Of a stretch of 32,525 nucleotides of DNA, positions 1 through 32,525 are shown in pieces; within the stretch, counting starts at the first letter, position 1, and every line of letters starts with the position of its first letter. The position numbers were made by a program, and so were the translations under genes. Location of the stretch: the NCBI RefSeq assembly GCF_003288815.1, contig NZ_NHYM01000016.1, positions 1 to 32,525 on the forward strand, read 5' to 3'. Below the pieces are notes generated by a model. That model was not told the origin of the DNA. It did no database searches and was given only the letters and a program-made list of their open reading frames with translations. Source of the stretch: Helicobacter sp. 16-1353. GTDB taxonomy: Bacteria; Campylobacterota; Campylobacteria; Campylobacterales; Helicobacteraceae.

Positions 1-34
1 CTTATCCCCCCTTTGCTTCGCAATCCCCCCAAAC

Positions 35-50
35 CCCCGATGACGCTTCT
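35..50. repeat. Left arm of 16-bp inverted repeat
   Basis: CCCCGATGACGCTTCT at 35-50 is the exact reverse complement of 1248-1263. The two arms bracket the ABC ATPase gene and the FeoB-associated small gene. The identity was read directly; its function is unknown. Confidence 0.8.
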
Positions 51-90
51 TGCGGTGTCCGTTGCTGACGCACGGAGACTAAGAAGTTAA

Positions 91-116
91 TTTAAAATTG
101 CTAAAGCAATTTTAAA
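91..116. repeat. Palindrome, AAAATTGC family, copy 1
   Basis: The left arm TTTAAAATTGC (91-101), loop TAAA and exact reverse-complement right arm (106-116) form an 11-bp perfect hairpin. It lies 35 nt past the stop of the ABC ATPase gene and could act as a transcription terminator for it. Three related copies lie at 1190-1208, 1631-1654 and 1740-1760. Confidence 0.8.
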
Positions 117-150
117 ATCTATTTTTTAGCTTTAACGCCCAAGTTTAGCC

Positions 151-996
151 CTAATATTTCCCCACGAATCCTAAAAATTTACTCTCAAAATCGCATTCCA
201 CCACTTCCAAATCTTCATAATTCTCAAATGTGTAAATATAATTAAAATCCTTATATTTCTCGCACTGGGCGAATTTATAGGAATCTAGATTCTGCGTTTT
301 TTCTATCTTGTAGCACTTAAAATGCTCCAAAAAATAGCCCATACTCTCCTTATACACAAGTCCGCCCTTTTGAACGATAATCATTCTATCAATCAACCCC
401 ACCAAATCGCCCATAATGTGGGAAGTTAGGATAATAGTCTTTCTAATATTTTTCTGCGAATCCCAAATATAATTCTTAAGATAATCCACAAAAAGCCTCC
501 TATAGCCCACATCAAGCCCCATTGAGTAGTCATCAAGGATTAAAAGCCTCGCATCTTGGGCGAAAACAAGCCCCAAAACCACTTGCGACTTCTGCCCAAA
601 TGAAAGAGTGCCGAGCTTTTGCGTGTATTTTAAGCCCATCAAATCGACTAGCTCATAGAAATACTCCCTTTTCCACTTGGGGTAAAATGCGGCAAAAAAC
701 CGCTCTATTGTTTGAATATCCATAAAATCATAGGTGATAAAATTCTCAAACAATAGGGCGATATCTCGCTTGGCACTGGGGCTTAGAGTGCTACTATCCT
801 CGCCAAATATCTTGCAAACACCACTTTTTGGCTTAATATATCCCATAAGTATGTTAATAAGCGTGGATTTCCCCACTCCATTCTTGCCTAAGACCCCAAA
901 TACCGAGTATTCCTCGATATTTAGGCTCAAGTTTTCATAGATTTTTTTACTGCCATAATTATGAGAGAGGTTCTCAATCTGTATGATGTTTTGCAT
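151..996 (-). CDS. ABC transporter ATP-binding protein (orphan in this window)
   Basis: This is a nucleotide-binding subunit of an ABC exporter-like system, 281 residues from the ATG at 996. An upstream in-frame start would sit inside the preceding small gene and is not needed. Walker A is GKNGVGKS (37-44), the signature is LSFGQ (131-135), Walker B is LLILD (151-155), and a switch histidine follows in LTSHI. The residue after Walker B is Asp (LDDYSMGLD) where most ABC ATPases have the catalytic Glu, so hydrolysis may be slow or the family distinct. A short C-terminal extension follows the domain. No permease gene is visible; it may lie left of position 1. The start overlaps the end of the Cys-rich gene by 23 bp, which suggests translational coupling. 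The substrate is unknown. Confidence 0.88.
   Translation of the reverse strand: MQNIIQIENLSHNYGSKKIYENLSLNIEEYSVFGVLGKNGVGKSTLINILMGYIKPKSGVCKIFGEDSSTLSPSAKRDIALLFENFITYDFMDIQTIERFFAAFYPKWKREYFYELVDLMGLKYTQKLGTLSFGQKSQVVLGLVFAQDARLLILDDYSMGLDVGYRRLFVDYLKNYIWDSQKNIRKTIILTSHIMGDLVGLIDRMIIVQKGGLVYKESMGYFLEHFKCYKIEKTQNLDSYKFAQCEKYKDFNYIYTFENYEDLEVVECDFESKFLGFVGKY
281..297. repeat. 17-bp word built on the GAATCTAGATTC palindrome, copy A
   Basis: GAATCTAGATTCTGCGT occurs here inside the ABC ATPase gene and identically at 5478-5494 inside feoB. On the coding strand both encode the peptide TQNLDS. The 12-bp palindromic core also appears at 1505-1516 (noncoding) and 5460-5471 (feoB). Confidence 0.8.
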
Positions 997-1114
997 TTTT
1001 GCTCTCACAGCAACTGCCCTCTTTACCACAGCCACAGCCTTTTTTCTTTACTGCTGAATACACCAAGTAGATTCCAGCTAATATTGCCAAACCAAGAACT
1101 ATAAAAATTTCCAT
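974..1114 (-). CDS. FeoB-associated Cys-rich small membrane protein
   Basis: This is a 46-residue protein starting at the ATG at 1114, preceded by AAAGGA at a good distance. A single hydrophobic segment covers residues 3-22 (IFIVLGLAILAGIYLVYSAV). A basic KKK and a cysteine cluster GCGCGKEGSCC (26-36) follow, then a short His-containing tail (KHHTD). This layout matches the FeoB-associated Cys-rich membrane proteins (Pfam FeoB_associated), which usually lie next to feoB and are thought to assist Fe(II) transport. Here feoB is about 2.1 kb away in the same orientation, separated by two metal-related genes and by noncoding DNA. The stop (974-976) lies inside the ABC ATPase gene that begins at 996. 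I am confident that the gene is real and fairly confident of the family. Confidence 0.82.
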   Translation of the reverse strand: MEIFIVLGLAILAGIYLVYSAVKKKGCGCGKEGSCCESKNAKHHTD

Positions 1115-1189
1115 TTTTTTCCTTTACATTAATTTTATGCGAACAAATCCGCTTTTGTGTGAATCTCACGCCCCATTCGAACCTTTGTA

Positions 1190-1208
1190 AAAATTGCGAC
1201 GCAATTTT
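1190..1208. repeat. Palindrome, AAAATTGC family, copy 2
   Basis: The left arm AAAATTGC (1190-1197), loop GAC and right arm GCAATTTT (1201-1208) form a perfect 8-bp stem. It lies upstream of the FeoB-associated small gene. Confidence 0.8.
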
Positions 1209-1213
1209 AGTTA

Positions 1214-1253
1214 GCTTCTCAAGTCCTGTGCGAAGCACAGCATTGAGAGAAGC
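1214..1253. repeat. 40-nt hairpin
   Basis: The outer arms GCTTCTCAA (1214-1222) and TTGAGAGAAGC (1243-1253) pair with a 2-nt bulge. They enclose the inner stem CTGTGC (1226-1231) and GCACAG (1235-1240) with loop GAA. No U-run follows on either strand, so a simple intrinsic terminator is not obvious. Confidence 0.65.
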
Positions 1254-1263
1254 GTCATCGGGG
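1248..1263. repeat. Right arm of 16-bp inverted repeat
   Basis: AGAAGCGTCATCGGGG is the exact reverse complement of 35-50. With that copy it flanks the small Cys-rich gene and the ABC ATPase gene. Confidence 0.8.
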
Positions 1264-1387
1264 ATTGGTAGGAAATTTCGCTTCGCTCATTTTCCAAGAA
1301 GCTACGCTTTGGTGGCTTTGGAGGAATAGGGAGAGAATTTTGCCTTTACAAGAAACTTCGCTCCGCTCGTTTTACTAGAAACTGCGT

Positions 1388-1406
1388 TTTGCCACGCAGT
1401 GGCAAA
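1388..1406. repeat. Hairpin with 8-bp stem
   Basis: The arms TTTGCCAC (1388-1395) and GTGGCAAA (1399-1406) pair perfectly around a GCA loop. Confidence 0.65.
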
Positions 1407-1411
1407 TTCAT

Positions 1412-1434
1412 CATTCAAGCCCCTTGTCCCCCTT
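1412..1434. repeat. C/G-tract dispersed repeat, inverted copy
   Basis: The stretch beginning CATTCAAGCCCC (1412) and running into the C-run at about 1433 matches the reverse complement of 32473-32495 apart from one C in a C-run. A shorter related CTTATCCCCC word begins the window at position 1 and recurs at about 32510. Confidence 0.7.
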
Positions 1435-1547
1435 TACTAAACAAATCGCCTTAATTTTAAAGTTAAGATTCTTTGGAAGAGCGACTTTATAAGGGCTTTG
1501 CCTTGAATCTAGATTCGCTTAAAAGGGCAAAGCGTTTTTATTCGGTG

Positions 1548-1562
1548 GAGGGCTTCGCCCTC
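1548..1562. repeat. GC-rich hairpin
   Basis: The arms GAGGGC (1548-1553) and GCCCTC (1557-1562) flank a TTC loop. This is a locally GC-rich element in AT-rich noncoding DNA. Confidence 0.6.
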
Positions 1563-1600
1563 GATTCTATTCTCATTTTTGCCCACCACCCCTTTTTTAT

Positions 1601-1622
1601 GTATGAGATTGACGCCTCATAC
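1601..1622. repeat. Hairpin with 7-bp stem
   Basis: The arms GTATGAG (1601-1607) and CTCATAC (1616-1622) pair around an 8-nt loop. A T-run precedes it on the plus strand, so on the minus strand the hairpin is not followed by a long U-run. Confidence 0.55.
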
Positions 1623-1630
1623 AAGATTTA

Positions 1631-1654
1631 TAAAAATTGCTAAAGCAATTTTTA
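1631..1654. repeat. Palindrome, AAAATTGC family, copy 3
   Basis: The left arm TAAAAATTGC (1631-1640), loop TAAA and right arm GCAATTTTTA (1645-1654) form a perfect 10-bp stem. Confidence 0.8.
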
Positions 1655-1682
1655 AAGGATTTCATGTGAGGGCAAAGTCCTC

Positions 1683-1792
1683 TTTAACTTTTTCCGCCTA
1701 CGCCTATATTTGGGCGTTTCACGCAGAATCTTAAGTCTATAAAATTGCTACGCAATTTTAAAGATTCTGCGAGATTTGCTTAAAAAGTTAAA
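1683..1792. repeat. Nested inverted repeat of about 110 bp
   Basis: Three perfect stems nest inside each other. The outer arms are TTTAACTTTTT (1683-1693) with 1782-1792, the middle arms CGCAGAATCTT (1722-1732) with 1761-1771, and the inner arms TAAAATTGC (1740-1748) with 1752-1760. A further pair, GTTTCAC (1716-1722) with GTGAAAC (1794-1800), would compete with the middle stem. The locus would fold strongly as RNA or as a cruciform; its role is unknown. Confidence 0.65.
1740..1760. repeat. Palindrome, AAAATTGC family, copy 4
   Basis: TAAAATTGC (1740-1748), loop TAC and GCAATTTTA (1752-1760) form the apex of the larger nested inverted repeat at 1683-1792. Confidence 0.8.
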
Positions 1793-1864
1793 AGTGAAAC
1801 AAAAAATTTTTTATATTTTTGTCGTTCCCAAGAATCTAGCTTTATTTTTTTACTAGAATCTTAT

Positions 1865-2025
1865 AGATTCTCGCTCAAACCGTTCAAGGATTCCATAGAA
1901 TCCCCAAGTTTCAGCGAAATTTCTTTAAAGATTCCGCCGAATCCTATTAAAATTTCCGCCAAAATTTTTCCAAAATCCCTAAGGATTCTACCGAAACTTT
2001 CACACAAGATTCCGCCAAAACCCCC
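1865..2025. repeat. Degenerate GATTCCGCC-type repeat array
   Basis: The word GATTC followed by CGCC or TACC and GAA/AAA recurs at irregular spacing (about 1930, 1953, 1984 and 2008), with further GATTC/GAATC words around it. A 69-codon minus-strand frame crosses the array, but its glycine- and isoleucine-rich product only mirrors the repeat, so I do not call a gene. The same GATTCCGCC word builds the Ser/Glu-rich insertion of feoB at 5362-5395. Confidence 0.5.
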
Positions 2026-2042
2026 ACAAATCGCAAAATACC

Positions 2043-2864
2043 CTATTTCATATCCTTTACTTGCACCCAAATCACGGCATCTTGGCTTAGCTCCTTGCCT
2101 TTATACTCCGTGTCGCTTCCCACACCAAGTGCGGCAAATCCCCACCAGCCAGACTTCGGCAACCCAAAGGTAAATTTCCCATTCGCGTCCGCCTTAATCC
2201 CCATAGTTACGAAGCTATCTTGCGGAGCCTTGACATTCGCTTTTTTATTGGTTTTATTATTTTTCACATCAATATCATGGTTTAGGTATTCTACCTCGAT
2301 TTCAGCGAATGGCACGGGCTTTCCATTACTTTTAACTATCCCGCTAAAAGTCCCACCAGTCCAAATCGAATAAGGCTTAGTTAGTGGCACAATCTCAGCC
2401 TTTAGCCCAAGCTCACTATCCCAGTCGCTAGGGGCTCCAGCCACATTCACCACCATTTTTGTAATCTGCTGGATATATGCGTCCTCGTTCGCCTCATAAT
2501 ACGGAGCAGGGGTCAAAACGAATACATAATCCCCCAAGCTTCTTGCCTTATAAGTAGTCTCATAGCCTATCCCAGCGTTATTTGAGCCTTGAAATTTCAT
2601 TTCTTTTAGTGTTTTTACTAGGTCGGTTTTCTTACCTTTTTGGATTACATAAAAATCTACAATCCCAGCTCTACTTTTATCCGCTTGTAAGCCCATATCC
2701 ATCGTGTGTTCGTCCGCAAATGGGTGAGTAAAAATTAGCTTTAGTGGAATCTCAGCCCCCTTATTTAGGGCAGATTCTGGCGTATAAATCATTTGAAAAT
2801 GTGCCAAAAGTGAGCTACTTAACCCCGCTACCAACATTAAACCAACTAAAAATTTCTTTATCAT
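2043..2864 (-). CDS. DUF4198 (NikK/NikM-like) periplasmic metal-associated protein
   Basis: This 273-residue secreted protein starts at 2864 with a strong AAAGGAGG ribosome site. A signal peptide covers residues 1-21 (MIKKFLVGLMLVAGLSSSLL, then Ala). Cleavage after that Ala would expose His22 (HFQMIYTPE) as the mature N-terminus, a feature often linked to metal binding. The following region, with GAEIPLKLIFTHPFADEH, and the beta-rich C-terminal part with NGKPVPFAEIEVEY match the DUF4198 family from memory. That family includes periplasmic partners of nickel/cobalt transporters. The gene is the last of the operon feoA-feoB-small protein-DUF4198, only 12 nt after the preceding gene. The family is fairly secure; whether it handles nickel or iron here is inferred and open. 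Confidence 0.82.
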   Translation of the reverse strand: MIKKFLVGLMLVAGLSSSLLAHFQMIYTPESALNKGAEIPLKLIFTHPFADEHTMDMGLQADKSRAGIVDFYVIQKGKKTDLVKTLKEMKFQGSNNAGIGYETTYKARSLGDYVFVLTPAPYYEANEDAYIQQITKMVVNVAGAPSDWDSELGLKAEIVPLTKPYSIWTGGTFSGIVKSNGKPVPFAEIEVEYLNHDIDVKNNKTNKKANVKAPQDSFVTMGIKADANGKFTFGLPKSGWWGFAALGVGSDTEYKGKELSQDAVIWVQVKDMK

Positions 2865-2876
2865 ATTTTCCTCCTT

Positions 2877-3185
2877 TTATTCTGCAATATCTTTGCTTTT
2901 TACTACGACTTTATGCCCCTCACCAGCGTCCAAATGTGCCTCATATGTGCCATTTGGCTTTTTGAATGTATAGCTACTATCCTCGCCAAATTTCCCGCTA
3001 ATTATGGACTTTCCATTCTGCACAATGGCGAATTTCACGCCATTTGCACTACTTCCATCGCTGAATCCGCCCTCGCAAGTTACCGTCTCATCGCCATTAT
3101 CAAAGCAGTTCATTAACGCCGAATGTGCGAATAAACTAGAACTAAAACCCATTACCAATAATGAAATAAATATTTTTTTTATCAT
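2877..3185 (-). CDS. Small periplasmic protein, NikL-like, in the feo operon
   Basis: This 102-residue protein starts at the ATG at 3185, preceded by AAAGGAGA. The frame is open further upstream into feoB, but only this start has both a ribosome site and a signal peptide (residues 1-20, ending SSSLFA). The predicted mature protein begins with His21 (HSALMN) and has two cysteines (27 and 37) that could pair. The pattern of a His N-terminus, a short beta-rich body with SGKFGEDSSYTFKKPNG and a late AGEGHKV motif resembles NikL-type accessory proteins of nickel ECF transporters. That comparison is from memory and unverified. It sits between feoB (53 nt upstream) and the DUF4198 gene, whose ribosome site abuts its stop. 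I infer a role in periplasmic metal delivery. Confidence 0.75.
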   Translation of the reverse strand: MIKKIFISLLVMGFSSSLFAHSALMNCFDNGDETVTCEGGFSDGSSANGVKFAIVQNGKSIISGKFGEDSSYTFKKPNGTYEAHLDAGEGHKVVVKSKDIAE

Positions 3186-3238
3186 TTTTTCTCCTTTAAA
3201 ATTATTTATAAATCCTATATCAAGTCGCCAGAATTGAA

Positions 3239-6142
3239 TTATTTTCCCTCCTTTGATTGATATACAGCGGATAGTCCACCGCTCCAATTTTTCCGCTTCT
3301 CAGGGATAAATCCAAGTATTAAAGCAATGATTAGCACGATTGCATAATAAAAACTCATCGCCTCTAAACCGCCCAAATTTAGGGCATTTGAGATGGTGAA
3401 AAATAGTGAAGAGACGATTAATGCGAGTGAAAATGGAAAAAGCAGTGCAAAAATCATCCACAACCAGCTATTTGTCTGCATTTTTAAAACTATCATTGTG
3501 GCTATGCAAGGGGGCGTAAGTAGCATAAAGATTATGATACTTGCGGCGTGCAAAGGCGTGTAGCCACTATTTTGTGCCATTGCCTCCTCTGGTCTAAGCT
3601 GTGCTTGCGAAGCAGATAAATCTGCATTAGATTCTGCAGAATCTGTGTTTAGATTCGCATTAGATTCTAGATTCACACTAGATTCCGCGGTTTTTGTAAT
3701 AGATTTCGCATTCGTGGAATCCACATTTAGATTCGCAGATTCTGCATTAGATTCCACATTTGGATTCGCCCCAGATTCCACATTTTCTATAATTGGACTT
3801 TTTCCCTGCTCGTAGATACTTCCTAAGGTTGCCACGGCAGATTCCCGTGCGGCAAATGAGCTTAAGAACGCCACATTTATTTTCCAATCAAATCCAGCAA
3901 ATTTTGAAATCGGCTCTAACGCCCTCCCAGCCATACCTAAAAGGGAGTTTTCTATCTTGTCGTTTTTCTGCTCTCGCAAGATTTTATTTTTACCATTTGA
4001 TAGTTTTCGAAGCTCTGTATTTATAACCCTAGCGTCTTTATCGCCCTTTGGCACTTTGATAAATTTATAGATTTCCGGGTATTTTTTTTCAAAAACTTCA
4101 TCGACATCGCTTCCCCCAGTCATTTTTTTGCCTCGATAGTTCTCATAGACATTTAACGCATTTGCGACTTTTTCCCTAGAATCCAGCATTTCATAGTATT
4201 TAGTTTTTTTCACTTTTTTATCAAAAACAGCCAGAATCTTCGCTTCTTCGCCGTTATAATAATCTTGCTTCTCCTTGCTTAATCCGGGGAATTGCAACAT
4301 CGCAAAAAGTATGATAGCCACGGCTAGAACGATAGTGCAGACCTTTTTGATATACACCCACACGCGCTCCAACGCCCTTAAAATTACACCCTTAAAAGTC
4401 GGCAAATGATATGGCGGAAGCTCCATCACAAATGGTGCCGTTTGCCTTGTTTGAAGTATGGTGGAAGTTAGAATTTTTGCGATAATTAGGGCAGCAAAAA
4501 TAGTAATCGTGGAGATGTAAAATAGCATTAAACTCATATGAGCTGCAAAAAACGCCCCAACTAAAAGCGTGTAGAACGGCACTTTTGCAAGGCAGTTCAT
4601 AAGTGGCACAGTTAGAATCGTCGCCATTCTAGCCCTATCATCGGCGATTCCTTTCGTAGACATTATCCCCGGAACCGCACAGCCCCCGACGAACGCCCCT
4701 CCAAGCACAAGTGGCAGAGTGCTCTGCCCATGAAGCCCAAATTTCCTAAACACCCTATCTAAAATAAACGCCATTCTAGGCATATAGCCAATATCCTCTA
4801 AAATCGCAATGAGCGAGAAAAGTATCAAAAATATTGGGATATAGTTTAGGAGTGCATTCACGGAGTTTATAAGCCAAATGGCTAGGTCGGTTGTCATCGG
4901 CACATGCGTAATATCCCCAGCTGGGCTTATATCAATTACGAAATTTTTTAGCGTAGCTAGAATAGGCCAAGTATAATTCGTAAGCTTATAGCCGCCCACA
5001 ATCGAGGCTTCATAAATGATAAAAATAATCAGCAGCAAAATAGGGAAGCTAAGCCATCGATTTAGCACGAATCTATCGACCTTATCAGTTAATGTTTTCT
5101 GCCCCTTTTTGGTCTCTTTAATACACTTGTGGTAGATGATATCAGCACTATCGTAGCGGATATTTGCCAAAAAATGCTCGATATCTTTGTCGAATTTATT
5201 ATGAAAATCTGCTCTTAAATTTTCTACTTCATCACTAATATTTTGTGTGGATTCCGTTATTTTTTCCGGAGCGTTATTCGTCTTGTTTTCCGGCGCGTTT
5301 AAAGTCGCAGATTTCGCTACAGATTCTGCCGGAGATTCCGTCGCACTCGCAGACTTCGCCACAGATTCCGCCGGAGATTCCGCCGGAGATTCCGCCATAT
5401 TTTGCAAAATATTAATGATAAAGCTATCGCCCTCTAGGGCTTTTATCGCAAGCCACCTAGAATCTAGATTCTTCCTCGAATCTAGATTCTGCGTCTTGGC
5501 TCTTATTTTCCCCTCAAGCTGAGCGATGTAGGATTCTAGCTCATCGTAATTTATGCGAAAATTCGTATATGTTAGATTCTTGCTATTGATAATTGCCTCT
5601 AAAATCTCTTCTTTTCCCACGCCTTTTGCGGCACTTGCCTCGATAACTGGGCAGTTTAGAAGCCCCGCGATTTTAGCAGTATCAATTTTTATGCCTCGAT
5701 TTTTCGCCACATCACACATATTTAGCACCACAATTACGGGCTTTCCAATCTCTAGGAGCTGGAAAGTTAGGTAGAGATTCCGCTTGATATTTGAAGCATC
5801 GATGATGTTTAAAATAATGTCCGGATTCTCATTTATGATAAATTCCTTGGCGACCTTTTCTTCCAGTGAATACGAGCTAAACGAGTATGTGCCGGGCAAA
5901 TCGACCACTTCAATATCGTTATTTTTATAGCTAAAATGCCCTGATTTTTTATCCACCGTTACGCCCGGATAATTAGCGATATGCTGCCTAATCCCGCTTA
6001 TCATATTAAAAACCGTGGATTTACCGCAGTTTGGCTGACCTGCTAGGGCGACTTTTATCTTGCTCTTATGCAATGAAGTATTTTCTATTTTATTAGAATC
6101 TATTATTTGATTGGAGTCGTCTTGATTTTTTTCATCACTCAT
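3239..6142 (-). CDS. feoB: Ferrous iron transporter FeoB with low-complexity insertions
   Basis: FeoB moves Fe(II) across the inner membrane, using a cytosolic G domain. The G domain shows G1 GQPNCGKS (35-42), G2 Thr62 in YPGVTVD, G3 DLPG (81-84), G4 NMCD (141-144) and G5 SAAKG (170-174). Multiple membrane segments and two Gate regions follow, with the typical GGCAVPGIM and TPPCIATM motifs. At 967 residues it is far longer than the H. pylori protein as I remember it. Part of the excess is two Ser/Glu/Asp/Asn-rich stretches, residues about 250-300 (between G domain and membrane part) and about 787-845 (a loop before the last Gate). Both are encoded by GAATCT/GATTCC words. The start overlaps the feoA stop in an ATGA arrangement. 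Confidence 0.96.
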   Translation of the reverse strand: MSDEKNQDDSNQIIDSNKIENTSLHKSKIKVALAGQPNCGKSTVFNMISGIRQHIANYPGVTVDKKSGHFSYKNNDIEVVDLPGTYSFSSYSLEEKVAKEFIINENPDIILNIIDASNIKRNLYLTFQLLEIGKPVIVVLNMCDVAKNRGIKIDTAKIAGLLNCPVIEASAAKGVGKEEILEAIINSKNLTYTNFRINYDELESYIAQLEGKIRAKTQNLDSRKNLDSRWLAIKALEGDSFIINILQNMAESPAESPAESVAKSASATESPAESVAKSATLNAPENKTNNAPEKITESTQNISDEVENLRADFHNKFDKDIEHFLANIRYDSADIIYHKCIKETKKGQKTLTDKVDRFVLNRWLSFPILLLIIFIIYEASIVGGYKLTNYTWPILATLKNFVIDISPAGDITHVPMTTDLAIWLINSVNALLNYIPIFLILFSLIAILEDIGYMPRMAFILDRVFRKFGLHGQSTLPLVLGGAFVGGCAVPGIMSTKGIADDRARMATILTVPLMNCLAKVPFYTLLVGAFFAAHMSLMLFYISTITIFAALIIAKILTSTILQTRQTAPFVMELPPYHLPTFKGVILRALERVWVYIKKVCTIVLAVAIILFAMLQFPGLSKEKQDYYNGEEAKILAVFDKKVKKTKYYEMLDSREKVANALNVYENYRGKKMTGGSDVDEVFEKKYPEIYKFIKVPKGDKDARVINTELRKLSNGKNKILREQKNDKIENSLLGMAGRALEPISKFAGFDWKINVAFLSSFAARESAVATLGSIYEQGKSPIIENVESGANPNVESNAESANLNVDSTNAKSITKTAESSVNLESNANLNTDSAESNADLSASQAQLRPEEAMAQNSGYTPLHAASIIIFMLLTPPCIATMIVLKMQTNSWLWMIFALLFPFSLALIVSSLFFTISNALNLGGLEAMSFYYAIVLIIALILGFIPEKRKNWSGGLSAVYQSKEGK
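3608..3784. repeat. GAATCT/GATTCC expansion in feoB, loop before the last Gate
   Basis: Repeated GATTC/GAATC words encode residues about 787-845, rich in ES, DS and NLN. The reading frame stays open throughout. The stretch lies between conserved FeoB membrane blocks, so it looks like an insertion in a loop. Confidence 0.7.
5243..5395. repeat. GATTCCGCC expansion in feoB, after the G domain
   Basis: Near-tandem GATTCCGCCGGA units at the right end (5362-5395) pass into looser copies. They encode the AESPAESPAES type peptide at residues about 250-300. Confidence 0.75.
5478..5494. repeat. 17-bp word built on the GAATCTAGATTC palindrome, copy B
   Basis: This is identical to 281-297 in the ABC ATPase gene. 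The 12-bp palindrome also occurs 18 bp to the left at 5460-5471. Together the two copies encode the repeated NLDSRKNLDSR in FeoB. Confidence 0.8.
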
Positions 6143-6363
6143 AATTTACTAACCTCAATAAGTGCCGCTTCGCTTTTTCTAAGGCTGATTAGATAATTAT
6201 GTATTTTTAGCTCTAATGGGTCGCTTAGTGGAGCTTCTCGAACCACCTCAACTACAGCTCCACTCACAAAACCCATATCAAGTAATTTATAAAAAAGTTT
6301 ATTTTGGGCATTTATCTTTTCTATTTTATATAAATTGCCATTTTTTACTTCACTCAAAATCAT
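6139..6363 (-). CDS. feoA: Ferrous iron transport protein FeoA
   Basis: FeoA is a small cytosolic SH3-like partner of FeoB. From the ATG at 6363 it has 74 residues, the usual size. The frame runs further upstream to 6423, but AAAGG lies just upstream of 6363 and the family begins with this MILSEVKNG-like start. The characteristic core LLDMGFVSGAVVEVVREAPLSD and the end IHNYLISLRKSEAALIEV are visible. The stop overlaps the feoB start by 4 bp, so the two are translated together. It is the first gene of the minus-strand feo operon; its promoter lies in the Fur-box-containing spacer shared with the TonB receptor gene. Confidence 0.93.
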   Translation of the reverse strand: MILSEVKNGNLYKIEKINAQNKLFYKLLDMGFVSGAVVEVVREAPLSDPLELKIHNYLISLRKSEAALIEVSKL

Positions 6364-6378
6364 ATTCTGCCTTTCTAA

Positions 6379-6397
6379 AATGATAATTTTTATTATT
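6379..6397. promoter_or_regulatory. Candidate Fur box near feoA start
   Basis: AATGATAATTTTTATTATT resembles the Fur operator in its ATGATAAT half followed by an A/T-rich mirror. It lies 16 bp before the feoA start codon. AT-rich spacers give chance matches, so confidence is modest. Confidence 0.4.
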
Positions 6398-6408
6398 TGA
6401 TAAATATT

Positions 6409-6428
6409 AATAAGCATTATCATTATTA
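6409..6428. promoter_or_regulatory. Candidate Fur box in the feoA/TonB-receptor spacer
   Basis: On the minus strand this reads TAATAATGATAATGCTTATT, close to the classical GATAATGATAATCATTATC operator. It is the best match in the spacer and could repress feoA and perhaps the divergent receptor gene when iron is plentiful. Confidence 0.55.
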
Positions 6429-6542
6429 AGTTTATTTCGTTATGTTATAACTTTTTGCTTAATTTAATATTAAATATTCTTATTTACAATGAAATATTAT
6501 ATTAAAATTAAGAGTAATTCTTAATTTTAATTTTATCTTTTT

Positions 6543-6561
6543 TTATTATTATCATTTTCTA
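6543..6561. promoter_or_regulatory. Candidate Fur half-site before the TonB receptor gene
   Basis: The minus strand reads AAATGATAATAATAA within 6543-6561, a one-sided match to the Fur operator, about 30 bp upstream of the receptor start. This is a weak call in AT-rich DNA. Confidence 0.35.
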
Positions 6562-6592
6562 CAATTTACAAATTATTAAAAAGGGGTTTATT

Positions 6593-8920
6593 ATGAAGTA
6601 TAAAAATTTGGCTTTAATATTGGTGTTTATATCGGCATTGCAAGGCTTGGAATCCCAAGATTCTATAGAATCTAACAAATCTATAGAATCTGCGGAATCT
6701 CAAGAATCTATGGAATCTATGGAATCTAAAAACTCCCAAGATTCTACGGATTCCACGAATTCGCAAGATTCTAAAAGTGCTTCAAGTGGCTTAAAACAAG
6801 CCCAAATAGAAATCTCCATAACAGATAGCTTTATGAAATCTCAAGTCGATGATTTAAACCGCAATGTTTATATTATCGATAAGGATTTTATCGCTGATAA
6901 GGGCTTTAGAAATACTACCGAGATTTTTGATTATGTGCCGTTTGTATCGAAAAATAATGTCGGCTTGGGGAGCAATTTAGACATTCGAGGGCAAGGGCAG
7001 AAAAGTAACATCGCAACGCAGATTCTACTAAATGACACGAATCTAAATATGCTAGATTCTTCGCACGGCACGACTCCGCTGGATTCCATTGCGGTGGGCG
7101 ATATTGAACGAATTGAGATATTGCCCGGTGGCGGAGCGGTAATGTATGGGAATGGCACACGAGGGGGCGTGGTAAATATCATCACAAAGAAAAAATATGA
7201 GACTTTCACCCCAAGTGCTGGAGTAAGCTACACAGGCACACCCACTGATAAAAGTGGCTTGTTCGGCTCGAAGCTAAATGCAAATGCTAGAGTTGCTGGG
7301 AAAATGCTAGATTCGCTGTATTATTCCCTAAGTGGGGCGTATGGCTATGAAAAAGGCTATAGAGAGGGCGATGAGCGAAATGCTTTCAATCTAGGCGGAA
7401 ATCTCACCTATGATATAAACGCAAATAATTCGCTTTTTATCGATGTGAGTGGCTTTCATGGGATTACGGATACTTCGCCAAACTTGCTATTTTCTATCGG
7501 CACGACTTTTGGAAGTGCTACTGGATTTGGCAGTGATAATAATGCCCCAAGTAAATCCAAACGCTATGACAAAGGGCAGGGCGATATAAAAATGAAGCAA
7601 AATAGGGCAGATGTGGCAATCGGCTATGAGGGGCAATTCGGCGATAATCACAGCTTTCAAGCAAAGCTAGTCCATCACTATTTGCAAAATCGATATTTGC
7701 ATTATGTGGCTGGTGCGTGGTATGCAAATAGAGCGAGTTATATGTATGTGCCTAATTTCTCCCAGAGTGGGTCGTATTTTGAAGATATGAAATATGGTTT
7801 GCAACTTCGATATGATTGGCAGCATGGGAGTGGCACATTAATTGTAGGGTTTGATTCGATTTATAATATTGGGGAGCGGTTTTTAAATCTTCATTATGAT
7901 GGGCTTATGAATACGGTAAGTGCGACAATGGCAATGGACCACGATATACAAACGCCAGTAGATGCCAATAAATGGACAAATTCACTTTATCTAATCGAAA
8001 AATATAATTTCACTCCACGACTTTCCCTAACTGCGGGGGCTAGATATGAGAATGCAAACTACACTGGAGAGCGACGATATTACTCAAATAGGAATACGAT
8101 TATAACTAGCACTTCCAAAAAAATAAAGGATAATATCTCAAACTTTGCCCTAGAAATCGCCCCAAAATACAGCTTTGAAAGTGGCGATTTATACGCGAAA
8201 TACGAGCGTGGCTATCTCTCACCAAATCCGGATATGCTTACCTTTGGGCTAGGAAATGGCGTATACACAGATTCGAATCTAAAAAGCGAGAAATACAATA
8301 CCCTTGAATTTGGTGCAAAAGGCACTATTGGAAATCATGTGTTTTTGTCCGGAGCGATATTTTACACGCTAACGCAAGATGAGATTTATAGCTTTGGCTC
8401 GGCTCATTCGGGGCTAAGTGGCTTTGGATATAGCAATTACGACTTGACTTCACGCGCTGGAATCGAGCTTTATAGCGAACAATATGCATTTAATGAATCC
8501 TTGCGATTTAGCGAGAGTTTCACTTATATAGATGCAAGAATCCTAAAAGGCAAACAGCTCACAAATCTAAGTGGCTCTAGCATAGATATGAAAAATAAGC
8601 TAATCCCATATGTAAGCTCGCTTAAGGCTACTATCGGCATTGAATGGGATATAAATGATATCGTAACGCTTTGGACTCAAAACTCCATAAATGGACCAAT
8701 GCGAGATGCCGCATACAAGCGACTTAAGGCGTATGTGCTAAGCGATTTGGGGATAGACTTGAATCTTGGTAGTTTTAAAACTACGATTGGCGTTAGGAAT
8801 GTCGCAGATACGGCGTATTTCGTGTATTACAACTCAAGCTCAATCGACCCAACAATCGGCAATGCCTATCTTTACGCTCAAGGGCGAAATTATTTTATTG
8901 ATTTTAGATACTCGTATTAG
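6593..8920 (+). CDS. TonB-dependent outer-membrane receptor with Ser/Glu-rich N-terminal tail
   Basis: This 775-residue outer-membrane receptor begins at 6593 after AAAGGGG. The signal peptide is residues 1 to about 20. A tail of ES/DS repeats (about 20-62) precedes the plug domain. Plug motifs are visible: NVYIIDKDFI, LGSNLDIRGQG, and VGDIERIEILPGGGAVMYGNGTR before the GGVVNIITKK end. The rest is beta-barrel sequence, and the protein ends in an aromatic residue (FRYSY), as outer-membrane proteins do. No clear haem-receptor FRAP/NPNL motif is seen, so the ligand is open: a siderophore, haem or nickel chelate are all possible. It diverges from feoAB across a spacer with Fur-box-like sites, which supports iron-responsive expression. 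Confidence 0.92.
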   Translation: MKYKNLALILVFISALQGLESQDSIESNKSIESAESQESMESMESKNSQDSTDSTNSQDSKSASSGLKQAQIEISITDSFMKSQVDDLNRNVYIIDKDFIADKGFRNTTEIFDYVPFVSKNNVGLGSNLDIRGQGQKSNIATQILLNDTNLNMLDSSHGTTPLDSIAVGDIERIEILPGGGAVMYGNGTRGGVVNIITKKKYETFTPSAGVSYTGTPTDKSGLFGSKLNANARVAGKMLDSLYYSLSGAYGYEKGYREGDERNAFNLGGNLTYDINANNSLFIDVSGFHGITDTSPNLLFSIGTTFGSATGFGSDNNAPSKSKRYDKGQGDIKMKQNRADVAIGYEGQFGDNHSFQAKLVHHYLQNRYLHYVAGAWYANRASYMYVPNFSQSGSYFEDMKYGLQLRYDWQHGSGTLIVGFDSIYNIGERFLNLHYDGLMNTVSATMAMDHDIQTPVDANKWTNSLYLIEKYNFTPRLSLTAGARYENANYTGERRYYSNRNTIITSTSKKIKDNISNFALEIAPKYSFESGDLYAKYERGYLSPNPDMLTFGLGNGVYTDSNLKSEKYNTLEFGAKGTIGNHVFLSGAIFYTLTQDEIYSFGSAHSGLSGFGYSNYDLTSRAGIELYSEQYAFNESLRFSESFTYIDARILKGKQLTNLSGSSIDMKNKLIPYVSSLKATIGIEWDINDIVTLWTQNSINGPMRDAAYKRLKAYVLSDLGIDLNLGSFKTTIGVRNVADTAYFVYYNSSSIDPTIGNAYLYAQGRNYFIDFRYSY
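6650..6778. repeat. GAATCT/GATTCT expansion in the TonB receptor gene
   Basis: GAATCT (Glu-Ser) and GATTCT/GATTCC (Asp-Ser) hexamers recur in frame between the signal peptide and the plug, encoding about 43 residues of ES/DS-rich tail. The same words expand feoB and the glycosyltransferase gene. Confidence 0.75.
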
Positions 8921-8960
8921 AGAATGCCTTATTTGCACAGCCTTTGCATATTATTCTATG

Positions 8961-8981
8961 CTTTGATTTTCACAATATAAT
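8961..8981 (+). promoter_or_regulatory. Candidate promoter for the glycosyltransferase gene
   Basis: A TATAAT -10 element (8976-8981) is preceded by a T-rich stretch, the usual layout of vegetative promoters in this group, where the -35 box is weak. It lies about 60 bp before the start at 9044. Confidence 0.4.
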
Positions 8982-9043
8982 GTCAGGATTTATCCAAATA
9001 TAGTAGAATCCTAGCTTTAAAATATGCAAAAAGGGGCGTGAAA

Positions 9044-10374
9044 ATGGAGCGAATTAATTTTTTTGTGATTATCCCCATTTATAATGTGGAAAAATACCTT
9101 AAAACCTGCCTAGATTCCGTGCTAAATCAAAGCTATAGGAATTTTAAGGCAATTTTGATAAATGACGGAAGCACGGATAAAAGTGGCGAAATCGCGGAAA
9201 TCTATGCCAAAAAAGATGAGCGATTTATCCTTATCAATCAAGCAAATGGCGGACTATCACTGGCTAGAAATGCGGGGATAGAATATGTGGCTAAAATATT
9301 CAACCAAGCTGGTAATAATATTGCCAATAAATGGGGGGGGGGGAATTAGAAGCTAGAATCTTAGCGGATTCTACGCTAGATTCTAGGGATTCGGTAGATT
9401 CTAAAGATTCTAAATATCTTGCAGATTCCACAGATTCCACGCTTAAATTTGAAAAATCCAAATCGCGAAGAGATTCCGCAATTTCCACAAATTCGCAAGA
9501 TTTGGTAGATTCCCCAAACGCCCACAATTTTATAGATTCCACAGACTCCACAAACGCCATAGATTCCACGCTAAACCCACAAGATTCCTATATCGTTTTT
9601 CTAGATTCCGATGATTATTTGGAGAGCTTTGCATTAGAGCATATTTATAAAATCGTTAGTAAAAATAAGGTCGATTTTGTGGCGTGTAGTAGCTATAATT
9701 GCCATAATGAGAGCATTCCAAATGCCACAAAGTCCAAAACTACGCATATAAATTTGCCAGATATTTACATAAATCGCCCCATTAAAACACTTAGTATTTT
9801 GCGTGATTTCCCCACATTTAAGCCCCAAAATATGGCGTGGCTATATACGCATAATGTGGAGTTTCTGCGTTCCCATAATCTTAGATTTACGCCCAAAGTC
9901 TACCACGAAGATGATTTATTTGGACGATATGCTTTTGCTTTGTCTAGCAGAATTTTCATCACCAATACGCCACTTTATAACTACCGCATAAACCGCCCAA
10001 ATTCCATAATGAATACGCACTCACTGACAAGAAAAAAGCACTCACTAAATAGCTATTTTCTAATTATAAATCGCTTTTTAGATTTGGCGGATTTGCTTAA
10101 ATGTGTGAATTGCAAAAGTGATGAGATTTGCAATGAGTGCGATTTAAGAAAGGGCTTTTTAATCTATTCTGCCCGTGAATTTATCATATATTTTTTAAAG
10201 CTTTTGCAAACTATCGGCTATAAAAATGATTTAGAATTTAGTAAAAATGATATAAAAAAGCTTCTGCCGTATATGGAATCTAGGCGAAGATTCTGCGTTT
10301 ATTTCCCCAGAATCTACGGCTTTCCCAAAATGTTAAAAATGAAATTTAAAAAGATAAATAATAATCATTCTTAA
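9044..10374 (+). CDS. Family 2 glycosyltransferase, phase-variable by a poly-G tract (OFF as read)
   Basis: The N-terminal part has the GT2 fold signature: FFVIIPIYNVEKYL, LINDGSTDKS and NGGLSLARNAGIEYV. Reading stops at a TAG (9347-9349) just after 11 consecutive Gs, giving a 101-residue stub. The rest of the enzyme, including the YIVFLDSDDYLE metal/donor motif and the C-terminal domain, continues in another frame to 10374. Twelve or nine Gs would join the frames into about 443 or 442 residues. This is the classic slipped-strand switch for surface-glycan enzymes. The ATG at 9044 is chosen because AAAAGGGG (9029-9036) is well spaced from it; the GTG at 9038 is too close. An Asp/Ser-rich segment of about 100 codons sits between IEYV and YIVFLDSDD, where other GT2 enzymes have only a few residues. 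A sequencing error in the G tract cannot be excluded. Confidence 0.85.
9333..9343 (+). repeat. Poly-G tract of 11, phase-variation switch
   Basis: Eleven consecutive Gs lie inside the glycosyltransferase coding sequence. The upstream frame ends within two codons of the tract; the downstream frame is recovered with one more G or two fewer. Confidence 0.9.
9354..9588. repeat. GATTCT/GATTCC expansion in the glycosyltransferase gene
   Basis: Dense GATTC words encode a DS-rich peptide (DSTLDSRDSVDSKDSK and similar) directly after the G tract and directly before the DSDD motif. The complementary strand is also open and would encode an ES-rich peptide, a consequence of the motif's symmetry. Confidence 0.8.
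10353..10374. promoter_or_regulatory. Candidate Fur box upstream of hugZ
   Basis: GATAAATAATAATCATTCTTAA overlaps the end of the glycosyltransferase gene, about 70 bp before hugZ. It resembles GATAATGATAATCATTATC, fitting iron repression of haem oxygenase. Confidence 0.42.
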
Positions 10375-10446
10375 GTTTAATTTCTAATATTTTTTGCAAT
10401 AATGCGGATTTTCAACCAATTTCAACTAATTTAAAAAGGAAAAATT

Positions 10447-11202
10447 ATGAGTTATGAAAGCATTATAAAGCATATGAATGACGACCACAAAGACGCACTA
10501 ATAGGCGTTTGCAAGAAGTTTGCAGGAGTTGGAGAGATAAAAGAAATCGCATTAAAAGGCATTGATTTAGAGGGCTTGGATATAGCCTATGATGGGAAAA
10601 ATCTGCGAGTGGAGTTCCCGCAAAAAGCCACAGAAAAGACGCTCAAAAATGTCATTATCGAGCTATGCCAATCCGTGCCAAAAACTTATGATATAGAGGG
10701 CGTAAAAGCCGATATTAAGGCATTTGTAGAATCTTGTGGGTCAGTTTGTATCGCAAGTATCGCAAAAGACGGCAGAGCGATAGCCAGCTACGCCCCGTGT
10801 ATCGCTTATAAGGGCAAGTATTATATTTATATTAGCGAGGTGGCGGAGCATTTTGAGAGCATAAGTGCCAATCCAAAAAATTTAGAAATTATGTTCTTGC
10901 AAGATGAGGCAAAAGCAAAAAGCGTGATTTTGCGAGCGCGGCTTCGATATAGGAGCGAGGCGGAGTTTGTAGAGCGTGGAAGCGAGGAGTTTGAGGGGGC
11001 ATTTGATGAGTTTGAGCGAAAGACTGGTGGCTCTGGCGGGATAAAAACCATTCGTAAAATGAGTGATTTTTACCTTGTCCGCCTTGAGTTTAAATCTGGG
11101 CGATTTGTAAAGGGTTTCGGTCAAGCTTATGATATAAATGGCGAAAATATCACATTTGCCGGAGATAGTGGCAATCCGCACAAAATGCCACATAGGAATT
11201 AA
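10447..11202 (+). CDS. hugZ: HugZ-family haem oxygenase
   Basis: HugZ cleaves haem in the cytosol and releases iron. The 251-residue protein starts at 10447 after AAAAAGGA. The N-terminal MSYESIIKHMNDDHKDAL block is typical of the family; a split-barrel flavin-reductase-like domain follows (ADIKAFVESCGSVCIASIAKDGRAIASYAP). The C-terminal tail GNPHKMPHRN places a histidine at residue 245, the position of the haem-ligand His245 I recall for H. pylori HugZ. The gene lies near feoAB and a TonB receptor gene and has a Fur-box-like site upstream, consistent with iron starvation control. It converges with murI, with only 2 bp between the two stops. Confidence 0.93.
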   Translation: MSYESIIKHMNDDHKDALIGVCKKFAGVGEIKEIALKGIDLEGLDIAYDGKNLRVEFPQKATEKTLKNVIIELCQSVPKTYDIEGVKADIKAFVESCGSVCIASIAKDGRAIASYAPCIAYKGKYYIYISEVAEHFESISANPKNLEIMFLQDEAKAKSVILRARLRYRSEAEFVERGSEEFEGAFDEFERKTGGSGGIKTIRKMSDFYLVRLEFKSGRFVKGFGQAYDINGENITFAGDSGNPHKMPHRN

Positions 11203-11204
11203 AT

Positions 11205-11948
11205 CTATTTAAGCCAAATTTTAGCGGAATCTTTTATGGATTTTGGATTTGCGGAAGCAAAATAGCTAATTTTTGGCATTTTTTTGCTAACTTTTTTTAA
11301 TCTATATTTTTTTATCAAATATTCTATTATCGCATCTCCTGAGTGGATTAGGATGGGTTTATTGTGAAAATACTTTTTAATCTCATTTTGGATTAGTGGA
11401 AAATGCGTGCAACCTAATATAATCGCATCTGGAATCTTGGTATTAGCGAAATAATATTCAAATGTCGTATTTAGCAATTTACCCTTAAAAATCCCTTCTT
11501 CGACCAACGGCACAAAGAATCCTGTTTGCAAACTATGTGTATTTTTATATCCTAATTTATGTAGTTTTTTTTCATAGATTCTGCTTTTTGTCGTGGCTTT
11601 TGTAGCGATTATTAATATATTTTTATTCTTATCGCTAATCTTATTGCTAAGCGACAAAACACCCGGTTCAATCACGCCAACTATGGGATAAGTAGCATAT
11701 TTTCGCATTGCATTTATCGCATATGCACTAACTGTATTACAAGCGACTATAAGCATATCGATATTAAATCTATTAAAAAAATCTACCGCTTCAATGGAAA
11801 ATCGTATGATTGTTTCTTTATCTTTTACGCCGTATGGCACTCTTGCTGTATCACCATAATAAATTATTTCGCTAAAACATCTAGAATTCACAAGGCTTTT
11901 TAGGACGGTAAGTCCGCCTATTCCGCTATCAAATACGCCTATTTTCAT
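11205..11948 (-). CDS. murI: Glutamate racemase
   Basis: MurI converts L- to D-glutamate for peptidoglycan synthesis in the cytosol. The 247-residue protein starts [19 protein letters not shown], with Asp7 and Ser8 of the active site. The two catalytic cysteines are Cys70 in VACNTVSA and Cys180 in LGCTHFPL, with the adjacent His182. Length and motifs are normal. Its start codon overlaps the rho stop by one base (TAATG), so it is probably translated by re-initiation after rho. A rho-murI pair is also what I remember from H. pylori. Confidence 0.96.
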   Translation of the reverse strand: MKIGVFDSGIGGLTVLKSLVNSRCFSEIIYYGDTARVPYGVKDKETIIRFSIEAVDFFNRFNIDMLIVACNTVSAYAINAMRKYATYPIVGVIEPGVLSLSNKISDKNKNILIIATKATTKSRIYEKKLHKLGYKNTHSLQTGFFVPLVEEGIFKGKLLNTTFEYYFANTKIPDAIILGCTHFPLIQNEIKKYFHNKPILIHSGDAIIEYLIKKYRLKKVSKKMPKISYFASANPKSIKDSAKIWLK

Positions 11949-13288
11949 TATTCTTGTTCGTTCATCTTATTTAAAAACTCATCATTGCTTTTAGAATCTT
12001 TCATCTTAGAATAGATTAGATTTAATGCCTCAATATCGCCTAATTGTTGCATAAAGTTTCGTAATACCCATACTTTTTGTAGTTTTTCACTACCAAGTAA
12101 TAGCTCATCTTTTCTTGTGCCAGATTTTAAAATATCAAATGCAGGATAGATTCTCCTATCGGCAATCGCCCGAGATAGCACGATTTCGGCATTTCCCGTG
12201 CCTTTAAACTCTTCAAAAATAACCTCGTCCATTCGTGAGCCAGTATCCACAAGAGCAGTTGCTACAATCGTTAAGCTTCCGCCTTGCTCGATATTTCTAG
12301 CACTTCCAAAGAATCTTTTTGGTTTTTGTAAGGCATTTGCATCGACTCCACCACTTAAAACTTTACCACTTGATGGCGTTACGGTATTATAAGCTCTTGC
12401 AAGTCGAGTTATAGAATCTAGCAAAATCACTACATCTTTTCCCATTTCTACGCGTCTTTTTGCTTTTTCTAAAACTAACTCTGCTACGCGAATATGATTT
12501 GAGGCTGGAAGGTCAAAAGTTGAGCTATAAACTTGCCCATTTACACTTCGTTGCATATCTGTAACCTCTTCGGGACGCTCATCGACTAATAAAACCATCA
12601 ATTCAATTTCAGGATGATTTGTGGAGATTCCGTGTGCTAGTTCTTTCATTAATTCTGTTTTTCCTGTTCTAGGCGGAGCAACGATTAATGCCCTTTGTCC
12701 CTTGCCAATGGGTGAAAAAAGGTCTAAGATTCTACCTGTAACTTTTGTGCTATTGTATTCTAATTTGATTTGTTCGCTTGGGAATAATGGAGTGAGATTA
12801 TCGAATAATGGGCGATTTTTCGCTTCTTCAAGTGAGAGATGATTTATAGCTTCGATTTTTAATAAAGCATAGTATCGCTCCTGTTCTCTTGGTGCTCGAA
12901 CCTGTCCTGTTACTAAATCCCCATTTCTTAATGCAAATTTCCTAATCTGTGTAAGCGAAACATACGCATCATTTTGGGAATCCGAAAAGTTTTCATCAAT
13001 TCCCCTTAAAAATCCATAATTTTCATTTGTAATATCTAAGATTCCAGAAAACAAAATATATCCAGCTTGGCTTACTTGCGTTTTTAATATCTCAAACATA
13101 AGGTCTTGGCGACGATATTCTTGTGGATTCTCAACACCTAATTTATTTGCTATATCTATGAGTTTTGTTAGATTCATAGATTTTAATTCTTCTATTTTAT
13201 AGGCGTTTGCAGGAGTGTGGGTTTTTTTGTGATTATCTCTAGCAATTTCTTTTGTTTCTTTATTTGAATCTTTATTGTCATTTGTCAT
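11948..13288 (-). CDS. rho: Transcription termination factor Rho
   Basis: Rho is a hexameric RNA helicase that ends transcription. The 446-residue protein has a Lys/Asn-rich N-terminus, a helical Rho_N segment ([20 protein letters not shown]), an RNA-binding cold-shock-like domain ([15 protein letters not shown]), and the ATPase core. The core shows Walker [12 protein letters not shown], the [10 protein letters not shown] motif and the [13 protein letters not shown] Walker B region. The R-loop/Q-loop [14 protein letters not shown] is near the end. The start at 13288 has AAGGA about 10 bp upstream. It is the first gene of a rho-murI pair. The AT-rich spacer of about 200 bp upstream (13289-13492) holds its promoter, with no box I would single out. 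Confidence 0.97.
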
Positions 13289-13492
13289 TTGTATTTTTCC
13301 TTAAAGTTTGTTTGCAATAATTTCATTAAGTTTAAAAACTATTATCTCCATTCCTATTTTTCTTATTGAATTTTTAAGCAAAATTTAAAAATTTTCTAAC
13401 AGGATTACCAAAAATCTATTATTTGGAAGTTTTTGAAGTTAAAATTTAATTTTAAAATTATGATTTTACCTAAGTAAATTTTAAAAAGTCAA

Positions 13493-14584
13493 TTAAATTT
13501 TATCACTAAAATTCCTTACTTGATTATCAATATTTTGTATATCACTAATATTGTCTATATTTTTTATATCATTTGAGAATCTAGCAATTGCACTAAAGAT
13601 TCCATCACTAATCTTACCAAATGGAATCTTTCCATCTAAAAACTTGCTAACCAAGATTTCGTTTGCGGCATTTAGAATTATGCCAAGTTGCGGAGTTTGT
13701 AATAAACTATCCTTAAGATTCCACAATGGATAATGTTTCGTATCAATAGCTTTAAGATTAAATGTATAATTTGTAAGGTCAATTTCTTTTATGCTATCTA
13801 TATTTTTAGCTTTTTTGCCAAGTATTGCATAGGATATGGGTAATTTCATATCATTACTTCCTAAATGTGCGTAAAATGCATTATCATTTGTTTGGATTAA
13901 TGCGTGAATAATGGAATTTCGCTCGATTAAAGCATCAATATTATTTGTTTTAAAAAGCCATTTTGCTTCTAGAATCTCAAAAAGCTTATTTATCATAGTT
14001 GCACTATCAATGGTTATTTTCTTACCCATAGCCCAATTTGGGTGATTTAATGCGTTTTGTGGTGTTTGATAATATAAATCTTTGGTTTTACAATCGCGTA
14101 AAGCCCCGCCACTAGCCGTAATTATCATCTTTTTTATATTTTTTTTACTGCCTATTAATTCTTTTAATGCAAAATGTTCGCTATCTACGGGAATAATATT
14201 TGTGCTATCAAGTAATTTTCCACCCACAACAAGACTTTCTTTATTAGCAAGGGCTAGTTTTTTATTTAGTTTTATGACTTCTAAGCTTGGCTTTAATCCG
14301 CTAAATCCAACAATCGCATTAATAACGATTTTGCTTTTACTTAGATTTAGTGCTTCTAAGATTCCGCTTTCTCCAAAAAAAAGCTTTTGTTTATTTGAAT
14401 ATCTTACTTTGTTGGCATTTTTTTTATCTTTTATAACGATGAATGTTGGATTTGTCATTTGGATTTGTTTATTTAATAAATCTATATTATCCCCGACACT
14501 AAGCATTTCTATCTTTTTATGATTCTTAATTGCTATATCAATAGCATTAATGCCAATGCTTCCGGTAGAACCGAGTATTATCAT
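13493..14584 (-). CDS. dxr: 1-deoxy-D-xylulose 5-phosphate reductoisomerase
   Basis: Dxr catalyses the first committed step of the MEP isoprenoid pathway, reducing and rearranging DXP to MEP with NADPH. The protein has 363 residues and begins directly with the NADPH loop GSTGSIG (residues 4-10). The active-site block shows NKESLVVGG, the metal ligands in IIPVDSEHFAL and the conserved ASGGALRD. The C-terminal helical domain is complete. The start codon follows the cdsA stop with no gap (TAAATG), so the two are co-transcribed. The order mnmG, cdsA, dxr recalls the H. pylori HP0213-HP0216 neighbourhood (from memory), minus the DASS transporter gene, which lies elsewhere here. Confidence 0.96.
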   Translation of the reverse strand: MIILGSTGSIGINAIDIAIKNHKKIEMLSVGDNIDLLNKQIQMTNPTFIVIKDKKNANKVRYSNKQKLFFGESGILEALNLSKSKIVINAIVGFSGLKPSLEVIKLNKKLALANKESLVVGGKLLDSTNIIPVDSEHFALKELIGSKKNIKKMIITASGGALRDCKTKDLYYQTPQNALNHPNWAMGKKITIDSATMINKLFEILEAKWLFKTNNIDALIERNSIIHALIQTNDNAFYAHLGSNDMKLPISYAILGKKAKNIDSIKEIDLTNYTFNLKAIDTKHYPLWNLKDSLLQTPQLGIILNAANEILVSKFLDGKIPFGKISDGIFSAIARFSNDIKNIDNISDIQNIDNQVRNFSDKI

Positions 14585-15364
14585 TTATATCCAATCAAGC
14601 AAAAATAGCATAATAACACTACTAAATAATAATCCATCTACTCTATCAAGCATCCCGCCATGCCCCGGAAGAATATTGCCACTATCTTTGACATTTGCAT
14701 TTCGTTTTAATAGGCTTTCGTATAAATCCCCAAATATAGAAATTGTAGCTATAAAAAATGTTATGAAAAATGACGCTATAAAGCCTTTTACCATCATTCC
14801 AGCAATAGTTCCAATCAATGTCGCTAATACAAGTCCAATTAAAGCACCTTCAAGTGTTTTTTTAGGGGATACAGGAGAAAGTGGCGATTTACCAAATAGT
14901 CTTCCACCAAAATAAGCACCAATATCAGCGACTGCCACAGTTATGATAAGCCAAATAATAGTTTTTACACCAAAATTAACATAAATACTAAAAAAGCATA
15001 AAAATGGTATTGTAGGATATAAAATAACTAAATAATCCTTACTCTTGGTATTTTGTATGAAAGCATTGTATGAAGCCATAACAACTAGCACAACTAAAGC
15101 GATATAGATTGGATTATTATGAAAATATGCAATTATCCAAATAATCCCCGCAGAAATGTATAAACTAGCTTTTTCTTCTAGTCCATATAAACGAATTGCT
15201 TCATAAAAAGCAATCCCAAAACATAATCCTATCATAGCCCACGCTAATAGCTTTATATTTAAAACAATAATTAATACAACTATACCTATTAAAACAACCG
15301 CTGTATAATATCGCGATGCATTGGAATCTTTATTAGGTAATAGCTTTTTTAGAAAATCCTGCAT
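14585..15364 (-). CDS. cdsA: Phosphatidate cytidylyltransferase
   Basis: CdsA makes CDP-diacylglycerol from CTP and phosphatidate in the inner membrane, the branch point of phospholipid synthesis. The 259-residue protein has about seven hydrophobic segments. The C-terminal family signature is present: SLLKRNANVKDSGNILPGHG followed by GMLDRVD. SPKKTLEGALIG before it is the other conserved block. The start at 15364 follows TTGGAGAAC. It is the first gene of the cdsA-dxr operon and diverges from mnmG. Confidence 0.95.
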   Translation of the reverse strand: MQDFLKKLLPNKDSNASRYYTAVVLIGIVVLIIVLNIKLLAWAMIGLCFGIAFYEAIRLYGLEEKASLYISAGIIWIIAYFHNNPIYIALVVLVVMASYNAFIQNTKSKDYLVILYPTIPFLCFFSIYVNFGVKTIIWLIITVAVADIGAYFGGRLFGKSPLSPVSPKKTLEGALIGLVLATLIGTIAGMMVKGFIASFFITFFIATISIFGDLYESLLKRNANVKDSGNILPGHGGMLDRVDGLLFSSVIMLFLLDWI

Positions 15365-15534
15365 TTGTTCTCCAATTAAGATTTAAGTTACAATATATAC
15401 TAAAAGTTATAGAATTAGCACTTATATAAATTTAGCAAAACTATCTTTAAAGTATATTTTATATTCACTTATGTAATTATAAGTAAAAATATAAAAATTT
15501 TTATAAAAATAAGAAAGGTCATATTTAGGTTTTG

Positions 15535-17409
15535 ATGTCAAGAGATTTTGATGTATTAGTTATCGGCGGTGGACATGCTGGAATCGAAGCAAGTTACGCG
15601 ATAGCCAAAATGGGACTTAAGGTTCATTTATTAACCATTTTAGTTGAAAATATCGGTTTAGCAAGTTGTAATCCTGCAATCGGCGGACTTGCAAAAGGAC
15701 ATTTGGTAAAAGAAATCGACGCTTTGGGCGGAATTATGGGAATTATTACAGATAATCGCGGTTTGCAGTATAGAATCCTAAATGCTTCAAAAGGTCCGGC
15801 AGTTCGTGGAACTAGGGCTCAAATCGACATGGATAGCTATAAAGTATTTGCAAGAAATATATTGTTTAATATGCCAAATTTGAGTATTTCTCAAGAGATT
15901 GCAGATAAATTATTAATAGAAAATGATTCTGTATTTGGCGTTAAAACAAATATTGGAAAAATATATAAAGCAAAAAAAGTCATCATTACAACAGGGACAT
16001 TTTTAAATGGTGTTGTGCATATTGGAAAATATATGTCAAAAAATGGTAGAGTAGGCGAGAGTAGCTCTATTAGCTTAGGGGAAGATTTGGCGAATCTTGG
16101 CTTTGAAATGGGGCGATTAAAAACAGGGACTTGTCCTAGAATTGATGGTAAAAGTATTGATTTTTCTAATCTTGAAACCCATAATGGAGATTCTATCCCA
16201 CCTAATTTTAGTTTTAGGACAAATAGAGAAACATTTAATCCAAAACAATTTCCTTGCTACATCACTTATACCAATGAAACTACGCATAAAATTATTAGAG
16301 ATAATTTTCATCTAGCGCCACTTTTTAGCGGACAAATTAATGGCATAGGTCCTAGATATTGTCCTAGTATTGAAGATAAAGTATATAGATTTGCTTCAAA
16401 AACAAGGCATCAACTTTTTTTAGAGCCACAAACAAAAGATTGCAATGAATACTATGTAAATGGGCTTTCTACTTCATTACCATTTGATATTCAAGAGCAG
16501 GTTTTACACTCCATCGATGGGCTGGAATCTGCACAAATTACGCGATATGGTTATGCTATTGAATATGATTATGTTATGCCAACAGAGCTAAAGCACACAC
16601 TAGAAACTCGCAAAATCGCAAATCTATATTTAGCTGGACAAATCAATGGCACAACAGGTTATGAAGAAGCCGCAGCTCAAGGGATTGTAGCGGGGATAAA
16701 TGCAGCCCTAGCCATCAAAAATAAAGGTGAATTTATCTTGAAGCGAAGTGAAGCCTATATTGGTGTTATGATTGATGATTTGGTTACAAAAGGCACAAAT
16801 GAACCATATCGCGTTTTTACCTCAAGGGCAGAATATAGGCTTTTACTTAGGGAAGATAATGCCATTTTTCGACTTTCTAAATATGGATACAGATTTGGAT
16901 TATTAGATAATATTGATGATATATTATTAGACCAAAATGATATTAATAAGGGATTAGAATTTTTAGAAATGACAGATTATACGCCTACAAAGGAATTTTT
17001 AACATTTTTAGAAACAATTAATGAAATAAAAATAAATGATATTACAAAAGGTATTCAGCTTGTAGGACGTGATAGTTTTGATATATCTAAGATTAGACAA
17101 TTAGATTGTATTTTTGATAGAATGTCGGCTCGTGCTTTAGAGCAAATAAAAATAGAATGCAAATATTATCATTATATTAAAAAGCAAATTGCAGAGATTA
17201 GACGATTAGATTCTACATTAGAAATCAAGATTCCAGAAGATTTTATTTTTGATAATATACCCGGACTTAGTATTGAGGTTGTAGAAAAGCTAAATAAATT
17301 TAGACCAAATAATCTGCGTGAGGCATTGGGTATAAGCGGAATTACTCCTGCTAGCATTGATGTTTTACATTTATATATTTTTTTAAGAAATAAATCTAAA
17401 ATAAAATAA
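15535..17409 (+). CDS. mnmG: tRNA uridine-5-carboxymethylaminomethyl modification enzyme MnmG (GidA)
   Basis: MnmG, with MnmE, installs the cmnm5 group on the wobble uridine of certain tRNAs. The 624-residue protein begins with a Rossmann FAD loop ([16 protein letters not shown]). The conserved [20 protein letters not shown] and [12 protein letters not shown] blocks follow, with the C-terminal tRNA/MnmE-binding helices ending in [11 protein letters not shown]. The frame allows a TTG three bases earlier, but the ATG at 15535 is preferred, with AGG 5 bp upstream. The amino acid transporter operon begins 30 bp downstream. Confidence 0.96.
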
Positions 17410-17439
17410 TCTTTAAGCAAAAACAATTAGGAAATTAAT

Positions 17440-18090
17440 ATGGATTTTAATTTTATATTAAATAATGTAAATGTCTATTTTAAAGCATTTTTACTTACCT
17501 TAGAGATTTCATTTTTTGGAATCTTATTTTCTATTATTATTGGATTATTATTAGCTATTATTTTGTATTACAAAATCCCGATATTAAAAACTATCACAAA
17601 AATATATATTGAGATTTCTCGCAATACCCCGCTTTTAATCCAACTTGTGTTTTTATATTACGGATTCCCTAAAATGTTTGATATTAAACTAGAGGCAGAA
17701 ACTACCGCAATAATTGGGCTTACATTCTTAGGAGCTAGTTATATGTGTGAAACCTTTAGAAGTTCATTAGAATCTATTGCAAAAATACAAGTAGAATCTG
17801 CTTTAAGTCTTGGATTTAGCCAATTTCAACTTATTAGATATATTGTAGTGCCACTTGCTTTTAGCATTTCTATTCCATCATTTGGAGCAAATATCATTTT
17901 TTTAATAAAAGAAACAAGTGTGGTAACAGTTATAGCTCTAGCAGATTTAATGTATACAACAAGCAATATTATAGGCAATTATTACAAAACAAACGAAGCA
18001 TTATTTATGCTCGTAAGTGCATATTTAATTATACTTTTGCCAATATCGATTTTCTTTTCGTATCTGGAAAAAAGGCTTAGATATGTTTGA
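17440..18090 (+). CDS. Polar amino acid ABC transporter permease 1
   Basis: This 216-residue inner-membrane permease is of the His/Glu/Gln/Arg (PAAT) family. It has about five hydrophobic segments, the NTPLLIQLVFLYYGFP block typical of the family, and an EAA loop (ESALSLGFSQFQLIRYIVVP) that docks with the ATPase. The start follows TAGGAAA. The next permease gene overlaps its end by 8 bp. It is first in a permease-permease-ATPase operon just after mnmG. The amino acid transported cannot be told from sequence. Confidence 0.93.
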   Translation: MDFNFILNNVNVYFKAFLLTLEISFFGILFSIIIGLLLAIILYYKIPILKTITKIYIEISRNTPLLIQLVFLYYGFPKMFDIKLEAETTAIIGLTFLGASYMCETFRSSLESIAKIQVESALSLGFSQFQLIRYIVVPLAFSISIPSFGANIIFLIKETSVVTVIALADLMYTTSNIIGNYYKTNEALFMLVSAYLIILLPISIFFSYLEKRLRYV

Positions 18091-18748
18091 GATTTTAAGC
18101 GATGGTAATAATCTCCAAAGAATCCTACTTGGGCTTCTTGTAACGATTAAAATCGCATTTATTTCGATATTCTTTTCGATGATTTTTGGGATAATTTTTG
18201 GCGTTATTATGACTTCAAAAAATATTATTATTCAGGCATTTTTTAGATTTTATTTAGAAGCGATTCGTATAATCCCAATCTTAGTTTGGCTTTTTTTGGT
18301 ATTTTTTGGATTGCCACAAATTAGCTCTATTAGTTTAGATTCCACCACAAGTGTAATTATTGTATTTGTTGCGTGGGGAAGTATTGAGATGGCTGATTTA
18401 GTTCGTGGAGCTATATTATCATTACCAAAACATCAAATAGAATCTGCCCTTAGTCTTGGAATGACGCAAGGAATGGTAAATCGATATATTATATTGCCAC
18501 AAATAACTGTTAGAATGCTACCTTTAGCGATAAATCTCTCAAGTAGAATCATTAAGACCACTTCACTTGCTCCACTAATCGGCGTTGTAGAAGTGCTAAA
18601 AACAGGACAGCAGATAATTGAGCATTCAATGTTGCAGATTCCAGATGCACCATTTTGGATTTATGGATTGATATTTTTTCTATATTTTATCGCTTGTTAT
18701 CCACTCTCATTGCTTGGCTCTTACCTAGAAGAAAAATATAAATATTAA
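18083..18748 (+). CDS. Polar amino acid ABC transporter permease 2
   Basis: This is the second 221-residue membrane subunit, forming a heterodimer with the preceding permease. It shows RIIPILVWLFLVFFGLP and the EAA loop ESALSLGMTQGMVNRYIILP, followed by KTTSLAPLIGVVEVL. The 8-bp overlap with the upstream gene implies coupled translation. The ATPase gene starts about 10 bp after its stop. Confidence 0.93.
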   Translation: MFEILSDGNNLQRILLGLLVTIKIAFISIFFSMIFGIIFGVIMTSKNIIIQAFFRFYLEAIRIIPILVWLFLVFFGLPQISSISLDSTTSVIIVFVAWGSIEMADLVRGAILSLPKHQIESALSLGMTQGMVNRYIILPQITVRMLPLAINLSSRIIKTTSLAPLIGVVEVLKTGQQIIEHSMLQIPDAPFWIYGLIFFLYFIACYPLSLLGSYLEEKYKY

Positions 18749-18758
18749 TGGAGTAATG

Positions 18759-19499
18759 ATGAATAAACCTTTATTAGAAGTTAAACATTTGGTAAAAAAA
18801 TTTAATGATAATATCGTTTTAAATGATATAAATTTCGCCGTTAATAAAAGTGATGTTATTGTTATTTTAGGCTCAAGTGGTTGCGGTAAAAGCACATTAC
18901 TTCGATGTATAAATGGACTTGAGGGGACAGATGAAGGCGAGATAATATTTGGTGGTAAAACTATCAATACTCCAAGCACGAATTGGACGCTAATTCGTCA
19001 AAAAATTGGTATGGTTTTTCAAAGTTATGAGCTTTTTCCGCATATGAATGTTATTGATAATATTACTTTAGCACCGATAAAGGTTGAAAAACGACCAAAA
19101 GATGAGGTGTTAAAAGATGCCTTAATTCTATTAGAGCGATTCAATCTAAGTGATAAAAAAGATTCTATGCCGAGATTCTTAAGTGGCGGACAAAAGCAAA
19201 GAGTTGCTATTATTAGGGCTTTATGTATGAATCCAGAAATACTTCTATTTGATGAAGTTACAGCATCTCTTGACCCTGAGATGGCTTATGAGGTTTCAAA
19301 TGTGATTTTAGAACTTGCAAAAGATGGAATGACAATGATTATCGTAACACACGAGATGAAATTCGCCCAAAGTATCGCCTCGCAAATTATTTTCTTAGAT
19401 AATGGAGTGATTGCTGAATCTGCCCTGCCAAATGATTTTTTTAATAATCCAAAAAGTTCAAGAGCAAAGAAATTTTTAAGTATTTTTGATGTTGTGTAG
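18759..19499 (+). CDS. Polar amino acid ABC transporter ATP-binding protein
   Basis: This 246-residue ATPase is GlnQ-like. Walker A is GSSGCGKS, the Q-loop lies in GMVFQSYELFPHMNV, the signature is LSGGQKQRV, Walker B is ILLFDEVTASLDPEM and the switch His lies in IIVTHEM. All are intact. Two adjacent ATGs exist; 18759 is preferred because GGAG (18750-18753) is 5 bp away, against 2 bp for 18756. It is last in the operon. The periplasmic binding protein that normally completes such a system is not in this window. Confidence 0.94.
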   Translation: MNKPLLEVKHLVKKFNDNIVLNDINFAVNKSDVIVILGSSGCGKSTLLRCINGLEGTDEGEIIFGGKTINTPSTNWTLIRQKIGMVFQSYELFPHMNVIDNITLAPIKVEKRPKDEVLKDALILLERFNLSDKKDSMPRFLSGGQKQRVAIIRALCMNPEILLFDEVTASLDPEMAYEVSNVILELAKDGMTMIIVTHEMKFAQSIASQIIFLDNGVIAESALPNDFFNNPKSSRAKKFLSIFDVV

Positions 19500-19500
19500 T

Positions 19501-19545
19501 TAGAATCTTTAAGATTCTATAAATATAAAGCCTTAGAATCTAAGG
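19501..19545 (+). terminator. Possible terminator after the amino acid transporter operon
   Basis: TAGAATCTT/AAGATTCTA (19501-19519) and CCTTAGA/TCTAAGG (19531-19545) are two back-to-back inverted repeats beginning 2 bp after the stop. No strong U-run follows, so an intrinsic terminator is only possible. Confidence 0.3.
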
Positions 19546-19860
19546 TTGCAACCAAAGTATTTTATATTAAAAACTCCACAAATTAAAGAGTATGAGCTTA
19601 CTACGCTTTTAGCTAAAGAAAATCAAGTTGATTATAAAGTTAGCTCAAACATCACAATAAATAATAAAACTATTTTATAAACACTAGAAAAGCTTTTTTA
19701 AATCTTTGAAATCCTGCCAAAAAGATAAATCCAAATTCACAAGCTACTAAAAACCAAAATCAACAAAGCATTTCTAATATAAAGCAAGTAAGGTTTATCT
19801 TAAAGCCAATTAGAAGTAGCATTGGCAAATTTATTTAATGCAGATTTAATGGAGCAATAG
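19546..19860 (+). pseudogene. Possible decayed gene, unknown family
   Basis: A 44-codon stretch without ATG (19546-19680) reads PKYFILKTPQIKEYELTTLL and onward with normal protein composition before a stop. After frame changes, a second block (19810-19860) reads LEVALANLFNADLMEQ. I do not recognise the family. The blocks could be remains of one broken gene or chance open stretches. Confidence 0.28.
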
Positions 19861-19924
19861 GAATTTGTCGAAAAGTATTCCTTGATGCAGTGCAAAAGTA
19901 GAATCCGCTCATATTAAAGCTATG

Positions 19925-20196
19925 TTATTTTATGGTTTTGCCACCTAATCCAATGCCTACAAATGCACCAATACTATAAGATTCTGTATTATAAAATATC
20001 TGCATTTGCTGCATAAACTAGATTTTCTGCCTTGATTATTTTATTGTTACACCACTTACATAAGTGCACGGAGATTTTACTTGAAACCTTATCATCAGTT
20101 TCAAATCCTATAAAGATTCTATTTTCCTTTATGTATTCGTTATGTCAAATCCACCTAAAACCCAAAAAGCAATATAAACTTTTTTATTTTTCCCAT
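19925..20196 (-). pseudogene. Possible decayed secreted or outer-membrane protein gene
   Basis: An ATG at 20196 starts a signal-peptide-like MGKIKKFILLFGF and then meets stops. Blocks in other frames follow in the same direction: GFETDDKVSSKISVHL, KAENLVYAANADIL, and finally YNTESYSIGAFVGIGLGGKT to a stop at 19925-19927. The glycine-rich end resembles beta-barrel strands of Helicobacter outer-membrane proteins. At least two frameshifts and several stops would be needed, so if real it is a relic. Confidence 0.4.
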
Positions 20197-20271
20197 TAAA
20201 AATTAATGAAAAGATTCTATTCCCCTACCATAAAATAAGCTTAAAAATAAAATATTTTTAGTATTTGGGTG

Positions 20272-21261
20272 CTAAATCACATCAATATCTATATTAATTG
20301 CACCTGATTTTTTTATGGCATTTAGTATGGCAATGATATTTTGTGAGCTTGTGCCAATCTTTTGTAATGCCGATACAAGCGATGATATAGTAGGATTCTG
20401 TGCTATGAGTGAATTATTTTGGGTATTTTGCGGTGGGGTTAGAGAATCTATTATTTGGATAGTCATATCGCCGTGGCTTATGGTAATTGGCATAATTCTA
20501 ATATCGCTTCCAGTGATTATTGTCCCACTTTGCTCATCTATGACTATTTTATCACTTTTTTGATAATCAATATCAATCTCGCCCACAAGTGAGAGAAACT
20601 CCACCATTCCCATATCTTTTGGTTTTGTAAGTGCAATTGTGCGGGGGTCTTTAGCAAGGGCAAGATTATCTTTAAAGTGATTATTTATAGCTTTTTGAAC
20701 ATTTATTGCATTCTTAAAATCTGCATTTTTTAGGCTTAAAGTCGCATTTGGTTTATTATAAATATCATATACCAACTCTCGCTCAATTGTTCCTGCTTGT
20801 GGTATGGTAGCAGTTGTGGTATTTGAACTTAATGAGATATTGCCTTGAGCTATCGCATAAACATTTCCATCAATAGCATTAAGTGGCGTTAAAACTAATG
20901 TCCCTCCAGATAGGGATTTAGCATCGCCTATTGAAGATATAAAAACATCGATTTTATCGCCTGCTCTTCCAAATGGAGGGAGTTTTGCACTAACGATTAC
21001 AGCTGCTACATTTTTGGATTTTATATCATTCGGAGAAACTTTTATATTCATTGTTTCTAGCATATTTGATATTGCTTGCATTGTAAATTTGGAATTACTT
21101 TTATCACCTGTGCCATTCAATCCTATAACCAACCCATATCCTGTAAGCTCATTTTCTCTAACGCCTAAGACATTGCTTATATCTTTTATTTTCGTTGCAT
21201 TTGAGAAATTAACAAATAAGGCTAATAATAATATCCATCTTATAGCAATCGCAACACTCAT
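20272..21261 (-). CDS. flgI: Flagellar basal-body P-ring protein FlgI
   Basis: FlgI forms the periplasmic P-ring around the flagellar rod. The 329-residue protein has a signal peptide (residues 1-22, ending FSNA). The conserved KIKDISNVLGVRENELTGYG and LVIGLNGTGDK follow, with NVAAVIVSAKLPPFGRAGD, and the later ITGSDIRIMPITISHGDMTI. Length is normal. The start at 21261 has AAGGA upstream. It stands alone, as flagellar genes often do in this phylum, and implies a motile organism. Confidence 0.96.
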   Translation of the reverse strand: MSVAIAIRWILLLALFVNFSNATKIKDISNVLGVRENELTGYGLVIGLNGTGDKSNSKFTMQAISNMLETMNIKVSPNDIKSKNVAAVIVSAKLPPFGRAGDKIDVFISSIGDAKSLSGGTLVLTPLNAIDGNVYAIAQGNISLSSNTTTATIPQAGTIERELVYDIYNKPNATLSLKNADFKNAINVQKAINNHFKDNLALAKDPRTIALTKPKDMGMVEFLSLVGEIDIDYQKSDKIVIDEQSGTIITGSDIRIMPITISHGDMTIQIIDSLTPPQNTQNNSLIAQNPTISSLVSALQKIGTSSQNIIAILNAIKKSGAINIDIDVI

Positions 21262-21387
21262 AGGAATCCTTAAAAATTATGATAATTTTAGCTATTAAAG
21301 CAATATTTATTCCATCAAAATACAATAATAAAAGATATTTTTATAAGCAAAAAGCTACAATATATAAATTTTAATTTGGGGTATTTT

Positions 21388-22050
21388 TTGAGAGATATAA
21401 TTTTAATAGGCTCTAAAAAAGAGCCAAATGTGGAATCGTTAGTTGTAAGTGAAATAGAGCTTTTGCCCTTTCCTATGAATCTTAAAAATATTGATGCTTT
21501 AATTTTTACTTCAAGATATGCTATTACATCAATTGCAGAGAATGCAAAACGATTAAATGATTATTCTTGGGAGGAGATTCCAAGCTTTGTAATAGGTCAG
21601 GGAAGTGCGGAATATTTGCTTGAAATGGGTGGCAAGGTGGAATATATCGGCAAAGATTCGCATGGTGATGGCTTTGCAAATGAGATAATACCATTATTAA
21701 AAAATCGTTATCCACTCTATGTCCATGCTAAAAAAATAGTTTCTCATATTAATGAAAAACTACTTCAACATAAGATTAAACTAAGCGAGGTTGTAGCATA
21801 TGAAAATAAGGTTAAAAAACTAGACCATAGACTTGCCCCAAAACCAAATTCTATATTGATTTTCACAGCTCCAAGCCACTATAAAGCATTTTTATCAAAT
21901 TTTAAATGGGACGGAAGCTATATAGCAATTGCCATTGGAATGACTACTTTTGGCGTTTTTGATATGGGCGTAAATGCCTTTGTATCACCAAAACAAAGTA
22001 TTCAAGTTTGTATTGATTTTGCAAAAGAGTTAAGCACAAGATTGCCTTAA
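21388..22050 (+). CDS. hemD: Uroporphyrinogen-III synthase
   Basis: HemD closes hydroxymethylbilane to uroporphyrinogen III in haem synthesis. From the TTG at 21388 it has 220 residues and begins RDIILIGSKK after the initiator. GGGG (21378-21381) lies 6 bp upstream; an earlier in-frame TTG at 21376 has no ribosome site and no ATG start is available. Typical but weakly conserved blocks are ALIFTSRYAI, FVIGQGSAEYL and the late LIFTAPSHYKAFL with IAIGMTTF. HemD proteins diverge widely, so the family call rests on these blocks and the length. xseA follows 25 bp later. Confidence 0.85.
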   Translation: MRDIILIGSKKEPNVESLVVSEIELLPFPMNLKNIDALIFTSRYAITSIAENAKRLNDYSWEEIPSFVIGQGSAEYLLEMGGKVEYIGKDSHGDGFANEIIPLLKNRYPLYVHAKKIVSHINEKLLQHKIKLSEVVAYENKVKKLDHRLAPKPNSILIFTAPSHYKAFLSNFKWDGSYIAIAIGMTTFGVFDMGVNAFVSPKQSIQVCIDFAKELSTRLP

Positions 22051-22075
22051 ATCCAAAAAATATTAGAGAGTAGAT

Positions 22076-23434
22076 GTGAGATTTCTAAGTGTTAGCGAAC
22101 TAACTAGTCAAATAAAAGCCACTTTATCGTGTAATTTTTCAAATATTTGCGTAGAAGGTGAAATCGGTAGTATTACAAAACACCAAAGCGGACATTTCTA
22201 TTTTAATCTAAAGGATTCTAATGCAAGTATTAAATGTATTCTTTTTAAAGGCACTAGAAGTAAGATTAAATTTGAATTAGAAGCAAATTTGAATATTAGG
22301 GTTGAGGGAAATATAAGCGTATATGAGAGTAGAGGGGAATATCAAATAATATGCTCCAATATAACAAAAAGTGGGATAGGCGATTTTGCCCTTAAATATG
22401 AACAATTAAAAGAAAGATTAAAAGAAAAAGGATATTTTGAACAGCATTTTAAAAAGAGCATTCCATCTTTTCCTAAAAAAATAGCTCTTATTACTTCCTT
22501 ATCTGGTGCGGCTTTACACGATATGAAATTCGTTGCACAAAAGCGGTGGAATCTCCTTGAAATAACGATAATAGATACGCTAGTCCAAGGTATTGAAGCA
22601 AAAAATATGATAGTAGATAAGATTAAATTAGCCGATACAATGGGTTTTGATATTATCGTTATTGCACGAGGTGGCGGGAGTTTAGAAGATTTATGGGCGT
22701 TTAATGAAGAGATTGTAGCAGAAGCGATATTTCACGCAAAAACGCCAATAGTCTCCGCCATAGGACACGAAGTAGATTTTACTTTAAGCGATTTTGTAGC
22801 AGATTTGCGTGCCCCAACACCTTCTAGTTGTATGGAAATAATCTTACCTGATAGATTCGAATGGCTATTAAAATTAAGCGATTATTTGGATAATCTAAAT
22901 AAGATAGAAACTAATAATTTAATGCGATTTAGCGAGATTGTAGAATCTTTGAAGTCTAAAATAGCATTTTATAGATTTGATTATAATAGATTGAAAAATG
23001 AGCTTTTGGAATATGATAAAGCACTTAAAAATACTAAGGATAGGATTCTCTCTTTAAAATTAGAGAGTTTAAATAATCTATATATAACACTAGATTCCGC
23101 ATATAAGCATTTATATCCGTTAAAAGAACATAATCTTAATTATTTGAGAGAAAAATTATATATTATTCTACTAGCTTTTCTAAAAAACAAAATATTATTA
23201 GATGTAGATTCTAGTAGTTTGGATTTCGCTACATTATCATTTTTAACAAATAAAGAAAATACATTACATAATCTAAAAAGTATGCTAGAAGCGAAGAATC
23301 CTAGCAATATCTATAAAAAAGGATTTGTGCAAATCACAAAAGATAATATTGTTAAATCATTAGATGAATTAAATGCAGATGATACTATCGCTTTAAGCGA
23401 CGGCATCATCACAAAAGACGCAAAAATCTTATAA
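22076..23434 (+). CDS. xseA: Exodeoxyribonuclease VII large subunit
   Basis: XseA degrades single-stranded DNA with XseB. The 452-residue protein starts at GTG 22076; the ATG two bases earlier is out of frame and followed at once by TGA. An N-terminal OB fold (ICVEGEIGSITKHQSGHFYF) binds DNA. The catalytic region has RGGGSLEDLWAFNEE (198-212) and AIGHEVDFTLSDFVADLRAP. A coiled-coil-like C-terminal part ends with the family's short KGFVQIT element. Its stop directly abuts the stop of the convergent DASS transporter gene with no spacer. Confidence 0.95.
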   Translation: MRFLSVSELTSQIKATLSCNFSNICVEGEIGSITKHQSGHFYFNLKDSNASIKCILFKGTRSKIKFELEANLNIRVEGNISVYESRGEYQIICSNITKSGIGDFALKYEQLKERLKEKGYFEQHFKKSIPSFPKKIALITSLSGAALHDMKFVAQKRWNLLEITIIDTLVQGIEAKNMIVDKIKLADTMGFDIIVIARGGGSLEDLWAFNEEIVAEAIFHAKTPIVSAIGHEVDFTLSDFVADLRAPTPSSCMEIILPDRFEWLLKLSDYLDNLNKIETNNLMRFSEIVESLKSKIAFYRFDYNRLKNELLEYDKALKNTKDRILSLKLESLNNLYITLDSAYKHLYPLKEHNLNYLREKLYIILLAFLKNKILLDVDSSSLDFATLSFLTNKENTLHNLKSMLEAKNPSNIYKKGFVQITKDNIVKSLDELNADDTIALSDGIITKDAKIL

Positions 23435-24892
23435 TCAAATCCATATATGAGCGACATATTTCACCCACGGAATGCATACGACCAAAAATACTACTAGATA
23501 TATTACACCAAATATAAAGCCCAATCTCCAAAAATCTTTTGCAGCAATATATCCAGAGCCAAACCATATAGGAGATGGTCCTGTGCCATAGGGTGTTAGA
23601 ATACCCATAATCCCTAAAGATAGCATTAGAAATAATGTTAATTGCTGAATATCTATGCCATTTATGCTTTGTGCAATTGTTATAAATAATGCTAATAGTG
23701 CTGTTACATGGGCAGTTGTGCTAGCGAAAAAATAATGTAGAAAAAAGAAAAATATTATCAATCCAATAGTGGCAACCATAGGATTAAAATGTCCTAGATA
23801 CCCACCTACAAGATGGACTATAAATTCTAAGAATCCTACATTTTTCAATCCATCTGCTAGGGTTACAAGTGAGCCAAGCATTAAGAAAATCATCCAAGCA
23901 GGTTTATTTGTCAAAACATCATTCCAAGTTATAATATTTAACAAAACCATAGCAATCATAACTGTTAATGCAACTGTTGTAGCGTGAACCCCAAATGTGT
24001 TTCCACCAATCCAAAATACAAGTGCAAAAATCGCTAATCCAATCATAAGCCATTCTTTTAATGTCATAGGACCGATTTTTTCGAGTTGCTCTTTTGCCCA
24101 AATTGTCGCACTAGGCGAGCCTTTTTCAGTAGGGGGATAAAATATATATGTAAGAAATGGCATAGCTAGAAACAAAATAATACCAGCAGGTAAAAACGAC
24201 ATAAACCACCCAAACCAGCTTATTGGTTCAACTCCTGCCTTAGTCGCTATTTCTACAGCAAGTAGGCTTGATGAAAGTGCTGTTAAAAACATTGAGCTTG
24301 TTAGACAAGTAGCACCCATAGAAACCCAAGCTATGTAACCGCCGATTTTTCGTGGCTCTTTGTCTGGATAGCTCCCCATCATCGGGGGAATCTGGCTTAC
24401 GATAGGATATAGTGTCCCACCTGTTCTAGCGGTATTTGATGGGATAAATGGTGCTAAGACACCATCAGCAATGGCAATAGCATATCCCAATCCAAGCGTA
24501 GTTTTACCAAGCATTTTTACAAGTAATAATGCAATTCGTCTTCCCAATCCGCTTTTTTGATACCCAAGTCCAATCATAAATGCTATAAAAACAAGACAAA
24601 CTGTTGAGTTAGCGAATCCGCTTAATCCCCAAGAGATAGCACTATCAGCCGATATTATTGTTTTTGGGTCATTGCTTCCAATAGGTCCAACCTTGCACCA
24701 AACACAAATGCAAACACCTATAATTCCAATTAAAGAAGATGGAATAATCTCTTGAATGAGCCCCACAACCACGCCTAAGAAAATACTAAAATATAGCCAA
24801 GTTTGAGTGCTTAAACCATCTGGTGTAGGCAAAATAAATACTATAAAACTAACTATTACAGGGAGAAATAATATGAAATATTTTCTAAGCAT
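23435..24892 (-). CDS. DASS-family anion:sodium symporter (dicarboxylate/citrate type)
   Basis: This 485-residue inner-membrane protein with many hydrophobic segments belongs to the divalent anion:Na+ symporter (SLC13-like, CitT/SodiT) family. Diagnostic motifs are PFIPSNTARTGGTLYP in the first half and TPYGTGPSPIWFGSGYI in the second, the two sodium/substrate SNT-like hairpin sites. FASTTAHVTALLALF is also typical. Likely substrates are malate, succinate, 2-oxoglutarate or citrate; the sequence does not decide. The start at 24892 has AAGGAAA upstream. It lies downstream of dcuA in the same direction, pairing two carboxylate transporters. Confidence 0.93.
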   Translation of the reverse strand: MLRKYFILFLPVIVSFIVFILPTPDGLSTQTWLYFSIFLGVVVGLIQEIIPSSLIGIIGVCICVWCKVGPIGSNDPKTIISADSAISWGLSGFANSTVCLVFIAFMIGLGYQKSGLGRRIALLLVKMLGKTTLGLGYAIAIADGVLAPFIPSNTARTGGTLYPIVSQIPPMMGSYPDKEPRKIGGYIAWVSMGATCLTSSMFLTALSSSLLAVEIATKAGVEPISWFGWFMSFLPAGIILFLAMPFLTYIFYPPTEKGSPSATIWAKEQLEKIGPMTLKEWLMIGLAIFALVFWIGGNTFGVHATTVALTVMIAMVLLNIITWNDVLTNKPAWMIFLMLGSLVTLADGLKNVGFLEFIVHLVGGYLGHFNPMVATIGLIIFFFFLHYFFASTTAHVTALLALFITIAQSINGIDIQQLTLFLMLSLGIMGILTPYGTGPSPIWFGSGYIAAKDFWRLGFIFGVIYLVVFLVVCIPWVKYVAHIWI

Positions 24893-25035
24893 TTTATTTC
24901 CTTATATATTTATTTTAATTATATGTATTTTAGAAATATAATCACTAATAAGTAGATTAGAAATAGAATGATTTTATATAAAATGATAAATCTTGTATCA
25001 AATGTAAGCCATTAGAGATTTGATGTGAGATTCTA

Positions 25036-25059
25036 GATACCATCATAAACGATGGTATC
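25036..25059 (-). terminator. Hairpin downstream of dcuA
   Basis: The arms GATACCATC (25036-25044) and GATGGTATC (25051-25059) pair perfectly with a 6-nt loop. The hairpin begins 11 bp after the dcuA stop. A clear U-run is missing, so it may also act as a stabilising 3' end or attenuate read-through into the DASS gene. Confidence 0.5.
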
Positions 25060-25069
25060 ATTAAAATTA

Positions 25070-26446
25070 TTAGATATATCCTGCCACACTTGCAAGAATA
25101 TAGCCAACCACACAAGAGACGAAAACCCCAAGTAATCCCGGAATAATAAAGCTATGATTAATTACAAATTTACCAATTCTAGTAGTGCCTGAGCGGTCAA
25201 ATTGAATAGTAGCCAAATCACTAGGATAAGTAGGAAGTATATAGTATCCATAACAAGCTGGAGCAAATGCTACAATAATGCCCGGTTCAACGCCAATAGC
25301 CAAAGCAATAGGGACAAATGCCGCTAATGCCGCAGCTTGGGAATTTACAAATTTTGAAATCAAAAGTAGCATAATAGCGTAAGTCCAAGGGTGATTTTTA
25401 ACAACTTCACCTAAGGATTCTTTTAACATAGGAGTATGAACGGCAAACATACTATCCACCATCCAAGATATACCAAAAACCGCTACTATCGCAATCATAC
25501 CCGAGCGGAAAATCGCATTTGTCCCAATATCTGCAACCTTACAATTTGTAAACATAACGAGCAATGAGCCAACGATTAACATAAACATTTGTATAGTAGA
25601 AACCATACTCATTGCTTTGCCATCAAAATGTGGTCTAAGAGATGGAAATATCCCAAGAAGTGCAACTACAGCAATCGCCCCTAAGAATATAAACATAGAA
25701 ACCCATTGTAAGTTTGGGAGTTTAACACCTAATAGAGTTTTAGTATCACCATAAACATATTGTTTAAATTCTGGGTCTTTTAGCTTTTCTTGAAATTCCA
25801 TATCTTTATCTAAATCTTTTCCCCTAAACCAGCTATAAATACCAACTACTAAGACCCCAACCAAAGTGGCAGGTATGGTTATCATTAATAGATTTACATA
25901 ACCATCAAAACCTTGTAAATGTTTTACATTAGGAGCTAAAAGCATCGCAGTTAAGGAAACAACAGCAACAGAAACTGGACTTGCTATTATCCCCATTTGT
26001 GATGAAACCGATGCAGCCGCCATAGGTCTCTCTGGACGAATATTATTTTTTATAGCAATATCATAAATGATTGGCATCATTGTATAGACAACATGCCCTG
26101 TTCCACAAAGTATTGTTAAAAAACAAGTAACAAATGGTGCTAGAATCGTTAAAAATTTAGGATTCCTTCTTAAGATTCTCTCAGCAATTTGTAGCATAAC
26201 ATCTAAACCACCACTTGCAAGTAGAGTAGCACTTGCGACAACAACACAAAGTATAGTAAATATAACATCAATTGCGGGTTTCCCGGGTTTTATACCAAAG
26301 AAAAAAGTAAGCACAAATAGACCAACCCCACCTAGCAATCCAAGAACAATACCACCTTTCTTTGCACCATAAAAAAGACAAATTAAGATAATAATAATTT
26401 GAATTGCAAATTGTTTCCCTTCACTTAAACTAGTAAGAAATTCCAT
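25070..26446 (-). CDS. dcuA: Anaerobic C4-dicarboxylate transporter DcuA
   Basis: Dcu proteins exchange or take up fumarate, aspartate, malate and succinate, often for fumarate respiration. The 458-residue protein begins at the ATG at 26446, with GGAGGA just upstream; a TTG 12 bp earlier lies inside that ribosome site and is rejected. About ten or more membrane segments are seen, with family blocks [55 protein letters not shown] and the C-terminal [20 protein letters not shown]. It is followed by a hairpin and the DASS gene. Confidence 0.95.
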
Positions 26447-26779
26447 TAAATCCTCCAAATATTATTTATTTATTCTTAATTACTAATTTTAACTAGCATA
26501 GTATTTTTATAGTAAATTAATAATAAACGAAAATATTATAAAATAATTTTATAATAAATATTATCCACACATCAGCATAAATTTTATACATTTTTGTTGT
26601 ATAATTAAATCCCACTTACTAGATAGAATCTCCCAATTTTTGTAGTTTCGCAAACCTTATTAGCATTTAAAATCTTGTATAAAATAATGTAAGTTATAGA
26701 TTAAATTTGATAAAAAATGGCAAAATTTTGTATTATTCTATTTCTAAAAATTAAAAAATGGAAATAACCCTAAAGCCAG
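26447..26779. other. AT-rich divergent spacer
   Basis: This 333-bp spacer lies between dcuA (minus) and the DUF3943 gene (plus). It holds no gene I can support. It contains one perfect DnaA-box-like word TTATCCACA (26561-26569) and several TATAAT-like hexamers, none with a convincing partner. Confidence 0.5.
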
Positions 26780-27565
26780 ATGATAAAAATTATTCTAATT
26801 AGTTTCCTATCGTTTAGTTGCATTTTTGCCAATAGCACGCAAGATTTATTGCAAAAAGCAAGTGTTGCTCCTATTTCGCCAAATGCAGATACTATTATTA
26901 TAAATGCCAAGCCAAGCACATATTATGAGCCTACTAGTAAAGGTGGATATTTGGGATTGAGTGTTGGGTTGATTTTCACAGGCTCACTCCTTGCTGCTGG
27001 ACTTCTTTATCTGATGCCAGAGAGTGTTACAAAGTGGAATAAAGCCGAAGCGGGCGACCTTTTTACAAAATGGAAAACAAAAACTAGGAAAGGTCCCGTC
27101 GTAGATAATGATGAATTATGGTTAAACTATATCGCACACCCATATTTTGGGGCATTATTTTATTTACAGCCTAGAACAGCAGGTTTTAGCTGGGAATCTT
27201 CAGTTATGTTTTCATTTTTGGCTTCCACATTTTTTTGGGAATATGGTATTGAGGGATTTGCCGAAGTGCCTAGTTGGCAGGATATTATTATTACTCCAGC
27301 AATTGGGTCGATTTTGGGTGAGGGATTCTATAGATTGATTCGCTACATTCAAATGAATAATAATGAGCTTTTTGGGCAATGGTGGCTAGGAAAAACGATG
27401 ATTTGGATTCTAGACCCGCTTGGAAGCCTAATTTATAGCACGGGATTAGGCGAATTGTTTGGAATCTATAATAAAAATAATCCCAAATCCCCAGAAATCA
27501 TATCAACTCCAATTTTACCAAATGGAAAAGGTGGTGTAAGTCTAAATTTAATTATTAGGTTTTAG
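26780..27565 (+). CDS. DUF3943 envelope protein
   Basis: This 261-residue secreted protein has a signal peptide (residues 1-17, ending CIFAN). A hydrophobic segment follows (GYLGLSVGLIFTGSLLAAG), then the conserved DUF3943 core: NDELWLNYIAHPYFGALFYL, SFLASTFFWEYGIEG, PSWQDIIITPAIGSILGEG. The end NLIIRF has the aromatic last residue of outer-membrane proteins. The function of the family is not known to me. The ribosome site is poor (no clear GGAG before 26780), so the start is less certain. The gene is alone between the dcuA and ribBA transcripts. Confidence 0.82.
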   Translation: MIKIILISFLSFSCIFANSTQDLLQKASVAPISPNADTIIINAKPSTYYEPTSKGGYLGLSVGLIFTGSLLAAGLLYLMPESVTKWNKAEAGDLFTKWKTKTRKGPVVDNDELWLNYIAHPYFGALFYLQPRTAGFSWESSVMFSFLASTFFWEYGIEGFAEVPSWQDIIITPAIGSILGEGFYRLIRYIQMNNNELFGQWWLGKTMIWILDPLGSLIYSTGLGELFGIYNKNNPKSPEIISTPILPNGKGGVSLNLIIRF

Positions 27566-27660
27566 ATTTTCTATTTTATGATGGATTTTATGATGGAATA
27601 GGGATTAATCGCTACTTTATCAAATATTTATCAAACATCTTAAAGAAAATACCATTTACT

Positions 27661-27692
27661 AAGATTCTAGAATCTACACTAGAATCTTTTCT
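27661..27692 (+). terminator. Intrinsic terminator built from AAGATTCTAG arms
   Basis: The arms AAGATTCTAG (27661-27670) and CTAGAATCTT (27679-27688) form a perfect 10-bp stem, followed on the plus strand by TTCTTTTATC. It lies about 95 bp after the DUF3943 gene, and the ribBA stop codon sits in its loop, so it may stop both converging transcripts. Confidence 0.55.
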
Positions 27693-28696
27693 TTTATCTT
27701 TAAATCAAAACCACTCAATGCGACATAATGCCTATTTGTATGTGTTGATAAAAGTGTAAATTCATTAATCTTAAAATATTTGAGAATCTGTGCTCCAATA
27801 CCGAAATTTTTAGATTCCTCATTTGTTGTATTTTTATCTCCATTTATACAAATCAAATATCCACCATTATTTTTTAGAAAATCTATCGATTTTGATAATA
27901 TCTCAAACTCGCCATTTTCAAGCAATTGCAAGGTATTATTAAAAGTGTGAAATTTCACATTATTCGTAATTTTTGGGAATCTATACACAATGTGTTTACC
28001 GCCCAAATGGTCTATAAAAATAAATTTTGTGCAAGATTGCCCAAAGAATTGCACACTTTTTTCTTCGATTTTATGTATTAATTGCTCGTATTGAATCCTA
28101 TAATAAACCAAATCAGAAACATATAGAATCTTTAAATGATGTTTTTTTGCAAAATGCACAACAAAATCATCATTATTACTTGCCATAGTTCCGTCATTTT
28201 TAAGCAACTCACAAATAACTGCAATCGGCTTTAAACCCGCTAATTTACATATATCAACACTTGCTTCTGTATGTCCTGTGCGTGCTAAAACCCCGCCTTT
28301 TTTGGAAATGAGTGGAAAAATATGACCCGGTCTTGCGAAATCACTTGGTTTTGAATTGTCATTGCATATTAATTTAATCGTCATATCGCGTTCAAATGCA
28401 CTAACACCTGTTTTTGCATTTTTGGCATCAACTGAAACGGTAAAAGCTGTTTCGTGATTTGAGCTATTTTTATCTACCATTAATGGAAAATCTAATTTGG
28501 TAGCTATTTCATTAGTAAGCGATACGCATAATACACCTCTTGCCTCCGTTACTAGGAAATTTACCTTATCTGGACTACTAAATTCTCCTGCAAATACTAT
28601 ATCACCTTCGTTTTCTCTTTTCTCATCGTCCATTATTATTATCATTTCGCCATTTTTTATAGCTTTGATTGCTTCTTGGACTCTTTTAGTTTGCAT
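27674..28696 (-). CDS. ribBA: 3,4-dihydroxy-2-butanone 4-phosphate synthase with degenerate GTP cyclohydrolase II-like domain
   Basis: The N-terminal half (about residues 1-200) is the riboflavin-pathway enzyme that makes dihydroxybutanone phosphate from ribulose 5-phosphate. It keeps DDEKRENEGDIVFAGE (23-38) and RTGHTEASVDICKLAGL (from 139). The second half aligns in position with GTP cyclohydrolase II, ending in GIGAQILKYF and LSGFDL. It lacks the zinc cysteines (SECLTGD and RCDCG blocks) and the catalytic region, so cyclohydrolase activity is not expected. I recall the same situation in H. pylori, where a separate ribA exists. The length is 340 residues, and the start at 28696 has AAGGA upstream. 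Confidence 0.93.
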   Translation of the reverse strand: MQTKRVQEAIKAIKNGEMIIIMDDEKRENEGDIVFAGEFSSPDKVNFLVTEARGVLCVSLTNEIATKLDFPLMVDKNSSNHETAFTVSVDAKNAKTGVSAFERDMTIKLICNDNSKPSDFARPGHIFPLISKKGGVLARTGHTEASVDICKLAGLKPIAVICELLKNDGTMASNNDDFVVHFAKKHHLKILYVSDLVYYRIQYEQLIHKIEEKSVQFFGQSCTKFIFIDHLGGKHIVYRFPKITNNVKFHTFNNTLQLLENGEFEILSKSIDFLKNNGGYLICINGDKNTTNEESKNFGIGAQILKYFKINEFTLLSTHTNRHYVALSGFDLKIKEKILV

Positions 28697-28842
28697 AATA
28701 TTCCTTATAGTTTATAATAATTTAAAGTTAATAAATTTTTAAAATCGTAATTATAACCCAAGTAAGATAATTTTATAGAATAAATCATCACTGAAATCTT
28801 TATGTTAAGATTATGATTAGCAAGTCTTTACTTAAAAATAGC

Positions 28843-28871
28843 TTGACAATGTGGGTTAAAATAAATATAAT
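28843..28871 (+). promoter_or_regulatory. Consensus promoter of the tRNA pair
   Basis: TTGACA (28843-28848), a 17-bp spacer and TATAAT (28866-28871) form an exact consensus vegetative promoter, unusual in this phylum where -35 boxes are weak. Transcription would start about 40 bp before tRNA-Gln. Confidence 0.85.
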
Positions 28872-28916
28872 TTCGGTTTTTAATTGCATTTGAAAATCAA
28901 AGATTAATATTTTTGT

Positions 28917-28991
28917 TGGGGCATAGCCAAGTGGTAAGGCAGCTGGTTTTGGTCCAGCCATTCAGAGGTTCGAATCCTTTTGCCCCAGCCA
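28917..28991 (+). tRNA. tRNA-Gln (anticodon TTG)
   Basis: The acceptor stem TGGGGCA pairs with TGCCCCA, and the anticodon stem GCTGG/CCAGC encloses loop TTTTGGT with anticodon TTG. The T-loop GTTCGAATC and an encoded CCA are present. It is first in a two-tRNA unit. Confidence 0.96.
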
Positions 28992-29017
28992 TTTTCTTTT
29001 AGTTTAATAAATATTAT

Positions 29018-29094
<77 letters not shown>

Positions 29095-29346
29095 AATTCC
29101 CCTATCTTACAATCTTATCTTGCAAAATTATAATTTATTATTATTTTTTTATATTTACTTCTTTAAATATCAAATTCTTAAAAGTCTTTATGGAATCCAT
29201 CAATATTCCCGCTTATACCTAATATATTCACCTATATTTACTCTAGCAATAATAGTTATATATTTATATACATATTGTAAATAGTGTGCTAAAGTATTAT
29301 AATTTTATTGCATTTTTATGCTTACAAAATTAAAAGGAATTTATCG

Positions 29347-29922
29347 ATGAGAGTCGCAGTTTTATTTTTTAGTTTGGCGGTATTTATTTTTGGTGCTGAA
29401 TACACCACAAGTGTAAGTTCGCTTTATCAAGAAGGAGACAGTAAGGTTATAGGAAGGTTATTGCCTACTGTTGAAGTTAAGGTATTGGGTAAGGTTCAGG
29501 ATAAAACAAAAGTAGAATTTGAGGGCTACATTCAAGAAGGTTCTCCAAATGCTATATATTTTGCTCCAAATCGAAGAATCTTAGTTGCTGGAATGGTAAA
29601 AACTACGAAATTTGATTACAAAGTATTGGAAACATTAAAAGATGATGGCAAGACTTGGAATAAGATTAGCGTTTCGTTGCTAAGTGATGAAACAGAATTT
29701 ACTAATGATATAAATGGCTTGTATCAAAAGGCACAAAAGATGTATTCAGACAATTGCTCAATTTGCCATGTATTGCATAATACAAAGGAATTTAATGCGA
29801 ATCAATGGCCAAGTATGGTGAATTCTATGCTAAGTAGAACAGCGATTTCTAAAGATGAAAGCTATTTGTTAATACAATATTTGCAAAAAAATGCAAGTAA
29901 TATGCCGTGGCATAAACAATAA
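29347..29922 (+). CDS. Periplasmic mono-haem cytochrome c partner of the molybdenum reductase
   Basis: This 191-residue exported cytochrome starts at the ATG at 29347, with AAAAGGAA about 8 bp upstream; an earlier in-frame start lacks a ribosome site and would lengthen the signal peptide. The signal peptide is residues 1-17 (ending FIFGA). A beta-rich N-terminal region of about 100 residues precedes the haem site CSICH (137-141); the likely axial Met lies in NMPWHK near the end. It is 15 bp upstream of the reductase gene. The layout matches the Cj0265c-Cj0264c pair of C. jejuni, from memory, so it probably passes electrons to the reductase. No membrane quinol oxidase such as TorC is in the window. 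Confidence 0.88.
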   Translation: MRVAVLFFSLAVFIFGAEYTTSVSSLYQEGDSKVIGRLLPTVEVKVLGKVQDKTKVEFEGYIQEGSPNAIYFAPNRRILVAGMVKTTKFDYKVLETLKDDGKTWNKISVSLLSDETEFTNDINGLYQKAQKMYSDNCSICHVLHNTKEFNANQWPSMVNSMLSRTAISKDESYLLIQYLQKNASNMPWHKQ

Positions 29923-29937
29923 CACAAAGGAGAAAAG

Positions 29938-32421
29938 ATGAAAAATACGAAAATTACAAGGCGAGGGTTTTTAAAGGCGAGTGCGTTATTTGCCACACTT
30001 CCACTATTAGATAATGTAACACAGCGAAGCCAACTTCTAGCAAACTCAAATATTAGCTATACGCCAAATCTAGTTCAAAATGGCGAGGTTGTAAGTGCAG
30101 CTCACTGGGGAATGATAAAACACACTATAGAAAATGGCAAGATTATCGCTTCAAATCCTTATTTAGAGGGCAAAACGCCAAATCCACTTCAAAATTACAC
30201 AGCAGATTTGGTTTATACAAACGCTAGAATCCGCTATCCAATGGCTCGAAAAAGCTATATAGAAAATCCGGATAATCCAAAACCAGAGCTTAGGGGTAGA
30301 GATGAATGGGTGAGATTAGACTACGACACAGCGATAAAATTAATCGCATATGAATTAAAGAAAACTAGGCGAGAGAAAGGAGATAGCTCCATTTATGCTG
30401 GAAGTTATGGATGGTATAGCTCTGGGCGAATGCATAACTGCCGAATCTTATTATGGAGATTCCTTGGAATGACAGGCGGATATGTGGGAAGCACGGGGGA
30501 TTACTCCACAGGTGCATCACAGGTGATTATGCCACATGTAACTGGCTCACTAGAAGTTTATGAGCAACAAACCTCGTGGGATACGATTATGCTAGATACC
30601 AAAATCGTAGTTCTTTGGGGTATGAATCCACTTGCAACACTTCGACTTGATTGGGGTGTAACTGATAGCGAGGGGATTGAATATCTTAAGAGATTAAAAG
30701 ATTCTGGAAAGCGAATTATCCACATTGACCCAGTTAAAAATGAAACTGCAGTAGAGTTAAATGCCGAGTGGATTGCTCCAATACCAAATACTGATGTAGC
30801 CTTAATGCTTGGAATCGCCCACACAATGTATAAGAATAATAAATATGATAAAGATTTTATTGAGAATTACACAACAGGATTTGATAAATTCCTAGATTAT
30901 CTACTTGGTAAAAATGACAAAACGCCAAAAGACGCAAAATGGGCTTCAAAAATCACCGGGTTAAATGAAGAAGTGATAACTGAGCTTGCAAATGCATTCT
31001 TTGATAATCGAACTATGTTTATGTCTGGCTGGGGAATGCAAAGGGCTCATCACGGAGAGCAACCGCACTGGATGTTAGTAACACTCGCTTCAATGACAGG
31101 ACAAATCGGGCTTCCGGGCGGAGGATTTGGGCTATCATATCATTATTCCGGTGGTGGTTGCCCTACCGCAAAAGCTCCAATTCTAAGTGGTATGACTGCT
31201 GGAAATGTCGGCGGAGGAGGGTGGCTAGATACTGCCACTAGCGTAAATATCCCAGTTGCTAGAGTAGCAGATATGCTACTTAATCCGGGCAAAATAATTG
31301 ATGATGATGGCAAAAAGATAACTTATCCAGATATTGACTTTGTGTATTGGGTGGGTGGGAATCCATTCGTTCATCACCAAGATACAAATACACTTATAAA
31401 AGCGTGGCGAAAGCCTAGAACTGTTGTAGTTCACGACCCATATTGGACGCCAACTGCTAGAATGGCAGATATTGTAATGCCAGCCACTACAAGCTATGAG
31501 CGAAATGATATTGCAATGGTAGGAGACTACTCAAACGCCTATATGACGCCAATGAAACAGCTTGTAGAGAAAGAATATGAGAGTGCAGATGACTATCAAA
31601 TATTCTATGATTTGGCAAAAGAATTTGGCGTAGGGGAAAAATTTAGCGAGAATAAAAATGAAATGCAATGGATTGAGGAATTTTACAACTCTGCCCTAAA
31701 ACAAGCACAAAATCAAAATATCCCAATGCCAAGTTTCAAAGAATTTTGGGATGCGAATAAGCCACTTAAATTTGAGATTCCATATGAGAATACGGAGTTT
31801 ATAAAGTTTAAGGACTTTAGAGATGACCCTATTTTAAATCCACTTGGAACACCATCTGGGCTAATTGAGATTTACTCAAGCACGATTGAAAAGATGAAAT
31901 ATGACGACTGCCCTCCGCACCCAACTTGGCTAGAGCCGATTGAGTGGCTTGGAATGCAAAATAAACCAGCGGAATTCCACCTAATAAGCTCACACCCAAC
32001 AGATAGGCTTCACTCCCAGCTAAATCAAACAAGCCTAAGGGATAAATACGCCGTAAATGGCAGAGAGCCAGTATGGATAAATCCAAAAGACGCCGATAAA
32101 AAAGGCATAAAAGATGGCGATATTGTGAGAATCTTTAACAAAAGAGGGCAAATTCTTGCCGGAGCTGTATTAACTGAAAATGTCAAAGAGGGCGTTGTAA
32201 AGCTAAGCGAGGGAGCGTGGTATAATCCACAAGGTGGAGCAGATATTGGGGCACTTTGTAAAAATGGCTGTGCGAATGTGCTAACTATAGATATTCCAAC
32301 CTCAAAACTTGCAAATGGCAATATCTCGCATACTGCATTAGTTAATGTGGAAAAATATACAGGTAATGCCGAAGAGGTAGATGTATTCATCCAACCACAA
32401 GGTTACAGAGTAAATATCTAG
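29938..32421 (+). CDS. Tat-exported molybdenum reductase of the TMAO/DMSO/biotin sulfoxide family
   Basis: This 827-residue periplasmic enzyme carries a bis-MGD molybdenum centre. The twin-arginine signal is TRRGFLKASALF (residues 7-18). No N-terminal FeS cysteine motif is present, as in TorA and DorA. SYGW (156-159) supplies the active-site Tyr/Trp. GDYSTGASQVIMPHVTG places the molybdenum ligand Ser at 190, and EVYEQQTSW follows. The C-terminal cofactor-binding domain includes LISSHPTDRLHSQ and VNGREPVWINPKDA. The start follows AAAGGAGA. The substrate is most likely TMAO or DMSO, giving anaerobic respiration with the cytochrome encoded just upstream. TorA, BisC and DorA cannot be separated from sequence alone. 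Confidence 0.93.
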   Translation: MKNTKITRRGFLKASALFATLPLLDNVTQRSQLLANSNISYTPNLVQNGEVVSAAHWGMIKHTIENGKIIASNPYLEGKTPNPLQNYTADLVYTNARIRYPMARKSYIENPDNPKPELRGRDEWVRLDYDTAIKLIAYELKKTRREKGDSSIYAGSYGWYSSGRMHNCRILLWRFLGMTGGYVGSTGDYSTGASQVIMPHVTGSLEVYEQQTSWDTIMLDTKIVVLWGMNPLATLRLDWGVTDSEGIEYLKRLKDSGKRIIHIDPVKNETAVELNAEWIAPIPNTDVALMLGIAHTMYKNNKYDKDFIENYTTGFDKFLDYLLGKNDKTPKDAKWASKITGLNEEVITELANAFFDNRTMFMSGWGMQRAHHGEQPHWMLVTLASMTGQIGLPGGGFGLSYHYSGGGCPTAKAPILSGMTAGNVGGGGWLDTATSVNIPVARVADMLLNPGKIIDDDGKKITYPDIDFVYWVGGNPFVHHQDTNTLIKAWRKPRTVVVHDPYWTPTARMADIVMPATTSYERNDIAMVGDYSNAYMTPMKQLVEKEYESADDYQIFYDLAKEFGVGEKFSENKNEMQWIEEFYNSALKQAQNQNIPMPSFKEFWDANKPLKFEIPYENTEFIKFKDFRDDPILNPLGTPSGLIEIYSSTIEKMKYDDCPPHPTWLEPIEWLGMQNKPAEFHLISSHPTDRLHSQLNQTSLRDKYAVNGREPVWINPKDADKKGIKDGDIVRIFNKRGQILAGAVLTENVKEGVVKLSEGAWYNPQGGADIGALCKNGCANVLTIDIPTSKLANGNISHTALVNVEKYTGNAEEVDVFIQPQGYRVNI

Positions 32422-32432
32422 CTTCAATTCTA

Positions 32433-32448
32433 GAATCTCCCAAGATTC
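32433..32448 (+). terminator. Weak GAATCT/AGATTC hairpin after the reductase gene
   Basis: GAATCT (32433-32438) and AGATTC (32443-32448) pair around a 4-nt loop, 12 bp after the stop. No U-run follows, so the call is tentative. Confidence 0.25.
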
Positions 32449-32472
32449 CAAACTCTCTAGCGATTCAGTTCA

Positions 32473-32495
32473 AGGGGGACAAGGGGGCTTGAATG
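32473..32495. repeat. C/G-tract dispersed repeat at the window end
   Basis: Two G-runs separated by ACAA, then CTTGAATG, match the reverse complement of 1412-1434 apart from one base in a run. The following DNA (CTTATCCCCC at about 32510) matches positions 1-10. The window is thus bordered by related noncoding repeats. Confidence 0.7.
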
Positions 32496-32525
32496 GCGAA
32501 GTCGCTCCCCTTATCCCCCTTCCAA

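Follow-up and report, generated by a model that had tools for sequence, protein, structure and literature searches.

What kind of DNA is a noncoding stretch in which different short perfect hairpins are densely packed? The question arises at positions 1115-1860 of the window, the whole stretch of DNA that was analysed (32,525 bp), which makes up contig C7, one of the 32 contigs of a 1.907-Mb genome (G000, the own genome). The stretch lies in a 1-kb gap (1036-2042) between two minus-strand genes, which according to Pfam encode an ABC ATPase (151-1035) and a DUF4198 protein (2043-2864). The window ORF list has no ORF of at least 80 aa inside this gap. A preliminary description had suggested either a mosaic of miniature palindromic elements or a structured RNA locus.

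Hairpin density and a dispersed family

Hairpins were counted in 1115-1860 and in 1000 dinucleotide shuffles. With a minimum arm of 6 and a loop of 3-8, 9 perfect hairpins were present, against a shuffle mean of 2.09 (8/1000 reached 9), and those with arms of at least 7 numbered 6, against a mean of 0.64 (5/1000 reached the count). Five hairpins had the GC-loop-GC form with arms of at least 5, their loops being GAC, GAA, TTC, TAAA and TAC; the shuffle mean was 0.12, and 0/1000 shuffles reached 5. The hairpin density and the shared architecture reported earlier, loops included, were thus confirmed. Further inverted repeats had been claimed for the flank at 1-150, where we found a short hairpin at 13-23 and, at 91-116, one with 11-bp arms and a TAAA loop. 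The six best-scoring 746-nt stretches across the window all overlapped the locus. Searching more widely for the GC-N3/4-GC pattern (arms of 6 or more), we found 17 hairpins in the noncoding DNA of a 400-kb own-genome sample versus 0.7 expected. The noncoding DNA of same-genus samples had one in G001 (0.65 expected) and none in G003 or G004. As a separate observation, GATTC/GAATC words were enriched across the window (6.33 per kb versus 3.61 expected; for example, 5459-5490 and 27661-27688). They often form AGAATCTAGATTCT palindromes and are present also in relatives and in G073, a genome of another genus.

The locus is a single copy of a noncoding intergenic element, about 0.5 to 0.75 kb long, that is dispersed in the own genome. 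With window positions 1000-1900 as a query, blastn gave 20 matches in the own genome (the window itself counted), and among 39 other genomes, 4 had a single short match each (39-62 nt). The motif GAAGCGTCATCGGGG was found at 15 sites with at most 2 mismatches, compared to 0 in a reversed control; two of the 15 (L043 and L044) were coding and were set aside as chance hits. Model R1, which describes the hairpin 2/M1 region by sequence alone, gave 43 matches in the own genome, counted at E<=0.01 with partial matches and inverted 3' units included, and one marginal match (E 0.004) among 9 other genomes. Model R2 gave 14 matches in the own genome at E<=0.01 and marginal ones only elsewhere (E 0.0007-0.008). 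The scored copies lie in gaps between ORFs, and some contig ends of the own genome fall within copies. The copies L141/L046 (C29:71.9k) and L119 (C11:198.4k) adjoin another mosaic module, GGGGTTTCGAAA..CTTCGTCG, which has GGAGGAAC-TTA-GTTCCTCC and similar hairpins.

Across 121 family genomes, model R1 was positive in one other genome, G073, with 2 matches (best E 4.4e-6). The G073 copy has the core AAGCGTTGTCGGGGG..GATAAGGGGG..AATTCAAGCCCC in common and different hairpin arms. This distant homologue means that the element family is not confined to one species. Seven of the 19 G073 contig starts that were fetched match the G073 copy, which fits a multicopy repeat breaking assembly. The exact pattern AGAAGCGTCRTCGGGGNTT was present in 5 records, all from unrelated taxa and read as chance, in a set from which the own and very near genomes are perhaps absent. 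The plasmids searched had no match to the element pattern. Another genus of the family, represented by G011, has many GC-GNA-GC sites, which were rejected as copies of this element; both noncoding hits in the G011 sample belong to a distinct dispersed repeat, GTCATTCTGA-variable hairpin-GAAGAATC, that is CGTC/TGTC-REP-like (L096 4591-4606 and L101 2888-2903). That repeat had 12 hits in 193 kb, 6 of them in coding frames. The literature searched, with subscription papers mostly outside its reach, gave no recognised description of the present element.

Structure of the element

The copy in the window (copy W, plus strand) extends from about 1131 to 1800, according to blastn to 11 other own-genome regions and to models R1 and R2, which matched at 1176-1263 and 1413-1504, respectively. 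Together with a separate copy at 1-128, this makes the unit larger than first noted. Copy W sits between the DUF4198 gene and a small ORF followed by the ABC ATPase gene, and since it lies between minus-strand genes it is antisense to them. The small ORF (about 970-1114, minus strand; MEIFIVLGLAILAG..CGCGKEGSCCES, read by eye) begins right at the element edge and presumably resembles a FeoB-associated Cys-rich membrane protein. The copy at 1-128 (minus strand) is cut by the contig end. It was recognized by an R1 match at 35-128 and by a 47-nt identity to the end of contig C5, in which it continues up to an inverted-repeat tip at C5:46000. The first 47 bases of C7 are thus identical to the end of C5, both within an element copy, and C5 and C7 are probably neighbours in the genome. 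The ABC ATPase gene would then be flanked by two copies in opposite orientations, with an ABC-permease-like gene beyond.

On the plus strand, copy W starts with a degenerate hairpin 1 of the GTGTGAATCTCACGCC type (1157-1174), its 5' inverted-repeat tip having decayed. Hairpin 2, AAAATTGC-GAC-GCAATTTT (1190-1208), has arms that covary between copies. The segment at 1215-1263 comprises an outer stem, CTTCTC..GAAG, around CTGTGC-GAA-GCACAG (1226-1240), and then GAAGCGTCATCGGGG (1249-1263), the most conserved motif of the element. The variable hairpin GGAAATTTCGCTTCGCTCATTTTCC with AAGC-TAC-GCTT (1271-1309) differs from the hairpins that take its place in other copies. An accretion site follows (1343-1412) with three stacked mini-palindrome units, including TTTGCCAC-GCA-GTGGCAAA at 1388-1406, and it is followed by the conserved module AAGCCCCTTGTCCCCC...GGGCTTTGCCTT (1413-1504) described by model R2. 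Further on are the hairpin GGTGGAGGGC-TTC-GCCCTC (1548-1562) and a C-rich box, GCCCACCACCCC (1581-1592), within 1544-1592; an extra terminal-type unit at 1600-1654, with the hairpin TGTATGAG..CTCATACA and TAAAAATTGC-TAAA-GCAATTTTTA; and the 3' hairpin 2, TAAAATTGC-TAC-GCAATTTTA (1740-1760), on the inverted-repeat side, where the terminal tip is unrecognizable. The module order of the element is a C-rich box, hairpin 1 (GTGAGG..CCTCAC), hairpin 2 (AATTGC..GCAATT), an outer stem CTTCTT..AAGAAG around CCGTGC..GCACGG, GAAGCGTCATCGGGG, a G-rich arm pairing with CCCCTTGTCCCCC, then GGCTTTGCC, GGTGGAGGGCTTCGCCCTC, another C-rich box and, last, the terminal hairpins in inverted form.

The ends were best seen in the copy at C31:31467-31997 (531 bp). 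This copy is complete, with an inverted repeat some 20 bp long (TTTTGTCCYAYCYAYCRCC) at either end, each next to TA; it begins with ATTTTGTCCTACCTACCGCC and ends in inverted GCGATGGATAGGACAAAAT, and paired hairpins lie inward of the inverted repeats. Ten terminal inverted-repeat (TIR) tips (TTTTGTCCYAYC) were recognized, after 4 of 14 regex hits had been dropped as spurious, and 9 of the 10 were preceded by TA, compared with 10.9% TA among noncoding dinucleotides. Both tips were found in one copy only; in most copies, including that of the window, the tips are degenerate or absent. The TA could belong to the repeat itself instead of being a duplicated target, and no target duplication longer than TA was seen at the copies. 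At up to 3 mismatches, the own genome had only 11 TIR-like sites, with no autonomous partner among them.

The arms of the hairpins vary between copies yet remain complementary. In 18 sequences, two of them from another genus, 102 of the 108 cells of the hairpin 2 arms were Watson-Crick paired and 8 were changed on both sides; for the M1 hairpin (16 sequences), 90 of 96 cells were paired and 8 were changed on both sides. When the arms were re-dealt, 0/5000 trials reached the pairing of either hairpin. The arms were entered by hand, those of W2C5 and L030a without their one-base bulge. Applied to the plain alignment, RNAalifold found changes on both sides in only 2/12 pairs, and its covariation term was slightly unfavourable, so the case for covariation rests on curation hairpin by hairpin. 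A single hairpin position can carry loops in both complements (GAA and TTC; TAAA and TTTA). Among 67 unique noncoding hairpins, GNA/TNC accounted for 27 of 45 triloops and GNNA/TNNC for 11 of 22 tetraloops (12.5% expected in each case), and TAAA/TTTA, which does not fit the GNNA/TNNC pattern, accounted for 10 of 22 tetraloops. Homologous copies are pooled in these loop and arm counts, which are therefore not independent, and the P values overstate the case. According to PMC4686876, a GNA or GNNA loop with at least two G-C pairs makes an extraordinarily stable DNA mini-hairpin, with a Tm of up to 78 C.

At the accretion site, between GGAGCGATTTCGC and AAGCCC, 0, 1, 2, 3 and 4 mini-palindrome units were present in 4, 6, 3, 2 and 1 of 16 scorable copies, respectively, with TTTTRC between units. 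The window copy is among the two with three units. Unit counts were read from the inserts, and 2 of 18 sequences had no match. Another copy, L174 (C11:60740-61390), bears tandem AAAGCGTAGCTTC-type units, as if mini-palindromes had expanded locally.

Insertion into gene gaps and the preferred explanation

We compared the gaps holding copies with the corresponding gaps of same-genus genomes. Of 27 places given, 24 had two flanking ORFs and 5 were comparable, with both neighbours side by side in relatives. In all five, the neighbour genes were 2-52 bp apart in the same-genus genomes, versus 479-752 bp in the own genome with a copy between them, and no same-genus relative had any of the five gaps filled. 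This indicates that the copies were inserted, some of them into operons; the filled and empty sites in these sequences, at 5/5 gaps against same-genus species, point to mobility of the element between species. The five were two gaps in succession within a tolC-mexA-mexB-like set, fba-efp, a nifS-nifU-like pair and the L148 gap. Apart from the aldolase and the Pfam names of the window, the gene names are our reading of translations. The aldolase (fba) matches PDB 3c4u, which we take to be an H. pylori entry, over its full length (557 bits), and on this ground the organism is probably Helicobacter-like. Comparing long gaps between genomes was weak, as long gaps are found in G001 also. At the window locus itself, the flanking ABC gene had no match at E<=1e-40 in any of the 59 other family genomes searched, so an empty-site comparison was not available there. 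The copies persist between genes and are probably cotranscribed, and by splitting conserved neighbourhoods (tolC-mexA-mexB-like, fba-efp, nifS-nifU-like) they may retune operons in this Helicobacter-like genus.

The first of the two earlier interpretations, a mosaic of miniature palindromic elements, is supported by copies dispersed over one genome, by the empty gaps of relatives, by palindromes that covary and modules that are swapped, and by mini-palindromes stacked in variable numbers at one internal site. We consider it likely that the locus is a copy of a nonautonomous, noncoding, palindrome-rich insertion element that is moved in trans and whose palindromes turn over as hairpins. The copies would have been moved in trans by a transposase with TA as its target, as in the case of MITEs that are linked to IS630-type transposases. 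Inside the element, the palindromes would be renewed as single-strand hairpins when DNA is replicated or repaired (by template switching, loop inversion or slippage), a process that would keep the arms complementary and favour GNA/GNNA loops, unusually stable in DNA. Rearrangement at the module level could also come from ordinary recombination between copies.

A more tentative idea concerns the mini-palindromes themselves. These units of about 17-30 nt might be the smallest mobile or copyable units, stacking at the fixed internal site with TTTTRC between them and being inverted or re-armed by hairpin-templated synthesis; they would be favoured for their extreme stability as single-stranded DNA (GNA/GNNA loops). 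If so, what looks like a "transposon" would be a colony of DNA hairpins that evolves while a MITE carries it. The natural series of 0-4 units at one site, complementary arm swaps and loops in both complements (GAA/TTC and TAAA/TTTA) makes the origin and upkeep of short perfect genomic palindromes directly testable.

RNA, REP and MITE systems compared

The second earlier interpretation was a structured RNA locus. A functional RNA, operon internal and regulatory or mRNA stabilizing, kept by selection on the transcript, would explain the compensatory arm changes and two terminator-like hairpins. It would also fit the finding that the flanking genes were co-directional for 13/13 scored copies (P 0.04; 18 loci given, 14 rows returned, one a repeat of the window copy). 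However, a wider set gave 21 of 23 distinct gaps co-directional against a baseline of 78%, which is not significant (P about 0.1, worked by hand), and an insertion bias toward such gaps, suggestive at first, was dropped. The scored copies were about equally sense and antisense to the flanking genes (7 versus 6). The difference in minimum folding energy between strands averaged -2.7 (standard deviation, 10.6) for 17 sequences; neither strand folds better, which argues against one functional RNA. In 55 near-perfect hairpins, 3 GT and 4 AC mismatches were found, with no excess of GU. Rfam gave no family at the gathering threshold at the locus (two tRNAs only in the window, and weak chance-level hits in 1-2100), and the element was absent from the comparable orthologous gaps of the same genus. 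Without a strand preference in folding, mismatches or orientation, the palindromes look maintained as DNA, and we regard the RNA interpretation as improbable.

Less probable still is a REP/BIME system, in which REP palindromes are moved by a REP-associated Y1 transposase (RAYT). BIMEs and REPs of the GTAG and CGTC families are, according to PMC3733652, intergenic mosaics of short palindromes with complementary stem changes, and the element similarly is an intergenic palindrome mosaic in both orientations with a species-specific set. But a search for the Y1 transposase (PF01797) gave 0 matches in the own genome and four same-genus genomes, while it was positive in 3/10 genomes and 5/14 controls; the unit is a TIR-bounded composite of 0.5-0.75 kb without a RAYT in the genome, compared with 20-40 bp for a REP. 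CGTC REPs, in the same paper, lack a dedicated transposase, are present in Sulfurovum and carry CGTC at the foot of an 8- to 9-bp stem with a 4- to 5-nt loop, whereas the CGTC of the element, as read from the copies by eye, is inside GAAGCGTCATCGGGG with no such stem following. Hairpins arising from chance or composition, or decayed genes in long spacers, are hardly credible, for although a few such hairpins are present in coding DNA too, the shuffles, the dispersed homologous copies and the near-abutting neighbours in relatives speak against them, and the copies and empty sites ruled out a chance origin.

The palindrome-rich insertion element also resembles Rickettsia palindromic elements (RPEs), which are palindromic, have long stems and are limited to a lineage. 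RPEs also insert in coding genes. Their size is 105-146 bp (PMC2229807), as against 0.5-0.75 kb. The d(GCGNAGC) DNA mini-hairpins are similar in that GC-GNA-GC and GNNA loops recur in the copies, but they are defined as a motif of biophysics rather than as a family of genomic elements, and the common TAAA loops of the element do not fit. Stem-loop families in other bacteria are listed in PMC1590033. Bacterial MITEs (RUP, Correia/NEMIS, ERIC) are, as described in PMC2229807, noncoding, intergenic, TIR bounded and highly base paired, with TA termini and presumed mobilization in trans, like the element; RUP, in the same paper, is a TA-targeted MITE linked to an IS630-type transposase. The element has TIRs (both tips in the C31 copy, 10 tips in all), no coding capacity, and filled and empty sites. 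Bacterial MITEs are about 100-200 bp, while the element, at 0.5-0.75 kb, has mostly lost its tips and has a mosaic body with swappable hairpins. On the best reading, then, it works most like a MITE with a BIME-like body, a nonautonomous mosaic.

Follow-up and report, generated by a model that had tools for sequence, protein, structure and literature searches.

NikK and NikL have been described as components of nickel transporters, with some orphan copies of unknown role (PMC2667541, PMC545781), and in IsDUF4198 (structure 9GCB) His1 and His18 are the metal ligands, Ni2+ being preferred with a Kd of 18 nM (PMC12537917). Heme-iron use by Bacteroides fragilis needs both CobN-like proteins and FeoAB (PMC6460266), and the iron of heme is removed by HmuS (PMC12583661). 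The open-licence literature yielded no report of Feo with NikL-like or DUF4198 partners. To our knowledge, the route of Fe(II) to FeoB in the periplasm, and the existence of any extracytoplasmic Feo partner, are open questions; a conserved pair of exported proteins associated with a single FeoB subtype and with a domain specific to that FeoB is a concrete, testable candidate for such a partner. The gene set of Helicobacter sp. 16-1353 described here, with two small exported proteins of metal-binding type and an extra domain in FeoB, suggests an unrecognised version of Feo in which these proteins would pass iron to the channel as periplasmic helpers.

The window (the whole stretch of 32,525 nucleotides that was analysed) carries feoA, feoB, a gene for a NikL-like protein and a gene for a DUF4198 (NikK-like) protein, in this order on the minus strand and as one operon (Table 1). 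The first two genes overlap by ATGA, 53 nt separate feoB from the NikL-like reading frame and 12 nt separate the latter from the DUF4198 gene; the four-gene operon and the gaps reported in the first-pass annotation are thus matched exactly by coordinates and domain searches. The NikL-like frame begins at an ATG with AAAGGAG upstream, the listing of open reading frames giving a longer version from a TTG at 3287. FeoA and FeoB, the latter with G domain, Gate and FeoB_C, all exceed the curated cut-offs for FeoAB; NikM, NikQ and NikO are absent from the operon, and a second, ordinary FeoB is encoded elsewhere in the genome.

Table 1. Coordinates of the feo operon, its neighbours and the sites discussed in the text (positions in the window)
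Feature	Position	Strand	Details
ABC ATPase gene	151..1035	-	Pfam ABC_tran 7.7e-19
DUF4198 (NikK-like) exported protein gene	2043..2864	-	273 aa; Pfam PF10670 3.3e-58, 197.7 bits (cut-off 34); AF2 pLDDT 96.4
DUF4198 His53 (mature His32) codon	2706..2708	-	HTMDM motif typical of Feo-linked DUF4198
DUF4198 His47 (mature His26) codon	2724..2726	-	second invariant His; candidate equivalent of IsDUF4198 His18
DUF4198 His22 codon, predicted mature N-terminal His	2799..2801	-	invariant in 39 aligned proteins
NikL-like exported protein gene	2877..3185	-	102 aa; mature N-terminus HSALMNCFDNGDETVTCEGG; no C-terminal membrane helix
NikL-like His21 codon, predicted mature N-terminal His	3123..3125	-	conserved in 83/83 relatives listed (scored by eye)
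feoB, long-insert subtype	3239..6142	-	967 aa; Pfam FeoB_N 3e-64, Gate 7e-34, FeoB_C 1e-14; TIGR00437 476 bits (cut-off 316)
Extra helical FeoB segment, candidate docking domain	3950..4282	-	about 112 aa, residues 621-731; predicted periplasmic
feoA	6139..6363	-	74 aa; first gene of the operon; Pfam FeoA 1.2e-19; ATGA overlap with feoB
AT-rich Fur-box-like sites	6376..6427		between feoA and divergent TonB receptor; p=0.025 for region
Divergent TonB-dependent receptor gene	6593..8920	+	Pfam TonB_dep_Rec_b-barrel 9.6e-28, Plug 5.7e-15

Several features of the surroundings deserve mention. A gene for a HugZ-family heme oxygenase (10447-11202; TIGR04109 324 bits, cut-off 240) lies near the divergent TonB receptor gene and hints at a wider iron or heme region. 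Genes for an ABC ATPase and for a DUF4857 permease lie close to the feo operon in about a quarter of the loci compared (21 of 80); next to the ABC ATPase gene of the window, the one minus-strand frame read over the 150 bases to the contig end revealed no open frame for the permease. The window is also rich in TAGATTC and its complement (55 occurrences, 6.2 expected) and in GATTC/GAATC (206, 68 expected), in stretches that encode tracts rich in Ser, Asn, Asp and Glu (e.g. 3600-3790, 5255-5400, 6650-6790 and 9331-9610); at one such place the FeoB of the window has 80 residues, against a median of 16 in relatives.

The arrangement is conserved across phyla. A scan covering a single genome for each species found 195 encoded NikL-like relatives, of which 80 were kept; feoB lay within 3.5 kb of the NikL-like gene in 72 of these 80 loci, a DUF4198 or NikK gene within 2.5 kb in 69, and both in 63, proportions biased towards the Feo-linked kind by the Feo-type peptides that seeded the scan (the genome counts given below are less biased) and including eight loci that end at a contig boundary on one side. 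Some loci combine feoB and the NikL-like gene with no DUF4198 gene nearby. The hosts comprise Campylobacter, relatives of Arcobacter, Sulfurospirillum, Sulfurovum and many desulfobacterial genomes, together with a Deferribacterales MAG, Proteus faecis, Oligella urethralis, Ignatzschineria cameli and a Pelistega MAG. The survey for feoB-NikL-DUF4198 adjacency that had been proposed therefore recovers the gene order in several phyla, which refutes the notion that it is peculiar to this genome.

Departures from this order were also observed. In L098 (3815-9196) and L119 (3839-15075) the NikL-like/DUF4198 pair occurs without feoB, directly after a CobN-like gene (Pfam CobN-Mg_chel, E 1e-286), followed in L119 by a TonB receptor gene and accompanied there by a DUF2149 gene. 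NikL-like copies with no adjoining feoB occur in Desulfovibrio MAGs (L122, 7127-8255; L125, 7947-8294), that of L122 beside a NikK-like DUF4198 gene. In L034 (3646-5890, genome G049), the reading frame of the partnered feoB is broken into several pieces, by either a frameshift or a sequencing error, and both exported-protein genes are intact.

The FeoB of the window belongs to a separate clade with a conserved helical segment of about 115 residues, absent from ordinary FeoBs. At this place, between a helix ending in LLQFPG and the motif NSLLGMAGRALEP, the partnered FeoBs (a set counting the second FeoB of L107, which was replaced in the set used for the tree) have 111-125 residues, with a median of 115, whereas the count is 0-78 in 41 of 42 comparison FeoBs, which come from the same phyla and from others. 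The second FeoB of L107 and its relative L164 carry a long linker at the segment position; the single match to the segment profile in the genome holding L164 (G447) falls in another FeoB, so that length alone is not diagnostic. A tree calculated after exclusion of the segment columns separated 38 partnered FeoBs from the 42 others without exception (support 1.0), and an unfinished IQ-TREE tree, which carries no support values, gave the same split. The pore-region motifs differ as well, being NCLAKVP and TPPC in the partnered clade and (S/N)CGA(R/K)LP and YVPC in ordinary FeoBs.

The segment and the exported pair occur together with few exceptions. The segment profile (A5), which the FeoB of the window matches at 138 bits, has matches in 44 of 397 Campylobacteria genomes and, in a second phylum, in 12 of 148; 52 of these 545 genomes contain a strong NikL-like match, every one with the segment, leaving four genomes with the segment alone, none with the gene alone and 489 with neither (Fisher p about 2e-68, a value that ignores shared ancestry). 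The NikL-like gene lies on the same strand and within 1.5 kb in 51 of 57 segment copies; genome G330 has the two on opposite strands, separated by 8 kb. The segment was present in every one of the 35 non-campylobacterial genomes examined, many of which also encode further FeoBs lacking it. Such clean co-occurrence of the pair with a FeoB-specific segment suggests a physical partnership.

AlphaFold2 models the FeoB segment as all-helical, with a pLDDT of about 94 (mean for the whole FeoB model 79.6); alignment of the model to solved structures with VIA-align returned matches to the G domain only. The stretch leading into the last membrane helix ahead of the segment has a net charge of +4.1, the C-terminus one of +2.3 and the loop 452-471 one of +2.7; since the positive-inside rule would make these stretches cytoplasmic, the segment probably lies on the periplasmic face. 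The segment itself is net positive (+7) and not an obvious cation-binding surface.

The small exported protein has a sole match, to the NCBIfam NikL model (NF058648; E 1.1e-10), with 41.8 bits against a curated cut-off of 100; this cut-off is strict for the group, since the nikL gene of the same genome reaches only 53.8 bits. Nik-type NikLs end in a membrane helix, which was not found by hydropathy in 55 Feo-linked NikL-like proteins, whose maximum over 19 residues ranges from -0.07 to 1.11, compared with 1.83-2.92 in six Nik-type NikLs. After predicted cleavage the NikL-like proteins all start with H(S/T), and a core C(F/Y/W)(D/E)(N/E)GDxT(V/I)TCEGGFSDGSS is conserved in nearly all of them; when the PDB sequences were searched with the profile of the NikL-like proteins, the sole match was a short, uninformative one to a collagen adhesin.

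The predicted signal peptides of the two exported proteins end in SSSLFA and SSSLLA, with His as the next residue in each, which confirms the N-terminal His noted at first pass. Among the DUF4198 proteins of these loci, 71 of 72 have it, the lone exception being truncated, and its conservation in both protein families rules out a chance occurrence. Mature His1 and His26 are invariant in 39 aligned DUF4198 proteins, whether Nik-, CobN- or Feo-linked, and the His of the HTMDM motif is present in 67 of 71 Feo-linked proteins and not in the NikK rows of two alignments. In the DUF4198 tree, Feo/CobN-linked and Nik-linked proteins are weakly separated, with a support of 0.62 and one exception (L116).

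The relation to DUF4198 that was to be checked by structure is borne out by the model of the window protein, which shares the fold of Ni-bound IsDUF4198 (9GCB; Z 16.3, residue 1 superposed on residue 1) and of Zcp (Z 18.5, N-terminus on N-terminus). The fold, the N-terminal His and a second conserved His of the 9GCB type are all present in it, and His26 is the likely counterpart of the IsDUF4198 ligand His18.

Regulation and gene context bear on the metal involved. The intergenic region of the window contains candidate Fur sites that agree with GATAATGATAATCATTATC at 15 of 19 positions (6409-6427 and 6403-6421) or 14 of 19 (6376-6394), consistent with Fur control of the operon. By sequence match, Fur-like sites occur in 24 of 67 regions upstream of the relatives' operons at p<=0.05 and in 17 at p<=0.01, the same test giving none in the remaining 43 of 67; two NikR patterns were found in one and none of the 67 regions, and Zur and scrambled Fur patterns in one each. 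Control by NikR or Zur was dismissed, since these sites are not enriched in the 67 regions. The genome encodes, on another contig, a separate nikK-M-L-Q operon with its own NikK and NikL. This operon, the enrichment of Fur-like rather than NikR sites and the occurrence of the pair beside CobN-like and TonB-receptor genes, whose relatives are implicated in drawing iron from heme, favour iron over nickel as the probable metal of the partnered Feo system, although the characterised DUF4198 relatives, which prefer Ni2+ (IsDUF4198) or have structures with bound Zn, Cu and Co (Zcp), count against iron.

Taken together, a Fur-regulated variant of Feo can be proposed, in which FeoB would have an additional helical domain, predicted to face the periplasm, the soluble NikL-like and NikK-like DUF4198 proteins would bind Fe(II) through the free N-terminal His and further conserved side chains, and both would pass the ion to FeoB at the extra domain. 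We assign a probability of roughly 0.6 to this reading, that is, capture of Fe(II) by two exported proteins with an N-terminal His and hand-over at the extra domain of FeoB. The operon and its spread over several phyla, the FeoB subtype, the joint occurrence of segment and pair, the conserved His residues and the DUF4198 fold are observed in the data; iron as the metal, the periplasmic location of the segment, docking and hand-over are what we infer from them. Of the two possibilities raised in the first-pass annotation, the composite of Feo with dedicated periplasmic chaperones is strongly supported by the conserved operon, the co-occurring FeoB segment and the match of the DUF4198 fold to an N-terminal-His metal site, the delivery to FeoB and the identity of the metal carried being putative; the other, that FeoB handles some ion besides Fe(II), is made less likely by the enrichment of Fur-like but not NikR or Zur sites, the genome's own nikKMLQ genes and the CobN-like/TonB context.

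In its fullest form, this other possibility holds that the FeoB subtype imports Ni, Co, Mn or Zn, which the NikK/NikL-like pair would supply as in NikKMLQO. The best binding of Ni2+ by DUF4198 relatives (PMC12537917), the HMM match of the small protein to NikL and the pore motifs of the clade, unlike the ordinary ones, would fit such an import, which nevertheless appears rather unlikely given that FeoA is kept in the operon, that nickel has a dedicated operon with its own NikK and NikL, that the upstream sites resemble those of Fur and that the pair also accompanies CobN-like and TonB-receptor genes.

N-terminal-His sites generally prefer Cu and Ni to Fe, following the Irving-Williams series. 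The pair might accordingly form a protective buffer at the periplasmic mouth of FeoB, binding stray copper or excess metal and barring the wrong ion with no delivery of iron, as the binding of Zn, Cu and Co by relatives would also allow; the close association with a single FeoB subtype and its additional segment, and the apparent control of the Fur type instead of a metal-stress type, suit uptake better and make this quite unlikely. Very improbable is a merely shared operon and Fur control, with the exported proteins serving another iron step (iron released from heme or brought in by a TonB receptor) and never contacting FeoB, an idea drawn from the pairs without feoB beside CobN-like genes (L098, L119) and from the divergent TonB receptor and HugZ-type heme oxygenase genes of the window, but at odds with the clean co-occurrence of the pair with the extra segment.

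Whether capture and hand-over of Fe(II) define a multi-phylum class of Feo, with a periplasmic receiver domain in FeoB and two dedicated N-terminal-His metallochaperones, has in our judgement about an even chance of being true. If so, Feo would possess, as ABC importers do, an arm that binds the substrate, and Fe(II) might be selected or concentrated in the periplasm. The Feo-linked pair could account for some of the orphan NikK and NikL genes left unplaced by an earlier survey (PMC2667541), and its linkage to Feo is a caution against naming such NikK/NikL-like genes components of nickel uptake.

In comparison with the known systems, the HmuS/BtuS systems for heme iron, which involve CobN-like proteins, are connected to this locus by the occurrence of the same exported pair beside CobN-like genes in L098 and L119 (candidate HmuS relatives), whereas a CobN-like gene is missing from the operon of the window. 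The Anglerases (Ang-1/Ang-2 fused to HupE/UreJ permeases; PMC12537917) share the idea of an N-terminal-His domain that captures metal for a permease, but the proteins and the permease are different, and the window encodes separate exported proteins and FeoB. IsDUF4198 (9GCB) and Zcp (9MHI-9MHO) have the fold of the window DUF4198 protein over nearly its whole length, and the N-terminal His predicted for the latter is known in IsDUF4198; nevertheless, identity is 16-18%, the structures were solved with Ni or with Zn, Cu and Co, and they are not tied to Feo in the source paper. The nickel ECF transporter NikKMLQO has homologous DUF4198 and NikL-type exported proteins, with the N-terminal His and the second invariant DUF4198 His in common, and differs in that its NikL carries a C-terminal membrane helix and its DUF4198 protein lacks the extra His of the HTMDM motif, the NikL-like protein of the window moreover falling below the NCBIfam cut-off. 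Finally, FeoAB shares with the window FeoA and a FeoB with G domain, Gate and FeoB_C, and its control by Fur may have a counterpart here in the Fur-like sites; the locus departs from it in the helical segment of about 115 residues, in the distinct clade to which its FeoB belongs and in the two exported partners encoded downstream.
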